A stretch of 64,000 nucleotides of DNA from Anabaena sp. UHCC 0204 (lineage in GTDB: Bacteria > Cyanobacteriota > Cyanobacteriia > Cyanobacteriales > Nostocaceae), in assembly GCF_009711975.1 (NCBI RefSeq), contig NZ_VIKW01000004.1:1-64000 (forward strand). Direction: 5' to 3'. Position numbers and translations under genes: made by a program. Shown piece after piece: positions 1 to 64,000 of this stretch. The number at the start of each line of letters is the position of its first letter. The stretch's first letter is position 1. The notes beneath the pieces are model-generated. The model had not been told where the DNA came from. It saw only the letters and a list, made by a program, of their open reading frames with translations, and did no database searches.

Positions 1-136
<136 letters not shown>

Positions 137-170
137 ATCTGAAAATTAATCCTGGATTAATATCCATTTA

Positions 171-198
171 GCCTCCACCTGTCAGTGGGGGTTTTTTT
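171..198 (+). terminator. Rho-independent terminator of psbD
   Basis: A 7 bp stem (CCTCCAC with GTGGGGG, one T-G pair) with a 6-base loop is followed by seven T residues, 35 bases after the psbD stop. It supports a monocistronic psbD transcript. Confidence 0.8.
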
Positions 199-322
199 AA
201 TGGCAAAATTCTATTGCAAATTTTTGCAGTTGTGTTATAGTAATCTCAGGTTACAAACCCAAAGCATTTTGCTTTGCCCCTTTTGAAACTAAGACCGTTT
301 AGGCAACAAGGAGGTGATGCCC

Positions 323-394
323 ATGATAGAAAGTAGTATACGCATGGGTCATCAAGTTGCAGTTAGCCGGCTGTGCGCCGGGGCTGTTCTCTAA
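323..394 (+). CDS. Candidate 23-residue small protein or leader peptide
   Basis: ATG at 323 lies 8 bases after AAGGAGG (308-314), one of the best ribosome-binding sites in the window. The frame encodes 23 residues starting MIESSIRMGHQVAV and ending RLCAGAVL, with stop TAA at 392-394. An in-frame ATG at 317 is too close to the Shine-Dalgarno to be preferred. The start codon sits inside hairpin P0 of the surrounding RNA and the end of the ORF overlaps the GC-rich hairpin at 366-386, so translation would remodel the RNA. No downstream gene follows before the terminator at 498-545, so it is not an ordinary attenuator leader. Function is unknown and translation is unproven. Confidence 0.4.
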   Translation: MIESSIRMGHQVAVSRLCAGAVL

Positions 395-497
395 AAGTTA
401 GCCTTAGTTCTCTTGAGATACTAAGTTAGCTCAACTAGCTAGGCTTAACGTCGGAGTTCCTTCCGGCAGTCTGGTTGCAACTTGAAGACCCGCTAGA

Positions 498-545
498 CCG
501 CCCTGATTTAGGTTATCTGATCTAAATCAGGGCGGATAGTTTTTA
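498..545 (+). terminator. Strong rho-independent terminator
   Basis: CCGCCCTGATTTAG (498-511) pairs perfectly with CTAAATCAGGGCGG (522-535), followed by a T-rich run. It ends the transcript that carries the small ORF at 323-394. Confidence 0.9.
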
Positions 546-1122
546 TGGGTAGTTTTTTATAAAAATCATTATTATTTGGGAACATTAGCAAATAAGAGAA
601 TGTCTGTAAACGGAGTATAGGTTTGTGTCAAGTCCGAACCCTTATCAATAAATGTAGAAACGTTGTGGTTCAAAAACTCTTTTACAACTCAGATAGGATT
701 TTGTCTTCCAAAGCCTGTTGGTGAAAGTAACTTGATACAGGTATATGCTGGCCAATTATTGTTGGTTTCCATAACAAAGGCAAGACCAAGAAAATGGAAA
801 TTGACACTCTCAGGGCTAAAGACACTGAGCCTTACGCTTACCGGATGCTCTTGTAAAAGTAACTTAATCAAAAAAAATCTGATCTTGATCATTTCCAAGC
901 AAATACAATATAATCCAAGGATATGATTCTAGCTTGTCGTATAAGTTAATTGCATAGAAGCTTAACGATTTATTAACCAATTATTAGTCTTTTAGACGCT
1001 AAAATTGTGATATTGGTGGCATTCATGCCTAATAAACAGGTTTAAACCGAATTTCGCAGTTCTAAGCAGTTAGTTAAAGCGAAGCAAGTTGTCCATATAA
1101 AGGTGTGAGGAGAAAAAGAAAA
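546..1122. other. Intergenic region, no convincing gene
   Basis: About 580 bases upstream of the porin. Open frames of 87 codons (663-926, plus) and 69 codons (689-898, minus) overlap each other, lack ribosome-binding sites and resemble no protein I know, so I do not call them. The stretch probably contains the porin promoter and a long 5' leader. Confidence 0.5.
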
Positions 1123-2811
1123 ATGTCTAATATTTTGTGGAAATCCCTAGTGGTTAGCCCAGCAGTTTTGGGAGCAGCGTTGTTAGTATCTTCAACAGCG
1201 ATCGCCGCTCCAACAACTACGGAAACATTATCAGTAGAAGCTGCTTCGACAACAGAAGTATTGGCTAGTGAAACCAAAGAAACTCAAGTTTTAGCTCAAG
1301 TTAACCGCTACAGCAACGAAAACAATAATTCGCTGTCTCAGGTAACATCCGTTTCTCAGTTTTCTGATGTTCAACCTACAGATTGGGCATTCCAAGCATT
1401 GCAGTCTTTGGTAGAACGATACGGCTGTATTGCAGGTTATCCTAATGGCACATTTCGCGGTAATCGGGCTTTAAGCCGTTACGAATTTGCCGCTGGTTTG
1501 AATGCTTGTTTAGATCGTGTGAACGAATTGATCGCCACAGCTACGGCTGATATGGTGACAAAACAGGATTTAGCAACATTACAGCGTTTGCAAGAAGAAT
1601 TTTCCGCAGAACTAGCTACTTTACGTGGTCGCGTAGATGCTTTAGAAGCTCGCACTGCTGAATTAGAAGCAAATCAATTCTCCACAACCACTAAACTTAA
1701 AGGTGAAGCTATTTTTGCTGTCTCCGATGTTTTTGGTAGTGAAACAGGCGACACTAACCGTGCAGTCTTCCAAGATAGAGTCCGTTTAGGCTTAGAAACC
1801 AGCTTTACGGGTAGAGACTTGTTAACAACTCGGTTAGCGGCTGGTAATGTCATAGGCTTTGATTTAAAAGACGAAAATAGTGCTTCTATTCCTGGCACAG
1901 CCCTTGGTCAACAAACTTTCCAAGTCGGTGGCACAGGTGGTAACAATGTTTCAATTGACAAATTGACATACGAAGCTCCTTTTGGTCCAGCTAGGGCTTA
2001 TATTGCAGCCAGTGGTGGGCAACACAGCGATTATGCTGCTGTTAACAATCCCTACTTCTTCGATAAAACAGATGGCGGTAAGGGTGCTTTAACAACCTTT
2101 GCATCTGAAAATCCCATCTACCGGATTGGTGGTGGTGCTGGTGTTGCATTAAATGTACCTTTTGGGAAACCTGGTGATAGCTTCTTGAAGCCAAGTTCAA
2201 TCACATTAGGTTATTTGGCCTCTAATGCTAATAATCCTGCTCCTGGTCAAGGGTTATTCGACGGTGATTATGCAGCTTTAGGTCAGTTAAACTTTAATGT
2301 TGGTAATCGCCTAGCTTTAGCTGCAACCTATGTACATGGTTATCATGGAGCAAACAGCATACTGTTTGATTCAGGACTTGGTAATGGTGCAATAGTAGGT
2401 AGCGGACAAGCAAATATAAATTCTCCATCTGCCTCTTCCAGCAATTCCTACGGTATTTCCGCAGCCTTCAAACCTAGCGAAAAACTGTCTGTAAGTGGTT
2501 TCGTTTCTTACCATGATGTTACAGGCTTTGGTGCTAATGATGATAGAGAAGCTTGGAGCTATGGGGCTGGTATAGCATTACCTGACTTTGGTAAGCAAGG
2601 TAACGTTTTAGGTATCTTTGGTGGCGCTCAACCCTACTCATTACGTGCGGGTGCTAGTGAAACACCATTCCAAGTGGAAGGCTTCTACAAGTATCGCGTT
2701 TCTGAAAATATCTCTGTTACTCCTGGAGTTATCTGGGTTACATCTCCTGGACAAAGCAATAACAGTAATGATGCTTTCATCGGTACACTGAGAACAACTT
2801 TCAGCTTCTAG
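1123..2811 (+). CDS. SLH-domain carbohydrate/iron-uptake-type outer membrane porin
   Basis: A 562-residue outer-membrane porin of the cyanobacterial SLH/OprB type. The ATG at 1123 is chosen over an upstream GTG (1105) because GAGGAG precedes it and the product then starts MSNILWKSL with a classic signal peptide ending near TAIAA (about residue 29). An SLH domain follows at about 75-140 (FSDVQPTDWAFQALQSLVER and GYPNGTF), which in this family binds the peptidoglycan layer. A short coiled coil rich in LQEEFSAELATLRGRVDALE comes next, then a beta-barrel of about 380 residues ending in the aromatic FSF expected for BAM-dependent insertion. Members transport solutes such as inorganic ions; the substrate cannot be told here. 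It has its own terminator and is probably monocistronic. Confidence 0.9.
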   Translation: MSNILWKSLVVSPAVLGAALLVSSTAIAAPTTTETLSVEAASTTEVLASETKETQVLAQVNRYSNENNNSLSQVTSVSQFSDVQPTDWAFQALQSLVERYGCIAGYPNGTFRGNRALSRYEFAAGLNACLDRVNELIATATADMVTKQDLATLQRLQEEFSAELATLRGRVDALEARTAELEANQFSTTTKLKGEAIFAVSDVFGSETGDTNRAVFQDRVRLGLETSFTGRDLLTTRLAAGNVIGFDLKDENSASIPGTALGQQTFQVGGTGGNNVSIDKLTYEAPFGPARAYIAASGGQHSDYAAVNNPYFFDKTDGGKGALTTFASENPIYRIGGGAGVALNVPFGKPGDSFLKPSSITLGYLASNANNPAPGQGLFDGDYAALGQLNFNVGNRLALAATYVHGYHGANSILFDSGLGNGAIVGSGQANINSPSASSSNSYGISAAFKPSEKLSVSGFVSYHDVTGFGANDDREAWSYGAGIALPDFGKQGNVLGIFGGAQPYSLRAGASETPFQVEGFYKYRVSENISVTPGVIWVTSPGQSNNSNDAFIGTLRTTFSF

Positions 2812-2850
2812 ATAGTTAAAAGTTCGTTGATAAATTTGTAATTTATTTTA

Positions 2851-2875
2851 CCCTGCCATTAGGCGGGGTTTTTTG
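2851..2875 (+). terminator. Rho-independent terminator of the porin gene
   Basis: CCCTGCC pairs with GGCGGGG across a 4-base loop and is followed by six T residues, 40 bases after the porin stop. Confidence 0.85.
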
Positions 2876-2983
2876 TTGGGAGAAAAAACCCCAGTAGTGA
2901 CCCGGAGTATACTGAAAAAGAGATGAACTGTAACGTTTTGCTCATCTTCATTAATCTTCTACTTTCATCTTGGATTACTGCTT

Positions 2984-3421
2984 GTGGAACTATCGTGTAA
3001 ATCGGAATACGCAATTTTAGCGTTATTAGAGATGGCCAGTCATTATGAAAATGGTGAACCGATGCAAATTCGGCAAATTGCTACGCAACAAAAGATACCC
3101 GATCGCTATTTGGAACAACTATTAGCAACTTTGCGGCGTGGAGGTATAGTTAAAAGTCAACGGGGTTCAAAAGGCGGCTATTTATTAGCGCGAGAACCTT
3201 GGAAAATTAGTATCTTTGATATTTTAGAATGTTTAGAAGGTTTAGATGTGCAGACGACTGAGCAAGATTCTAATCCCACAAGTCTAGACAATACTCTGGT
3301 GGCAGAAATCTGGCAAGAAGCACGTCAAGCTGCAAATTCAGTGTTACAAAACTATTCGCTTCAGGATCTTTGTGAAAAACGAGATTCACGGAAGCAGTTA
3401 GATATCATGTACTACATTTAA
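2984..3421 (+). CDS. Rrf2-family transcriptional regulator (CymR-like)
   Basis: A 145-residue protein starting at GTG 2984. It has the Rrf2 winged helix at residues 1-85 (SCKSEYAILALLEMA, then QIRQIATQQKIPDRYLEQLL and RGSKGGYLLAREPWKIS). The three-cysteine cluster that holds the Fe-S centre in IscR is absent: only isolated Cys occur in the C-terminal half (ILECLEG and LCEK). This points to a CymR-type sensor rather than an Fe-S sensor. In Firmicutes CymR controls cysteine metabolism through a complex with CysK. Here the gene lies 17 bases upstream of cysK in the same direction, so control of cysteine synthesis or a CysK partnership is a reasonable inference. Confidence 0.88.
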   Translation: MELSCKSEYAILALLEMASHYENGEPMQIRQIATQQKIPDRYLEQLLATLRRGGIVKSQRGSKGGYLLAREPWKISIFDILECLEGLDVQTTEQDSNPTSLDNTLVAEIWQEARQAANSVLQNYSLQDLCEKRDSRKQLDIMYYI

Positions 3422-3438
3422 GGACATAAAAATTTATC

Positions 3439-4398
3439 ATGCAAATTGCTAAAAATATTACGGAATTAGTAGGAAGGACACCTTTAGTAGAGTTAAACCG
3501 GATTCCTCAAGAATTAGGTTGTGTGGCGAAAATTCTGGTGAAATTGGAAAGTATGAACCCTTCTGCATCGGTGAAAGACCGAATTGGGGTAAGTATGATT
3601 ACTGCGGCGGAAAAAGAAGGATTAATTGCACCTGGTAAGACGATTTTGGTAGAACCTACATCGGGAAATACGGGAATTGCCTTAGCAATGGCCGCTGCGG
3701 CTAAGGGGTATCAATTAATTTTAACAATGCCAGAAACAATGAGCGCAGAACGGCGGGCGATGTTAAGGGCTTATGGGGCGCAATTGGAACTCACGCCGGG
3801 AATTGAGGGCATGAGTGGGGCGATTCGGCGGGCGCAAGAGATAGTGGATAAGACACCTTATGCCTATATGTTGCAACAGTTTCGCAATCCGGCTAATGCC
3901 CAAATTCATCGGGAAACTACCGCTGAGGAGATTTGGTCAGATACGGATGGCCAGGTAGATATGATTGTGGCTGGTGTGGGGACAGGTGGAACGATTACTG
4001 GGGTAGCGGAAGTGTTGAAGGCACGAAAACCGAGTTTTCAAGCGATCGCTGTTGAACCTGCTAATAGCCCTATATTATCTGGGGGTAAACCAGGACCCCA
4101 CAAAATTCAAGGTATTGGGGCGGGTTTTATTCCCCAAGTCTTAAAGGTAGAATTGATTGATGAGGTGATTACGGTTACTGATGACGAAGCGATCGCCTTT
4201 AGTCGTAAATTAGCCAGAGAGGAAGGACTACTATCGGGAATCTCTACGGGTGCTGCCCTCTGTGCGGCGGTTCGTGTCGCTCAACGTCCAGAAAATTGCG
4301 ATCGCTTAATTGTTATGATTCAACCAAGTTTCGGTGAGAGATATCTCAGTACACCTTTGTTCCAAGACTTAGAAGCGCAAGGTGGAATTAAAAATTAA
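3439..4398 (+). CDS. cysK: Cysteine synthase (O-acetylserine sulfhydrylase)
   Basis: A 319-residue PLP enzyme that makes cysteine from O-acetylserine and sulfide in the cytosol. Visible signatures are the PLP-lysine segment [13 protein letters not shown] (about residues 38-50), the substrate loop [14 protein letters not shown], the phosphate-binding GTGGTITG and a C-terminal SGISTGAAL. Length is normal for the family. It follows the Rrf2 gene by 17 bases and is probably co-transcribed with it. The last codons (GGIKN and the TAA stop) lie inside an AT-rich repeat that occurs elsewhere in the window, so the C-terminus appears to have been replaced or trimmed by that element. Confidence 0.97.
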
Positions 4399-4446
4399 TA
4401 ATTAAAAATTAAAAAGCAGATTACACAAGCTGTTTGCAAATTTTTA
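4385..4446 (+). repeat. 62 bp AT-rich interspersed repeat, copy 1
   Basis: Starts GGAATTAAAAATTAA and contains GCAGATT followed by ACAAGCT and CAAATTTTTAA. Similar copies are at 16977-17036 (inverted) and 20314-20382. This copy supplies the cysK stop codon. Confidence 0.75.
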
Positions 4447-4488
4447 ATCATTGTTGATTTACTTGTCACTTAACAATCTATTGGATTA

Positions 4489-5178
4489 ATGTCCGATTTT
4501 AACCACTACGACACCCTAAAAGTTAGTGCCTATGCCAGCCAAGCGGAGATTAAACAAGCATATCGCCGCTTGGTGAAAATTTTTCATCCTGATAGTAATA
4601 AAGAAATACCAGATAATGAGCAGATTATTCGTGTTAATGCTGCTTATGAAGTATTGAGTGACAACAAAAGTCGCCTTGATTATGATGAAAAACTTCGTCA
4701 TAGGCAGCAAAAATTCCATCATTCTCGCCAAAAACGTACAGAATCTGCCCAACAGCATTACAAAGCAACTAGGAAAACTGGCAAAGATGTTGATGAGAAG
4801 ATTGAAGAATGGTTATGCCGAGTTTATAAACCAGTAAATCGGATACTTTGTACAATTCTCAATTCTTTAAAAGAGCAAATTGAGGAATTAGCCGCAGATC
4901 CTTTTGATGATGATCTTTTAGACGAATTTCAAGATTATTTAGAATCCTGTCGAGAAGACCTCAAGGACGCTCAAATTAAGTTTCGTTCTTTACCAAATCC
5001 TCCTAGTTTTGCCGCCACAGCCGCGCACATCTACTATTGTATGAGTCAACTTGGAGACGGTATAGAGGAGTTAGCTTATTTTCCATTAAGCTATGATGAT
5101 CGTTATTTGCACACTGGGCAAGAATTATTTCGGATAGCTAAAAGATTGTATCGGGAAGCGCAAGAATCGGTAGGTTGA
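4489..5178 (+). CDS. J-domain (DnaJ-like) protein
   Basis: A 229-residue protein with an N-terminal J domain at about residues 5-68: it begins HYDTLKVSAYASQAEIKQAY, carries the essential HPD tripeptide (FHPDSN) and ends with VNAAYEVLSDNKSRLDYD. J domains stimulate DnaK/Hsp70 ATPase. There is no Gly/Phe region, zinc finger or standard client-binding C-terminus, so this is a type III J protein. Residues about 90-229 are predicted helical, unusually acidic (for example DPFDDDLLDEFQDYLES) and unknown to me. It follows cysK by about 90 bases, but a link is not evident. The target it recruits to Hsp70 is unknown. Confidence 0.87.
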   Translation: MSDFNHYDTLKVSAYASQAEIKQAYRRLVKIFHPDSNKEIPDNEQIIRVNAAYEVLSDNKSRLDYDEKLRHRQQKFHHSRQKRTESAQQHYKATRKTGKDVDEKIEEWLCRVYKPVNRILCTILNSLKEQIEELAADPFDDDLLDEFQDYLESCREDLKDAQIKFRSLPNPPSFAATAAHIYYCMSQLGDGIEELAYFPLSYDDRYLHTGQELFRIAKRLYREAQESVG

Positions 5179-5197
5179 ATATGTACTCAGATCAATT

Positions 5198-5614
5198 CTA
5201 TAATTTCAGTAAAAGTTCTTGATAAGTAACAATTTCAGTATTTTCAAATTTTGTAATCACTAATAAATCTTGATCACCAGTGACTAAAAAATTTGCGTCA
5301 CTATCTTTTGCTAGTGCTAAAAGATAGTTATCTTTCGCATCCCGACAAATAAAAACTTCGGAGGTTATATTTATAAATACACCAATGGTTCGTAAAAGTT
5401 GAATTAACTCATGAACTTTGTTAGACGGAAAATATTTTTGTAACTTAGGACATTGAGTTACTAAAGTAATTTCTTCTAATATTTGCTCAGAAATTACTAC
5501 TATAATTGTTTCGGCAACTAAAAGGTCTTTTAAATCTTTCAGTTCTTTACCAATCAAGAAACTAATCCAAAGATTAGTATCAATAATGATCTTAACTGCT
5601 TTGTTTTCTGTCAT
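5198..5614 (-). CDS. PIN-domain ribonuclease, probable type II toxin
   Basis: A 138-residue PIN-domain protein, taken from ATG 5614 (MTENKAVKIIIDTNLWISFL); an ATG at 5638 would add eight residues and lengthen the overlap with the upstream gene. The acidic PIN residues are visible: D12 in IIDTNLW, a Glu in EEITLV, the Asp in CRDAKDNYLL and the Asp in VTGDQDLL. These coordinate the metal ions for RNA cleavage. It overlaps the upstream 78-codon gene by 23 bases, the usual antitoxin-toxin arrangement. It matches the cyanobacterial PIN family often labelled as a putative toxin component (COG1569-like). Target RNA unknown. Confidence 0.8.
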   Translation of the reverse strand: MTENKAVKIIIDTNLWISFLIGKELKDLKDLLVAETIIVVISEQILEEITLVTQCPKLQKYFPSNKVHELIQLLRTIGVFINITSEVFICRDAKDNYLLALAKDSDANFLVTGDQDLLVITKFENTEIVTYQELLLKL

Positions 5615-5828
5615 AAATTTGAGAACGGACAATTTCAACCTCTTCAGTAATTTCTGCTAATAATAATTCATCAGTTTGAAATACTTCCAATAACTCTGTT
5701 AATTTATGATTCAATGTTTCTTTTTCTAGTTCTTTGCTAAGTAACAATTTTTCAGAATCAGAAAGTTGTTTAACTAGAGTCAGAATTTGCTCAAATGTCA
5801 ATGGTAGTTGATAGGTATTTTGTAGCAT
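5592..5828 (-). CDS. Small antitoxin-like protein paired with the PIN protein
   Basis: 78 residues, starting MLQNTYQLPLTFEQILTLVK, almost all predicted helix with a Leu- and Glu-rich C-terminal half (EVFQTDELLLAEITEEVEIV). It overlaps the PIN gene downstream by 23 bases, so translation is probably coupled. Small helical proteins beginning with a segment such as LTFEQILTLVKQLSDSEK are frequent partners of cyanobacterial PIN toxins. A DNA-binding fold is not obvious by eye. Antitoxin function is inferred from position. Confidence 0.62.
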   Translation of the reverse strand: MLQNTYQLPLTFEQILTLVKQLSDSEKLLLSKELEKETLNHKLTELLEVFQTDELLLAEITEEVEIVRSQIYDRKQSS

Positions 5829-5832
5829 AGTA

Positions 5833-5969
5833 TTAATTTGTTATTTCCCTATTTTTCTGAACCTCTACATTTTCAAATATTTTCTCAATTTTATCAACTA
5901 ATTGAGGATTTTGGTCTAAAGAAATTAATATATTGAGTAAAAAATATTTAATGGCTGAGTAATTTCCTT
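5833..5969 (-). pseudogene. Possible remnant of a C-terminal coding fragment
   Basis: Read on the minus strand, one frame runs about 43 codons without a start codon: it includes YFLLNILISLDQNPQLVDKI and ends EVQKNREITN before a TAA. Composition is protein-like, but an in-frame stop precedes it and no ATG is present. It may be the decayed end of a gene once upstream of the antitoxin-like gene, or chance. Confidence 0.2.
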
Positions 5970-6069
5970 ACTATTTCTTAAACCTAACCCGACTATTCGA
6001 GGTGTGGAGGGAAGATGTACTCTATTATAATGAGGTTACAAAAAATATGATGTGAGCATAAACATTAAT

Positions 6070-6161
6070 AGGACTTACGCAAGATTGAACTCAAAACCTG
6101 ATTCTTGCGTAGGGGTAATTCATGAATTACCCCTACTTCTGTTCTGTTTTGCGTAAGTCCT
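6070..6161. repeat. MITE-like element with AGGACTTACGCAA ends, copy A
   Basis: A 92 bp element with 13 bp perfect terminal inverted repeats (AGGACTTACGCAA / TTGCGTAAGTCCT). It encloses a perfect 28 bp palindrome (GTAGGGGTAATTCA and its complement, 6110-6137). The ends match copies at 28197-28310, 31341-31431 and 44984-45074, but the centre differs. The rest of 5829-6385 holds no gene I can support; the PTPS-family gene's promoter presumably lies after 6165. Confidence 0.75.
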
Positions 6162-6385
6162 GATTAATTTAGTTTTTAATGTACTTTTCTGTTATTTTTT
6201 ATCAGTGTAACAAAATTAATAATGATATTATACAACACAGAATCCGTAGGTAGCGATCGCACCCTTTCCCCAGTACCTACTCAATAGTTACCAGTAAAAA
6301 AGCAACTGACCACTAAGCAACAAATTGGTTTATACTGAGAAAAGTGAAAGATTAAGAAATTTTAAGTTCTGTTCTCAGTGTACTC

Positions 6386-7258
6386 ATGCAATGTATTGTA
6401 AATCGCCGCGCTCAGTTTTCCGCCAGCCATCGGTATTGGTTGCCAGAACTAAGTGAAAACGAAAATGTGGAAAAATTTGGTCTTTGCTCGAAATTTCCCG
6501 GACACGGACATAACTATGTTTTATTTATTTCCCTAGCTGGGGAATTAGATGAATATGGGATGGTGCTAAATTTGTCTGATGTGAAGCACGTCATTAAGCG
6601 GGAAGTTACTGGTCAACTAGATTTTTCCTATCTCAATGATGTATGGGCAGATTTTCAACAAACTCTCCCCACTACAGAAAATATAGCGCGGGTAATTTGG
6701 CAGCGTTTAGCACCCCACTTACCTTTAGTCCGCGTGCAGTTATTTGAACATCCTGAACTTTGGGCAGATTATATGGGTAACGGAATGGAAGCACACCTAA
6801 GTATTAGCACTCACTTTAGCGCCGCTCATAGATTAGCACACCCTGATTTGAGTTTGGAAGAAAATACTCAGATTTACGGTAAATGCGCTCGTGTGAATGG
6901 ACACGGACATAACTATCATTTGGAAGTGACTGTAAAAGGGCAAATTGACCCCCGCACAGGCATGATTATTGATTTAGGGGCTTTAAATCAGATAATTACA
7001 GATTATGTCGTAGAACCTTTTGATCACACTTTTTTAAATAAAGATATTGCTTTCTTTGCTAAAGTTGTGCCAACGGCGGAAAATATCGCTCTTTATATTA
7101 GTAATGTATTGCGATCGCCTATTCAAGCATTAGGAGGAACTCTATATAAAGTCAAACTCATCGAAAGTCCTAATAACTCCTGTGAAATCTATGTTGCTGA
7201 CTCTGAATCAACATCTATCAATGCAGCAGTCAGTCAACCAATATTAGCCAGAGTTTAA
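6386..7258 (+). CDS. Fused tandem 6-pyruvoyl-tetrahydropterin/6-carboxytetrahydropterin synthase family protein
   Basis: 290 residues consisting of two PTPS/QueD domains in one chain (about 1-130 and 135-275). QueD makes 6-carboxy-tetrahydropterin for queuosine; PTPS makes a tetrahydrobiopterin precursor. Each half has the zinc histidines: H15, H40 and H42 (SASHRYW, GHGHNY), and H148, H173 and H175 (SAAHRLA, GHGHNY), plus the catalytic Cys (C34, C167). The second half keeps the Asp-His pair (PFDHTFLN, D213-H214). The first half has LDFSYLN instead, so the usual His is Phe80. The first half may therefore be structural or differently specific. Two-domain versions are known in cyanobacteria. The exact pterin product cannot be read from sequence. 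Confidence 0.87.
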   Translation: MQCIVNRRAQFSASHRYWLPELSENENVEKFGLCSKFPGHGHNYVLFISLAGELDEYGMVLNLSDVKHVIKREVTGQLDFSYLNDVWADFQQTLPTTENIARVIWQRLAPHLPLVRVQLFEHPELWADYMGNGMEAHLSISTHFSAAHRLAHPDLSLEENTQIYGKCARVNGHGHNYHLEVTVKGQIDPRTGMIIDLGALNQIITDYVVEPFDHTFLNKDIAFFAKVVPTAENIALYISNVLRSPIQALGGTLYKVKLIESPNNSCEIYVADSESTSINAAVSQPILARV

Positions 7259-7271
7259 TTTTGAATTTTTG

Positions 7272-7297
7272 TAGAGACGTTCCATGGAACGTCTCTA
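7272..7297. repeat. Perfect 26 bp palindrome between convergent genes
   Basis: TAGAGACGTTCCA followed by its exact reverse complement. It sits between the convergent PTPS-family and gltX genes and could form a hairpin in either transcript. GAGACGTTCCATGGAACGTCTC-type palindromes are common interspersed repeats in cyanobacteria (recalled, not searched). Confidence 0.8.
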
Positions 7298-7303
7298 GAT
7301 GAT

Positions 7304-8749
7304 TTAAGGGTTGGTGCTAATTGCTTGATGTAAACGAGCTTTATCTAAACCGATCTGATTTAATAGTAGCCAAGATTGAATCAGGTCTGGTCCGTGTACA
7401 TCTCCTGTCAACCCTGCTCTGAGCGATCGCATGACTAAGCCTTTTTTGACATTCTCTGTTTTCACAACTTGCTTAATAATACTCTGGGCGCTATCTGCTG
7501 ATAACTCTGACTGACTTTCTAAAGCTGTAATAATTGCTTGCAATACAGTCTTGACACCTGCTTGCTGTAGTTGTTGACTGCCTTCTTCAGTCAATTCTAC
7601 CCCCTCAGTAAAAAATACTTTGGTCATCTCCACAGCATCCACCAACCGCGTCAAACTCGCAGCAATTAACGCCACTAGCTGCTCTAACCAAGGACGTTCT
7701 CTCCCACCAGTCAATTGATAACCAGCTTTTTCCCAGCAGGGGATAAGTAAATCTGTGAGTTTATCCACTGGCATAATATGCAGATATTGGCTATTTAACC
7801 AATCCAATTTATCCCAGTCAAATTTAGCACCAGCTTTATTCACCCGTTCAAAGCCAAAATCCTTAGCTGCTGATTCTAAATTGAATATTTCTTGGGTAGA
7901 ATCCGCAGGCGACCATCCCAACAAGGTCATATAGTTTACTAAAGCTTCTGGCAGAAAGCCCATTTCCTGAAAGTCACAAATGGAAGTTACTCCATCCCGT
8001 TTCGATAGTTTCCGCCCTTCTTGATTCAAAATTAAGGGTGTATGAGCAAATTCGGGAATCTTCGCGCCCAAAGCTTCATACAGCAGAATTTGTTTAGCAG
8101 TATTGGCGATATGGTCTTCACCACGAATGACATGACTAATTTGCATATCAATATCATCCACAACCACCACAAAATTATATAGTGGTTGACCAGTACCATC
8201 ACTAGCCGCGCGAGCAATGACCATATCACCACCCAAATCGCTACCGCGCCAACTCATTTTACCCCGGACTAAATCATTCCAGACAATTTCCCGGTGATCA
8301 TCTATTTGGAAACGAATTACAGATGAACGTCCTTGAGCTTCAAAATCAGCCCTTTGTTCTGGGGTAAGATGACGATGACGGTTATCATAGCGAGGAGCTT
8401 CACCTCTGACTTTTTGCGCTTCCCTCAAACCGTCTAGTTCTTCTGATGTGGTGTAGCAGCGGTAAGCTAATCCTTGATCTAATAATTTTTGAACTGCTTC
8501 TTTATAAAGATGTAAGCGTTGAGATTGGAAAAATGGACCTTCATCCCAGTTCAGTCCTAACCAGCGTAGTCCCGACAAAATATTATCTGTGTATTCAGGA
8601 CGCGATCGCTCTAAATCTGTATCTTCAATTCTTAAAATAAACTTCCCATCATGGTGACGGGCGAACAAATAATTAAATACAGCCGTTCTTGCTGTACCAA
8701 TATGTAAATTTCCGGTAGGACTCGGAGCTATACGGACTCTGACGGTCAC
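7304..8749 (-). CDS. gltX: Glutamyl-tRNA synthetase
   Basis: A 481-residue class I aminoacyl-tRNA synthetase that charges tRNA-Glu (in cyanobacteria usually also tRNA-Gln, with later amidation) and so also feeds tetrapyrrole synthesis. Motifs: [19 protein letters not shown] at the N-terminus holds the HIGH-equivalent, IEDTDLERS follows, and GRKLSKRDG (about residue 250) is the KMSKS-equivalent. The C-terminal anticodon-binding helical domain ends the protein. Length is normal. It is the first gene upstream of tRNA-Asp on the same strand but about 100 bases apart and probably separately transcribed. Confidence 0.98.
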
Positions 8750-8847
8750 AGTTGATTCTCTCTTTTATAAATCATAATTACACCTACTGTTGTAAAGACT
8801 ATGAGTTTATTTAACTAACTCAGTATCTTACACTCAGTATTTTAGAA

Positions 8848-8921
8848 CGGGACTGACGGGGCTCGAACCCGCAACTTCCGCCGTGACAGGGCGGTGCTCT
8901 AACCAATTGAACTACAGTCCC
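8848..8921 (-). tRNA. tRNA-Asp (GUC)
   Basis: Read on the minus strand, the 7 bp acceptor stem GGGACTG/CAGTCCC, D-arm TTCAATTGGTTAGAG, anticodon loop CTGTCAC (anticodon GTC) and T-arm GCGGGTTCGAGCCCCGT form a full cloverleaf of 74 bases. The discriminator is G, as expected for tRNA-Asp. CCA is not encoded. Confidence 0.97.
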
Positions 8922-9213
8922 TTGACTTGCACTCTCACTATTATGCCTAATCTTTTTCTAGTTGTCAAGTAGTTTGTAGAAATTTTTTTTAAATTCTGGA
9001 AAAGAGGGCTGGTCAAAAGAAGCAGGGGAGCGGGGAGCAGGGGGGAGAGACTGGGACAAAGCTTGTATCCCGTACCCATGCTCCCCCCTCTGCCCATTGG
9101 TCATTGGTGATAAAGTTCCAGTTCTCATCCTGTAAATCCTTAAATCCTGGACATCCTGATAGCGTAGCGTGGCGTTAGCCATTTCTGACAATTTCTCTAA
9201 CTTATAAGTAATA
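8922..9213. other. Intergenic region with low-complexity and short repeats, no gene
   Basis: Contains G-rich GGGGAGCAGGGGGGAGAG-type short repeats (9026-9050), a run ATCCTGTAAATCCTTAAATC (9128-9147) that recurs at 54064-54090, and GATAGCGTAGCGTGGCGTTA (9159-9178) that recurs with one change near 29700. Overlapping minus-strand frames at 8912-9191 are built from these repeats and are not called. Confidence 0.6.
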
Positions 9214-10686
9214 TTACGCTTCTAAATGCTTTAAAATTTTCGCTTGGAGCTGCTTATATTGCTGCTTTAACCAATTTTTGCTTACCAAAGCTTGGGTTGA
9301 AGCTGTGACTTGTTGACTTTGCTGCACCCAATTTTTCAAATTTTGTGATTGTAAGGGAACAAGACTGATACTAAAAGTATTAACGCAGTCATTAGGGGCT
9401 TCTAAGGTAAAGAAAAGTAACGAATAGCACGCACTTTCCGCTAATGTCCACACCAATTTTAGATTTTGGGAATTTTGCATATCTAAATAACATGGTAGCC
9501 ACTTAGGAGCAATTTCTCGATTGTAAAGTAGTGTGATCCATAACAACATTGGATGGGGATGTGTAATAAAAATAAATCGAGTGTAGCGGGTAGTATGGGC
9601 ATAATTATAGATTTCTAATTGTGGCAACATTAACCATAAAGAAGGTTTAGGAACTTTTTCTATATCTATTAGTTGTGGAAAAACAATTTCTTGAATTGGT
9701 TTATTTTTAGGCCAAATAAATTTTTTATCAGGTATTGTCATGGTTTTGGATAATTCTGAATTCCCCAAAACGGGAGGTAAAGATACCTGATGAACAGATT
9801 GTTCTATATTCTCCAAAACTTGGAGAATTTTGGTCATATTTTGTGGACGCTGCTCTGGCTTTTTGGCTAAACAATTCATAATTAAATCATTTAGCTGCTG
9901 TGGGATTTTAATTTGAGGATTAACATCAGCTATATGTTTTGGTGGTTCAAATAAATGCACTCTATACCAAGCACCAAACGCATCTGTTTCTGGTTGCCAA
10001 GGTTTTTGCCCTGTCAGCATTTCAAACATCATCACGCCTAAGCTATAAATATCTGAGCGACTATCTAAATCTCCACCATCTAATTGTTCAGGAGAACAGT
10101 AAGGTAAAGTTCCATGAAATCCTTTATTTGTGGTAATTGCGGCTGTAGTGTCTAAAAATTTAGCAATACCAAAATCTAAGATTTTAGCTAGGTTGCCTAA
10201 TATAGGATCAGGGGTGACGATAATATTAGCTGGTTTAATATCTCTATGAACTAAGGGATGAATTTTTCCATCAATATTGACACCTTGATGAGCGCATTTT
10301 AACCCTAAACAAATTTGGCGTGATAGATTTAGAAACATTGGCACAGGTAGAGGAATTAATTTCTTCAAACTCTGTCCAGATAAATATTCCATTACATAAT
10401 AAGGATTGCCATTAGCCGTCATACCATAATCATAGGCACGAACGATATGGATACTTTTTTGGCTTAAAGCTGCACTTAGTAGAGCTTCCCTGCTAAAACT
10501 TTCTTGTACTTGAGGATCAGTAACAGTTTGAGATAAAAACTTAATGGCAACTGGTGTTCCACCTAGCAACATATCCTCTGCTAGGAATACCTCACCCATG
10601 CCACCCCTTTCAATTAATGTCTTGATTTGATAACGGTTGGCCACCAACTCCTGAGTTTTTGGAGATTGGTAGGGGCTATTGTTCAC
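9214..10686 (-). CDS. Serine/threonine protein kinase with conserved C-terminal domain (kinase 1)
   Basis: 490 residues. The N-terminal Hanks-type kinase domain (about 18-285) has every key motif: glycine loop IERGGMGEVFLA, catalytic Lys49 in VAIKF, HRDIKPAN (147-154) with catalytic Asp149, DFGIAKF (171-177), activation-segment YCSPEQL and SDIYSLGVMMFEMLTG. No transmembrane helix is evident, so it is probably soluble. Residues about 330-490 form a second domain that closely matches the C-terminus of the next upstream kinase (LWITLLYN, YSLLFFTLEAPN) and is unlike PASTA, WD40 or TPR tails. It lies 128 bases after the paralogue at 10815-12452. Substrates are unknown. Confidence 0.92.
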   Translation of the reverse strand: MNNSPYQSPKTQELVANRYQIKTLIERGGMGEVFLAEDMLLGGTPVAIKFLSQTVTDPQVQESFSREALLSAALSQKSIHIVRAYDYGMTANGNPYYVMEYLSGQSLKKLIPLPVPMFLNLSRQICLGLKCAHQGVNIDGKIHPLVHRDIKPANIIVTPDPILGNLAKILDFGIAKFLDTTAAITTNKGFHGTLPYCSPEQLDGGDLDSRSDIYSLGVMMFEMLTGQKPWQPETDAFGAWYRVHLFEPPKHIADVNPQIKIPQQLNDLIMNCLAKKPEQRPQNMTKILQVLENIEQSVHQVSLPPVLGNSELSKTMTIPDKKFIWPKNKPIQEIVFPQLIDIEKVPKPSLWLMLPQLEIYNYAHTTRYTRFIFITHPHPMLLWITLLYNREIAPKWLPCYLDMQNSQNLKLVWTLAESACYSLLFFTLEAPNDCVNTFSISLVPLQSQNLKNWVQQSQQVTASTQALVSKNWLKQQYKQLQAKILKHLEA

Positions 10687-10814
10687 CTAAACCTCCTGAT
10701 AGTTTGGGTATTGGGATTTTGAATCATGCAATCCATAATGCTGTTAATACAGGTAAATATGGAAAAATTTAGAAGTCACCATTAACAATTCAAAATTTAA
10801 AAATAAAACATAAT

Positions 10815-12452
10815 TCATTCTGAATCACTAGGATAATTACTGATGCCTAAATTTTTCTTTAACAAATTATCAAACAAGTTACCTATCCATAATTTTACAC
10901 AACCTCGAACTTTTTTGCCATCTTTAGCTAAATTGTGTAATATTTGTAATTTAACTTTTTTATATTCAGTTTTTAGCAGATTTTTTGCTTGCTGGGTGGA
11001 AATTTCTGGATTATCTATGTGGCTAATATTTATACAATCAGTTAAATATTGACGTTGTGTACCACTTAAAGTCAAAGTCATAACTCTGGGTTGATTATTG
11101 GGATTTTCTAAAGTAAAAAACAATAAATGATAATATCCTGTTCTTTCTAAAGACTTGACGATTTTCTGCCCTGTTTCATCTTTTATATCTAAATAATGAG
11201 ATAGCCATCTCGTTAGGGACGATTCTTCATCATATAGCATTGTTATCCATAAAACCATTGGGTATACTGACATTTTACTAATAAATTCAGAATGATGTTT
11301 CTTATTAATAAATTGATCAATTTCTTTCTGGGGTAGCATTGCCCAAAAAGTGGGAATAACACCTTGTTGTGTATATAGAAGATGCGGGAAACCAATAAGT
11401 TCTATTGGCTTATTTCTAGGCCATTTTTTTTGCAAACATTCTTGTTCTGTGACAGATGTAACGGGAATTAATTCGACTGCCGGTGTAGGTATAAATTTTG
11501 GCTGACCAGTTATTTTTTGTTTATTTATTTGATGTTTCGCAATTAATTTTTCCTTGATTTTTTCCAAAGAATTTAATATCTCTCTGACGCTTTGAGGTCT
11601 TTTATTTACATCTTTAGCCAAACAACGTATAACTAATTTCTGCAATTCTTCGGGAACTTCTACTTGGGAATTTACCTCAGCAAAGGTTGGTGGATTTTGA
11701 AAATGATGAAGTTGATACCAAATCCCGAAAGATTGACTGGTGTTATGAAATGGATGTTTTCCAGTCAGCATTTCAAACATTAAAATTCCTAAGCTGTAAA
11801 TATCCGAACGTGCATCTATATGTTTTTTTCCTTCCATGTGTTCTGGAGATGAATAAGGTAAACTACCAACAAAAGATTCTGTTAGTGTCATTCCCCCTGT
11901 TTCAGTTAAAAATTTAGCAATACCAAAATCGAGAATTTTTACCATCTCTGATTTTGCTCCAGCTTCATTAATAAATATATTTTCTGGTTTGATGTCTCTA
12001 TGAATTATTGGATAAATTTTACCTTTAAAGTGAACACCTTGATGAGCGCAATGTAGTCCTAAACATATTTGTTGACAAATTTCTAAGAATATTGGTAAGT
12101 TTAAATAATTTTTCTTAATAATCCTATTTAATGGTCTACCGCGTAGATATTCCATCACATAAAAGGGAACTTTGTTATCAGTTACACCATAGCTTAATAA
12201 GCGGACAATATTTTTGCTTTTTTTACCTAGTTGGGCGCTAACAAATATTTCTCTACCAAAACGTTCCGCTATCTGCTGATTTCTCAGACTCAATGTGAGG
12301 ATTTTTACGGCTACTAGCATACATCCTTTAGAAACGTCTTCTGCTAAGTAGACTTTTCCCATTCCTCCTTGTCCAAGCAAGTCTCTGATTAAATAGCGGT
12401 TATTTAATAGTTTGTCAATGTAAATGTCTGATTTAGCTGTTTTGTTAGTCAT
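10815..12452 (-). CDS. Serine/threonine protein kinase with conserved C-terminal domain (kinase 2)
   Basis: 545 residues and a tandem paralogue of the kinase at 9214-10686. Kinase motifs: LLGQGGMGKVYLAED, catalytic Lys50 in VAVKIL, HRDIKPEN (151-158), DFGIAKFL (175-182), SSPEHMEGK and SDIYSLGILMFEMLTG. After a linker rich in Pro and Thr (about 310-350) the C-terminal domain shares FPHLLY, PTFWAMLPQKEI, PMVLWITMLYDEE and YHLLFFTLENPN with kinase 1, then adds about 35 basic residues. The two genes are probably one transcription unit that arose by duplication. The promoter should lie in 12453-12747, where I see no other gene. Confidence 0.92.
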   Translation of the reverse strand: MTNKTAKSDIYIDKLLNNRYLIRDLLGQGGMGKVYLAEDVSKGCMLVAVKILTLSLRNQQIAERFGREIFVSAQLGKKSKNIVRLLSYGVTDNKVPFYVMEYLRGRPLNRIIKKNYLNLPIFLEICQQICLGLHCAHQGVHFKGKIYPIIHRDIKPENIFINEAGAKSEMVKILDFGIAKFLTETGGMTLTESFVGSLPYSSPEHMEGKKHIDARSDIYSLGILMFEMLTGKHPFHNTSQSFGIWYQLHHFQNPPTFAEVNSQVEVPEELQKLVIRCLAKDVNKRPQSVREILNSLEKIKEKLIAKHQINKQKITGQPKFIPTPAVELIPVTSVTEQECLQKKWPRNKPIELIGFPHLLYTQQGVIPTFWAMLPQKEIDQFINKKHHSEFISKMSVYPMVLWITMLYDEESSLTRWLSHYLDIKDETGQKIVKSLERTGYYHLLFFTLENPNNQPRVMTLTLSGTQRQYLTDCINISHIDNPEISTQQAKNLLKTEYKKVKLQILHNLAKDGKKVRGCVKLWIGNLFDNLLKKNLGISNYPSDSE

Positions 12453-12747
12453 ATCCTAAATTTCTTTTAGTTGCTAAAATTGTTAGCTTATTTCCTCCCG
12501 AATCTTTTTTAAGTAGTCGTGCAAAATAAATTGTATATTTGGGAAAGGGAACAGATAAGGAATACAGAAATTTTTATTTGTTCCGAAAATGTTGAATTAA
12601 TTTTGCTCAGGTACTTATGCAATTGCCGATCTGTTGTCACATTATCTTGATTTTGCTGTGACTGTTGCCTATTAGTAATTATATGTAATCAGAGTGCAAA
12701 GAAAGTAGATATACGTGAATATACGTAAAAAAAGGAATTTTTAATGA

Positions 12748-13932
12748 TTATTGAGCATTAGGCATTCTCAGAAGATTTAATAATCTAGTTAGTGGTGATT
12801 CTATTTTCAGTTTAAAGGCTAAAATTTGGGTTTGCTGTAACCCATTGAAATTGTTATCGCTGACAAGAATTAGAGATGGTTTTCCATCTGGTAATTTTGC
12901 ACCCAAAGTCAATCCCTCAATATTATCTAATGATACATCTAAAGATCGTAGATCTAAGAGGATTTTTTTCTCTACTGGTTTGATTTTGGTGATGTCAGTT
13001 TTGATCATGCTATCAAAGTGCTGAATGTCGGTAGCGTTGTCTAAAGAAACCTGAAATAAGAAAACTGTAAATCCTAATCCTGTAAAACTTCTTTCTAGAC
13101 TGAGAAAGTGTCCTTGGTTATCAAGGGCTAGTAAATCAGGTAAGCCACTGGCAAATTTACCTGTAGGATTAAATAAAGGTGTAACTGGTTGTGTCTGGTA
13201 GAGAAATTCCTGTTCTGGCTGTTTAGTTAAGAGGTTATATTGCAAAATCCGACAAGGAGTCCCCAAACCAGGTTTAGCTGCTGAACCATCTTGAATTAAG
13301 GCGTTTTCTGTTGCTGTAAATAGGAATTTCTGATTGGGTGTAATTGTAAGACTTTCAAAGGCTAAGTTGTTGCGGATGCCTTTTTGGTTTTGTGGATCTG
13401 GTAAAAATTTCTCTGGTATGGGTAGGATGCTAATGGTTTGGCCTGAAGCGAGAGAAAATTCTTGAATGAAGGGATTGATGAGTTGGTTGACATCACCTTC
13501 AGATGAAACAAATATAGTATCTCTATTGGTGAGGGCAATTCCTTCTGTATCAGTAGTGGTGGGGGGAAATGGTTGATTATTCGTATCTAATAGGTTGGTG
13601 ACACTGACGGGAACAACGCCGTTACTAGTTAATTTACCTTTGCTAAGGTCAATTTTTAATGTATAAAAACGAGGGGGTGCTTTTTGCCCTCTATCGTCTG
13701 ATATGGCGTAGTATAGGTTATTTTGGGCATCATAAGTAATTCCTGATAAACCGCCAATTTCAGTTTTTTGGAAAGATAAACCTGTGGGTAAGGTGGCTTG
13801 TCCGATAAATTCTATACTACTGATAGTTAAGGAGGCGGAAGCGAAATTACTAAAGAAGAAACCAATAAGAATTAGTGGAATACTAAAAATGATAATTAGA
13901 GAAAGTTTTCGGGGTTTGGGGAGACGGAACAT
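12748..13932 (-). CDS. Secreted esterase-like protein of the phytase family
   Basis: 394 residues. Residues about 10-34 form a hydrophobic signal segment (LSLIIIFSIPLILIGFFFSN then ASAS), so the protein is exported. The rest matches the esterase-like activity of phytase family (beta-propeller), with IGGLSGITYDAQNNLYYAIS, DDRG, TDTEGIAL, SSEGDVNQLINPFI, NLAFESLTITPN and NIEGLTLGAKLPDG, where the GLSGI, DTEGI and NIEGLT repeats are typical. Family members may hydrolyse phosphate or other esters, so a phosphate-scavenging role is possible but unproven. It stands alone, divergent in function from its neighbours. Confidence 0.85.
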   Translation of the reverse strand: MFRLPKPRKLSLIIIFSIPLILIGFFFSNFASASLTISSIEFIGQATLPTGLSFQKTEIGGLSGITYDAQNNLYYAISDDRGQKAPPRFYTLKIDLSKGKLTSNGVVPVSVTNLLDTNNQPFPPTTTDTEGIALTNRDTIFVSSEGDVNQLINPFIQEFSLASGQTISILPIPEKFLPDPQNQKGIRNNLAFESLTITPNQKFLFTATENALIQDGSAAKPGLGTPCRILQYNLLTKQPEQEFLYQTQPVTPLFNPTGKFASGLPDLLALDNQGHFLSLERSFTGLGFTVFLFQVSLDNATDIQHFDSMIKTDITKIKPVEKKILLDLRSLDVSLDNIEGLTLGAKLPDGKPSLILVSDNNFNGLQQTQILAFKLKIESPLTRLLNLLRMPNAQ

Positions 13933-13970
13933 AGATTAACTGTAGTAATATTTTTATAAATGCGATCGCC

Positions 13971-15434
13971 TTACTCGCTGTAGTCATCGCCAGATTTTGT
14001 TTGAAAAAAGCTGACTAACCAATCTTTGACTGTACGGGTGGCGCGACAGTCGTCTTCGTTATATTCTTGAATGATTGCTAATAAGTGGCGATCGCCTGTT
14101 TCTAACCACTGATCATACCAGTAAATACATTTAGCCCCATTGGCTTCTTGCTCACGCCATGTAAATCCTAACCAACGAGCTATGACTTTTAAGGCATAAC
14201 TGTCTATTGGTAAAGCTACACTTTGAATTAGTTGTTCATATATGTCAATAAACCGATTTAGTACAGGACGAATTTGAGCATGAGGTGTACGATACAGTTT
14301 AGCCAGACGTTGAACGGTATCTAATTCATAAGCACAAAAATGATAAATTGGTGCTTGGGGATATTGATTAACTAAGTTGAGAAATTGCTGCCAAATTAAT
14401 TTTTCCTCTTCTGGTGTTTCCGCCAAAAAGGAATAAAATTCTTCTGTGTTAGCTGTTCGATCCACAACTAAAACACCTAAAAGATAATCTAAATTTAAAT
14501 CTGGCTGGGCTTCAATATCAAAATAAAGTTCTATCGGCGCTGTCAAAGTAAGATACTCTGAAGATAGAGGATCTGGAAGAATTAAGGGTTGTTTAGTAAA
14601 TACAGATTGGGCTTGAACAACTAACTTAGCAGCTACATTACTATCAAACCCTGTCAGATTTTCTAAAGTGCTGGGATGAGTATCAGCAAGTGATTCTAAA
14701 GTGGTGATAGATAGATTTTGCAATTGGGTATAGCGAATAGGTGTTACACCTGGTAATAGAGAAAGATGTTGCTGAGATTGAGCGATCGCATAACAATAAT
14801 TATACCAAGGACAAAGATTACACTTTTGCCGAGAAATAAATATTTCTGGCGCTTCTAATGACTCAATCACTTGAGTATATTCCGATAAAATATTCAGCAT
14901 CTGTGGTGTCCATTTATCTAAATCCACCACATAAGTTTTATCTTTATCCCGCAATATTAATCCTGCTTTATCCAAAATCACACCCTGAACCGTCGCCAAA
15001 ACTTGGGCATGAAAAGCAATAACTACTTGATATTCTTGTTTAGGACGTTTACCCAGTTCAATATTGACTGGAACATAATTCCAATTCCCAAAACAAGATT
15101 CTCCGGGTTGTTTGACAAGCAAATCCGGGCGACTCAGCAAAGTATATTTTTCACCATAAGTAGTTAATAGCACACCCCGATGAATATAACTCACTCCCTG
15201 CTCCATCAGTTTGACAGTTGCTGCTGTTCCTGCTTGCCAATTTCCGGCAGGATAATCAGGTTCGTAGTAACTTAACTTGGTCACTATCCGCTGATGATGA
15301 GCTTTTTTATCCTGTTGTACCTTCAGCACTAATTCATTGGGAATCTCTCGTTGACGATAATCACCGTGAACATCTAAAAAAGGTCGCCGTTGACAGCGTT
15401 GAAATTGCAGTAAAAGTTGAGCATTAATTAACAT
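13971..15434 (-). CDS. RecB-like nuclease with RNase H-like C-terminal domain (TM0106 type)
   Basis: 487 residues. The N-terminal half resembles a RecB/Cas4-like PD-(D/E)XK nuclease: FQRCQRRPFLDVHGD at residues 11-25, an RPDLLVK stretch with the catalytic Asp, and QKCNLCPWYNYCYAIA at about 200. Together with the early Cys14 this gives the four cysteines that usually hold an Fe-S cluster. The C-terminal half (about 300-480) is a DnaQ-like RNase H-fold domain: YFDIEAQPDLN, YHFCAYELDTVQRLAKLY and NEDDCRATRTVKDW hold acidic residues typical of exonucleases. Such fusions are widespread in cyanobacteria; a DNA-repair role is inferred, not known. Confidence 0.84.
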   Translation of the reverse strand: MLINAQLLLQFQRCQRRPFLDVHGDYRQREIPNELVLKVQQDKKAHHQRIVTKLSYYEPDYPAGNWQAGTAATVKLMEQGVSYIHRGVLLTTYGEKYTLLSRPDLLVKQPGESCFGNWNYVPVNIELGKRPKQEYQVVIAFHAQVLATVQGVILDKAGLILRDKDKTYVVDLDKWTPQMLNILSEYTQVIESLEAPEIFISRQKCNLCPWYNYCYAIAQSQQHLSLLPGVTPIRYTQLQNLSITTLESLADTHPSTLENLTGFDSNVAAKLVVQAQSVFTKQPLILPDPLSSEYLTLTAPIELYFDIEAQPDLNLDYLLGVLVVDRTANTEEFYSFLAETPEEEKLIWQQFLNLVNQYPQAPIYHFCAYELDTVQRLAKLYRTPHAQIRPVLNRFIDIYEQLIQSVALPIDSYALKVIARWLGFTWREQEANGAKCIYWYDQWLETGDRHLLAIIQEYNEDDCRATRTVKDWLVSFFQTKSGDDYSE

Positions 15435-15574
15435 CCTTTTAAACTAACAAGAATTTAGAGGATCTGGAAGTGACTACTACAGCAAAATAAATTGTATTTT
15501 TGATCACAAAATAAAAAACAGCAAAGCTAAAAAAATCAGCTTTGCTAAAACCAACAAGACCTTGTGAACAAAAA

Positions 15575-16450
15575 TTAAGAATTGAATTGTTCAGCAAAAT
15601 ATTGTAGGTCTAATTGTGGTTTTTCATGTTCGATCACAAACACATTGGCATAAAGATTGGCCATAACTTGTTTCCCTTGCTGTGTCAAGGATAGATAACG
15701 CAAGCCATCTGTAATATAAGGATAAACACTATTCCAATAAAACTTGGCATAGTTCTTTCGTAAATCCCCAGGATTTTTATACCCTAAAACTTTAGTTACC
15801 CCTGTTTCTTCAAACTCATAGAATAAACTGGTGATTTTTTTTAAATAACGTGGATCACTCAATTGACCAATTAAATCAGCAGCACGAACTAGACCGGCAA
15901 AATTTTGGGAATCATGATGATCATCTACCGTTGGCACAGGAAATCTAGTTAATTCAATATTACTCTTAATGACTTCTGCATCAATTAGCGGATGTCCACC
16001 AAAGCGTTCATCAATAAACTGTTTTGCTCTATCAACATGATAAGGAGTGAGACTGGCATCAGAAGCACCAAAGGGAAGAGAAATCATCCCACCATCCTGA
16101 CCAGTCGCATATAAGCCTTCTGTTTCTTGATCTTGGCGACAAACTCCCTTCACATAACCAATATCATGGCAAAGCAGAGAAATAATGCAATGCAGCCAAT
16201 CTTCGCAGGAAACACCACCTTCACGAATATGTTTACCCCGCAAAATTTCTTGTCCTACAAGAGTAACCAAGACAGAATGTTCGACGTTATGGTATAAAGC
16301 ATCACTGTTGGCGATGTTTTCCAACGCCATATTCCCAGCCCAGGCAATAATGTCTTGATAATTAGTGTTTAACCCACCATAGGTGCGCCTGTAACCCTCT
16401 CGAACTTGATTAACGAAAGCATCAATTATAATTTCAGTGGTATTGAACAT
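15575..16450 (-). CDS. HD-domain metal-dependent phosphohydrolase
   Basis: 291 residues. HD motif residues are visible: ALYHNVEHSVLV (H54, H58) and LLCHDIGYVKG (H95-D96), with further His/Asp in DDHHDSQNF. It resembles a conserved cyanobacterial HD family (called Npun_R2479-like in annotations, from memory). HD proteins hydrolyse phosphodiesters or nucleotides; this family's substrate is unknown. The fold also recalls cyclic-nucleotide phosphodiesterases because of the HNVEH and CHDIGY spacing. No transmembrane or sensor domain is seen. An A/T-rich hairpin (AAAACAGCAAAGCTAAAAAA with AGCTTTGCT, about 15526-15547) just downstream may terminate it. Confidence 0.82.
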   Translation of the reverse strand: MFNTTEIIIDAFVNQVREGYRRTYGGLNTNYQDIIAWAGNMALENIANSDALYHNVEHSVLVTLVGQEILRGKHIREGGVSCEDWLHCIISLLCHDIGYVKGVCRQDQETEGLYATGQDGGMISLPFGASDASLTPYHVDRAKQFIDERFGGHPLIDAEVIKSNIELTRFPVPTVDDHHDSQNFAGLVRAADLIGQLSDPRYLKKITSLFYEFEETGVTKVLGYKNPGDLRKNYAKFYWNSVYPYITDGLRYLSLTQQGKQVMANLYANVFVIEHEKPQLDLQYFAEQFNS

Positions 16451-16771
16451 ACGGGGTTCTCAAACTATATGTTTAATATATTCAGGTTTTTTGCTGACAC
16501 TGTAGAAAAACGAATATTTATTTATAACTATTGGCATCTATGCTAATTATGATCAACAGTTATTTCCCCAGCTTACATGATTTTCTTCTGTTTTGGCTAA
16601 TTTATGCTTACTTACCCAATTGCTAAGAGCTAATTCTTTACTAAAGCTCTTGAATAAGCTGTTGTACATTCAATTTGCCCAATTTGAACAGTAAAATGAC
16701 CGTACCACAATAGTTTCCTTTCAAAATATTGTACAAATTATAGATTTTTTAAATTATTTATGAAGTTATGG
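16451..16771. other. Intergenic region, no gene seen
   Basis: AT-rich spacer between the HD gene and tRNA-Gly. It contains TAAGCTGTTGTACATTCAAT (16657-16676), part of which recurs near 28732 (AAGCTGTTGTGCATTCAATT). No ORF or strong hairpin. Confidence 0.5.
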
Positions 16772-16777
16772 TATAAT
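16772..16777 (+). promoter_or_regulatory. Probable -10 element of tRNA-Gly
   Basis: A perfect TATAAT lies 11 bases upstream of the tRNA 5' end. No clear -35 box is visible at 17 bases spacing. Confidence 0.5.
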
Positions 16778-16788
16778 AGCAAATACTT

Positions 16789-16860
16789 GCGGGCGTAATT
16801 CAGTGGTAGAATGTCATCTTCCCATGGTGAACGTCGTGGGTTCGAGTCCCATCGCCCGCT
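16789..16860 (+). tRNA. tRNA-Gly (CCC)
   Basis: The acceptor stem GCGGGCG/CGCCCGC, D-arm, anticodon stem TCATC/GGTGA with loop TTCCCAT (anticodon CCC) and T-arm GTGGGTTCGAGTCCCAT form a complete cloverleaf of 72 bases with discriminator T. CCA is not encoded. Confidence 0.97.
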
Positions 16861-16976
16861 TTTATTGTGAAATAACAAAATTATTTATCCGTGTTGACAT
16901 TTCATGAACACACGCGCAACAAAGAATTTCTACGAAAAGGGTTTTCAGTAACTAGTACACAATTGCGTAAGTCAAC

Positions 16977-17036
16977 CATTAAAAATTTGACAAAAGCTTG
17001 TTTAATCTGCTTTTTTGATTTTTAATTTTTAATCCC
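16977..17036 (-). repeat. AT-rich interspersed repeat, copy 2 (inverted)
   Basis: The reverse complement reads GGGATTAAAAATTAAAAATC, then GCAGATT, AACAAGCT and CAAATTTTTAA, like copies 4385-4446 and 20314-20382. It lies 12 bases beyond the sigF stop. Confidence 0.7.
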
Positions 17037-17047
17037 GCAGTGCGCTA

Positions 17048-17824
17048 TTAGTCTTCTGCTACACCCATAATAGTTTTCAGCAACTCCAAGCCCTTCTTAA
17101 CTTGTCTAGAAACTGTCACAACACTAATACCCAAATGTTCTGCTACTTGTTTTTGGGTTAGATCTTGTAAAAATACACACTCAACCACATCCCTAGTGCG
17201 TTGTTCTAACTGGACTAGGGCTTGTTGTAAACGAATTTGATCTTCTTGGGCTAATTGAAAACTTCGGTAGTGGGGATCTGGAACTAATTCACCCAAACAG
17301 GTAGAGCCTTCTTCTCCGTCTTGGATAGGGACATCAAGACTCAAGGGAGCGCGATTAATCCATGCTAATTTAATTTCTTGCCATTCACTCAGAGAAATTT
17401 CTAATGCAGCAGCTAATTCTCCATCTGTAGGTTGACGATTATACTGCTCACGAAGAGAACGGGATATACCAACAGCTTGTTGTTGGAGTGCTAACCAACG
17501 TCTAGGTATTCTTACCGTCACACCTTTATCTCGTAGATAGTGTTGAATTTCACCACGAATATAGGGCATCGCATAGGAACTAAAAGCATTGCCTTTAGAA
17601 AGTTCAAATTTCTCGATCGCCCGAATTAAGCCCATAGAACCTACTTGGAGCAAATCATCATAGCTCTCTTGGCACTGATTAATCCAATAATGAGCTTCTT
17701 TTCTCACTAGTCCAAAATTAAGGTTTACTAGTTGATTGCGAACTCTCTCCGAGCGACATTGTTGATACTCTCGCAACAACTGTGAAATTTCATGTTTTAG
17801 TTCGTTGGTGGCTGTAGTAGGCAT
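17048..17824 (-). CDS. sigF: RNA polymerase group 3 sigma factor SigF
   Basis: 258 residues from ATG 17824 (MPTTATNELKHEISQLL). An upstream in-frame ATG (17908) would add 28 residues, the first of which (SRAIAAIA) are encoded by two tandem HIP1 octamers, so I prefer the shorter form. Sigma regions: region 2 with NLNFGLVRKEAHYW, YDDLLQVGSMGLIRAIEKFE and FSSYAMPYIRGEIQHYLRDK; region 3 with VRIPRRWLALQQQAVG; region 4 HTH with LTQKQVAEHLGISVVTVSRQ. The pattern is the cyanobacterial SigF class, related to sporulation/stress sigma factors and tied to pili, motility and stress. psbO is the next gene on the same strand, about 640 bases upstream. Confidence 0.9.
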   Translation of the reverse strand: MPTTATNELKHEISQLLREYQQCRSERVRNQLVNLNFGLVRKEAHYWINQCQESYDDLLQVGSMGLIRAIEKFELSKGNAFSSYAMPYIRGEIQHYLRDKGVTVRIPRRWLALQQQAVGISRSLREQYNRQPTDGELAAALEISLSEWQEIKLAWINRAPLSLDVPIQDGEEGSTCLGELVPDPHYRSFQLAQEDQIRLQQALVQLEQRTRDVVECVFLQDLTQKQVAEHLGISVVTVSRQVKKGLELLKTIMGVAED

Positions 17825-17908
17825 AACATTTTTGTTTTTAAACGAGTAAGTTGGTATGATATGAGCGTTTGTTAACTTAGTGGCGATCGCAGCGATCGCT
17901 CTAGACAT

Positions 17909-18341
17909 GAGAACTATATTTAGATAAATGCTGAGATTGGGAATTTATAAAACCCTATGTCAAACAAAAGTTTTGACTGTGCAAAATTGTCTTCAGGCTT
18001 TTTACTCAACTCAGTTGGGTAAGTTTTGTAGTTTATCAAACAACTGTCCTAGAATTAAAATATACAATTAGCGATCCAATATTAAACCGAGATTGTACCT
18101 ATATTTAACTAATTAGCCATGAGATTTGCTTATAGGTCTTGAAAATTCGGAAGCGGCGATGATTTCCAAGGTTTAGACTGTGATTATTTTTGTTTATTTG
18201 CTCTATTCTCTCTTTCAAGGCGCGATTGACTGAGTAAGATTACGTAATTAACTCCTTAAATTCATCTCAACTTTAAATTCCAAAAAGATAAAATTTTAAA
18301 TCAGTAAATTTACGCTCATATTAAAAGTCCCTAGTTTTTTC
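17909..18341. other. Intergenic region upstream of sigF, no gene seen
   Basis: AT-rich DNA that should contain the sigF promoter. No ORF, tRNA or strong hairpin is visible. The stretch between the hairpin at 18342-18384 and the psbO stop is likely psbO 3' UTR. Confidence 0.45.
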
Positions 18342-18384
18342 AAAAAAAAACCAAGATGCACTTTGTTCATAATGTGCATCTTGG
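18342..18384 (-). terminator. Rho-independent terminator, probably of psbO
   Basis: On the minus strand CCAAGATGCAC pairs perfectly with GTGCATCTTGG (11 bp, 12-base loop), followed by nine T residues. It lies about 165 bases beyond the psbO stop, implying a long 3' UTR. Confidence 0.85.
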
Positions 18385-18550
18385 AAAGGGAATTCCAACA
18401 AATAAATTTCTTTGGAGACTGGTTAAAATGCCTGGACTACAAAAATAATCAGAGATTTTTTTACTTGAGATTCCTTAAACCGGATTTGTTTCGCAAGCTT
18501 AGGGAGGTAATCTTGAAGATTGACACACTCCCATAAGATTCTAGAAATAT

Positions 18551-19381
18551 TTAGACGCGAGGCTCAATCCGAGCATAGAATAAACCACGAATCTTCACTT
18601 CTTTAGGTTCACCAGCACCTAAATCTGTATCAGATGGTTGCTCACTCTCGAAAGTACCAGCTATTTCACCAGAAATATTATCTACTTTGGCTACTTGCAA
18701 AGAAATTTTACCGTTGAGAATGTCTGCTTTCTTGACATTAGTACGAGTAAGTTCTTCATCATCAGATTGGGCTGGTAGAGCTACAGCATTGTCGTAACCG
18801 CTAACAACACCACGACCTTTAGGATCTAAGAAAGCAGCACCACGATAGGAAGGTACTTTGAAAGTTCCTTCAAAGTCAGTAGATGTATTGATGCTAGTTA
18901 AATTAGGTTGTGTTTGGGCAACTAAGTTTTTGATCGTAAACAAGAAAGGTACTAATTCACCACCAGGAAGTTTAACAGTGATAGCCTGAAAATCAAGACC
19001 ATCTTCTTCTGTAAAGGTAAAGCTATTATCTGGGTTAATGTTGAGCCGACCTTGTACTTGGTCAATAGTAGAAGTATACCTAGTCATAATTTTACCAGGT
19101 ACAAATTCTGCTTCTTGACGTTTGTTTGCAGGTTCTTCTTTAACAAAGAAATTTGTTGGTTCTAAACACAGTTCTTTGATGGTGTATGTCTGCTTAGGAT
19201 CAACTGCAATCGAACCGCGACTAGTTTCAGCCAACTGAGGGCATTTGTTAGCCAACCCAGTGCCGCGAATTTGTTCATAAGTTAGGACATCACGTCCACT
19301 AGTAGATGGTGCATCACTGCAAGCAGTGATTAAACCCAAGCATATAGCCAAGAAAGCAACAATTAAAGCGCGATACCTCAT
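18551..19381 (-). CDS. psbO: Photosystem II manganese-stabilizing protein PsbO
   Basis: 276 residues from ATG 19381, preferred over an ATG at 19399 because GAGG lies 7 bases upstream. PsbO is the 33 kDa lumenal extrinsic subunit that stabilises the Mn4CaO5 cluster. The N-terminus (MRYRALIVAFLAICLGLITA followed by CSDAP) is a thylakoid-lumen export signal with a lipobox-like Cys21, as in other cyanobacterial PsbO. Diagnostic segments: LTYEQIRGTGLANKCPQL, IKELCLEPTNFFVKEE (the two Cys form the conserved disulfide), TFKVPSYRGAAFLDPKGRG and IRGLFYARIE. Monocistronic with a strong terminator. Confidence 0.97.
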   Translation of the reverse strand: MRYRALIVAFLAICLGLITACSDAPSTSGRDVLTYEQIRGTGLANKCPQLAETSRGSIAVDPKQTYTIKELCLEPTNFFVKEEPANKRQEAEFVPGKIMTRYTSTIDQVQGRLNINPDNSFTFTEEDGLDFQAITVKLPGGELVPFLFTIKNLVAQTQPNLTSINTSTDFEGTFKVPSYRGAAFLDPKGRGVVSGYDNAVALPAQSDDEELTRTNVKKADILNGKISLQVAKVDNISGEIAGTFESEQPSDTDLGAGEPKEVKIRGLFYARIEPRV

Positions 19382-19848
19382 GGTCAACCTCAATGTCAAA
19401 AATTAATATCTAAGTTGTCAAACTGCTTTGCTAAACGTAATTAAACGCATTGCGTCTCTGAGTCTAGAATTAAAACCATAGACTAAGCAGCGAACCACAT
19501 CCATTTTTGATGATGTATATGTTGCCAGTAAATACATCAAGAGTATTTGGATAGGGAAATTAGCCTGATCATACGATTTTTTTTAACTCAAAATCAAAGC
19601 ACTCTAGTGGTTAAATTTTGCTGTTATGCAGCACAATTTATGGGAAAGCCTTCTCTACATTACCACCAAGGATTCTTGTTACTTGAGAATCGCCAGAAAG
19701 TTTAAATTGCTAATTAGGGTATAGGTAACTCAACAGCTTTGTGTACTGGTGATCAAGTTGATGCTGGTATGCAGCAATTCTGACTTTTTTATTGATCAAT
19801 TTCGTAAATTTTCCAGTATTGTATTAGTTTTATGGAGTACAGCGTTCC
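19382..19848. other. Divergent intergenic region with psbO promoter, no gene
   Basis: 467 bases between divergent psbO and the 120-residue gene. It must hold both promoters. AT-rich with no ORF; I do not identify specific operator sites. Confidence 0.5.
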
Positions 19849-20211
19849 ATGAACCATGATCAAAATTGGGAATCTAGAGATTTATCCCAACAGTTACAGG
19901 CTATTTCCACTACGGTTCAAGATGCAGCACAGACCTGCGAAGGCGATGTAATTGCACTATTGGGTTTATTGCGTCATTTAGAAAAGTTACACAAAGAAAT
20001 TCGGGATGGAGTGTTTCAGGAAAATTTACCTGATAATCGTCAAAGACTCTACTCACTTCTAAAAGATATTGAGTCTGAGGGGGGATGGCCTTATATCGCC
20101 CGGATGCGAATACAAACTTTGTTAGTTAATTTATTGGAGGAAGTTAATAATGAGGATGCTATTCCCAACTACACCCATGATGTTTTCCGGATTGATAACT
20201 CCTCAGAATAG
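19849..20211 (+). CDS. Conserved cyanobacterial protein of unknown function
   Basis: 120 residues, ATG with GGAG 12 bases upstream. The sequence is helical and acidic (DLSQQLQAISTTVQDAAQTC, LLGLLRHLEKLHKEIRDGVF, RQRLYSLLKDIESEGGWPYI) with no signal peptide, membrane segment or recognised domain. It resembles a small protein conserved in filamentous cyanobacteria beside psbO and ftsQ. It could be the first gene of the ftsQ-ftsZ unit, but 270 bases and a repeat separate them. No function is known to me. Confidence 0.72.
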   Translation: MNHDQNWESRDLSQQLQAISTTVQDAAQTCEGDVIALLGLLRHLEKLHKEIRDGVFQENLPDNRQRLYSLLKDIESEGGWPYIARMRIQTLLVNLLEEVNNEDAIPNYTHDVFRIDNSSE

Positions 20212-20313
20212 GGCAACCTTGAAAACTAACCAATCAAATATTTCTGGATTTAATGGTGATCACATCATCATTAAATATAGATTGCTTCCAAATTAAACTA
20301 GTATCGCAGGGCG

Positions 20314-20382
20314 GAATTAAAAATTAACAATTAAAAGTTAAAAAAGCAGATTGAACAAGCTTTGTGCAAATTTTTAAGGGTT
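20314..20382 (+). repeat. AT-rich interspersed repeat, copy 3
   Basis: GGAATTAAAAATTAACAATT, then GCAGATTGAACAAGCT and CAAATTTTTAA, aligned with 4385-4446 and inverted 16977-17036. Confidence 0.75.
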
Positions 20383-20480
20383 GGTTTATTTACGCCGTTG
20401 TGTACTAGATTATCTTGGATAAATTCAATTTCTCTTATAAGCAAAATAACTCGTACTAATATTTTTAAGAAGAGGATTAT

Positions 20481-21419
20481 ATGGCGGGGATATTATCAGT
20501 TTCTCGGACAAATCTTGCTCAACGTCGTAAAAAATTGCGTCGGCAGCGACAAATTAAAATTATCCAGGCGATTTGGCGAACAGTTGCTGTGACTGGATTT
20601 GCATCTGCTTTGTTCTGGGTGGCAATCCAACCAATGTGGGTATTAAAGGATTCAGAGCAAGTAGTTATAAAATCCGGTGATCAAGTCTTGACACAAGAGG
20701 ATATTAGTTCATTGTTGGAGCTATCCTATCCCCAGTCTTTATGGCGGATTGAACCCTCGCATATTGCTGAAGCTTTGAAAAAAGAACCCACTATTGCCGA
20801 AGCAAATGTTAGTCGTCGTCTGTTTCCACCTGGATTAATGATTGAAATTCAGGAACGAGTCCCGGTAGCGATCGCTGTACGCGCTGAAGACATCAACCAA
20901 ATCCGCAAAGTTAACACAGTAAATAATTGTATAAAAGCCAATTCATCTAAGAAGTCCCTGAATATCAACCCTTGTTTACAAAATCTTAGTGGAGCAAATC
21001 AACAAGGTGAACTAGGCTTACTAGATGTTCATGGAATATGGATGCCCATCACTAGGTATATGTCAATTAATCCCCAAGCAAAATTGCCCCAGTTGATAGT
21101 GATTGGCTCTCCGGCACAATACAAAATCTTCTGGACTCAACTGTATGAAGCTATCAACCAAAGTTCTCTAAAAGTTACAGAAATTGATTTTCAAGATCCC
21201 ACAAATTTAATTTTGAAAACTGAATTGGGAACTGTGCATTTAGGTGTCGCTAGTAACAAATTACCTGAAAAAATTCGGGTACTTATGCAAATGCGCCATT
21301 TACCCACTCAAGTTAATTCTAGTAATATAGATTATATTGATATAAAAAATCCGGCTGATCCATTAGTACAAGTGAATCAGAAAAAACCAATCTTAGACAT
21401 CAAGAAATCAAAGAACTGA
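20481..21419 (+). CDS. ftsQ: Cell division protein FtsQ/DivIB
   Basis: 312 residues, ATG with AGAGGA upstream. A basic cytosolic N-terminus (RTNLAQRRKKLRRQRQIKI) is followed by one transmembrane helix at about 30-50 and a POTRA domain starting about residue 58 (VVIKSGDQVLTQEDISSLLE, SLWRIEPSHIAEALKKEPTI, AEANVSRRLFPPGLMIEIQE). FtsQ links early and late divisome proteins in the inner membrane. The C-terminal beta domain (about 175-290) has PQLIVIGSP and an LGTVHLGV segment. Placement directly before ftsZ fits a division locus, although a long gap separates them. Confidence 0.93.
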   Translation: MAGILSVSRTNLAQRRKKLRRQRQIKIIQAIWRTVAVTGFASALFWVAIQPMWVLKDSEQVVIKSGDQVLTQEDISSLLELSYPQSLWRIEPSHIAEALKKEPTIAEANVSRRLFPPGLMIEIQERVPVAIAVRAEDINQIRKVNTVNNCIKANSSKKSLNINPCLQNLSGANQQGELGLLDVHGIWMPITRYMSINPQAKLPQLIVIGSPAQYKIFWTQLYEAINQSSLKVTEIDFQDPTNLILKTELGTVHLGVASNKLPEKIRVLMQMRHLPTQVNSSNIDYIDIKNPADPLVQVNQKKPILDIKKSKN

Positions 21420-22028
21420 ACAAAATACCAATCCGTTGAAGGTAAGAATCTTTCTTTCGGCTGTGCTACTCCTCTTTTTGCCTCATCCAGATGAATGTTC
21501 CTAACTAGTAATTGAAGAGACTAACTTTATATTTTGGCAAATGGGTATATATTATACATAATATAGATACACGATTTTTTAGTCATTAGGTTCAGATATA
21601 TTGCTAGGGCTGAACCTTATTAAGTTATGGTGCTGTCTGCACAGGATTTGAGTTAAGACTATTGTCGAAATTATCTGGTACTGACAAAAAGCATGAGATA
21701 AATAAACATCTATGCTTTTTGGAACTATACTTTTTAGGAATGGGGGTTATCAAAATCAGCGGCTGATATCATCAACTATACAGCTAATCATCTAAACAAT
21801 GCACCAATAAAAGAGTCAGAAGGCTAACGGGCTTAATAAGCTGTTATACAGCTTAGGTTTTATACCTAGCTCAGTTATGAATTTTCATATCTTACCTGCC
21901 ATAATGTAGGCTGGGAAGTAATAAAAACAATAAATAACAGTGCCATAAATTCTGGCAATGTCAAAATATAGTTGACTCTTAGGTGAATCACACCGAGAAA
22001 AGTCGTTTATCTACCTTTCACAAATCCA
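21420..22028 (+). promoter_or_regulatory. Long leader/promoter region of ftsZ
   Basis: 609 bases without an ORF. Small inverted repeats are visible at 21839-21855 (AAGCTGTTATACAGCTT) and just after (TAGGTTTTATACCTA, 21857-21871). In heterocystous cyanobacteria ftsZ is down-regulated on differentiation, so this spacer probably holds several promoters; no specific factor site is claimed. Confidence 0.45.
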
Positions 22029-23318
22029 ATGACACTTGATAATAACCAAGAGCTTACCTATAACTCTCAAGCTGCGGGACAACCAGGGTTTTCTCTGGCA
22101 GTTAACTCAAACAATCCCTTTAATAATTCAGGGCTAAACTTTACCCAAGGTCAAGATCACAAGCGGATGTCTACTGAAAATAGCGGTATTGGTGAAATTG
22201 TTCCAGGGCGTGTTGCCAATATTAAAGTGATTGGTGTCGGTGGTGGTGGTGGTAATGCCGTCAACCGCATGATTGAGTCTGATGTATCTGGAGTAGAGTT
22301 TTGGTCAATTAATACTGATGCTCAGGCGCTGACTTTAGCGGGCGCTCCTAGCCGATTGCAAATTGGCCAGAAATTAACTAGGGGATTGGGTGCGGGGGGA
22401 AATCCTGCCATTGGTCAAAAGGCGGCTGAGGAATCTCGTGATGAGATTGCTACAGCTTTAGAGGGTGCAGATTTAGTATTTATCACTGCTGGCATGGGGG
22501 GTGGTACAGGTACAGGTGCAGCCCCAATTGTGGCAGAAGTAGCTAAGGAAATGGGCGCTCTTACTGTTGGTGTTGTCACTCGTCCATTTATTTTCGAGGG
22601 ACGTAAACGCACGGGACAAGCGGAGCAAGGTATTGAAGGGTTAAAAAGTCGGGTAGATACTTTAATTATTATTCCCAATAATAAGTTGTTAGAGGTGATT
22701 CCTGAACAAACCCCTGTGCAAGAAGCTTTTCGCTATGCCGATGATGTTTTGCGTCAAGGTGTGCAAGGTATCTCTGATATTATTACCATTCCTGGATTAG
22801 TGAATGTTGACTTTGCTGATGTTCGGGCTGTGATGGCAGATGCGGGATCAGCGTTGATGGGAATTGGTGTGAGTTCGGGCAAATCTAGAGCCAGAGAAGC
22901 AGCGATCGCCGCTATCTCTTCACCTTTATTAGAATGTTCTATAGAAGGGGCTAGAGGAGTGGTCTTTAATATCACTGGTGGTAGTGATTTGACTCTTCAT
23001 GAAGTCAATGCTGCTGCGGAAACAATCTATGAAGTTGTTGATCCTAATGCCAATATTATTTTTGGCGCGGTAATTGATGACAGACTCCAAGGAGAAGTCA
23101 GAATTACTGTCATTGCCACTGGTTTTACTGGTGAAATTCAAGTTGCACCAGCACAAACAGTAGTTACTCCTAGAGTTATCACTCCCACGACAACTACTAG
23201 AAAACCCACACCCCAAACACCATCTAATACTCCAAATCCAGTTGCTGAACCAAAGGAAAAACCATCTTTGGATATTCCTGACTTCCTGCAACGCCGACGC
23301 ACACCACCCAGAAATTAA
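22029..23318 (+). CDS. ftsZ: Cell division GTPase FtsZ
   Basis: 429 residues. After a cyanobacterial N-terminal extension of about 60 residues (rich in Asn and Gln), the tubulin-like GTPase begins at [20 protein letters not shown]. The tubulin signature GGGTGTG (157-163, within [11 protein letters not shown]) binds GTP, and the synergy loop [20 protein letters not shown] follows. A Pro/Thr-rich linker (about 370-410) leads to the conserved C-terminal peptide [11 protein letters not shown], which docks membrane tethers. FtsZ polymerises into the division ring. It is transcribed in the same direction as ftsQ. Confidence 0.98.
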
Positions 23319-23413
23319 ATGATTGTGGATATGAGATTTTAGATTAAATTCCCAGTCTCATTTGAGGCTGAGTGCTGTATACAAGTTGTTAGTTTCAGGG
23401 TTTTATACCAGTA

Positions 23414-23433
23414 GGGGCGCAAGGCCTGCGCCC
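23414..23433. repeat. GC-rich palindromic repeat, copy 1
   Basis: GGGGCGCAAGGCCTGCGCCC followed by TCAGGAG heptamers. It is one base different from the copies at 37977, 42295, 46254 and 46300, and lies in the spacer between convergent ftsZ and gshB. Confidence 0.85.
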
Positions 23434-23482
23434 AGTCAGGAGTCAGGAGGAGTCAGAAGGAAGAAGAAGGAAAAAAGTAAAA

Positions 23483-24445
23483 TTACGTATTAGCTTCTAT
23501 CCATTTAATGACCTGATGGGCAAGATGAGTACCATCGAGACGGTCAATTTCCCGAATCCCTGTGGGACTTGTGACATTGACTTCCGTGAGGTAGCCACCA
23601 ATTACGTCTATACCCACAAAAATTAGGCCATCTTGACGGAGTTTTTCGGCTAAATGGCTACAAATTTCCTGCTCTCTTGGAGTAATGGTAGTTTGAGCCA
23701 CTGTTCCACCGGTGGCCATATTATTACGAAAATCACTACTACTAGAAAGACGATTAAGCGCACCTATCGGTTCTCCATTGAGTAAGATGATTCGTTTATC
23801 TCCTTCCTTAGCTTGGGGTAAATAGTTCTGTACCATCACCGGAACTTGACCTTGGAGCGTGCTAAGTTCGACAATAGAGTTAAAATTGCGATCGCCTGAT
23901 TGTAAAAATAAAATTCCTTCTCCAGCTTTATTCCCCAATGGTTTGAGAATTGTTGCCCCTTTAGCTTCCACAAATTGGCGAATTACTTGCTTATCAGCAC
24001 TAACAATTGTTTCGGGAATACATTGGCTAAACTGGAGGGCATACATTTTTTCATTAGCCCCACGAATTCCGGCAGGATTATTAATAACCAAGGTTTTATT
24101 TTGGTTAATATAATCCAGAATGTAAGTTGCATATAGATAAGCATCATTAACAGGTGGATCTGTCCGCATAAATACGGCATCCATTGTTTCTAAAGGAATG
24201 AAGGCACTAGGGTTTAACTTAAACCAAGAATTCACTGCTAACCAACGTCCCTCCACCAATTCCACGGGAACAAGTTCTACCTGCTGCAAGACAGCCCAAG
24301 CTTTGCTATCAATAACACTGAGCAAATTCGCCTGAGTTATCCAAATTTCGTGTCCGAGAATTTGCGCTGCTTCCATTAGAGCAACACTGGTATCATGACA
24401 TGGATCAAGCCGATGGATGGGATCAATAATAAAAGCCAGTTTCAC
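23483..24445 (-). CDS. gshB: Glutathione synthetase
   Basis: 320 residues. This ATP-grasp enzyme joins gamma-glutamylcysteine and glycine, the last step of glutathione synthesis. It begins MKLAFIIDPIHRLDPCHDTS, with FMRTDPPVNDAYLYAT for the substrate site, the ATP-grasp stretch TILKPLGNKAGEGILFL, NYLPQAKEGDKRIILLNGEP and the metal/ATP site IDVIGGYLTEVNVTSPTG. Length is typical. It lies convergent to ftsZ and upstream of no obvious partner, but glutaredoxin (24748-25008) is the next gene on the same strand, a thematic fit. Confidence 0.97.
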   Translation of the reverse strand: MKLAFIIDPIHRLDPCHDTSVALMEAAQILGHEIWITQANLLSVIDSKAWAVLQQVELVPVELVEGRWLAVNSWFKLNPSAFIPLETMDAVFMRTDPPVNDAYLYATYILDYINQNKTLVINNPAGIRGANEKMYALQFSQCIPETIVSADKQVIRQFVEAKGATILKPLGNKAGEGILFLQSGDRNFNSIVELSTLQGQVPVMVQNYLPQAKEGDKRIILLNGEPIGALNRLSSSSDFRNNMATGGTVAQTTITPREQEICSHLAEKLRQDGLIFVGIDVIGGYLTEVNVTSPTGIREIDRLDGTHLAHQVIKWIEANT

Positions 24446-24492
24446 CCTTTATGCCTCTCTTCTCTATGAATTTTAATATTAAAGAATATTAA

Positions 24493-24619
24493 AGATCCCC
24501 GACCTCTTTGCTCCATTTTTTCCGAAGATAAATAAACTAATTTCAGAAGTCGGGGATCTGATAACTTTTGCTAAATTTTTGGCTGAGATAATGCAATTAA
24601 TTGCAGAAGTCGGGGATCT
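24493..24619. repeat. Cluster of GATCCCCGAC repeats
   Basis: One copy of AGATCCCCGACCTCT (24493) and two direct copies of GCAGAAGTCGGGGATCTGAT-type (24543-24561 and 24603-24621), 60 bases apart, in the gshB-grxC spacer (24446-24747). The same core forms the terminator at 57942-57976. No gene is supported in this spacer. Confidence 0.75.
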
Positions 24620-24747
24620 GATAAGTAGGTGAACAGAAAAAATTAAAGGTATGTGAAGAAAAGTAAAATCGTCCAAAACTCTGTTCCCTGTTCCCTGTTC
24701 CCTTGCCCCAACGACAATTTTTAACGCCAACCTACTTACACAATTTT

Positions 24748-25008
24748 TTACGACACTAGCATCTGATCTAATTTACCTTGACGGTCTAAAGAGTAGATAT
24801 CATCACAACCACCAATGTGAGCATCATTGATGAAAACTTGTGGCAAAGAGCGTTTTCCATTAGCTCTTGCCGACATTTGATTTCTGGCTATTTCATCTCC
24901 ATCAATGTTGTATTCGATAAAATCAATACTTTTATTTCTGAGTAGATTTTTGGCACGGATACAAAACGGGCAAGTAGTCCAAGTGTAAATTTCTACTTTT
25001 GCAGCCAT
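24748..25008 (-). CDS. grxC: Glutaredoxin (GrxC type)
   Basis: 86 residues, one glutaredoxin fold. The dithiol active site is CPFC (WTTCPFCIRAKNLL), with the cis-Pro and glutathione-binding segments SLPQVFINDAHIGGCDD typical of class I glutaredoxins. It reduces disulfides and mixed disulfides using glutathione, consistent with its place next to gshB. 303 bases of repeat-rich DNA separate the two, so an operon is uncertain. Confidence 0.95.
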   Translation of the reverse strand: MAAKVEIYTWTTCPFCIRAKNLLRNKSIDFIEYNIDGDEIARNQMSARANGKRSLPQVFINDAHIGGCDDIYSLDRQGKLDQMLVS

Positions 25009-25236
25009 AATGTTCTCAACTAAATGTAATACTTTTTAATTTTAGACCTAAGTCCTATGGTAATAGGTAAAAGCTTTTCCTTTTCACCAATTACCAATTA
25101 CCAATTAAGTAGGTAGATGCTAATCAACCCAACTATGTAACGAACTGTAAATTACCCAAAACTCTTGGGATTGCTGCGTTCCACTCCGTTCCACTCGCAA
25201 TGACATAGTTATAAGTTTTCCCACCTACCTACTTAT
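25009..25236. other. Intergenic region with short repeats, no gene
   Basis: Contains CCAATTACCAATTACCAATT short tandem repeat (25087-25106) and a GCGTTCCACTCCGTTCCACT motif (25178-25197) followed by CGCAATGACA, which recurs in related form at 30650-30677. Confidence 0.6.
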
Positions 25237-26859
25237 CTATTCCCACTCAATAGTTCCAGGTGGCTTGGAAGTAATGTCATAAACCACACGGTTCACACCC
25301 TTCACTTCATTGACAATGCGGGTAGAAATTCCTTCTAGTACATCGTAAGGAATACGCGCCCAGTCTGCCGTCATGCCATCTTCGCTAGTAACTATCCGTA
25401 AAACAATGGGATAAGCATAAGTGCGTTTATCACCCATGACACCAACGCTGCGAATAGGTAATAAGACAGCAAAAGCTTGCCAAACCTCGTGATATAAACC
25501 GCGTTGGTTAATTTCTTGACGGACAATTAAATCAGCATCTCGCAAAATATTTAAGCGATCGGCGGTAACTTCACCTAAAATCCGAATGGCTAAACCAGGT
25601 CCAGGGAAAGGTTGACGTTGGACAATTTCTTCTGGTAAACCGATAGAACGTCCAACTTTGCGGACTTCATCTTTAAATAGTTTTCTGAGTGGTTCTACCA
25701 GTTTAAATCTCAAATCTTTTGGTAAACCACCAACATTATGATGACTTTTAATTTTTACTGCTACCCGTTCACCAGTTTTTGGATCAACATTGGTATCAGC
25801 GGATTCAATCACGTCTGGATAAAGTGTGCCTTGAGCCAAGTAGTCAAAATGACCAAGATTTTTGGATGTTTCCTCAAAAACACTGATGAATTCGTGTCCG
25901 ATGCGGCGACGTTTTTCTTCAGGATCTGTTACTCCAGCGATCGCGGAAATAAATCGCTCACGGGCATTGACATATTCTACAGGAATATGAAATTGTTCTT
26001 TAAATAACTTGAGTAATCGTTCTGGCTCTAATTTCCGCATAAAGCCTTGATCAATAAATACACAAGTTAATTGTTCCCCAATGGCTTTATAGAGTAGGAA
26101 CGCGAGAGTAGAGGAATCCACTCCTCCAGAAAGTGCTAATAACACCCGTTTATCACCAACTCTAGCGCGAATTTCCCGAATGGATTCTTCGACAAAAGCT
26201 GCTGTTGTCCAAGTCGGTTCACAATCACAGACATGGTAAACAAAGTTACGGATTAAAGCTAAACCACCCTGAGAATGTACAACTTCTGGATGGAACTGGA
26301 CACCATACAATTTCTTTTCATGGTCAGCGATCGCAGCACAAGGAGTATTATCTGTATGGGCAAGTAACTCAAATCCTGGAGGCATGGTTTTGACTGAATC
26401 CCCATGACTCATCCACATGGTTGTACCATCTTCGACATTAGTTAATAAATCGGTGGGATCATCTATATACAAAGATGCTTTACCGTATTCACCTCTATCT
26501 GCCTTAATAACTTCCCCACCCAGTTGATTAACCATGAGTTGCATCCCATAGCAAACACCGAGAACGGGTATTCCCAATTGCCAGATTTCTGGGTCACAAT
26601 GGGGTGCGTGGTCACTATATACGGAATTTGGACCACCGGAGAGGATAATTCCTTTCGGATTAATTTGACGTAAATCTTCTGCTGTGGTGCGATAAGGAAG
26701 AACTTCCGAATATACTTGAGTTTCGCGGATTCGACGAGCAATTAATTCAGAATATTGAGATCCAAAGTCTAAGATTACAATTATTTGACTATTAAGTTTT
26801 CCCGATTTTACCTGTGTTGGAGATAATTCGACCGTTGGTAGAGTCACCGCTGTATTCAT
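25237..26859 (-). CDS. guaA: GMP synthase (glutamine-hydrolysing)
   Basis: 540 residues from ATG 26859 ([13 protein letters not shown]), which gives the length usual for cyanobacterial GuaA; an ATG at 26901 would add 14 residues. It converts XMP to GMP in purine synthesis. N-terminal class I glutamine amidotransferase: [19 protein letters not shown], nucleophile Cys in [10 protein letters not shown], and FHPEVVHS with the catalytic His and Glu. The ATP-pyrophosphatase domain has the P-loop [11 protein letters not shown], and the C-terminal dimerisation domain ends [16 protein letters not shown]. It appears monocistronic. Confidence 0.98.
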
Positions 26860-27020
26860 GATAGCGAAAGTAAGTGTGTCGTTAAGGGTAGTAGAAGTCA
26901 CAAATTGTGATTTTTGTGATTAATGGTGATAAAAGATCAATTAATCATCTAAATCAAATTAATTACGCAAATCATAGTTAAAAATATTTATTTGACGTAC
27001 TGACGATAATTCATATTAAG

Positions 27021-28136
27021 TTAACACAATTTATCCAGTAACATACAACCAGTTTTGCTTTTAACGAGGATTTGGCGATCGCGATCGAAAAGCACAGAAC
27101 CACAAGCTATGATGGTTTTACCTTGCTGATTGTGACTACTAATATATTCATGACAACGAGTATCAATTGTTTCGGCAATATTGCTATAAACTTGATTTAC
27201 CCAATTACTACCAGTGTTGTTATCAAGGATTCTCAGGTGTTTTAAAGCTGCTTCTGCTGTCGGACTCTGAAAAATAGCTTGAATATCTGGAGACTGTAAA
27301 CCTAGCATGGCACAATGGGCTGTTAAAATTTCCCTCCGACCATCAGCTAAATGATGATGAGTGTGAAAAATTCCCCCTGCTAGTTTCATCAATTTACCGT
27401 GATAACCAAATAATAAAATTTCTTTAATACCTAAGACATCAGCAGCAACTAACATTGGACCCAACCAGTTAGCAGTTTTGACCAATTGTGCGGGATTGAT
27501 ACCGAGTTTCTGCGCTAAATCTAGGCCATTTTCCCCAATACAAAATACCAAATTTGTAAATTGATTAGCTTTATCTGCTAAATCAGCGCGGAAAGCTGCT
27601 AATTGATCTGGTGTACTTAAAGGTTGAGAAATACCTGTTGTTCCTAATAAAGACAGTCCTTCCACTACCCCAAAAGCAGAGTTAGAAGTACGAACAGCGA
27701 GCGATCGCCCCTCTGGTAAAATAATTGTGATCTTGATTTTTTCGGTCGGTGTTAATAATCGCTGTAAATTCTCTGTTAATAATCTTTGAGCATAACCATA
27801 AATTGCCGCTTTCCCCTCACCATTAAACTGCCTCCCAATCCCCTCTCCACCCTCAATAATTACCGTGTTCCCCTCTCCCTTGTACCATTCCACCACAACC
27901 CAAATTGGTGTATTCCTAGTTAAATCCAGATTATCACCAGGATCACTACGAGTCATAGCCAAAGCTTGATTTTCTGAAATTCCCGCTACTTGTTCAATGG
28001 GTATTTCTGCAAGTTCAGCAGGTTCAATCAAATCTATAGAAGCCACACTTAGGGATTGACGATTACGTAACCAATGCAAAGCCGCAACAGCAGCAGCACA
28101 AGCAAAAACTGGTAAAGTGTATCCAGATCGGGACAT
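27021..28136 (-). CDS. cbiD: Cobalt-precorrin-5B C1-methyltransferase
   Basis: 371 residues, the anaerobic-pathway cobalamin enzyme CbiD, which methylates C1 of cobalt-precorrin-5B using S-adenosylmethionine. Recognised by SRSGYTLPVFACAAAVAALH, DNLDLTRNTPIWVVVEW, VIIEGGEGIGR, EGLSLLGTTGISQPLST, the LFGYHGKLMKLAGGIFHTHH segment, and ADGRREILTAH. No other cob gene is adjacent, as is usual for dispersed cyanobacterial B12 genes. Its upstream spacer carries nested repeats (28176-28409); no cobalamin riboswitch is visible. Confidence 0.95.
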   Translation of the reverse strand: MSRSGYTLPVFACAAAVAALHWLRNRQSLSVASIDLIEPAELAEIPIEQVAGISENQALAMTRSDPGDNLDLTRNTPIWVVVEWYKGEGNTVIIEGGEGIGRQFNGEGKAAIYGYAQRLLTENLQRLLTPTEKIKITIILPEGRSLAVRTSNSAFGVVEGLSLLGTTGISQPLSTPDQLAAFRADLADKANQFTNLVFCIGENGLDLAQKLGINPAQLVKTANWLGPMLVAADVLGIKEILLFGYHGKLMKLAGGIFHTHHHLADGRREILTAHCAMLGLQSPDIQAIFQSPTAEAALKHLRILDNNTGSNWVNQVYSNIAETIDTRCHEYISSHNQQGKTIIACGSVLFDRDRQILVKSKTGCMLLDKLC

Positions 28137-28175
28137 AGTGACAATTAAAAATTAACAATTAAAAATTAAAAAAAC

Positions 28176-28409
28176 TATAGCAATCCTATTTGATTTAGGA
28201 CTTACGCAAAATATCTCGGAAACCCTCTTTTCTATCCCTAACGGGACGCTTCGCGAACGTGTCCTTCGTTCCTTCGTGGTTCATTATTCCGTGACTTGTG
28301 CGTAAGTTCTATGATTTATGAACGGAGTTTTTAAAACAAACCGCTCCAGACACAGAGAGCGCAGAGGTAGAGAAAAAGAGGTATTCATATCTTATTTAGG
28401 ATTGCTATA
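28176..28409. mobile_element. Composite repeat with TATAGCAATCCTA ends enclosing a second element
   Basis: The outer ends TATAGCAATCCTA (28176) and its near-complement TAGGATTGCTATA (to 28409) form an inverted repeat. Inside lies a complete AGGACTTACGCA element (28197-28310). The distal part (about 28330-28380) carries a CAGACACAGAGAGCGCAGAG motif of a type common in cyanobacterial spacers. No transposase is encoded; a non-autonomous (MITE-like) origin is inferred. Confidence 0.6.
28197..28310 (-). repeat. MITE-like AGGACTTACGCA element, copy B (interrupted)
   Basis: On the minus strand it matches copy D (44984-45074) almost base for base, but carries an extra piece of about 25 bases (ATCCCTAACGGGACGCTTCG and following, 28234-28258) between TTTTCT and GTGTCCTTCG. 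The insert resembles another short palindromic cyanobacterial repeat. Confidence 0.75.
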
Positions 28410-28417
28410 TTATCCAT

Positions 28418-28717
28418 TTATACTCCAACCTCTAATAACAAAACTTCCATCTCTTCCCAAGAAATATCCTGTTGAAGATAACGGGGTGAATCAGGATTAT
28501 AGGGACTTGCTATCCTGTCAATAGTGATAATTGTAGCGGTATCTGGCAACACAGGAATGTCTGGATCAAATGCTGTGGGACGCATTAAAGAACTAGAAAA
28601 TCCTTTAAACACAGCAATTTTATCTGGTTCATCATCAATTTCCACGGTGACAATAAGAACTTCTTGCGATTTTTTGACTGTATATTGTTCCAGTCTTTTA
28701 CCAATAGAGTTATTCAT
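28418..28717 (-). CDS. Conserved small protein of unknown function (cyanobacteria/plastid type)
   Basis: 99 residues. It begins NNSIGKRLEQYTVKKSQEVL, then VTVEIDDEPDKIAVFKGFSS, LMRPTAFDPDIPVLP and WEEMEVLLLEVGV. I recognise the SSSLMRPTAFDPD...LP pattern as a protein conserved in cyanobacteria and plant plastids with a domain of unknown function (possibly DUF7734, from memory). No signal peptide or membrane segment. Function unknown. Confidence 0.78.
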   Translation of the reverse strand: MNNSIGKRLEQYTVKKSQEVLIVTVEIDDEPDKIAVFKGFSSSLMRPTAFDPDIPVLPDTATIITIDRIASPYNPDSPRYLQQDISWEEMEVLLLEVGV

Positions 28718-28915
28718 TGATTATTTATACTAAGCTGTTGTGCATTCAATTTACATAAACTGGACAGGCAGGATGCCCGTCCCACAGGAGTTTGATTTTA
28801 ATTTTGTTAAAAATCATAGCTCTTTCTTATTACACAAAAACGTCAAGAAATCCTCAATCAAAAAATCTCCAAAATCTGGTGCAATCTACTTTTTTAATTT
28901 CTAATTCTTAATTGC
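28718..28915. other. Intergenic spacer with GACGGGCATCCTGCC-type repeat
   Basis: On the plus strand GGACAGGCAGGATGCCCGTC (28761-28780) is an imperfect palindrome of a kind frequent in cyanobacterial spacers. No gene. Confidence 0.5.
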
Positions 28916-29506
28916 TTAGTGCGTCGCTGAACGTCCATATTTACCCAACTTCACAGCCACAAAATAACTTAAATATACTACGTAAAATCCTAAAGCAACT
29001 ATGCCCAGAAAACCGAGAAAAGCAGGTTTACTGTTGTGGTGGAAGTAGTCCTTAAAAATTAATGGTGCTTCTAACCAAACACTACAGTAAGGAGTTTTTA
29101 GTCCATTTGCTGAAAAAGCACAACCTAAAAAAGGTAAAAGGGCAACTGCTCCTAAACTACAATAAACTGTTGTTGCCCAACGCCAAGAAGTAAAAACCAA
29201 TTTCAAGGGACTAGTAGGATGATACTCAATTTCATCATTGATATCTACCCAAAACCATAGCGTAATAGGAATCAGAATCCTTGCCATTAAAGCAGAGATA
29301 AAACTCACTCCAAAGCCGCCAATCATCAAGTAAATAGTAATAGCCAATAAACTAGCCACGCGCCAGTAAATTATCAATAAGCGTTGCATTGCTTCTGCTT
29401 TTTGTACAAATGCCCAAATTAGAAGAACTAAAGGAATCATCAGCGTAAATAATAACGCTAGGCGATAATCCATCCAAACATAGGGGCGAAACCATACTTG
29501 TGTCAT
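28916..29506 (-). CDS. DUF3177-type integral membrane protein
   Basis: 196 residues with about five hydrophobic segments: near 15-33 (LALLFTLMIPLVLLIWAFVQ), 42-70, 75-90, 113-130 and 163-185 (FLGFLGIVALGFYVVYLSYF). The N-terminus QVWFRPYVWMDYRLALLF is what I recognise as the cyanobacterial DUF3177 family. Located in a membrane (plasma or thylakoid); role unknown. Neighbours give no functional hint. Confidence 0.8.
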   Translation of the reverse strand: MTQVWFRPYVWMDYRLALLFTLMIPLVLLIWAFVQKAEAMQRLLIIYWRVASLLAITIYLMIGGFGVSFISALMARILIPITLWFWVDINDEIEYHPTSPLKLVFTSWRWATTVYCSLGAVALLPFLGCAFSANGLKTPYCSVWLEAPLIFKDYFHHNSKPAFLGFLGIVALGFYVVYLSYFVAVKLGKYGRSATH

Positions 29507-29970
29507 AAAGTCAATAAAAAATAGAAAAATTTGTGAATAGATATCAATACCTTGTCCAAATCAAAAAAAGTCTTGATTTCTAGGTTGGGTTGTTCGCGTT
29601 AGCGTTGCGGAGCAATCGGTAGGAACCCCAACAAATGCGTCGGGTGGCGCTGTCGCTTAACCCAACCTACAAAAAATGGACAAGGTATTGTAGATATCTG
29701 ATAGCGTAGCGTGGCCTTAGCCATTCCAGAAAAAATTCAGCTTCTGGATTTTGTTCAAAAGTGAAAGACGGGGATTTTATTCCCCGTCAGGTTTAAATCC
29801 ATTTATTTGTTAATGGAGCTTAAAACCATTGATATTCCAGTAATTTGTCACTTAGGCAAAAAGTACAAGTGCTGGTTTTAGTCTAGCGAGTCCAAAATAA
29901 CTAACAATTGAAAATTCGTAAAAAGTTTTGGGAATCTACATTTTTTAATTGTTAATTCTGTCCAACGGTT
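29507..29970. repeat. Repeat-rich intergenic region downstream of cp12
   Basis: TAGGTTGGGTT (29581) and AACCCAACCTA (ending 29671) form the ends of an inverted-repeat element of about 90 bases. Next is GATAGCGTAGCGTGGCCTTA (29701-29720), nearly identical to 9159-9178. A hairpin GACGGGGATTTTATTCCCCG (29767-29786) follows. No gene is visible. Confidence 0.65.
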
Positions 29971-30216
29971 CTAGTCTTCGTAAAGACGGCACTCGTCTGC
30001 TTCTGGATTATCATCACAATATTTTTCTAAAGCATTTTTAGGCTTGACTTGACGTTGGTGAGAAGCTTCAGCTTGCAATTCTTCGACGGCATCCCAAGCA
30101 GCAGCACATTCAGCCGAGTTGCTACCTGAGATATCACATACAGTGCGAGCTTGTTCTACTTCTTCTTGGATTTTTTCTTGGATATCGTTATTGGTTTTTT
30201 CTTGGATGTTGGTCAT
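29971..30216 (-). CDS. cp12: Calvin-cycle regulator CP12
   Basis: 81 residues, an intrinsically disordered redox switch that ties GAPDH and phosphoribulokinase into an inactive complex in the dark. The N-terminal cysteine pair (VCDISGSNSAECAAAWDAVE), the AWDAVEELQAEASHQR core and the C-terminal pair EKYCDDNPEADECRLYED are all present, so both disulfides can form. The N-terminal 20 residues are Gln/Glu/Asn-rich (NIQEKTNNDIQEKIQEEVEQ) with a short internal repetition. Monocistronic. Confidence 0.96.
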   Translation of the reverse strand: MTNIQEKTNNDIQEKIQEEVEQARTVCDISGSNSAECAAAWDAVEELQAEASHQRQVKPKNALEKYCDDNPEADECRLYED

Positions 30217-30752
30217 GATTCTGTCTCGTTATGTTTTGTTTATACTAATATAGAAAAACTTCGGAAAAGGCAGTTTTCTCTTGATGGCTGACCATTGTTA
30301 CACTTTTGGGGATAATTCCGTTAGGTACTATCTGCCAAGATTTGAATGCAAGCTCTCAGTTTATGGAGAAAGATATGGCCAGGGTATTATCCCATGAATA
30401 TACTATAATAAGCCTTTCTACTTATAAGTAGCTTGATTTTCATTTTGAATACAGACTTTAAATATCGCTTTTAAGCTTATTAGAGCTTTTTATGCCTAAT
30501 AGATTTTATTATAAGCATCATACTATATTAAAATCTGTAATATTGTAATTAAGCCAAAAAATATGGCTAAAATAAAAAGAAGTAAACACTTCCTTCTAAG
30601 TGTCTAAGAGTGTTCCAAACAATAAATGATCCAAAACCAGAGATTGCTTCATTCCGCTCCGCTCCATTCGCAATGACAATTGGGCATTTTTTTACTTGGA
30701 ATACTCTAAGTATTGTCATCTCAAGTTGATATCATTTCTTGCGAGGCTCATT
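30217..30752. other. Intergenic region upstream of cp12 and the Uma2 gene
   Basis: 536 bases between divergent genes. AT-rich, with the CATTCCGCTCCGCTCCATTC repeat (30650-30669) followed by GCAATGACA. Apart from the two promoters that must be here, I see no gene. Confidence 0.5.
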
Positions 30753-31331
30753 ATGACAGCTATCACCGTCAACTTAAACCCTATTATTCAACTAAGCGAC
30801 AACCAATTTTATCAACTCTGTCGGGAAAATCCTGAAGTTAAATTTGAACGCAATGCAAAAGGAGAAATATTGATCATGTCACCTACCGGAGGAGAAACAG
30901 GAAAACGTAATGTGGAAATTGCCGCAGATTTTGTATTTTGGAATCGTCAAACTAAACTAGGAGTTTGTTTTGATTCTTCCACCTGTTTTAAATTTCCCAA
31001 TGGTGCAAATCGTTCTCCTGATGTTGCTTGGATCAAAAAAGATAGATGGGATACACTTACATCAGAAGAACAGGAAAAGTTTTCACCAATTGCCCCAGAT
31101 TTTGTTTTAGAATTAATGTCACCTACTGATAGTTTGCAGGAAACGCGAGCAAAAATGCAGGAATATATCAATAACGGAGTTAAACTAGGTTGGTTAATTA
31201 ATCGAAAAATGCGTCAAGTTGAAATTTATCGTCTTGGTAAACCCGTGGAAATATTAGAATTTCCTCAACAATTATCAGGTGAAGATATTTTACCAGGATT
31301 TATTTTAGATATGCAAATTATTTGGGGATAG
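30753..31331 (+). CDS. Uma2-family (DUF820) putative endonuclease
   Basis: 192 residues from ATG 30753, chosen because GAGG precedes it and the product starts MTAITVNLNPIIQLSDNQFY; an upstream ATG (30696) would add a 19-residue stretch unlike the family. Uma2 proteins have a PD-(D/E)XK nuclease fold. Visible elements: NGANRSPDVAWIKKDRW with the catalytic Asp and APDFVLELMSPTDSLQETRA with the Glu and Ser/Pro-Ser-Asp-like loop. Uma2 genes are highly multiplied in cyanobacteria; biological role unknown. A MITE-like repeat begins 10 bases after the stop. Confidence 0.88.
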   Translation: MTAITVNLNPIIQLSDNQFYQLCRENPEVKFERNAKGEILIMSPTGGETGKRNVEIAADFVFWNRQTKLGVCFDSSTCFKFPNGANRSPDVAWIKKDRWDTLTSEEQEKFSPIAPDFVLELMSPTDSLQETRAKMQEYINNGVKLGWLINRKMRQVEIYRLGKPVEILEFPQQLSGEDILPGFILDMQIIWG

Positions 31332-31340
31332 ATATTAGTC

Positions 31341-31431
31341 ATGACTTACGTACAAGTTAGGAAAGAACGAACCACGAAGGAACGAAGAACACGAAGAAAG
31401 GAGGGTTTCAGAGAGATTTTGCGTAAGTCCT
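31341..31431 (+). repeat. MITE-like AGGACTTACGCA element, copy C
   Basis: About 91 bp aligned with copy D (44984-45074): GACTTACG, ACCACGAAGGAACGAAG, GAGGGTTTCAGAGA and TTGCGTAAGTCCT are shared, with a few substitutions (the left end has ATGACTTACGTACA). It lies between convergent Uma2 and hypothetical genes. Confidence 0.8.
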
Positions 31432-31463
31432 ATTAGTATTATATTAATATTATTTATCAGAAA

Positions 31464-32216
31464 CTATTGAGCCAAAAATCTCAACAACAAATCTTGTTTT
31501 TCCAAATCTGTATTTCCTTGAGACTGATTATTTTCGACTACTTTCCAAAAATAGTTCCGGATTTTAGAAATATGTTTAGTCATTTTATCAACTCCCTTTA
31601 AAGTATGAATATTTTTAGGTAAACGGCCACAAAAAACAGATGGAACAACATCTAATAACCACCAATCAAAAAGTTCTCGTCTACCTTGTGATCCTGGAAA
31701 AATGGCATAACCCTGAAAGCAATCATCTAAAATATTTAATATGGCTTCTCTAGTTTTCACAGATTCCAGTGCTTGCAGCATATTCTCAAAAACATCAACA
31801 GCTTCATCCAGAGCCTGATATTGTCCCAAATAATTCTGATAATTCCGAAATGAAACGTTAAAATTTGGCTGATAATTATCTTGAGGATATATCCAATTTT
31901 GAAAAAGATGCTGAAATATATTACCAGTTATTGTCTCACGAGGTAAATAAGTTTTAATCGTTGGTTGCACAGCAATTCCCATAACTATAGCCATAAAGAA
32001 ATAGCAATAACTTATATCTAAACTATTTTTCTCTTTTTCTATTGCATCAAATACTGTGATCAAAGAATCTTCTAAACTTATTCCCTGAATATCTTTTTCT
32101 TCATATAATTCTGCATAAGAATATCCCTGAATTCTCTCTATGACTAAACGTAAAGAATCAGGAATTTTAGCTAAAATTAGAGAAGAATTTTTAACTTCAG
32201 GCAATACGAATTTCAT
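31464..32216 (-). CDS. Hypothetical protein
   Basis: 250 residues, no signal peptide and no clear domain. It begins MKFVLPEVKNSSLILAKIPD; mid-protein segments such as YCYFFMAIVMGIAVQPTI are moderately hydrophobic but not convincing membrane spans. A QGYAIFPGSQGRRELFDWWL stretch is the most distinctive part. It is on the same strand as the small ORF at 32320-32460 and the DNA methyltransferase. Although such a neighbour might be a restriction partner, I see no nuclease motif (no PD-(D/E)XK, HNH or GIY-YIG), so I do not call it one. Confidence 0.65.
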   Translation of the reverse strand: MKFVLPEVKNSSLILAKIPDSLRLVIERIQGYSYAELYEEKDIQGISLEDSLITVFDAIEKEKNSLDISYCYFFMAIVMGIAVQPTIKTYLPRETITGNIFQHLFQNWIYPQDNYQPNFNVSFRNYQNYLGQYQALDEAVDVFENMLQALESVKTREAILNILDDCFQGYAIFPGSQGRRELFDWWLLDVVPSVFCGRLPKNIHTLKGVDKMTKHISKIRNYFWKVVENNQSQGNTDLEKQDLLLRFLAQ

Positions 32217-32319
32217 TTTTAATTGCTACTCGGAGGATAAGGATATGTCAAAGAGATAGTTATTATCTATTCTTTTGATTGTGAAATTCAACAAATTTAA
32301 TATTGAATATAAATCTTGA

Positions 32320-32460
32320 TCATGTATAATTCCTGTAGTTTTGTAAGTCGGTTTCAGAAATTTGATCTGCTGGAACAAACTTGTAATGTTTCTCTTGTAC
32401 AATTCTTACTTCACCTTCATATATTGTCAGTTCAAACATAGCAATGAGAGCATTTTTCAT
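32320..32460 (-). CDS. Possible 46-residue small protein
   Basis: Read on the minus strand from ATG 32460 to TGA 32320. It begins MKNALIAMFELTIYEGEVRI and ends ETDLQNYRNYT. Codon use and composition look protein-like, it fills the gap between the hypothetical gene and the methyltransferase, and a second in-frame ATG follows at codon 8. No recognised domain. The remaining spacer (32217-32319, 32461-32604) shows no gene. Confidence 0.4.
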   Translation of the reverse strand: MKNALIAMFELTIYEGEVRIVQEKHYKFVPADQISETDLQNYRNYT

Positions 32461-32604
32461 AAACTGTGCCGATATAGAACGACAAATTAAATTGGGAAAT
32501 TTCCCAAAACAGTAACTAATATCCTTCTTTCATTATGGTGATTCCTTGGTATTGATAATTGATATTACTAATACAATTTGCTGTATTAGCTAAATGCTAA
32601 ACAT

Positions 32605-33876
32605 TCATTTTTTTCTAGTTCTCGGTTCTATAACATGGGGATTAACTCCAAAATATTTGGCTGCTCCTGACATATCAAGTGATAATAAGCTAATATCCCC
32701 TAAAACTTTAATTCCTTGAGGTATTGTTTGCGTCACTTTTTCGCTATCAGAAGATTTAATCTCTAAAAAGTTAATAATTTCTGCTGCTACTGCTTGTGCT
32801 AAAAGTGGGGGAACAGAATTACCAATTTGTCTAAAACCATGCCATTTTGTGGGATGAAATCGAAACCAGTCAGGATAGGAATGTAACCGCGCAGCTTCCC
32901 TGACAGTAATACATCTGGGAATAAAAGGATGTATGGGACGAGGAGAAGTAAATGCACCTTTATTGCTAGGTGTTCCGGCTCTTAATGTATTACATAAACC
33001 ATCAGGATTAAGTTTATGAAAACGACTAATTGGTTCGATTTTACCATGAGGTGTAGAAGCAAATCTTTCCATAGATTCAGTTGAATGTTTGCTTCTTAAA
33101 CTTGATGTGAGTAAAGTAGGATCATATTGACGTTTATAGGCATAATTATTTTTTGCAGTTGTGAGATTACGCAGTTTTTTAGCATAATTACTAGGTTTTC
33201 CAAACTCTGTAAATACCCAATCTTGTTGATATAATTCTGGATAATCTTCTATTTCTGGTAGATCTTGCAATGCTTCCCAAACTGTGGGAGATTTTTGATG
33301 AGGGAATGTAATTTTTTCTGGATAATTTGGGAGTTCTAAATCTTGACGACACCCTAATAAAAATAATCTTTCTCGATTTTGGGGGACTCCATAATTAGCT
33401 GCATTTAAAACTTGATAATCTGCATTGACTTGATAACCATTTTCTGAAAATTGACTAATGATTTCAGCAATAAATTCCTTATGTTTACCTACTGTCATTC
33501 CTTTGACATTTTCTAATACAAAAAACTTGGGTTGCAATTCTACAACTAATCTAATGAAATGAAAAACTAAAGAGTTTCTTGGATCATCAAAAGAACGTTT
33601 TCCCATTAATGAGAAACCTTGACAGGGGGGACCACCAAAAACTACATCTATTTCTTGATTAGCTATTTTAGAACTATTCCTAATTTCCTTCCCTGTTGTC
33701 TCTTCTACACTTTTACATAACACCGTCCAAAAAGGAAAGTTAAATTTATGAATTGCACAATGAATTGGATCTATTTCTACAGCAGCTAGGACATCAAAAC
33801 CAGCTTGTTCAAAGCCTAATGTCATCCCTCCTGCACCTGCAAATAAATCAACTGCTATGGGACGTTTGTTTACCAT
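32605..33876 (-). CDS. DNA (cytosine-5) methyltransferase
   Basis: 423 residues with the C5-methyltransferase motifs in order: I DLFAGAGGMTLGFE (10-23), IV FGGPPCQGFS with nucleophile Cys85, VI LENVKG (121-126), VIII QNRERLFLLG (167-176), IX REAARLHSYPDWF, and X QIGNSVPPLLAQAVAAEI. The target-recognition domain lies between VIII and IX (about 185-310) and does not reveal the recognition site. It uses S-adenosylmethionine. No restriction endonuclease is recognisable nearby, so it may be solitary. It ends 17 bases downstream of lpxB's stop codon on the same strand; that proximity probably reflects insertion next to the lpx cluster. Confidence 0.93.
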   Translation of the reverse strand: MVNKRPIAVDLFAGAGGMTLGFEQAGFDVLAAVEIDPIHCAIHKFNFPFWTVLCKSVEETTGKEIRNSSKIANQEIDVVFGGPPCQGFSLMGKRSFDDPRNSLVFHFIRLVVELQPKFFVLENVKGMTVGKHKEFIAEIISQFSENGYQVNADYQVLNAANYGVPQNRERLFLLGCRQDLELPNYPEKITFPHQKSPTVWEALQDLPEIEDYPELYQQDWVFTEFGKPSNYAKKLRNLTTAKNNYAYKRQYDPTLLTSSLRSKHSTESMERFASTPHGKIEPISRFHKLNPDGLCNTLRAGTPSNKGAFTSPRPIHPFIPRCITVREAARLHSYPDWFRFHPTKWHGFRQIGNSVPPLLAQAVAAEIINFLEIKSSDSEKVTQTIPQGIKVLGDISLLSLDMSGAAKYFGVNPHVIEPRTRKK

Positions 33877-33893
33877 TTTAATTCAATATCTTG

Positions 33894-35072
33894 CTATTTT
33901 TTCATTTCTAATATTTCCTTGGCAGTGCGATCGCATACTCCCTCTTCTCCTAAACATTGCCGCATTTCTTGATAATCTTTCCGTGTTTCTTGCTGTTTTT
34001 CAGGATTCAATAATAATTCCATTGCAGCTTGAGTAATATTCTCGGCTGTAGCTTTTTCCTGTAAAAATTCTGGGACAATTTCCCGCATGAGAACTAAATT
34101 TACTGGAGAAGCAAAAGGAATTGAACCTTTGAGAATATGACGCGCAATCCAAGCGGTAAGAGGATGAAGACGATAAACTACAACTTGGGGGACATTTAAT
34201 AATGCTAATTCTAAATTGACAGTTCCAGATTTAGTAATTGCAAAATCAACCGCTGCAAAAACTTCTTGTTGTTGACCTGATACTATGGTTGCTTGTAACC
34301 CATAATCTTGAATGGCTTTCTCAATTGGCTGTCTAAATGTTTCCAACGATAGAGGAATCCAAAAATGTACATTGGGTAATTTAGATTGGATATTTTGAGC
34401 AGCTTTAAAAATAACTGGTAAAAGATATTTTAATTCTTGATGACGGGAAGCTGGTAAAAGAGCGATAGCGAAGCGCTCCGTAGGAATCGCTATTTCTTCG
34501 TCTTTAATTCCTAATTTCTCTCTCGCATTTTCTCTACTGGGTGCATTTTCCATTCTATCAATCAAAGGATGTCCTACCCAACAAACATTTGCGCCTTTTT
34601 GTTGATAATATCGAGCTTCTTCTGGGAAAATTGCCAATAACTTATCTGTAAAGCTAACAATCCGTTTTGTTCTCTCAAAACTGATTGACCACACCCACTC
34701 TTGGGGAGCAATATAATAAACTACAGGAACATCAGGAAAATGCTGTTCCATATAACTACCAATGCCAATATTGGGAGTCATGTAGTCTATGAGTACCACT
34801 AAATCAGGTGGATTTTGCTTGAGGTAGGCGATCGCTTGCCGTTGCACCTGAATAGTAGGTATAAAGTAAGGTAGAGCCTCAATAATACCCATTGAACCAA
34901 TACTGCTAGTATTGCCCAAAATTCTCGCCCCAGCTTGCGCCATTTTCTCCCCACCCAAGGCAATAATTTCTAATGTCAAACCCGCAGCTACAGCTTGTCT
35001 ATGAAGTGCCGTAATTAATAACGAACCCTGTAGATCCCCAGAAACTTCACCAGTGCTAATAAATATCCGCAT
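33894..35072 (-). CDS. lpxB: Lipid-A-disaccharide synthase
   Basis: 392 residues, a GT19 enzyme that condenses UDP-2,3-diacylglucosamine and lipid X at the inner membrane. It begins MRIFISTGEVSGDLQGSLLI and contains LGGEKMAQAGARIL, VYYIAPQEWVWS, CWVGHPLIDRM, LLPASRHQELKYLLPV and FAITKSGTVNLELALLNVPQ. Between GIKDEEIAI and ALLPASRHQ it carries PTERFAI, encoded by a palindromic repeat (34462-34490) in frame. This lengthens a loop by about 8 residues compared with the LpxB proteins I recall. It is the last gene of the purC-bamA-lpxC-fabZ-lpxA-lpxB run. Confidence 0.94.
   Translation of the reverse strand: MRIFISTGEVSGDLQGSLLITALHRQAVAAGLTLEIIALGGEKMAQAGARILGNTSSIGSMGIIEALPYFIPTIQVQRQAIAYLKQNPPDLVVLIDYMTPNIGIGSYMEQHFPDVPVVYYIAPQEWVWSISFERTKRIVSFTDKLLAIFPEEARYYQQKGANVCWVGHPLIDRMENAPSRENAREKLGIKDEEIAIPTERFAIALLPASRHQELKYLLPVIFKAAQNIQSKLPNVHFWIPLSLETFRQPIEKAIQDYGLQATIVSGQQQEVFAAVDFAITKSGTVNLELALLNVPQVVVYRLHPLTAWIARHILKGSIPFASPVNLVLMREIVPEFLQEKATAENITQAAMELLLNPEKQQETRKDYQEMRQCLGEEGVCDRTAKEILEMKK
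34462..34490 (-). repeat. In-frame palindromic repeat inside lpxB
   Basis: On the minus strand it starts GCGATTCCTACGGAG and ends CGCTTCGCTATCGC, a short interspersed cyanobacterial type usually found in spacers. Here it adds about 24 bases without breaking the reading frame. Confidence 0.65.
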
Positions 35073-35152
35073 TTTTAGATTTTAGATTTTAGATTTTTAC
35101 TTCCTTTCCTACCCACTTCCCCGTGGAAGATTACCTATTTTTCTCTTCTTCT

Positions 35153-35268
35153 TATAGCAATTCCCATTTAAGTGAGGTACAAGAAGAAAGAATTAACCGC
35201 AGATGGAAGAGGATAAACGCAGATGAACGCAGATCAATTTGTACCTCGTTAGACTAAGAAATGCTATA
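35153..35268. repeat. Inverted-repeat element between lpxB and lpxA
   Basis: About 116 bp with TATAGCA...TGCTATA ends and inner GAGGTACAA...TTGTACCTC. The middle has ACCGCAGATG and AACGCAGATGAACGCAGAT short repeats. The rest of the 338-base spacer has GATTTTAGATTTTAGATTTT (35070s) and CTTCTTC-rich DNA. No ORF is supported, although chance frames exist. Confidence 0.65.
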
Positions 35269-35410
35269 TTTTCTTCTTCCTTCTTCTTCTTCTTTTCTTC
35301 CTTCGCTACCTTCGCTTCTTCGTGGTTCATTCAATCCATATTCATCCAACAAAAACAGAGTAAACTTTGAGGACGGGGAAACCCCGCCCCTACATTTGAC
35401 TGACTATTCA

Positions 35411-36226
35411 TTATTCATCATTGACAGATTTTTTGCCTTTTCCGGGAATTAAACCCCGTCTTCCTGGCATTTGAGAAAGGAGTAAAAAACGGCGGAGGTG
35501 TGTTAATTGTTCAGTATCTCCTAAACTTTCTAACTCTTGCAAAGCATCTTTAAACAAGAAATCAGAACGGTAAAGAAGACGAAAAGCTTTTTTAATTAAT
35601 TGGAAATCAGCTAACGGCATTCCTGAACGTTTTAATCCTACCAAATTGAGCGATCGCACTTTAGCAGGATTTCCTTCTACTAACATATAGGGGGGTACAT
35701 CTCGATCAATGCGTGTCATGCCGCCCACCATTGACATTCCGCCAATATGGACAAATTGATGGACACCTAAAACACCGCTGAGTCTAGCTCGTGATTCAAT
35801 ATGTACATGACCAGCTAATGCAACAGAGTTAGCAATAACTACGGAATCATGAATCAGGCAATTATGTCCTACATGAACATAAGCCATTAATAAATTACCA
35901 TTACCAATCACCGTCGCTTCACCTCTACCTGTGGCGCGGTTAATTGTTACGTACTCACGGATAGAATTATTGTTACCAATTTTTACCCAAGTCGGTTCTC
36001 CCACATACTTGAGGTCTTGGGGCTGCATACCAATAGCTGCACCCGGAAAAATCTGATTTCCCGTGCCTATTTCACAAGGACCTTCGAGGACAACATGAGA
36101 ACCAATTACAGTGTCTGCACCAACTCTAACATTCTCGCCAATCACAGCATAAGCACCGACTTGCACTGTTGAGTGGAGTTCCGCGTTAGGATGTATGACA
36201 GCAGTTGGATGAATAAGTGTTTTCAA
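35411..36226 (-). CDS. lpxA: UDP-N-acetylglucosamine acyltransferase
   Basis: 271 residues, the first lipid A enzyme, which transfers a hydroxyacyl chain from ACP to UDP-GlcNAc. The left-handed beta-helix hexapeptide repeats are clear (IHPTAVIHPNAELHSTVQVG, GENVRVGADTVIGSHVVLEG). The catalytic His lies in AYVHVGHNCLIHDSVVIAN, and QFVHIGGMSMVGGMTRIDRD and PPYMLVEGNPAKVRSLN follow. The C-terminal helical part holds LKRSGMPLADFQLIKKAFRL. It is 163 bases downstream of fabZ on the same strand. Confidence 0.96.
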   Translation of the reverse strand: MKTLIHPTAVIHPNAELHSTVQVGAYAVIGENVRVGADTVIGSHVVLEGPCEIGTGNQIFPGAAIGMQPQDLKYVGEPTWVKIGNNNSIREYVTINRATGRGEATVIGNGNLLMAYVHVGHNCLIHDSVVIANSVALAGHVHIESRARLSGVLGVHQFVHIGGMSMVGGMTRIDRDVPPYMLVEGNPAKVRSLNLVGLKRSGMPLADFQLIKKAFRLLYRSDFLFKDALQELESLGDTEQLTHLRRFLLLSQMPGRRGLIPGKGKKSVNDE

Positions 36227-36388
36227 GGGTGAATCTCCAAAACTAAGTGCTGTGTATTAAATATTTCACTAAAGAAACCTGTCGGGCAAAGTAAGTTATG
36301 TGTGAGGGCGAAAATTCAGAATTTAGCTACAAGATGTCTAAATATTAACCATTGAGGTTAAGTATTAATGACTAATAACTAATGACTT

Positions 36389-36892
36389 TTAACTAATTAG
36401 AGAAAACATTAATTCCCCTTCAGCAGCTAGTTGTCCATCAACTTCTGCTCTTCCTTGCATTTTCCCGAAACGACGCTGCTTGACCCACAACAGTTCCACG
36501 GTCATCACCAGTTGATCTCCTGGTATAACTTGACGACGGAAACGGACTTTATCAATGCCAGCAAATACGAATAATCCTCCTTTTGAGTCCGGCATTTGCG
36601 TCATAACAATCCCACCGACTTGTGCCATTGCTTCAATAATTAGCACACCCGGCATCAGCGATCGCTCTGGGAAATGCCCTTGAAATTGGGGTTCATTAAA
36701 CGTTACATTTTTAATACCTACGGCTTTTTGACCAGGTACATAATCAATAATCCGATCTACTAGTAAAAATGGATAACGATGGGGTAATAGTTCCTGAATT
36801 TCCTCAATAGTAAAGGTAGTTTTAATTGTCGGTGTATTCTCTTCTAGAGATATATTCACTTCCGTAGAATTAGCTTCGGTAATAGTGGACAT
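36389..36892 (-). CDS. fabZ: 3-hydroxyacyl-ACP dehydratase FabZ
   Basis: 167 residues, a hotdog-fold dehydratase of fatty-acid synthesis. Catalytic His lies in [14 protein letters not shown] and the catalytic Glu in [15 protein letters not shown], after GHFPERS. An N-terminal extension of about 25 residues ([18 protein letters not shown]) is longer than in E. coli FabZ. Its place between lpxC and lpxA balances hydroxyacyl-ACP use between membrane phospholipid and lipid A, as in many Gram-negatives. Confidence 0.96.
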
Positions 36893-36977
36893 TAGTTGTA
36901 ATTGATGTAAATTATTAAGTAAATGGCGTTCAAAATTGTCTTTATGACAAGGGAATAAGAAGGAAGTTTTGGGAATT

Positions 36978-37874
36978 TTAGATTAGCCCCTCTGTCATCT
37001 TGAGGAACGAAACATCTAATATCTTCTGTGCTAGTTGAATGTGTAAATTATGACTAGCTTTGTACGCCAAAAAATGAGCAATTGGAAAATTTCCCAGTAA
37101 ACTCAAATCTCCGACTAGATCCAAGATTTTATGACGAACTGGTTCATTTGCAAATCGTAATGGTGGATTTAGCCAACCTTTGTCCCCACAGACTAGGGCA
37201 TTATCTAAACTACCACCTTTAATTAATCCTGACTTTTGCAGATGTTCAATTTGATGCTGTAAACCAAAAGTACGCGCTGGAGCAATTTCTGTAGCAAAGT
37301 CAGCAGAAGAGATTTCTAGATTGGTGGTTAATAACCAACTATGCCATTGATTACCAATTGCCGGTAAATTAAAATCTATACCATAGCTAAATCGGGTTTC
37401 GGGTGCAGGTAACGCGCAAACAAAAGCATCACCTTGATAAATCCAGATAGGTTCGGTAATTACCCAAGATTTTGGTGAATTATTCGTTGTTTGGCTAACT
37501 AAGCCAACTTCCGCAATCCTTTCACACCAAATCTGAGCCGAACCATCTAAAAGTGGCACTTCAGGTCCATCAATTTCAATTCTGGCATTATCCACCCCCA
37601 TAGCAGCCAAAGCGGCTAACAAATGTTCTACAGTGCGGACACAAACTTCATCCTTACCCAATTGAGTAGAAAGCACAGTCTGACTCACAGCACCAACTTG
37701 GGCGGGAATTATCGGTGAGTTCGGTAAATCTACTCGCACAAAAAAGCGTCCACTGCGATCGCCGTAGGTATCGCTTCCTGGTGGTGCTGGTAATATTCGC
37801 ACTTGAGTTTTGACACCACTATGCAACCCCACCCCAGTCTGAGAAATTTCCCCAGCTAAAGTATGTTGTTGCAT
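36978..37874 (-). CDS. lpxC: UDP-3-O-acyl-N-acetylglucosamine deacetylase
   Basis: 298 residues, the zinc-dependent committed step of lipid A synthesis. It begins [20 protein letters not shown]. The zinc ligands are the His in [13 protein letters not shown] and the His and Asp in [11 protein letters not shown], with the catalytic Glu in the first segment. [20 protein letters not shown] is also typical. It lies about 85 bases upstream of fabZ, in the same run. Confidence 0.96.
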
Positions 37875-37976
37875 AAATTCACAATCCAGATATTTTGGTT
37901 ATTATTGCTCATATACCGTCTTAAGTAGAAACCCTGATTGATCTTGTCTGAAAAATAGATAAAAGCAAAGGATGTA

Positions 37977-37996
37977 GGGGCGCAGGGCCTGCGCCC
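37977..37996. repeat. GC-rich palindromic repeat, copy 2
   Basis: GGGGCGCAGGGCCTGCGCCC, followed by three TCAGAAG heptamers, in the spacer between lpxC and bamA. Confidence 0.88.
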
Positions 37997-38060
37997 AATC
38001 AGAAGTCAGAAGTCAGAAGTAAAATTCTCAAAAGTCCTTATCCACTGACCACTGACAAAA

Positions 38061-40469
38061 TTAAAATCTTTCTCCAATCCCAAAATTGATGCGGCTATCA
38101 CCATCATCAGTGATACCGTAATCTATACGAATTGGACCTAGTGGAGATTGAACACGCACACCCACCCCATAACCGTAGCCACTACCATCTTTATTTAATA
38201 ATTGTGCAGCTTTGGTACTTGTTCCCAAGTCACTACCATAATCAAAAAATAATGCGCCACTAACCACAGAGAACACAGGGAAACGATACTCTACAGCCGC
38301 TTGAATATAACTACGTCCTGCGGCTAATCTGCCTTCCTCATAACCTCGAACAGAATTACTACCACCAAGGGTAAAGGCTTCATAAGGGGGTAAATCACCA
38401 AGAATTGTTCCCCCTTGGATGTTAAATGCTAAAGTTTCTGGTTGTTTGCTAAAGTTAGTAAATTTCACAGGTATATATTGGCTGTAGTTACCCCGTAACT
38501 TAGTCAGAAAAATACTACCTTCGCCAATGGGGACAGATTGATCAACTCCCAAGGTTAAGTAAGAACCATTTGTGGGTTGTAAAGCATTATTACGGCGATC
38601 GCGTTGTGCGCCCAGTTTTAATAGTAACAAATCGTCTTCCCCGGACGGCGAAAGCGTCAGAGGAATTCTTTCACTGAGGATATTTCCATTGTCATCAAAG
38701 ATTGCCCCCTCTTTGCGAAGATTACCATCAGCATCACGACCAGACACCCGTTGATACTGCAATCCCGCAGAAGCAAGCCATTCTGAACTTTTGAAGGGAT
38801 TGGCAGAAAGAGGACGGGTAAAGGTAACACCACCACCTAAACGGGTAATGCGGGGACTATTCTGCTGATCTGTATTCGTAATATTGTTCGGATCAAAAGT
38901 TTCAATATTTTCGTCTTTACCTTCAAATATCAAGGAAATAGAACGACGACGGAAAATATTAGCTGTATATGAAGTCCGATAAGGATCATTACCAATCCAA
39001 GGATCTGTAAAGCGGAAGTCAAAAAGTAGTTCTCGTTCTCCTAACTGGACTTCAGCACCCAATTTTTGGTTTCTTCCCCCCAAGTTTTGCTGCTGATAGC
39101 TGACAGTCCCAAATAAACCACTAGCAGAACTAATCCCCGCACCTGCGGCAATAGAACCACTACTTCGTTCTGCCACATTTACTACCACATCAACTTTACT
39201 AGGATCAGTACCAGGATCAAGGGAAACGTTCACATCTTCAAACAGCCCTAGTCCAAAAACCCTTTGTAAGTCTCTTTGCACAATATTCCGGTTAAATACC
39301 TGCCCCGGTTTTAACTCTACTTCCCGCGTGATTATATAATCTTTAGTGCGCCCGCGAATTGGTTCTCCCTTTTCGTTGACCTCTTCTCCTTCTTTATTGC
39401 GAAATCTCACTTTAACGTTTTCTACCACCCCTTCGGCTACTTGTAGGGTGACAACGCCATTTTTTTCAACTTTCGGCGCTCCAATTAAGTTAGCCAGTAC
39501 ATAACCTTGATCTTGATAACGTTTAGTTAGTTCCTTGATGCCCTCTTGCAAATCCCGCAAGTTGAGGATTTTGCCATATTGATCCTTAAATATTTCGTTT
39601 GCAGTATCAGCAGGAAGTACAGAGGCTACATTTGTACCAGGATTAGCTTCTAATTCTACTTTGGTAAGTATGGGATTGGGAGCAACTATAAAACTTACCC
39701 GTACACCAAGAGGGGTATCTTCTGGAGATGCTTGCACGTTGGAGAAAAACCCAGTTCCAAAAATCGCATTAATATCTTCTTGCAATTGGGAACGGGTTGT
39801 TGTTTGTCCTGCTTGAGTCCGAATTACTCTGTAAACTGCGCTTTCTAGTTCGGGGGTGATTATTTCTCCTGTTTCTGATTTGACAACTACCTCAGACACC
39901 AACACACGGGATTCAGTGGTTTCTGGTTCGGCAGATGGTACAGGTGCTGTGGTTTGGGAATTAATATCTTCCCCATTGGATTCCGCTTCAGGTGAGGTTG
40001 GCGGCTCTGCTTGTGGCGCTTGGGCGGTAATGGGAACTATTGTAGATTTTGGGACAATAGCCACCGCTTTGTCTCTTGATTCTAAATTGGTATTTTCTGC
40101 CTCTGGTGAGGTTGGAATCTGTGCTTGTGGCGTTTGGGCGGTAATGGGAATTATTGTAGATTTTGGGACAGTGGCCGCCGCTTTGTCTCTTGATTCTGCA
40201 TTGGCCTTTAAGACTTTAATTAAAGGAGAAAATTGGTTAGATTCTGGCTCGATAACGACTGTAACTGGTTGAGAATGAGATATTTGAGTGTCATTCCCAT
40301 CACTTTTGACAGCATCCTGTTTTTGTTGCACTGTCTCTGCCGTCAAAACTTCTGTTGTTTGTGAAGCAATAGGTACAGCTTCTTGGGCATTTACTCTGAC
40401 AGAACTTGCTAAAGGAACTGTCATAGCTAACATTGCCATTAATCCGGGAGTTAAACTTGTTTTAATCAT
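38061..40469 (-). CDS. bamA: Outer membrane assembly protein BamA (Omp85)
   Basis: 802 residues from ATG 40469, preferred to an in-frame GTG at 40487 because AGAGGA lies just upstream. BamA inserts beta-barrel proteins into the outer membrane. A signal peptide ends near residue 28 (SSVRVNAQE). Next comes a low-complexity Pro/Thr/Glu linker (30-185) with a tandem duplication of 38 residues (92-129 and 130-167, both starting ESRDKA). Three POTRA domains (about 190-460; VVVKSETGEIITPELESAVY, KELTKRYQDQGYVLANLIGA, FGLGLFEDVNVSLDPG) follow, then the 16-strand barrel with the conserved LGGSNSVRGYEEGRL loop and C-terminal INFGIGERF. It lies in the lipid A gene run. Confidence 0.95.
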   Translation of the reverse strand: MIKTSLTPGLMAMLAMTVPLASSVRVNAQEAVPIASQTTEVLTAETVQQKQDAVKSDGNDTQISHSQPVTVVIEPESNQFSPLIKVLKANAESRDKAAATVPKSTIIPITAQTPQAQIPTSPEAENTNLESRDKAVAIVPKSTIVPITAQAPQAEPPTSPEAESNGEDINSQTTAPVPSAEPETTESRVLVSEVVVKSETGEIITPELESAVYRVIRTQAGQTTTRSQLQEDINAIFGTGFFSNVQASPEDTPLGVRVSFIVAPNPILTKVELEANPGTNVASVLPADTANEIFKDQYGKILNLRDLQEGIKELTKRYQDQGYVLANLIGAPKVEKNGVVTLQVAEGVVENVKVRFRNKEGEEVNEKGEPIRGRTKDYIITREVELKPGQVFNRNIVQRDLQRVFGLGLFEDVNVSLDPGTDPSKVDVVVNVAERSSGSIAAGAGISSASGLFGTVSYQQQNLGGRNQKLGAEVQLGERELLFDFRFTDPWIGNDPYRTSYTANIFRRRSISLIFEGKDENIETFDPNNITNTDQQNSPRITRLGGGVTFTRPLSANPFKSSEWLASAGLQYQRVSGRDADGNLRKEGAIFDDNGNILSERIPLTLSPSGEDDLLLLKLGAQRDRRNNALQPTNGSYLTLGVDQSVPIGEGSIFLTKLRGNYSQYIPVKFTNFSKQPETLAFNIQGGTILGDLPPYEAFTLGGSNSVRGYEEGRLAAGRSYIQAAVEYRFPVFSVVSGALFFDYGSDLGTSTKAAQLLNKDGSGYGYGVGVRVQSPLGPIRIDYGITDDGDSRINFGIGERF

Positions 40470-40515
40470 ATTCCTCTTCACTACCACACACCATTAATGA
40501 TTATTTGTTAGTTAT

Positions 40516-41253
40516 CTATTTTTGGGCTTCTACTACTTTTAAAACTCTGTGTAGAACCTCCTGGTACGCATTTTCTACGTTTCCTAAGTCTCGACGAAAA
40601 CGGTCTTTGTCCATAATCCGGAGGTTAGGATCAGCTTCTGCTATATCCCACAAACGGCAGGTATCTGGACTAATTTCGTCTGCTAAAAGTAGTTGCTGTT
40701 GTGAATCCACACCAAATTCCAGTTTAAAGTCCACTAGAGTGATGTGACATTGTTGCCAAAACTGCTGAAGAAATTTGTTGATTTGCAATGCAAGATGGGT
40801 AATTTGATTAACTTGTTCCGTTGTGGCTAGTTTTAGGAGTAATAAGCGATCGCTCGTCAGTAAAGGATCTCCTAAGTGATCGTTTTTGTAATAAAACTCT
40901 ACCAATGGTTGTGACAAAACAGTACCTAGTGCTAACCCAGTTTGCTGACACAAACTACCAGCCGCAATGTTCCTCACCACTACTTCTAATGGAATAATTT
41001 TTACGGCTTTTACTCGCATCTGGTTGGGGGCTGGACTATCAATAAAATGAGTTTTAATACCCTGTTTTGCCAATTGTTGAAATAGTTGGCTAGAAATACT
41101 ACAGTTGATCATCCCCTTATCCTGAATACTGCCCCGTTTTTGAGCATTAAAGGCCGTAGCATCATCTTTGAAATCAGCCAGCAAAACCTCTGGATCGTCT
41201 GTTGCGTAGAGAATTTTGGCTTTGCCTTCGTAGAGTTTAGAATTAACAGACAT
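40516..41253 (-). CDS. purC: SAICAR synthetase
   Basis: 245 residues. It ligates aspartate to CAIR in purine synthesis. It begins NSKLYEGKAKILYATDDPEV; other marks are FKDDATAFNAQKRGSIQDKG, THFIDSPAPNQMRVKAVKII, PLEVVVRNIAAGSLCQQTG, LVDFKLEFGVD and LADEISPDTCRLWD. It is 46 bases upstream of bamA on the same strand, a placement I recall as common in cyanobacteria. Confidence 0.97.
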   Translation of the reverse strand: MSVNSKLYEGKAKILYATDDPEVLLADFKDDATAFNAQKRGSIQDKGMINCSISSQLFQQLAKQGIKTHFIDSPAPNQMRVKAVKIIPLEVVVRNIAAGSLCQQTGLALGTVLSQPLVEFYYKNDHLGDPLLTSDRLLLLKLATTEQVNQITHLALQINKFLQQFWQQCHITLVDFKLEFGVDSQQQLLLADEISPDTCRLWDIAEADPNLRIMDKDRFRRDLGNVENAYQEVLHRVLKVVEAQK

Positions 41254-42020
41254 GGTAGTAGATACAGTTTTCGATAATGAACGGGTTTGCTCTTTGTCAG
41301 TCTCACCATTTTATCTTTAGTTATTAGTCATTGGCTAACAGAATATTTCCGCGACTAAATTTCAATGGCGAGTACCAGATGGCAGAATTTAAAGTTAATA
41401 ATTGAAAATTTCCAAAGCATCTACTTGTATACAAGTGCTAAGTTTTATTTCCTAATATCTGTCTTCAAATATACTTTAAGCCCTGAGTATTCAATTTTGA
41501 ATAAACAAGTGAAAAAGATTGTCGAGATAGTCTATGTAACTTCTCTATAAAGTTTCTATATGAATATAGGTCTTGTGTCCAATCATTTTCTTTTGGAGAA
41601 AATTTTGCAATACTTTGCAAAAAGGAATATATTAGTAGACTAAGGAAGATAAAACTCTTTTTTAATTTCTGTTGGCGTAGTCCGCGCTGACAATATTTAA
41701 TACATACATCATACCTTGTTTTCCTTCTTCCCTGTTTACCCAAGTAAATATACCTTACTCTAGGCAAATTATCACAAATTAAATCAAATCTATATATATT
41801 AATAACTAATTGAAGTTCATGCAATTCGTTGTTAATGAATAAAGTAATAATTAAACGTGATTAATTGCTCTGAATCTTCGCCTATGGTTTGCGCCAGGTT
41901 TTACCCATCTATCTTGATCAACTAATAGGGGAAATAAATAGCAATGTATGGCTTGCGCCACACTGCACTATCAGCAGCAGATAAGTTCTATAGAGTATTT
42001 GAATAAATGGAGAAAAAATA
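41254..42020. other. Intergenic region, no convincing gene
   Basis: 767 bases, the longest gene-free stretch here. Minus frame 41465-41824 (119 codons) has no ribosome-binding site and is unlike any protein I know, so it is not called. TGGTTTGCGCCAGG (41885-41898) and TGGCTTGCGCCACA (41949-41962) are a direct short repeat. Nothing else is identified. Confidence 0.5.
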
Positions 42021-42278
42021 GTGAGCAAAGACGATTTTCTCTACCCCCGTGGTCGCTACTATGGTCATGTAAAACCAGAAAATTTGGTATTCAACGCCAA
42101 TTTACAGGAATTTGCCCAAAAAATTAGCTATATCTGCAATTTAGAAACAGGTGGAAAAATCCCCCCCGATGAGGCTTATAAACAAATCAAGTCACTGTGG
42201 AAGCAGTTAAAAAATTCCAAAAAAGAACTAAAAATAGGTGAAAATCCTTCTCAAAATCACGATTCTGGAGAAAGTTAA
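42021..42278 (+). CDS. Conserved small cyanobacterial protein
   Basis: 85 residues, GTG start at 42021 with GGAG 8 bases upstream. It begins SKDDFLYPRGRYYGHVKPEN and continues FNANLQEFAQKISYICNLET and PPDEAYKQIKSLWKQLKNSK. The pattern matches a small soluble cyanobacterial family of unknown function (possibly DUF7219, from memory). No membrane segment. The C-terminal tail is polar and variable. Confidence 0.78.
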   Translation: MSKDDFLYPRGRYYGHVKPENLVFNANLQEFAQKISYICNLETGGKIPPDEAYKQIKSLWKQLKNSKKELKIGENPSQNHDSGES

Positions 42279-42294
42279 TAAAATACAGGAGGTA

Positions 42295-42314
42295 GGGGCG
42301 CAGGGCCTGCGCCC
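42295..42314. repeat. GC-rich palindromic repeat, copy 3
   Basis: GGGGCGCAGGGCCTGCGCCC, 17 bases after the stop of the 85-residue gene, between convergent genes. Confidence 0.88.
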
Positions 42315-42354
42315 AATCACAAAGGAAGAAGGAAGAATCATCAATTGTTAATTG

Positions 42355-44910
42355 TTATTTTGTAACCATTGTCCAGACACCATCCCAAGATTTTGGCGGT
42401 GGTGTTTGTTGATATTTATAGGAGCGTTCTAAGTGGATATCAACAGCTTGATCTGTGGGATAAATACCTTTGGCGGATTCAAAACAGGCGATCGCTTTGG
42501 TAAATTCCCTTAATACATAGGCATTTCGTCCCGCATGGTAATGATGCAAAAATTCTTGGGTGTTAGCATCTAGGGGAGTAGAGCGATCGCCAAGCAACTC
42601 ATAAATATTCACAGCTTGGTGTTTACCTTTAACGCGAATTTTATCTAGTTGGCGCACCCACAAGCGATCGCTACACAAATTGTAAGTAAACTCGCTGATA
42701 ATAATATCACAACCGTATTCTTTCGTCACTCCTTCCAGGCGGGAACTCAAATTCACCCCATCACCAATCACTGTATAATCCATCCGTTTTTGAGAACCAA
42801 TATTCCCAGAAACCACTTCTCCGGAACTAATCCCAATTCCAATCCGAATTTGTGGTTGAGATTGAAAAATGCGTCTTTGGTTAAATTCCTGTAATCGCTG
42901 ACGCATATCTAATGCGGATTGGATTGCTCGCCAAGCGTGATTTTCTGTGAGTGGTAGCGGCGCACCAAATACCGCCATTAAAGCATCACCAATAAATTTA
43001 TCTAAAGTCCCTTCATAATTAAAAACCGCCTCTACCATTGTTTCAAAATACTGATTTAGGAGTGATACTACCTCCGTCGCTCCCAAATTTTCCGTCAGGG
43101 TTGTATAACCCCGGATATCAGAAAACAAAATAGTGACTTCCTTACGTTCCCCAACCATTAAAGCATCTTGTCCTAGAGCCATCACCTGCTCGGCTACGTG
43201 AGGATTCAAATAACGGTACATAGTGCTTTTCATGCGTTTTTCCCGACTGATATCTTCTAGCACGACTAAACCACCACGCACTCCACCTTCGGGGTTAGTC
43301 AAGGGATTGACAGTCAGATTAATACTTCGTTCTAACTTCTGGACATCATCTGCACTCAGTAATTCAGATTGGGAAGTCAGAGATTGATTCCAGGGAATAA
43401 AAATATTGGGATTATGGCGATCGCTAACAGCTAAAATTAACTGTTCAATCCCATTATTTACCTTTTCATATAATCCCACCAGCAAACTTTGTTCAGGAAC
43501 ATAATGTTTAGCTCCATGCTTCAAACTATCTTCTATTCGCATTTGTAAATTTTCAATTGGCACAACATCCCAAACTTGGCGACCAATTAAATTTTGTTCC
43601 CATAGCGGCTTATTATTTTTATTATTAGCCTTTCTGACTGGACAGCCTAATAATTCCAATGCAGCATCATTAATAGTGACAATTTGACCAAGCATATCTG
43701 TAGAAATTACCGCATCAGATAAACTCTGAAGAATATCTTTTTGATATTGTTTTTCTAATAAAACACTTTCAAATAAGCGAGCATTCTCCAAAGCAATCCC
43801 GGCTTGGATATTAAAAGCTCGCATAAATTCTTCATCTGAAGCCGTAAAACTACCTTGTTGTTTATTAATTAATTGCGTAACACCAATCAATTCATTAGCG
43901 GAATTAAATACTGGTAAACATAAAATATTACGAGTTACATAACCCGTTTTTTTATCTATTGAAGAGTCAAATCGAGGATCTGTATAGGCATCTGTAATAT
44001 TGAGGGCTGTACCATTGGAAGCAACATAACCAGCAATCCCTCGACTCGCACTAATCCGAATCTCTATCAGGTTTTTACCATTAACCTCTGCCACCTTTGT
44101 CCACAATTCGTCTAATTCTTTACGATATAAAAATAGGGTGCTACGATCTGCTTGCATCAAGATTCTAGCTTGTTCCATCACCATCTGCAAAGTAGCTTCT
44201 AGATCCAAACTTTGTCCTAAAGTTTGTGTGGCTCGTAATAAAGCTGTTGCTCCTCGTTGATGACGAGCCGCTACATAAAAAGATTGACAACTTTCTAGAA
44301 TAATGCCAATAGCAGCAGCAAAATCTCGAAACCGTTCTTCATCATCTTCATTGAAAGGAATATCCCCTGCTTTATTTGCCAGTTGTACTACCGCTACAAT
44401 TTGGTTTTTACTACTCAAAACTGGCATACATAATAAATTGCGGATTTTATAGCCCATTTGTTTTTCCAACTCTGGGCTAAAAAGAGGATGATTAGTAGTT
44501 TCAGCAATATTTAAACAGTTACCTGTGCTGGCCACATGGCCAGGAATACCAACATTAATAGAAGTCCGAATTTCGAGAAACTTTTGACTATTATCTTTAA
44601 GAACTTTTGACCATAATTGTCCTTTATCGTAATCAACTAAAAAAATAGCTGTATGTTCTGCTTGCAGAATTTGACCAATTTTCAAGGTAATTGCTTCAAG
44701 TACCTTTTCCAACATAGTTTCTAGAGCTTCATTATTGATTAAATCAATAGCTCTGATAAATTGTTGGAATTCAGCCGTAATGAAGTCTAGCAAACATACA
44801 AATTCATTAACAGAAAGGTCTTTAACTCGACTTAGTAAGGCATGAGTCCGGTTAACTTGAGTGAGTTCAGTTAATGTAGCCAAGACGCTACCAGGGTTAG
44901 GAAGTGTCAT
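42355..44910 (-). CDS. cyaB: GAF-GAF-PAS adenylate cyclase (CyaB type)
   Basis: 851 residues with the architecture of Anabaena CyaB1/CyaB2: N-terminal helix, GAF-A (about 60-215), GAF-B (about 235-390), PAS (about 400-520) and a class III cyclase catalytic domain (about 590-770). Both GAF domains carry the NKFDE cyclic-nucleotide motif (NK...F...DE in ANKAGDIPFNEDDEE and INKQQGSFTASDEE), so cAMP feedback is likely. The catalytic domain has metal Asp in LFSDIRGYT and DALMAVFGAP, and adenine-specifying Lys (TLDKFIGD) and Thr (RMDYTVIGDGVN), so it makes cAMP from ATP. No membrane span; soluble. Which of the two paralogues it is cannot be told. Confidence 0.92.
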   Translation of the reverse strand: MTLPNPGSVLATLTELTQVNRTHALLSRVKDLSVNEFVCLLDFITAEFQQFIRAIDLINNEALETMLEKVLEAITLKIGQILQAEHTAIFLVDYDKGQLWSKVLKDNSQKFLEIRTSINVGIPGHVASTGNCLNIAETTNHPLFSPELEKQMGYKIRNLLCMPVLSSKNQIVAVVQLANKAGDIPFNEDDEERFRDFAAAIGIILESCQSFYVAARHQRGATALLRATQTLGQSLDLEATLQMVMEQARILMQADRSTLFLYRKELDELWTKVAEVNGKNLIEIRISASRGIAGYVASNGTALNITDAYTDPRFDSSIDKKTGYVTRNILCLPVFNSANELIGVTQLINKQQGSFTASDEEFMRAFNIQAGIALENARLFESVLLEKQYQKDILQSLSDAVISTDMLGQIVTINDAALELLGCPVRKANNKNNKPLWEQNLIGRQVWDVVPIENLQMRIEDSLKHGAKHYVPEQSLLVGLYEKVNNGIEQLILAVSDRHNPNIFIPWNQSLTSQSELLSADDVQKLERSINLTVNPLTNPEGGVRGGLVVLEDISREKRMKSTMYRYLNPHVAEQVMALGQDALMVGERKEVTILFSDIRGYTTLTENLGATEVVSLLNQYFETMVEAVFNYEGTLDKFIGDALMAVFGAPLPLTENHAWRAIQSALDMRQRLQEFNQRRIFQSQPQIRIGIGISSGEVVSGNIGSQKRMDYTVIGDGVNLSSRLEGVTKEYGCDIIISEFTYNLCSDRLWVRQLDKIRVKGKHQAVNIYELLGDRSTPLDANTQEFLHHYHAGRNAYVLREFTKAIACFESAKGIYPTDQAVDIHLERSYKYQQTPPPKSWDGVWTMVTK

Positions 44911-44983
44911 GGGAATTTTAGATTTTAGATTTTAGATTTTGGATTGGAAATTTCCGTAATATAGCCCTACATTTTTCCGAATC

Positions 44984-45074
44984 AGGACTTACGCACAAGT
45001 CACGAAAGAATGAACCACGAAGGAACGAAGGACACTAAGAAAAGAGGGTTTCAGAGATATTTTGCGTAAGTCCT
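44984..45074 (+). repeat. MITE-like AGGACTTACGCA element, copy D
   Basis: 91 bp: AGGACTTACGCACAAGTCAC at the left, CCACGAAGGAACGAAGGACA, GAGGGTTTCAGAGATATTTT and GCGTAAGTCCT at the right. It ends 5 bases from the sqdX stop and is likely part of its 3' UTR. ATTTTAGATTTTAGATTTT-type short tandem repeats (44918-44940) precede it. Confidence 0.82.
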
Positions 45075-45079
45075 ACGAA

Positions 45080-46222
45080 TCATTTGCCCCAACTATTCCC
45101 GATATCATGATTTAAGACTATTTTTTGATAATAATCTTGCAGTTGTTGTGTAGCAGAAGCCCATCCCCATTTTTCTGCTTCTGTCCGGGCATTTTTACGG
45201 ATAATAGTTATTTCCTGTCTTTGTTTTAACAGACGTATAGTAGCATTAATCGCCTCTTGAATATCAGCTTGTGGGTCAAAAAGATATCCATTAACTCCAT
45301 CTGTAACGATATCAGGGATACCTCCAGAACGGGCGGCTACGACTGGACAGCCTGCGGACATGGCTTCTAGCAGCACTAAGCCGAGTGTTTCTGTGCGGGA
45401 AGGAAAAATAAAGGCATCAGCACTGGCAAAGGCAGATCCTAATTCTTTACCCATTAAATAACCAACAAAATAAGTATTTGTACCTGCAAAATGTTTTTCT
45501 AAAGTTGGACGGTGGGGACCATCTCCAACTAAAGCTAATCTGGCATCGGGAATGGCTTCTAAAATGGGTTTGATGCGTTCAATTTCCTTTTCAGCAGAAA
45601 GACGACCAACGTACAGCAACAAGGGGCTATCTGGATGATTTTGGGAGAGATGCGATCGCATTTCCCGACTAGCTAAATCTGGAGAAAAAGTTTCTGTATC
45701 TACTCCCCTTTGCCACAAATCAACCCTTTCAATACCATGGGCTGTGAGTTCTGTAACCATTGCGGTAGAAGTACAAAGATTTAATGCTGCTTGATTATGA
45801 CCAGCTTTAAGTAACTCCCATAGTAAACCTTCTAACATCCCTAAACCATAATGTTGTAGGTATTGGGGCAAGTGGGTATGATAAGAAGCCAGCAGGGGAA
45901 TTTTCAGAACTTTACTATAAAAAATCCCCGCTAATCCTAGAATTGCGGGGTTGACAACATGAATAATATCGGGTTGGAATTCTTCTAAAGCGTGACCAAT
46001 GGCAGGGCGAGGCAGTGCCATTTTTAACTCAGGATATAAAGGTAAGGGAAAGCCACTAACACCGTAAACTTTCGCACCTTTATGTTCAGTTATGCCACCT
46101 TCAGGCGCAAATACTAAGACTTGATTACCATGGCGTTGTAAATGGTCAACGGTATGACGCAAGCGTGTCACTATGCCGTCAACTTTAGGTAAAAAAGTTT
46201 CCGTGAATAGGGCGATTCTCAT
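45080..46222 (-). CDS. sqdX: Sulfoquinovosyl diacylglycerol synthase
   Basis: 380 residues, a GT4 glycosyltransferase that moves sulfoquinovose from its UDP form to diacylglycerol, making the sulfolipid SQDG of thylakoid membranes. It begins MRIALFTETFLPKVDGIVTR. Donor-site marks are YVGRLSAEKEIERIKPILEA, LVGDGPHRPTLEKHF, FPSRTETLGLVLLEAMSAGC (the E-x7-E motif) and VAARSGGIPDIVTDGVNGYL. The identity as SqdX rests partly on sqdB lying upstream in the same direction; two GC-rich palindromic repeats separate them. Confidence 0.92.
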   Translation of the reverse strand: MRIALFTETFLPKVDGIVTRLRHTVDHLQRHGNQVLVFAPEGGITEHKGAKVYGVSGFPLPLYPELKMALPRPAIGHALEEFQPDIIHVVNPAILGLAGIFYSKVLKIPLLASYHTHLPQYLQHYGLGMLEGLLWELLKAGHNQAALNLCTSTAMVTELTAHGIERVDLWQRGVDTETFSPDLASREMRSHLSQNHPDSPLLLYVGRLSAEKEIERIKPILEAIPDARLALVGDGPHRPTLEKHFAGTNTYFVGYLMGKELGSAFASADAFIFPSRTETLGLVLLEAMSAGCPVVAARSGGIPDIVTDGVNGYLFDPQADIQEAINATIRLLKQRQEITIIRKNARTEAEKWGWASATQQLQDYYQKIVLNHDIGNSWGK

Positions 46223-46253
46223 AAAAAAACTGGAAAGCAGGAGTTAGGAGGTA

Positions 46254-46319
46254 GGGGCGCAGGGCCTGCGCCCAGTCAGGAGTCAGAATTCAGGAGGTAG
46301 GGGCGCAGGGCCTGCGCCC
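46254..46319. repeat. GC-rich palindromic repeat, copies 4 and 5 in tandem
   Basis: GGGGCGCAGGGCCTGCGCCC occurs at 46254-46273 and 46300-46319, each followed by GTCAGGAGTCAG heptameric repeats. Together they form a 46 bp tandem array in the sqdB-sqdX spacer. Confidence 0.88.
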
Positions 46320-46378
46320 AGTCAGGAGTCAGGAGTCAGGGAAAGCAGTGGAGAATTAATCTACCTGTCACCTGTCAC

Positions 46379-48017
<1,639 letters not shown>

Positions 48018-48500
48018 CTACTGACTAATTTTATACTCCTGAGCAACGTAGTAAAACAGACGATAATAATTGGCAAACTCTTGACTGCCACTTTGTCCTT
48101 GCCAGTGATATTCCAATTGCTCTTGAGTAATGGTCAACTTCATGATAGTTACTTTTTCACTAACTTCTACTACCAGTACACCAGAAACTCCTTGATTAGT
48201 CTGAAAATTAGGTTCTGGTTTGGATTTTTGGGATTTTAATAAGGGCTTACTTGCCCAAGACCGAATTTCTACAGTTTTCTTATTTGGTGAAACTAAAGCA
48301 ATACCATCACTATTGTCTGGAGTTCCTAATTCTTTCCAGGTGTTGGGATAGGGAAACTCAAAACCATAACGATCATTTCTATATATTTTCCATGTCGTCT
48401 CGTTAAGTTGGAGGTTAGTATTACACCCCCACATCATCATGCCTATGCCAACGCCTGAAGTAATGGCATACAGTGTCTTTTGTACGTGTATTGCACCCAT
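48018..48500 (-). CDS. Putative exported lipoprotein of unknown function
   Basis: 160 residues from ATG 48500 (MGAIHVQKTLYAITSGVGIG); an upstream ATG at 48545 adds a second hydrophobic stretch and is less likely. The hydrophobic run ends MMMWGCNTN, a reasonable lipobox with Cys as mature residue 1. The mature part has WKIYRNDRYGFEFPYPNTWK, a pattern similar to PsbP-like and other small extracytoplasmic domains, and EQLEYHWQGQSGSQEFANYY. No catalytic motif. Function unknown. Confidence 0.68.
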   Translation of the reverse strand: MGAIHVQKTLYAITSGVGIGMMMWGCNTNLQLNETTWKIYRNDRYGFEFPYPNTWKELGTPDNSDGIALVSPNKKTVEIRSWASKPLLKSQKSKPEPNFQTNQGVSGVLVVEVSEKVTIMKLTITQEQLEYHWQGQSGSQEFANYYRLFYYVAQEYKISQ

Positions 48501-48723
48501 AATTGCTAACAAGGAAAAGAGGTAGAAGGCTGGGGAAATAATCACCGATTACCAATTTTCTAAGTTTGATAAATTACTCATTTCTATGATTATCTCACGT
48601 AGTTATCCTAGTTTTGTTGAGAAATGTAACAAAATCACCGTCAAAACGTTTTACCATCTTGACAACTCAGAAAAGAGCCGATAAGGTGGGATACATACCC
48701 GGGTAAGACCACTAAAAAGTGAT

Positions 48724-49071
48724 ATGCAAACTAAGCAAAAGGTTACGTTATATTTATCGCCGGAATTGCACAGAAGACTCAAAATTCGTTCTGCTGTTGA
48801 CTCAGAACCGATGTCAGACCTAGCAGAACGGGCGCTTGATTTCTACCTGATGAATTCAGAATTGGTAGAAGAAATAGAAGCGTCTTCTTATGGGCGAACC
48901 CATCGGGTTTATTCCTGTCCCACTTGTGAAACTTCAGTGGTGTTACGTGATGGGGAACTAGTGGATTTAGGCAATCAACCAGGAGTAATAGCTCAGGATC
49001 ATCTATCTATTGACGCGAGAGAACAAGATGAAACTTATCCCAAGGGAGAGGAAGAATTAGTTCCTTGCTAG
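48724..49071 (+). CDS. Ribbon-helix-helix protein upstream of the AAA ATPase
   Basis: 115 residues. The first 50 form a ribbon-helix-helix DNA-binding domain (QKVTLYLSPELHRRLKIRSA, then SEPMSDLAERALDFYL). The second part has YSCPTCETSVV, a single Cys-x2-Cys knuckle, and an acidic tail ending in VPC. It resembles the small gene (slr0373-like in Synechocystis, from memory) that precedes a Ycf46-type ATPase there too. It lies 94 bases upstream of that ATPase in the same direction. A regulatory role is inferred from the RHH fold. Confidence 0.75.
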   Translation: MQTKQKVTLYLSPELHRRLKIRSAVDSEPMSDLAERALDFYLMNSELVEEIEASSYGRTHRVYSCPTCETSVVLRDGELVDLGNQPGVIAQDHLSIDAREQDETYPKGEEELVPC

Positions 49072-49165
49072 ATAGAAATTATTAATGATTAATCCATAGT
49101 ATGGCTTAACACCACGCTATCGCTATCGGTGCTGTCTCTATTAAGGTCTCAAGTAGGTCGATAGT

Positions 49166-50677
49166 ATGAAAGAAGAGCTCAATATACTAATTCAAGCTCA
49201 ATACCCTTTAATCTACCTTGTGACCTCCGAGGAAGAACGGGCAGAGCAAGCAATTTTTAAAGTCGCCCAAGAGTTAAAGCCCCAAAGGCGAGTATATGTT
49301 TGGACAGTGACTCACGGTATTGTGGAGTATGGTCAACCCCGCAATACAACACAACACAATACTGTTTCGCCAGAAGCAGCAATTGATTGGATTTCTCGAC
49401 AAAAAGAAGCTAGTATATTTATTCTTAAAGATTTACATCCCTTTATTGATGCGCCTGCAACAACTAGATCCCTACGGGACGCGATCGCTAGTTTCAAAGG
49501 AACACAAAAGAATATCGTTTTGATGTCTCCCATACAGCAAGTTCCTATTGAACTAGAAAAAGAAGTTGTTGTTCTAGATTTCCAATTGCCAGATATGGCG
49601 GAGTTGAATAAAGTTTTAACTTACCATCAAGAGCAAAATCGGGGACGACGGCTAACAACCGAGGCGCGAGAAAAACTTCTCAGAGCAGCTTTAGGTCTAA
49701 CTAAAGATGAAGCAGAGAAAGTATACCGTAAAGCACAGGTAACAACTGGGCGATTGACGGAAGATGAAGTTGATATCGTCTTATCCGAGAAAAAACAATT
49801 AATTCGCCGTAACGGTATCTTGGAGTACATCGAAGAAGATGAAACTCTTGATGCTGTGGGTGGCTTGGAAGAGTTGAAAACCTGGCTTACCCAACGCTCT
49901 AACGCCTTTACAGAAAGGGCGAGAGAGTATGGTTTACCTCAACCAAAAGGGATGTTAATTCTCGGTGTTCCCGGTTGTGGTAAGTCACTCATTGCCAAAA
50001 CTACCTCCCGTTTGTGGGGTTTACCAATCTTGCGGTTAGATATGGGGCGGGTTTACGACGGCTCAATGGTGGGTCGAAGTGAAGCAAACCTGCGGAACGC
50101 CCTGAAAACAGCAGAATCAATTTCCCCCACGATTCTGTTTATCGACGAGTTGGATAAATCCTTTGCGGGTAGTGGTGGTTCAGGCGATTCTGATGGGGGG
50201 ACATCAAATAGAATTTTCGGCTCTTTCCTCACCTGGATGCAGGAAAAGAAATCTCCAGTGTTTGTCATGGCAACTGCTAACCGCGTAGAACGCTTACCTG
50301 GAGAGTTTTTGAGGAAAGGTCGCTTTGATGAAATTTTCTTTGTGGATCTGCCCACACCAGAAGAACGTCAGGATATCTTTAGTATTCACCTAACCAAACG
50401 CAGGGAAGATATTGCTAGATTTGATCTACAACAACTAGCAAAAATGTCAGACGGTTTTTCTGGGGCAGAAATTGAACAAGCGATCGTGGCGGCTATGTAT
50501 GAAGCCTTCGCCCAAGATCGGGAGTTCACCCAATTAGATATTATTGCTGCATTGAAGTCTACTTTGCCGCTGTCACGAACGATGCAAGAACAGGTCACAG
50601 CTTTAAGAGACTGGGCCAGACAGCGTGCTAGACCCGCAGCCTCCTCTGTTGCTGAATATCAGCGCATGGAGTTTTAA
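49166..50677 (+). CDS. ycf46: Ycf46-type AAA ATPase
   Basis: 503 residues. An N-terminal domain (1-215, starting EELNILIQAQYPLIYLVTSE) resembles an inactive P-loop fold. The C-terminal AAA module (about 235-490) is intact: GVPGCGKSLIAKTTSRLWGL (Walker A), ILFIDELDKSFAG (Walker B with Asp-Glu), ATANRVERLPGEFLRKGRFD (sensor 1 and arginine finger) and FSGAEIEQAIVAAMYEAF (sensor 2). Ycf46 is conserved in cyanobacteria and algal plastids; a role in photosynthetic/CO2 responses has been proposed. Here it follows an RHH protein and precedes ycf35. Confidence 0.9.
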   Translation: MKEELNILIQAQYPLIYLVTSEEERAEQAIFKVAQELKPQRRVYVWTVTHGIVEYGQPRNTTQHNTVSPEAAIDWISRQKEASIFILKDLHPFIDAPATTRSLRDAIASFKGTQKNIVLMSPIQQVPIELEKEVVVLDFQLPDMAELNKVLTYHQEQNRGRRLTTEAREKLLRAALGLTKDEAEKVYRKAQVTTGRLTEDEVDIVLSEKKQLIRRNGILEYIEEDETLDAVGGLEELKTWLTQRSNAFTERAREYGLPQPKGMLILGVPGCGKSLIAKTTSRLWGLPILRLDMGRVYDGSMVGRSEANLRNALKTAESISPTILFIDELDKSFAGSGGSGDSDGGTSNRIFGSFLTWMQEKKSPVFVMATANRVERLPGEFLRKGRFDEIFFVDLPTPEERQDIFSIHLTKRREDIARFDLQQLAKMSDGFSGAEIEQAIVAAMYEAFAQDREFTQLDIIAALKSTLPLSRTMQEQVTALRDWARQRARPAASSVAEYQRMEF

Positions 50678-50820
50678 AAGCTTTCCTCTGCAATGTCAGG
50701 GGGGAAAGGTTAGTCACAAGGCTAACAGTTTGGAAAAAAGCCGCTCCCAAATCATGCGGCTTGGCTGAAAAGGAAATGTTGTCGTTTTTCTCATCAATCT
50801 TCTTATTGGAGGAAACCCAA

Positions 50821-51171
50821 ATGTCTCACTTTAGCACTCTGCGTACCAAGATCACCGATGCTGAAATTCTCAAATCTTCTTTGCGCGATTTAGGTATCAG
50901 CGTAAAGACTGAAGCTGATGTTCGTGGTTATAACGGTCAGCGTCTACGTTCCGACATCGTTGCTGTATTGGAAGGCGAGTACGATTTAGGTTGGTCTCGC
51001 AACAGTGATGGTTCTTTTGACCTCATTGCTGACCTCTGGGGTGTTGCTAAGAAGCACAACCAGACCGAGTTGATCAACTCCATCAATCAAAAATATGCCG
51101 TTAACAAGACTTTGGCTGAAGTAAAACAGCGCGGTCTGCAAAACGCCAATGTTAAGTTGGTATTGCAGTAA
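50821..51171 (+). CDS. ycf35: Ycf35 (DUF1257) protein
   Basis: 116 residues from ATG 50821, which has GGAGG 11 bases upstream; the in-frame upstream TTG (50761) lacks such a site. It begins SHFSTLRTKITDAEILKSSL and continues DVRGYNGQRLRSDIVAVLEG, GWSRNSDGSFDLIADLWGVA and LAEVKQRGLQNANVKLVLQ, which match the DUF1257/Ycf35 family of cyanobacteria and plastids. Function is unknown. A stem AAGCCGC...GCGGCTT (50744-50763) lies in the leader and a strong terminator follows. Confidence 0.92.
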   Translation: MSHFSTLRTKITDAEILKSSLRDLGISVKTEADVRGYNGQRLRSDIVAVLEGEYDLGWSRNSDGSFDLIADLWGVAKKHNQTELINSINQKYAVNKTLAEVKQRGLQNANVKLVLQ

Positions 51172-51201
51172 CAATTTCTGTAGCGCGTTCCCAAAACGAA
51201 A

Positions 51202-51240
51202 CGGGTTAACCAAGCATTAGCGGTTAGCCCGCTTTTTTTT
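51202..51240 (+). terminator. Rho-independent terminator of ycf35
   Basis: CGGGTTAACC (51202-51211) pairs with GGTTAGCCCG (51222-51231), one T-G pair, 10-base loop, then eight T residues. Confidence 0.92.
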
Positions 51241-51411
51241 GTCTTTATTTGTCTGAATCAGGATATCCAGGATTTAGGATTTGAGTACACAATTTAAACC
51301 CAAGAATCTAATGCGAAAGAGTAAACTTGCTGAATACGTCGAAAATCATTGTCTATTTATCAAAAAAATAATAAAATACTCCCAATCTCGTTTAGCTTCA
51401 ATTATTTAATC

Positions 51412-52542
51412 ATGGTTGTTAATAATTTCCACAGTATTACAGAAGTTTTACCAGCAATTATTGGATTTTCAATTGCTGGAATACTGATATTAAAATTTGT
51501 ATTTTCTGTTAAAATTCCTCAGTATAATGAAAATCCTCCAGGAGTTTTAATCTCCAGTTTCATTTTTATAGTATCTGGCTTTCTTTTTGAGATTATTTAT
51601 ATTTATTGGTCTTCAATTCAATCTTGGGCTGAAGGTAACTCTAAGATTGCGTTTATATTTACTATCTTAGGAGGTTTCTGTACTAATAGATTTTTAAAAA
51701 AAATAGCAGACGATAAAGAAAAGAGAGAAATATCTGTTTTATTTAGAAACTCTATTGATTTACAAGTAAAATCATTACAGGTTATTAATCTTTATTTATC
51801 ATTTGCTTCAACTGAGGAAAATATCAATTGTATGAAAATCTACAAAAATAATCTTCTCGTTTCTAAAGCCTATGATACAGCATTGAATAAAATAGGTATT
51901 TATGATGAAAAAGATATTGATATAATCTCGAAATATTCAAATGAATTACAACAATGTTTCAACTATATTGAACGTTTCTTAATTGAATTTAAATTAGATG
52001 AAGATATTAAAGTTAAAGAAACTCATTTTGATTCAATTGAGTACCAACCTCAATATGAAAGAACTTTAATAATTGTTAAAATTGCCATCTTAACAACTTC
52101 TCTTTTTGGTATATTCACAAGCTACTATTTATCAAAACATTATTTAAATAATAATTTAGGAAAGTTACAGGATGAGTTTTTTAATGAGTATGAAGAGATA
52201 TTAGATAAATTTAAAGAAAAATTAAGTTTTATTAGCGAACTCTATATAATGAATGAGGTTATTTCTAGTGATTTATTTGATAAACTAAAATATATAAGAA
52301 ATAATTTTATTGAAAGTATCAATAGTTATAATGTATCCTCCCGAAAGCCTATATATCTCTATAGAATTTTTATAAGAAAAACAGTTTTTCATCGGGATAA
52401 TATTGTAACATTTGGTGAGTCACCAGAAGATGCGAAAAATAACTGTGACAGTATAATTGAATATTTAAAGAATACGCTTAAGCTGGAAATAGAAATTCAA
52501 GATTCTAGTCCAATTTGTGAAATTATTTCTCCTTGGAAGTAA
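51412..52542 (+). CDS. Orphan membrane protein of unknown function
   Basis: 376 residues from ATG 51412 (MVVNNFHSITEVLPAIIGFS); a TTG at 51349 is unlikely. Hydrophobic segments lie at about 16-32, 45-66, 78-92 and 228-248 (IVKIAILTTSLFGIFTSYYL). Two long, charged helical regions sit between and after them (about 100-220 and 255-330, for example DEFFNEYEEILDKFKEKLSF). This layout recalls membrane-anchored coiled-coil proteins but matches no family I know. It is strongly AT-rich compared with ycf35 just before it, and is the first gene of the accessory stretch. Possibly acquired. Confidence 0.7.
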   Translation: MVVNNFHSITEVLPAIIGFSIAGILILKFVFSVKIPQYNENPPGVLISSFIFIVSGFLFEIIYIYWSSIQSWAEGNSKIAFIFTILGGFCTNRFLKKIADDKEKREISVLFRNSIDLQVKSLQVINLYLSFASTEENINCMKIYKNNLLVSKAYDTALNKIGIYDEKDIDIISKYSNELQQCFNYIERFLIEFKLDEDIKVKETHFDSIEYQPQYERTLIIVKIAILTTSLFGIFTSYYLSKHYLNNNLGKLQDEFFNEYEEILDKFKEKLSFISELYIMNEVISSDLFDKLKYIRNNFIESINSYNVSSRKPIYLYRIFIRKTVFHRDNIVTFGESPEDAKNNCDSIIEYLKNTLKLEIEIQDSSPICEIISPWK

Positions 52543-52657
52543 GTAATTTCTTTAAACCCTAAAGCATGGAGAATTTTCTCAAAATATGTTAGCTTTGCTA
52601 AAGGCTATTGTATAATGAATAATTACAAGAATTCTTTATTTTCTTTCAATACTAACC

Positions 52658-53092
52658 ATGATTTTAAATGAACGCCAATATATGATTACTAAAGCCCAGA
52701 TTAAAAAATTTCAATTAGCAATAGAAAATTTGAAAAAAAAAGTACCCTCACAAGATAATGAAAATGAAAAGTTACGGCATCAATCATATTTAGGTTCACT
52801 TAATGGTGAAATAGAAGAACTATCAGAACAAGTCGAAGAATATGAAAAATTGAAAACACAGCAAATAGAAAAGTTAGAATGTAATTCTTTAGAAGAATTA
52901 CCAGAAGCATTGATTAAAGCTCGGATTTTTCGCGGTTTAACTCAGGGACAATTAGCCGAACGTTTAAATGTGAAGGAACAACAGGTGCAACGTGATGAGG
53001 CTAATCAATATGCTAATTCTAGTTTCACAAAAATTTTGAAAGTTCAACGGGCTTTGGATATTGAGATTAGAGAGGAGGTAATTTTTAAATAA
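52658..53092 (+). CDS. XRE-type helix-turn-helix protein with long coiled-coil N-terminus
   Basis: 144 residues, starting MILNERQYMITKAQIKKFQL, a start typical of a group of XRE proteins often linked to toxin-antitoxin loci. Residues about 15-85 are a coiled coil (GSLNGEIEELSEQVEEYEKL). The HTH is at about 90-140 (IKARIFRGLTQGQLAERLNV and KEQQVQRDEANQYANSS). A toxin partner is not recognised in the neighbours at 51412-52542 or 53235-53591. It may be an orphan antitoxin or a regulator of the adjacent genes. Confidence 0.8.
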   Translation: MILNERQYMITKAQIKKFQLAIENLKKKVPSQDNENEKLRHQSYLGSLNGEIEELSEQVEEYEKLKTQQIEKLECNSLEELPEALIKARIFRGLTQGQLAERLNVKEQQVQRDEANQYANSSFTKILKVQRALDIEIREEVIFK

Positions 53093-53234
53093 CTTTCTCA
53101 ATGTCTGCTTATAGTTTTGTATAAATAAATTTTGTAAATAAAAATTATTTATCTATAGTCTGATGTCTGATGTCTGATGTACTTATAAAATATTCTCATA
53201 ATAGTTACTAAGGTGCGTAATAGGATAAAAAAAT

Positions 53235-53591
53235 ATGTGGGAAGTTGTTGGAGTATCTGTATTTGGGAAAGTAATTAATTATATTACTGATGATGTACTT
53301 TATGAAGCTGAAAAAGCTGTTACTATTTCAAAATTTGCACAAAAAGCTATAGAAATTTTAGATGCTGTACCTAGCATATCTCATTGTCATGACAGAGATT
53401 TTAAATGGTCTAGACCTATATTTGTACTTAAAGATGGTACTGTAGTTAAAATTTGTAAAAACGTTATTGGACTTAACCATATTTTTCTAGCTGATAATCA
53501 TGGGTATCTAATTTTTGGTGGGTTTGTAAATTGGAGTAATTCAGGTAATCTAAAAAATGCAATAAATCGAATCAAAAATGAATTAACATAA
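53235..53591 (+). CDS. Hypothetical protein
   Basis: 118 residues: MWEVVGVSVFGKVINYITDD at the start, then ISHCHDRDFKWSRPIFVLKD and GLNHIFLADNHGYLIFGGFV. Predicted mixed alpha/beta, no signal peptide or membrane span. ATG at 53235 has no good ribosome-binding site. A triple CTGATGT short tandem repeat lies upstream (53159-53179). Same direction as the XRE gene 142 bases before it. No family recognised; a partner role for the XRE protein cannot be excluded. Confidence 0.55.
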   Translation: MWEVVGVSVFGKVINYITDDVLYEAEKAVTISKFAQKAIEILDAVPSISHCHDRDFKWSRPIFVLKDGTVVKICKNVIGLNHIFLADNHGYLIFGGFVNWSNSGNLKNAINRIKNELT

Positions 53592-53734
53592 GTGAAATAA
53601 ACAAAACTTTGGAAAACTTGATACTAAAGTGATTGCTCACAGCTTTATTTAATCAATAACGAAATGATACTTTATTTATCAACAGAAAATTTATGAAAGT
53701 AAAAAATATTAATTGTAATTAGGAGGTCAAAATT

Positions 53735-54007
53735 ATGAACTCTCTTGAATTAAGACAAAAAATCGAACAAAATCTATTAACTATTTCACCAGAAAATTTG
53801 AAATTTATTGATGAATTTGTGGAATTTATTAAATATAAACAAGAAACAAGTTTATCAGAAAAAACTAACTATAAGCCAGCTTCAGGACGTTCAATTTTAC
53901 GTCATGCTGGTACATGGGTAGGGGATGACTTGGAAGAATGTCTGAAGTTAGTCTCTGAAACTAGAGGTAAAGTGAAAATTAATAATCGTATTAATCCTTT
54001 TGAGTGA
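53735..54007 (+). CDS. VapB-like antitoxin
   Basis: 90 residues, ATG with GGAGG 10 bases upstream. The first half (LRQKIEQNLLTISPENLKFI, DEFVEFIKYKQET) is helical and typical of small cyanobacterial antitoxins. The second half (SILRHAGTWVGDDLEECLKL) is the segment that usually binds the PIN toxin; RHAGTW-V-GDDLEECL is a mark of VapB-type partners. Its TGA overlaps the ATG of a truncated vapC at 54007. It is thus an antitoxin whose toxin has been lost. Confidence 0.78.
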   Translation: MNSLELRQKIEQNLLTISPENLKFIDEFVEFIKYKQETSLSEKTNYKPASGRSILRHAGTWVGDDLEECLKLVSETRGKVKINNRINPFE

Positions 54008-54072
54008 TGTATCTTTTAGACACTAATCATTGTAGTTTGATTTTTCTGATTAATCTTATCATCATCCTGTAA
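54007..54072 (+). pseudogene. Truncated vapC (PIN toxin) remnant
   Basis: ATG 54007 overlaps the antitoxin stop (TGATG). The first ten codons give MYLLDTNHCS, the exact kind of start of VapC-type PIN toxins, including the first catalytic Asp (D5). The frame then turns hydrophobic (LIFLINLIIIL) and stops after 21 codons. Right at the end (from about 54064) it runs into ATCCTGTAAATCCTTAAATC short repeats also present at 9128. The remaining roughly 110 codons of a toxin are absent, so the toxin is deleted, not frameshifted. Confidence 0.75.
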
Positions 54073-54106
54073 ATCCTTAAATCCTGTAAATCCTGATTCT
54101 GACAAA

Positions 54107-54739
54107 TTATGAATGCCAGTCTTCGCGCCATGTAAAAATAATTTTCTCCTCCGCTTGCCTAAATTCAATATTAAATTTATCAAATACAACTTCTCGCCCT
54201 AATAATAATTGTTCTCCACCTGTATTGGTTTGTAACCATGCCACAGAAGCAATAAAATTATGTCCATCAATTGTCATTTCTACGTTACGTAAAACATACT
54301 CAACTTTACCACCTATAGTTTCTGCTAATAAAATAGATTCTGCATCAGCTAAAGCATACCCTAAATCTTGACCTACTTTCAAGGAAATTAAACTCAATTC
54401 AGCACCAGAATCTACTAACATTGTTGTAGAAAATTCTATATCTCTATGCTTTAAATTAACAGTATAATTTGGTTGCCAATCATGACGGGCAACGGTGCGA
54501 AAGCGAATTGGTAAAATTTCTACAGAAGCAGTGTAATGAGGAACTAAATAGATTAAAAACGTTTGTTTTGCAGCATTAGCTAATTCTAAAACTTCGCGTA
54601 AGTTTTCGCTATGTGCAATTATCCCATTCGCATTATACGCAACATATTGATTTTTATACAAATCTAATAACATTTGGCGGTTGTGATTCAACCACTTAAG
54701 TATTTCATCAGTTTCGCTTTTAGAGGGTGTTGTGTTCAT
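54107..54739 (-). CDS. Retropepsin-like aspartic protease with DUF5678-type N-terminus
   Basis: 210 residues. Residues about 20-70 (LYKNQYVAYNANGIIAHSEN then LREVLELAN) resemble the DUF5678 domain. The remainder is a single retropepsin-like lobe: TTMLVDSGAELSLISLKVGQ with the catalytic Asp110 in DSG, YVLRNVEMTIDGHNF and GEQLLLGREVVFDKFNIEF. Such proteins are probably active as dimers. Soluble, no signal peptide. A homologue group is common in cyanobacteria; substrates are unknown. It is divergent from the DUF488 cluster that follows. Confidence 0.8.
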   Translation of the reverse strand: MNTTPSKSETDEILKWLNHNRQMLLDLYKNQYVAYNANGIIAHSENLREVLELANAAKQTFLIYLVPHYTASVEILPIRFRTVARHDWQPNYTVNLKHRDIEFSTTMLVDSGAELSLISLKVGQDLGYALADAESILLAETIGGKVEYVLRNVEMTIDGHNFIASVAWLQTNTGGEQLLLGREVVFDKFNIEFRQAEEKIIFTWREDWHS

Positions 54740-54926
54740 ATTCCTTGCTCTGCTCTACAAAGCTAGTCTATACTGAATTAATTATAATAGTTTTTTGTGT
54801 TTTCCCTCACAGTTGCAAAAGGTGCGAAGAAACCAAACAACGAATATAGGTTGCATTTTGACATTATAATGCTTAAAATGCCTGTAAATAATTGTAATTC
54901 AGTGTTATTCCCCATAATAACAAATT

Positions 54927-55583
54927 ATGAAAACATTCACTATTGGACACTCCAATCATCCAATTGAAACATTTATCGAACTGTTACACCAACATCAAGT
55001 AACAGCTTTAGCTGACGTGCGTTCTAGTCCCTATAGTCGCCGATTTCCTCAGTTTAACCAATCTGCTTTAAAAGCAGCCTTGAAAACCGCAAATATTGCT
55101 TATGTTCCCCTGGGAGATAATTTAGGCGCTCGTCCCCGTGATAGAAACTGTTATGTAGAGGGTATGGCTCGTTATGATTTAATTGCGGCTACGGAGGCTT
55201 TTAAAATCGGGTTAAATCGTCTAATTCAAGGTTCAGAAAAATATCAAATTAGTTTAATGTGTGCTGAACAAGATCCTATTGTTTGTCATCGAGCTATTTT
55301 GATTTGTCCACATTTAAAAAATGCTGGTTTGGAAATTAAGCATATTCATAAAAATGGAGATTTAGAAGCAAATGAGGATTTAGAAAATAGGGTATTGAAA
55401 CAGAATAATTTATATAAACTGTTGACTGAATTGCAAAGTCCGGTTAAACAACTTTCTCTATTTGATTTACAACCTATACAAACCCTAGAAAAACCTCTTT
55501 CCCGTGCCGAGTTAGTAGAAAAAGCATATCAATTACAAAGTGAAAAAGTAGCTTATACAGAAATCACAGATCATGAAGAATAA
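54927..55583 (+). CDS. DUF488-family protein 1
   Basis: 218 residues. DUF488 marks are the N-terminal IGHSNHPIETFIELL, LADVRSSPYSRRFPQFNQ, VPLGDNLGARPRD and the cysteine cluster LMCAEQDPIVCHRAIL (C112, C120, H121, R122). The CHR loop is a putative active or metal site. The C-terminal 60 residues (SLFDLQPIQTLEKPLSRAEL) are a family-specific extension. It overlaps the second DUF488 gene by 11 bases, so the two are co-translated. Biochemical function of the family is unknown; roles in nucleotide or conflict systems have been suggested for relatives. Confidence 0.88.
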   Translation: MKTFTIGHSNHPIETFIELLHQHQVTALADVRSSPYSRRFPQFNQSALKAALKTANIAYVPLGDNLGARPRDRNCYVEGMARYDLIAATEAFKIGLNRLIQGSEKYQISLMCAEQDPIVCHRAILICPHLKNAGLEIKHIHKNGDLEANEDLENRVLKQNNLYKLLTELQSPVKQLSLFDLQPIQTLEKPLSRAELVEKAYQLQSEKVAYTEITDHEE

Positions 55584-56025
55584 AGAAGTTGATTTATTTA
55601 CTATTGGTTTTACCCAAAAAAAAGCAGAACAGTTTTTTGAAATTTTAATAAAATCAGGTGTGAAACGAGTAATTGATACTCGCTTAAATAATGTTTCTCA
55701 ACTTGCGGGATTTGCAAAAAAGTCAGATTTACAATATTTTCTTCAGAAAATTGGTGGAATTGAATATATCCATATTCTTGATTTAGCTCCCACTAAAGAT
55801 ATTTTGGATGCTTATAAAAAGAAAGAAATAACCTGGGATAGCTATGAACAGAAATTTAATCAACTGATTTCACAACGACAGATTGAAAAGAAATTATCTA
55901 TAGATATCATAGATAAAAGTTGTTTGTTGTGTAGTGAATTAAAACCCCATAATTGTCATCGTCGCTTAGTAGCAGAATATTTGCAAAATAACCTAGAAAC
56001 AACCATCAAAATTCATCATCTTTGA
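55573..56025 (+). CDS. DUF488-family protein 2
   Basis: 150 residues, a second, shorter DUF488 protein: LFTIGFTQKKAEQFFEIL, VIDTRLNNVSQLAGFAKKSD (this replaces the DVRSSPYSR of protein 1 with DTRLNN), IHILDLAPTKDILDAY and the cysteine loop CLLCSELKPHNCHRRL (C120, C128, H129, R130). It overlaps the upstream gene by 11 bases and lies 121 bases before the dual-OB gene. The pair suggests a heterodimer. No nearby homologue explains the function. Confidence 0.85.
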   Translation: MKNKEVDLFTIGFTQKKAEQFFEILIKSGVKRVIDTRLNNVSQLAGFAKKSDLQYFLQKIGGIEYIHILDLAPTKDILDAYKKKEITWDSYEQKFNQLISQRQIEKKLSIDIIDKSCLLCSELKPHNCHRRLVAEYLQNNLETTIKIHHL

Positions 56026-56146
56026 GTATATTTCCAGATTTATATTTTCAACTTTTTTCAAGAATTCAGTAATATTACTATTCACTAATTATCTAGTCTT
56101 GTTTTACTATTACTTAGATAAATAGGGTGTTAATAAGACTAAAAAA

Positions 56147-56899
56147 ATGCAGACTTTTGATATTATTTGTCTTGCTAAATCTACTAAGCATGGCGGAATT
56201 TGTCTTGCAGGTATGAAAACTGATGGTACAGGTTGGTTGCGGCCAGTTTCTAATAGAATAAATGGTACTTTATATCCAGAACATTACACTATGAGAGATG
56301 GTAGAGAAGTCCAATTATTTGATGTTATTAAAATTCCTTTTATTAGATATGAACCAAAATGTCATCATCCAGAAAATTGGCTAATTCATTATAGTGATAA
56401 ATGGCAGATTTTAGGAAAAGCTTCTTTAGAACAAGTAAGAAAGTTAATTAAACCAGAAATTGAAAATAATTCTTTTGAACCTAAATTATTAGGTAATTTT
56501 GATAAACGTATTTGTTATGAAGATTTACAAGTAACACCAATTAAATCTTCATTAACAATGATAAAACCAGAAAAATTAAAATGGGAAGTTAAATACAATT
56601 CTTCCAATAAAAAAACCTTTAGATGTCTTTTTTATTTGTGTGATCATTTTTATGACTTACCCATTACAGATTCAATGTGGATAAATAAACTTAATTATTT
56701 AGAAGAGGGAAAATATTCCTGTGAAGAGGTAATAGAAAAACTCAACTTAGAAAATTTTGAACCTGATAAATTTAGGTTAACAATTAGTTTAAGTGAACCT
56801 TTCCAACCTTCATTTCAAAGTGAGGAAGAATTTTGTTATAAATTAGTGGCATCTGTGATTAATGTTACCGATATTGCTAAACGTCTAGGATGGAAATAA
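56147..56899 (+). CDS. Dual-OB-domain-type protein associated with DUF488
   Basis: 250 residues. It begins MQTFDIICLAKSTKHGGICL and continues GMKTDGTGWLRPVSNRINGT, QLFDVIKIPFIRYEPKCHHP and GKASLEQVRKLIKPE; the C-terminal half has FRLTISLSEPFQPSFQSEEE. I recognise it as the family annotated as dual OB domain-containing, often seen next to DUF488 genes. OB folds bind nucleic acid or nucleotides. The KSTKHGG...R start may be a binding loop. Probably the last gene of a three-gene unit with the two DUF488 genes. Exact role unknown. Confidence 0.72.
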   Translation: MQTFDIICLAKSTKHGGICLAGMKTDGTGWLRPVSNRINGTLYPEHYTMRDGREVQLFDVIKIPFIRYEPKCHHPENWLIHYSDKWQILGKASLEQVRKLIKPEIENNSFEPKLLGNFDKRICYEDLQVTPIKSSLTMIKPEKLKWEVKYNSSNKKTFRCLFYLCDHFYDLPITDSMWINKLNYLEEGKYSCEEVIEKLNLENFEPDKFRLTISLSEPFQPSFQSEEEFCYKLVASVINVTDIAKRLGWK

Positions 56900-56972
56900 G
56901 CAAATTATCTATAATTGCCAATTTATCCAATCTGTTTGAGATAATTTTTTAAAGATTAAAATTTAGTTTTGG

Positions 56973-57227
56973 TTATAAAAATAATAACAAAATAATCAAA
57001 AATGCACTCAAAAAAAGAGATACTAAAATAGCATATTCAACTCTACGGCTAAAAAATCCCACAGCACTAATCACAGCTATGACGAGGATAATCATGCCAA
57101 TGTACTGCTCTTTTTCTAACCCATGAGCAATTAGTGAATCTGTACCTAATGATGGATTTTCTGGAATTATGTTGGGAGAAATTTCTGGTTTTGGCAACTC
57201 TTGGATGAATAAGTTCAATAAATACAT
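56973..57227 (-). CDS. Small two-helix membrane protein
   Basis: 84 residues. Residues about 43-60 (MIILVIAVISAVGFFS) and 66-84 (YAILVSLFLSAFLIILLLFL) are strong membrane spans, with a charged RRVE turn between; the N-terminus is Pro-rich (PKPEISPNIIPENPSLGTDS). No homologue family is recognised. The clean two-span pattern supports a real gene, but no strong ribosome-binding site is visible. Confidence 0.5.
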   Translation of the reverse strand: MYLLNLFIQELPKPEISPNIIPENPSLGTDSLIAHGLEKEQYIGMIILVIAVISAVGFFSRRVEYAILVSLFLSAFLIILLLFL

Positions 57228-57570
57228 TTACTTCTGATAATATTTTTAATTTGTGAATATTTTATACTTGCTAAAAGTAGAGAATAAATTATAAAAACAC
57301 CGAATTTACTTAAGTATTTTTATTGTTTACTGTCATTAAAATCATACTTCATTTTTTCTCAGAAATAGATGAGAAAACACTATCTGAGGAATGATTTATT
57401 TTTGAATTTTAATTTTATCTATATTTGTACTGTTAATTACGATATCAATTATTTTTCAGAGATAAAATGTGTTTCTAAACAGTTTGTAGGCAAATATATT
57501 TTTAATGCTTGTGTAGCTACCATTTCAAAAATAACACTCATAAGGATTTTTTACCATTTTAGGTATTTAT
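57228..57570. other. Intergenic region, no gene seen
   Basis: AT-rich spacer between the divergent small membrane protein and the 2TM protein. A frame at 57369-57608 overlaps the next gene in a different frame and is not called. Confidence 0.5.
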
Positions 57571-57939
57571 ATGACTTACAATTCAGAGGAAATGCAACAA
57601 ATTCTTGAAGTAGCTTTTAAACGTCAGCAAGATGGAGAATATACCAGGGAGCAAATTAGAGAAATTGCATTAGAATTAGGTGTTTCTTCAGAATCGCTAC
57701 AAGCAGCGGAACACGCATGGTTAAAAAGAGTAGTAGAAGTTAAACAAGGACAAATGTCAAATAATCAAAAACGGAAGGAATTTAAATCACATTTATTTGT
57801 TTTTATTGCAGTAAATAGTTTTTTAGTATTGTTAAATCTAGTAGTAAGCCCTTCATATTTCTGGGCAATATTCCCTCTATTGGGATGGGGATTAGGTTTA
57901 CTATTGCATGGAATCAAGACTTATTTAAGTAATTCCTAA
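57571..57939 (+). CDS. 2TM-domain membrane protein
   Basis: 122 residues. The N-terminal part (about 5-55) is a helical domain rich in Gln and Glu (AFKRQQDGEYTREQIREIAL, ELGVSSESLQAAEHAWLK), typical of proteins with a C-terminal 2TM domain. Two spans follow at about 71-88 (LFVFIAVNSFLVLLNLVV) and 93-113 (FWAIFPLLGWGLGLLLHGIK). The family occurs in cyanobacteria and other bacteria, sometimes fused to histidine kinases. Function unknown. Confidence 0.82.
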   Translation: MTYNSEEMQQILEVAFKRQQDGEYTREQIREIALELGVSSESLQAAEHAWLKRVVEVKQGQMSNNQKRKEFKSHLFVFIAVNSFLVLLNLVVSPSYFWAIFPLLGWGLGLLLHGIKTYLSNS

Positions 57940-57941
57940 AA

Positions 57942-57976
57942 AAGATCCCCGACTTATTCAACAAGTCGGGGATCTT
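57942..57976 (-). terminator. Hairpin terminator built from the GATCCCCGAC repeat
   Basis: AAGATCCCCGACTT (57942-57955) pairs perfectly with AAGTCGGGGATCTT (57963-57976). On the minus strand the stem is followed by TTTTTAGG, so it ends ndhD transcripts; it may also serve the convergent 2TM gene. The same core occurs at 24493-24619. Confidence 0.82.
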
Positions 57977-58016
57977 AGAGTGAAAATTTCCCAAAGCGCC
58001 TTTTTGGGCTTGATAA

Positions 58017-59621
58017 TTACTCAACTATATTAACTATTTCGGAACTAGCTAATGTTGGTGTGGTGAAAATTTGTGAATACAAATTTGTAGGTTGTTGACG
58101 AGCGACAACTGGTAAAACTTGACGAGCATGAGCCGCAATGTCTACTGTTTTTACATCATAAGCTTGTGTGATCATCTTAGGATAGAAACCAATACCGATG
58201 ATGGGAATTAACAAGCAGGCTGTGATAAACAATTCACGAGGCTTAATATCAAAGACTACAGTATCTAAATGTAAATCTTCGTTTTTGTTGCCGTAGAACA
58301 CTTGACGCAACATGGAAAGTAAATAAATGGGGGTCAAAATTACGCCAACTGCTGATAGGAAAATAACGATAATTTTGAAGCTAGAACTGTAAACATCGCT
58401 GGTAGCAAGACCCAAGAATATCATCAATTCACCTGCGAAGCCACTCATACCGGGTAAAGCCAGAGAAGCCATGGAAGCGATAGTAAAGAGCGCAAAAGTT
58501 CTGGGCATTACCTGAGCCATACCACCCATTTTATCCATCATCAAGGTGTGGGTACGTTCGTAAGTGACACCAGAGAGGAAGAATAAACTAGCAGCAATTA
58601 AACCGTGAGAAACCATCTGTAACACAGCACCGCTGATACCGATTTCTGTATAAGATGCAATGCCAATTAATACAAATCCCATGTGGGCAATTGAAGAGTA
58701 AGCCAAGCGGCGTTTGAGGTTGGTTTGAGCAAAGGCGCAACAAGCACCGTAAACGATATTAACTACACCAAAAATGGCTAAGACTGGGGCAAAGGTAACA
58801 TGGGCATCGCTTAACATTTCTACGTTAAAGCGAATTAGGGCATAACCACCCATTTTTAACAATACACCTGCCAAAATCATCGAACCGGGAGCAGATGCTT
58901 CACCATGAGCATCAGGCAACCATGTATGGAAAGGGAAAATTGGTAGTTTTACACCGTAAGCTATTAAGAAACCTGCATATAAGGCTAGTTCTAAGGCTTT
59001 GGGATATTCTTTCATTCCCAATTCGGTCATATTGAAGGTGAAGTTATCACCATAAAAGGCCATTGAAAAACCAGCTACCAGAATAAATATAGATGCTGCG
59101 GCGGTATAGATAATAAATTTAGTAGCTGCATAGCGGCGGTTTGCACCACCCCAGATAGAAATTAGTAAGTAAACGGGTACTAACTCAATTTCCCACATTA
59201 AGAAGAACATTAATAAGTCTTGGGCGAGGAATACGCCTAATTGGGCGCTGTACATCACCAACATTAAGGCATAAAATAAACGCGGCTTGTTGGTTACTTT
59301 CCAAGCCGCGAATACTGCGAGTGTGTTAATTAAGCCTGTTAATATTACCAAGGGCATTGATAAACCATCAACTGCCAAAGACCAGTTAAAGCCAATTTGG
59401 GGTATCCAAGCATAGCTTTCTGTCATTTGCAGGGCTGAACTTTGGAAGTCGTAACTTTGCCAAAAGGCAAAAATCATTAATGCAAAGTCTAATAATGCAA
59501 CCCCTAAACCGTACCAACGGATGGTTTTACCCTCTTTATCGGGAATGAGGGGAATTGCTAGGGTGGCCACTAAGGGCAGGGCAATTATGGCTGACAACCA
59601 AGGAATTTCTATCGCATTCAT
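58017..59621 (-). CDS. ndhD: NDH-1 complex subunit 4 (NdhD1/D2 type)
   Basis: 534 residues from ATG 59621 ([18 protein letters not shown]); the TTG at 59633 is disfavoured. It is an antiporter-like proton-pumping subunit of the photosynthetic NDH-1 complex in the thylakoid membrane. About 14 hydrophobic spans, with the conserved [58 protein letters not shown] and [18 protein letters not shown]. The sequence resembles the NdhD1/D2 group used in respiratory/cyclic electron flow, not the CO2-uptake NdhD3/D4 group; assignment within the group is uncertain. No ndhF is adjacent in the window. Confidence 0.95.
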
Positions 59622-59791
59622 CACTGTTAACAATATTTTTTTGGTTTCACTTTTGTTTACATTATATTAAGGAATCGTTACGTTTGTAAACAATTTTTGA
59701 TGGAGATTTTCGATTTGGGGCATTATTAGTAATAAATACTTACTAAATTATGCAACGAATCTATTCTAAATGTAAATTTTTGCAACGTCAA

Positions 59792-59818
59792 CAAAAAAAC
59801 AGCGATTAAAACCGCTGT
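59792..59818 (-). terminator. Rho-independent terminator downstream of the coiled-coil gene
   Basis: On the minus strand ACAGCG pairs with CGCTGT (GGTTTTAATC loop and inner pairs), followed by seven T residues. It lies about 60 bases beyond the stop at 59880. Confidence 0.8.
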
Positions 59819-59879
59819 CTTTAGTTATAATTACCCGACTAAGGATAAATTAAATTTTCTAGAAAGTTATTTAAAATAC

Positions 59880-60392
59880 TTAAACGATGCGGTTGACAAT
59901 TGTCCACACTTGACAGTCTGATCTGACGTAGGGAACAGAAATGGTCTTAAAGCCCGTGATGAAAGGTTTGTAGTAAACTTGCCAATACATGGGGCTAAGT
60001 TCATCGGCACAGGTTTTTAGGAGTTTGAGTTCTTTGGCCAGTTCTCCAGCTAGTTCATTAACTCGTTCGGCATGAATTTGAGCAATTTTTTTGGCTTCTT
60101 CTAGCTGTTCTTCTTGTTGAGAGATGCGGATAGACATAGGTAGATACCTAGTGAGATGACCTTTTCTTTGTTGGATTTCTTTTTGCAGAAAAGATATCGC
60201 ATCATCTATGCCTCTGATTTCAGCAGATAATTGAGCGTTTTCTCTGGCTTGACGACGGTAAGCTTCAACTATTGCTAGGGCTGAATCATGTTCACCTGGT
60301 TCGACATGATTATTAGTTAGTGCAGCTCGTTCTTGTTGAAGTGCTTGGATTTGAGATTTCAGTTCTGCTATTTCTGACTGAATTTTCTCCAT
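59880..60392 (-). CDS. Conserved coiled-coil protein of unknown function
   Basis: 170 residues. Residues 1-60 and 75-125 are strongly coiled-coil (EKIQSEIAELKSQIQALQQE, KEIQQRKGHLTRYLPM, RVNELAGELAKELKLLKTCA). The C-terminal 35 residues (MYWQVYYKPFITGFKTISVP) differ and include YVRSDCQVWTIVNRIV. Occurs in other cyanobacteria as I recall, function unknown. No membrane segment. GGTAATTGGGAATAGGTAAT short tandem repeats lie just upstream (60403-60440). Confidence 0.68.
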   Translation of the reverse strand: MEKIQSEIAELKSQIQALQQERAALTNNHVEPGEHDSALAIVEAYRRQARENAQLSAEIRGIDDAISFLQKEIQQRKGHLTRYLPMSIRISQQEEQLEEAKKIAQIHAERVNELAGELAKELKLLKTCADELSPMYWQVYYKPFITGFKTISVPYVRSDCQVWTIVNRIV

Positions 60393-60477
60393 ATATATAT
60401 AATGGGTAATTGGGAATAGGTAATTGGTGATAGGTAATTAGTTTTTTACTACTAATTACCCATAGAAAATCTAATAT

Positions 60478-61392
60478 TTACAATATGCTTGCCCCTTGGG
60501 TATCGAGGGGGAGCGATCGCACAATTGATGTAATTCCTTGTTTTTGCCAAGCGTTGGCCATTTCTGTGGCAATAAGTTTAGCCTGATCTGCTTCAGCTAA
60601 TGCTAAAAGTGTGGGACCTGCGCCACTAATTACCATACCATAAGCGCCAGCCGCCATAGCAGCGGCATTGACAGCATCGTAACCGGGAATTAAAGTTTGG
60701 CGATAGGGTTGATGTAACTTATCTTGTAAGGCTGCTTTTAACCATTCTTCCCGATTAGTTGCTAAACCTCGCAGTAACAAACCCAAATGAGCAGTATTAA
60801 AAATTGCATCAGCACGACTTACTTCTGTCGGTAAAACCCGTCTGGCTTCTGAGGTTGATAATTCAAAATCGGGAATTGCCAACACTGGAACTATATGCCG
60901 ATGCCAAGGAATATCGCAAATTTCCCAACCTGTGCGACTAGTAGCCGCGAGACGACATCCACCTAATAAAGCTGGTACTACATTATCAGGATGTCCTTCT
61001 AGAGCGATCGCCAATTCCATGATCTGCAACTCAGACACAGGCGAACCTGCTAACTCATTAGCCGCAACTAATCCCCCGACAATCGCAGTAGCCGAACTAC
61101 CTAAACCTCTAGCTAGTGGTACACCCAACTTAATCTCTATTTTCACCGATGGCGGTGTTTGTTCTATATATTGGTATAATTTAACAAACGCCTGATATAA
61201 AAGATTACTCTCATCAGTTTGCACCTTTTCGGCTTCTGTACCAGAAACTTGAATAATTAACCCCTGGTCATCAAGAGTAGTAAACTTAAATTCGTTATAC
61301 AGTTTTAAAGCAACACCAATACAATCAAAGCCAGGACCCAAATTCGCAGTCGTGGCGGGAACTTTAACAGCAATGTGAGAAACTACAGACAT
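60478..61392 (-). CDS. thrB: Homoserine kinase
   Basis: 304 residues, a GHMP-family kinase that phosphorylates homoserine for threonine synthesis. Marks are VKVPATTANLGPGFDCIGVA (motif 1), GVPLARGLGSSATAIVGGL (the GLGSSAT phosphate-binding loop), LEGHPDNVVPALLGG and AYGMVISGAGPTLLALAE (motif 3). Length is normal. Not obviously in an operon with other threonine genes. Confidence 0.97.
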   Translation of the reverse strand: MSVVSHIAVKVPATTANLGPGFDCIGVALKLYNEFKFTTLDDQGLIIQVSGTEAEKVQTDESNLLYQAFVKLYQYIEQTPPSVKIEIKLGVPLARGLGSSATAIVGGLVAANELAGSPVSELQIMELAIALEGHPDNVVPALLGGCRLAATSRTGWEICDIPWHRHIVPVLAIPDFELSTSEARRVLPTEVSRADAIFNTAHLGLLLRGLATNREEWLKAALQDKLHQPYRQTLIPGYDAVNAAAMAAGAYGMVISGAGPTLLALAEADQAKLIATEMANAWQKQGITSIVRSLPLDTQGASIL

Positions 61393-61504
61393 TTAAGTTA
61401 ATTCAAAATTCCAATTTCAAAATTATCAGCTTATTAGTGACAGCTTACAAGAAAAACGGAAGAGGCAAAAGGCAGAAGAAATTTTTAATTGTTAATTTTA
61501 AATT

Positions 61505-62149
61505 CTACCCTGCGTTACTACCCTCTAGAACTGTACCCACTAAACATACCTGATTTAAATTAGCACCACTTAAATTTGCTGCATCTAATTCAGCACATAG
61601 CAAATTAGCTCCTGCTAAATTCGCCCCTGCTAAATTGGCCGCCCGTAAATCAGCTTCTTCCAGATTCGCTTCACTTAGCAAAGCCCCTTCTAAATCAGCA
61701 CTACTTAAATCTGCACCTTTAAGATTAGCTCCCGTGAGATTAGCGCCTCTTAAATCTGCACCTCGTAAGTCAACACCTTGCAAATTTACATTCATCAAAT
61801 TAGCACCACTTAAAAAAGCACCGGCTAAAGACGCATCACTGAGAATTGCCCCCATCAAATTACTACCGCGCAAATTGCTACCACGTAAGTCCGCACTTGT
61901 CAAGTCAGCTTGCATCAAGTTTGCACCCATAAGGTTAGCCCGCAAATCAGTTTGTTGCAGGTTCGCCCCCATTAAATTTGCACCTTGAAAATGACCACCT
62001 TCTAGTTTAGAACCAGCGAAGTTAGTTCCCACTAAAGTCGCCCCTGCGAGATTGATCCTACTTAAATCTACGGAAGATAAATCTTCATCCTCTAAATTTG
62101 CGCCAGGAAGTTGTTTGTTTTTTCCTAATCGAATGGCTTCTATATTCAT
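61505..62149 (-). CDS. Pentapeptide-repeat protein
   Basis: 214 residues. After about 20 residues (IEAIRLGKNKQLPGANLEDE) almost the whole chain follows the A(N/D)LXX pattern: LSSVDLSRINLAGATLVGTN, FQGANLMGANLQQTDLRANL, ADLRGSNLRGSNLMGAILSD and ADLRGANLTGANLKGADLSS. These build a right-handed quadrilateral beta helix. No signal peptide, so probably cytosolic. Function is unknown; some relatives mimic DNA and bind gyrase, others do not. It overlaps the upstream DICT/HD gene by 4 bases (ATGA), so the two are translationally coupled. Confidence 0.93.
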   Translation of the reverse strand: MNIEAIRLGKNKQLPGANLEDEDLSSVDLSRINLAGATLVGTNFAGSKLEGGHFQGANLMGANLQQTDLRANLMGANLMQADLTSADLRGSNLRGSNLMGAILSDASLAGAFLSGANLMNVNLQGVDLRGADLRGANLTGANLKGADLSSADLEGALLSEANLEEADLRAANLAGANLAGANLLCAELDAANLSGANLNQVCLVGTVLEGSNAG

Positions 62150-63546
62150 GTGGGGTAAATCTCAATTTTTTCATTGCTTTTGCTGTGGCTATCCCATCGA
62201 GAATCAAGTAACCACAAGCCGCTGCTAACTTTGGTTGTCATTAAGGGTAAATCAAGTCCCTGTTGTAAACCCATGACTAATAAAGTTAAAGTATCTACAA
62301 GTTTAGGATCAAAGCGGGTAGATTGTTGTTTCCGGCATTGATCTAAAGCTTGAGAAAATATCTCTATGCCACCCTTACTTGAGTATTTATGCTGATTGAT
62401 AAGTAGCTGAAACTCTGCCACTAATGACAAAATTCGTGATTCTAAGGGAATATCATCGCCAGCTAAACCGGCTGGTTGGCCTGTGCCATTCCACCATTCG
62501 CTTTGGTGGGTAATAATTTGAGCTACTGCCCGTAGTCGTGGCATTGTTCGTAATACTTGCGCCCCAGGGACTAGAGGACAAGCCAGGGGACAACTGAGCG
62601 CCTCTTCTTGATAACCAGTTGTAGAATTAGTAGGAATAATCAGGCTTTCGGCTTTTTGTAATGGATCTATGCGATGCAACAGAGCCGCAAGACGTAATCT
62701 TTTAATTTGCCATGCGGGTAAATCCAATAATTGCCCCATTGTTTCCGCTATGGATGCTACTTCTGTAGCGGCCATAGGATTATTGATATCTGCTAGATCA
62801 ATTAATTGCGCCATTCGCAAAAATGCTTGGATTTCATTAGATACCAAGTTACGATCTAAGGATTTATGATGCGCGGCTGCGGGAATAGATAAGTTATTTT
62901 GTCCGGTTTTGAGGTAATCCACAACACGAGCCACGACTGTAGCCACATCTTCTGGTGAGGATATAGCTGGCTGAATTGCCTGTTTTTGTTGACTAAGTTG
63001 AAGTGCTAGTTCAGGATCATAGCCTTGGATATGAGCGATCGCTAACTCTGCGGTTTCTTGCACTAACTCTGGTTCAAATGTCCATAAACCGTAGAATTTA
63101 CGCTCTAAATCGGAAGTTGGCAATCCACCACTCCCATAATCAGCCTCAGATAGCTCTTGACAAATTACCATTGCTGTGTAGTCAGGAGCTAAAATAATCA
63201 AATGCCACTCCTGCGCCACAGGATCATCTGTAGCCAACCCGACTAAATCAATATTAGCTAATTGGCTAGTCGGATGCTCGGCAAAACCAGCATCAGCAGC
63301 CGCCATAATCACAATTTCTCGGCTGTGTTGAGCGATATCTGCATATCTAGATGCCTCTTGCAGATACCATTTACCCTGTTGAAAAGCCGTAATTACCAAA
63401 GGACCATTATCCTTAGTTAAAATATGGTCTTCTAAGGCATGACACAGAGCAACTAAGGTATTTTTATAGTACACACCAAAATGAATTGGTCTAGAACTAT
63501 GGCGGTGAGAAGTTTCTAGCTGTTGGAGAATTGAACCTTGTAACAT
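62146..63546 (-). CDS. DICT sensory domain with degenerate HD-GYP-like domain
   Basis: 466 residues. The N-terminal part (about 1-165) matches the DICT domain seen in cyanobacterial signalling proteins (SSRPIHFGVYYKNTLVALCH, LVITAFQQGKWYLQEASRYA, MAAADAGF). The C-terminal part (about 230-440) is shaped like an HD-GYP phosphodiesterase but the catalytic HD has become HR (LRLAALLHRIDPL) and the GYP motif GQP (NGTGQPAGLAGDDIPLESRI). It is therefore likely inactive for cyclic di-GMP and may be a sensor or scaffold. ATGA overlap with the pentapeptide-repeat gene suggests a shared pathway. Confidence 0.85.
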   Translation of the reverse strand: MLQGSILQQLETSHRHSSRPIHFGVYYKNTLVALCHALEDHILTKDNGPLVITAFQQGKWYLQEASRYADIAQHSREIVIMAAADAGFAEHPTSQLANIDLVGLATDDPVAQEWHLIILAPDYTAMVICQELSEADYGSGGLPTSDLERKFYGLWTFEPELVQETAELAIAHIQGYDPELALQLSQQKQAIQPAISSPEDVATVVARVVDYLKTGQNNLSIPAAAHHKSLDRNLVSNEIQAFLRMAQLIDLADINNPMAATEVASIAETMGQLLDLPAWQIKRLRLAALLHRIDPLQKAESLIIPTNSTTGYQEEALSCPLACPLVPGAQVLRTMPRLRAVAQIITHQSEWWNGTGQPAGLAGDDIPLESRILSLVAEFQLLINQHKYSSKGGIEIFSQALDQCRKQQSTRFDPKLVDTLTLLVMGLQQGLDLPLMTTKVSSGLWLLDSRWDSHSKSNEKIEIYPT

Positions 63547-63684
63547 GGAATTAATTGGGGATTTTTAGATATACGGCGGTTGGAAACCACGTCTACAAAG
63601 GCAAAACCCTTAAATTTTAATTAGTCCACGCAGGTGGACTTTGTTTGTGTAGCCGTGATTTCTAATCGCCTGAGCTTATGTTTT
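63547..63684. other. Intergenic spacer with inverted repeat
   Basis: GTCCACGCAGGTGGAC (63623-63638) is an imperfect hairpin of a type common in cyanobacterial spacers, with TTAGTCCACG and TGTGTAGCCGTGATTTC around it. No gene. Confidence 0.55.
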
Positions 63685-64000
63685 CTAGGATACGCCAGCC
63701 AACTGTTTCTCTGGTTTATCTTCTATTGGTGCAGAAAGTGCATCTTCCAAATCAGCGCAACCTAGTTTGGTTTCTAAGATATTCATCACTTCCCGTCCGA
63801 AGTCATTGGGATTTTGTCGCCATGCTTGCAAGCAAACTTCACCAAAGAAAGAACCAAGAGGTTCAGGATTCCATAAAAGTTTTTTAGCAGTCCAAGGCAT
63901 TAAGCTCATAGGATCATATCCTGGTTTCAGAATACCCTCTTTAAAAGCGTATTCTTCTAAGTGAGTATGGGGTTGTAGTCCAATAAAGAAAATAGCAGGT
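63685..64000 (-). CDS. C-terminal part of an unrecognised protein (partial)
   Basis: The gene runs off the right edge; 105 codons remain before the TAG stop at 63685-63687. In-frame reading begins PAIFFIGLQPHTHLEEYAFK and includes DPMSLMPWTAKKLLWNPEPL, GSFFGEVCLQAWRQNPNDFG and EVMNILETKLGCADLEDALS. The conserved-looking segments (PWTAKKLLWNPEPLG and FGREVMNILETK) suggest a real, conserved cyanobacterial protein; I could not assign a family. The true start is outside the window. Confidence 0.7.
   Translation of the reverse strand, partial: PAIFFIGLQPHTHLEEYAFKEGILKPGYDPMSLMPWTAKKLLWNPEPLGSFFGEVCLQAWRQNPNDFGREVMNILETKLGCADLEDALSAPIEDKPEKQLAGVS

Follow-up and report, generated by a model that had tools for sequence, protein, structure and literature searches.

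A small RNA gene with a 23-codon ORF and competing stems in Anabaena sp. UHCC 0204, very probably a member of the ncl0160 family

The small RNA ncl0160 was first found in Synechocystis PCC 6803 (Mitschke 2011, via PMC4734099). In a subsequent survey 83 homologs were described among 89 genomes, with a possible ribosome binding site and a conserved ORF of 23-25 amino acids which was considered 'likely translated'; 47 of these ORFs end in TAA, 34 in TAG and 2 in TGA (PMC4734099; Brenes-Alvarez 2016). The Prochlorococcus/marine Synechococcus lineage was left out of that survey, and a predicted secondary structure is given in its supplementary Figure S2 (PMC4734099). No other paper in the open-licence literature searched names ncl0160. 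Another cyanobacterial RNA with a short ORF, about 250 nt in length, is yfr6, or the Downstream-peptide motif, in which a 33-aa ORF starts at nucleotide 97 and only the 5' UTR is widely conserved (PMC1242208, PMC2864571, PMC2518516). Among the Synechocystis proteins of up to 50 aa listed in PMC5126843 the shortest has 26 aa.

Here we describe an RNA gene in a 64,000-nt stretch of the genome of Anabaena sp. UHCC 0204 (contig NZ_VIKW01000004.1, positions 1 to 64,000; hereafter the window). It shares with ncl0160, as described in the main text of the survey, an ORF of matching length behind a ribosome binding site: the ORF of the window has 23 codons, and among 150 distinct cyanobacterial ORFs 140 encode 23 aa, seven 24 aa, and one each 17, 25 and 34 aa. 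All three stops are used in similar proportions (86 TAA, 62 TAG and 2 TGA), and both RNAs are widespread in heterocystous and other cyanobacteria, ours occurring in 234 of 291 Cyanobacteriia genomes. The window RNA is therefore very probably a member of the ncl0160 family, matched by description rather than by sequence, and the suggestion of a first-pass annotation, made from the sequence alone, that a translated small protein under structural control or a dual-function RNA at this place would be new does not hold for the RNA and its ORF. The RNA also resembles yfr6 in its size and in carrying a short ORF; identity with yfr6/Downstream-peptide or with Yfr103 was rejected, as by description the ORF, size or copy number differs. 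The main text of the ncl0160 survey mentions no Chloroflexota relatives, covariation or either/or switch (PMC4734099), and the open-licence literature searched yielded no report on any of the three. As far as that literature shows, what is new is the either/or architecture with its covarying helices and the occurrence of relatives in Chloroflexota.

Two better known groups of RNAs offer further comparisons. SgrS/SgrT and RNAIII are dual-function sRNAs, and like them the window RNA is a structured autonomous RNA with a very short ORF; it differs in that the ORF itself forms one strand of covarying helices. The type I toxin mRNA hok hides or exposes its start region by competing long-range pairings with its 3' part, which is the arrangement considered here, but the peptide of the window looks polar on inspection and not membrane-like. 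Of these RNAs, SgrS/SgrT and RNAIII are also named in PMC2518516.

Signals and spread of the RNA gene

The features of the gene are collected in Table 1. Taken alone the candidate promoter is weak, five such sites being present in 991 bases against a shuffle mean of 2.4. A TGnTAnnnT motif is found upstream of 72 of 88 cyanobacterial copies, where 50 rounds of shuffling gave 9.6 on average and at most 18, and of 5 of 12 Chloroflexota copies, where shuffling gave 1.0 on average and at most 4. The 5' element, scored as CCGnnnAGG within 33 nt 5' of GGAGG, is present in 65/88 and 4/12 copies, respectively. Pairing of this element with the end of the ORF (TTTAGG/CTCTAA) was rejected, with 71.3% of cells paired and double changes at shuffle level.

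Table 1. Features of the RNA gene, in window coordinates
Feature	Position	Strand	Basis
Probable own sigma-70 type promoter, TTGCAA-16-TATAGT, TG before -10	214..241	+	9/12 matches
Conserved 5' element ACCGTTTAGG	294..303	+	CCGnnnAGG counts
Extended Shine-Dalgarno (SD) sequence AAGGAGGTGAT	308..318	+	read directly
Stem A, start hairpin (316-325 with 343-353), covers start codon	316..353	+	89.6% of cells paired
23-codon ORF MIESSIRMGHQVAVSRLCAGAVL, stop TAA	323..394	+	read directly; length and substitution bias
Stem B, 5' strand GGGTCATCAAGTTG, inside ORF, shares bases with stem A	346..359	+	covariation
Local hairpin H, CCGGC/GCCGG, inside ORF, competes with stem C	367..381	+	94.3% of cells paired
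Stem C, 5' strand GCCGG, inside ORF	377..381	+	98.8% of cells paired with 463-467
Stem C, 3' strand CCGGC, past ORF	463..467	+	covariation
Stem B, 3' strand CAACTTGAAGACCC, past stop codon	478..491	+	covariation
Intrinsic terminator, 17-bp stem (498-514/519-535) and T-run	498..545	+	read directly

As the first-pass annotation had it, AAGGAGG at 308-314 is followed after eight bases by an ATG (323-325), which opens an ORF of 23 codons plus TAA. GGAGGTGATG is present in 57/57 loci found by DNA similarity alone; the invariance of the SD in alignment A2 is partly by construction, as many loci were picked by their SD motif. Other SDs occur in some members (L287, L294, L298 and L194). A pairing of the SD with a 3' CTYCC motif is present in 88.6% of cells without covariation, and rises to 97.5% when slid by one column. 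The terminator lies where it had been placed, but its stem has 17 bp and not the 14 claimed. The base of this stem (CCGC/GCGG) is nearly invariant, and its lower nine pairs are paired in 99.3% of A2 cells with four covarying pairs, as counted only in loci where the GCGGATAG motif was found by script.

The RNA behaves as an autonomous gene with a probable promoter of its own, in single copy; the second match in its own genome is the inverted repeat of the terminator itself. A DNA search recovered it in 57/60 genomes, its own included, and a pattern search with up to 3 mismatches in 108/386 genomes of the phylum, the reversed-pattern control being zero in every row. With R1, a profile that uses sequence only, covers the 5' 106 nt and was built from cyanobacteria alone, the gene was found in 118 of 130 genera of Cyanobacteriia (the source of the genome count given above) and in 41/301 genomes of the phylum taken as Chloroflexota on the strength of an Anaerolineales record (L124). 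Here the pattern matched 17/301 genomes, and one of these matches (L210) lacks an ATG where one is expected. Leptolyngbya, Nodosilinea, Thermosynechococcus, an uncultured Acaryochloris and Chloroflexota bins are among the matches listed on named contigs (at least 117 loci).

More divergent copies were detected by R1 in family f61 (E about 1e-8) and family f36 (E 2e-4 to 9e-4), which are probably Gloeobacter-like and picocyanobacterial members, respectively, under names that we infer. An f36 copy was matched by DNA in 8/16 f36 genomes, the query's own included. Judging from their sequences the f36 copies are probably relatives of the RNA; those examined have GGGTC paired with GACCC or GGCCC right before the terminator. 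In one small-genome cyanobacterium (G185) a second, partial match to this form lies some 5 kb away from the other (L313, L316). Viral contigs gave no match to the exact pattern, and plasmids gave none. Pattern matches in Scalindua (L073) and Ruminococcaceae (L093) encode peptides unlike the family and were treated as chance. No named family in Rfam 15 matches 296-545, as the earlier annotation had expected of a new RNA: the only matches are two weak ones of microRNA type to the terminator hairpin, below threshold, and 12 related loci likewise give no match at the RNA.

Of 225 loci (L001-L225), the script's motif missed L210 and L194, the latter with a 23-aa ORF behind GGAGGTGG. Four alignments were used. 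A1 holds 36/57 loci and A3 46/87 candidates. A2 holds 81 non-redundant sequences of 186 from cyanobacteria, 13/199 loci having been left out because the terminator motif was not found (among them L117, which runs off the available stretch). A4 holds 18 sequences, namely 17 of 29 distinct Chloroflexota genes (KR- or KH-bearing type) and L269, equal in its 5' part and ORF to L267, and does not include L211, which has a shifted stop.

Competing stems in Cyanobacteria and Chloroflexota

That a structured RNA lies at 296-545 is well supported. The fold of 290-550 has -105.2 kcal/mol, whereas its shuffles average -76.8 (z -6.25, 0/200 shuffles), that of 247-545 has z -4.94 (0/200 shuffles), and the stems and the ORF are conserved in relatives. 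Stem A pairs GATGCCCATG with CATGGGTCATC over 10 bp with one bulged T. Stem B pairs 352-362 with 475-485 over 11 bp, the last pair being G-U, and extends outward past an A-A mismatch (GGGTC 346-350 / GACCC 487-491). Both had been correctly located by the first-pass annotation, which listed them side by side; as bases between 346 and 353 are shared, stems A and B are alternatives and not one fold.

Stem B covaries. Its helices 1 and 2 show changes on both sides in 9/14 pairs, and B, H and the terminator base together are 92.8% paired (below 48% when slid), with 192 double-change cells where shuffling gives 61 on average (0/500; A2, n=81), so that the compensatory changes proposed as a check on the stems are present. 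Stem B is imperfect, being unpaired in 47/81 sequences at column pair 62-281, in 22 at 63-277 and in 15 at 64-276. Stem C also covaries, with double changes in 3/5 pairs and 9 double-change cells against 0.9 shuffled, and it is paired more often than hairpin H (see Table 1); against this, its covariation score of 0.120 does not surpass the 0.125 obtained after sliding by one column. Stem A shows 0 double changes in A2. Covariation could hardly appear here because the 5' strand is the invariant SD and start, which is no evidence for A either. The claim that the ATG is locked in a 10-bp hairpin thus stands as to the hairpin, which is present, conserved and predicted, but lacks covariation in both phyla.

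The Chloroflexota gene is shorter. Its SD precedes an ORF of mostly 14-18 codons, the stop codon lies close to the tip of a hairpin, and a terminator follows. Peptides of Chloroflexia such as MSSKRMGVTAGEAR and MSDCSKRQGVTAGEAL resemble the cyanobacterial M.DSSKRMG...AGAVL. The same either/or pairing is present in Chloroflexia (A4, n=18). In the counterpart of stem A the strand GGGTGTCACC pairs with the SD and start over 12 bp, with 96.8% of cells paired and 0 double changes. In stem B the same strand pairs with GGTGACCCC and the like past the stop; 93.9% of cells are paired, four pairs covary and 8 double-change cells are seen against 2.3 shuffled, although one of the 11 pairs is unpaired in 9/18 sequences. 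Where the shared strand has changed, both pairings are retained, often by way of G-U exchanges. The sequence after the stop in Chloroflexia resembles the SD and start, with GGTGA closely followed by CCC, compared with GGTGATGCCC.

By duplex energy the two phyla show a reversed pattern. Stem A is strong in Chloroflexota, where it beats at least 294/300 shuffles in 10/10 sequences (perhaps seven of them independent), whereas it is in the best 5% of shuffles for 0/24 cyanobacterial sequences; stem B reaches the best 5% in 17/24 cyanobacterial and only 3/10 Chloroflexota sequences. The weak side of each pair, together with the missing covariation of stem A, counts against a gated mRNA as the explanation of the family.

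Coding signals, gene neighbours and rival readings

The 150 distinct ORFs come from 199 cyanobacterial loci, the difference being due to overlap of loci between searches; the script kept ORFs of 10-46 codons, a range that includes all of the named-contig loci. The nonsynonymous/synonymous ratio, taken over 59 disjoint close pairs, is 0.53 (0.41-0.68) in frame and 0.78 and 1.78 in the shifted frames, and frame 0 is lowest in 954/1000 resamplings. This is a coding-type bias of the kind the first-pass annotation had looked to as support for a protein, positive if mild. A few members depart from the rule. A one-base gap in L057 gives a 34-aa ORF, and that of L074, in the symbiont Richelia intracellularis, has 25 aa; both may reflect gene decay. 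In Chloroflexota the frame or stop is lost in L211 (21 aa) and L221 (43 aa), and together with L057 these losses weigh against the reading as a peptide gene. NCBIfam holds no match for the peptide. Length, frame and substitution pattern all favour translation, and the ORF is probably translated, but these data do not prove a function of the peptide.

The ORF varies almost freely at codon 2, while its Ser codons 4 and 5 are AGT in nearly all cases; this is a sign of constraint at the RNA level and, with the mild in-frame ratio, fits poorly with a plain peptide gene. This pattern would be explained if the gene produced a trans-acting regulatory RNA with an incidental ORF, the conserved bases serving to fold the RNA and, possibly, to provide a CU-rich seed (GUUCCUUCC, 456-464) for pairing with SD regions of other mRNAs. 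The strong covariation of the stems would also be expected of such an RNA, and the conserved CU-rich stretch runs into the 3' strand of stem C. However, an incidental ORF would hardly be so constant in length (23 or 24 codons for 147 of the 150 distinct ORFs) with all three stops in use. In the 20 KR-bearing Chloroflexota genes (of 29 listed) ATG and KR lie 9, 12, 15 or 18 nt apart, each time a multiple of three, although these genes are related and represent few independent events. We consider a trans-acting RNA unlikely.

The neighbourhood of the gene bears on whether it acts in cis. The window begins within psbD, of which the final 44 codons are present (2-133, matched to the end of TIGR01152 at E 6.8e-25), and a terminator-like hairpin (170-193) separates these from the RNA. 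The order continues with an iron uptake porin gene (NF033921, E 2.3e-153), an Rrf2-family regulator and a cysteine synthase, giving psbD-RNA-porin-rrf2-cysK. The first-pass annotation was thus mistaken in stating that no gene follows the ORF, since the porin lies on the same strand, with its ATG at 1123, 578 nt past the RNA end, in a synteny that is partly conserved. Upstream, psbD is found in 69/148 scorable cyanobacterial loci; downstream, the porin is found in 73/121 scorable loci (those with more than 1500 nt available), a lower bound as the porin can lie beyond the stretch examined, often about 1.6 kb. L027 and L060, for instance, are the same gene, one without and one with the porin in the stretch examined. 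Some genomes are counted twice in both figures, which show that the psbD/porin order is common and not required.

Such an order might indicate a cis-acting attenuator or leader of the porin, or of rrf2-cysK, in which translation of the ORF controls read-through of the terminator by polymerase; in some loci (e.g. L102, L199, L200) it is rrf2 or cysK, in place of the porin, that follows the RNA within a few hundred bases, and mutually exclusive stems beside a terminator are what such a leader would have. Against it, no gene is common to the 18 Chloroflexota loci examined, the next downstream ORF is on the opposite strand in the four f36 loci and one f61 locus examined, the porin starts far beyond the terminator, and by eye no alternative partner of the terminator strand is apparent. 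The earlier view that this is not a classical attenuator is upheld by the lack of a fixed downstream gene, and a leader function appears improbable.

Some further observations concern the surroundings of the gene. In the window, 2984-4398 holds the Rrf2-family regulator (CymR model 108.5 bits, cut-off 195) immediately 5' of cysK, and this pair stands behind the RNA in many cyanobacterial loci. Related Chloroflexota loci L221, L223 and L224 have an opposite-strand ORF in common, L214-L219 have a small lipoprotein-like ORF about 45 nt upstream, and L214 has a 23S rRNA gene downstream on the opposite strand. The contig begins inside psbD (1-136), and the contigs of many relatives end near the same point, perhaps because a psbD duplication breaks assemblies there. 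Elsewhere in the window, an Rfam HEARO RNA (RF02033, 156.6 bits; 47673-47892, minus strand) lacks an adjacent large nuclease ORF, the nearby ORFs of at least 150 aa being an epimerase-like one (46379-47533) and one of 175 aa (48018-48545); it looks like an orphan copy.

It is very unlikely that the long SD serves as a decoy or sensor which holds 30S subunits, with the peptide as a by-product of sensing ribosome availability: AAGGAGGTGAT is complementary over about 11 nt to the textbook 16S tail (not this genome's rRNA), and the constancy of GGAGGTGATG would fit, but the members with different SDs and the peptide-like conservation of KR.G do not.

A proposed translational gate

The window RNA is best read as a small mRNA, or as a dual-function RNA, that would gate its own translation. 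In this proposal the RNA would be transcribed from its own promoter, end at its own terminator and be translated into a 23-residue peptide. The mid-ORF strand would be two-faced, able to pair either with the SD and start (A) or with the strand past the stop (B). When only the 5' half has been made, stem A would cover the SD and start and hinder initiation; once the post-stop strand has been made, it would capture the mid-ORF strand through B, aided by C, and free the SD and start. A ribosome reaching the stop codon would melt B and C again.

Partition-function folding was applied to three forms of each RNA: the 5' part ending at the stop, the complete RNA, and the 5' part joined to a shuffled version of the 3' part. 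In 81 cyanobacterial sequences the predicted mean unpaired probability of the SD is 0.36, 0.56 and 0.26, respectively, and that of the AUG 0.14, 0.45 and 0.15. The full RNA exceeds the 5' part in 61/81 sequences for the SD and 71/81 for the AUG, and exceeds the shuffled control in 71/81 and 73/81 (Wilcoxon p about 1e-12, an optimistic value as the sequences are related). Ten Chloroflexota sequences showed no significant accessibility shift (p 0.38-1.0), which counts against the gate as a general explanation. The gate is thus supported by predicted folding in cyanobacteria and by pairing logic only in Chloroflexota.

Overall, we estimate a probability of roughly 0.6 that this is an autonomous small RNA gene, the local copy of ncl0160, with its own promoter and terminator, a 23-residue peptide and translation gated by the RNA itself, whatever final target the peptide or the RNA may have. 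A broader proposal, which we regard as tentative, is that the peptide gene is older than, or was exchanged between, Cyanobacteria and Chloroflexota; its coding strand would pick either the ribosome binding site or a post-stop decoy, forming a self-contained gate that only complete transcripts open, for peptides of about 14-24 residues.

If true, the gene would be a good model for the control of very short ORFs, kept across most of one phylum and with relatives in a second. Its product, at about 20 residues, easily escapes notice. The covarying helices define precisely which mutations to test, and the family could enter Rfam, so that it would be seen in transcriptomes.
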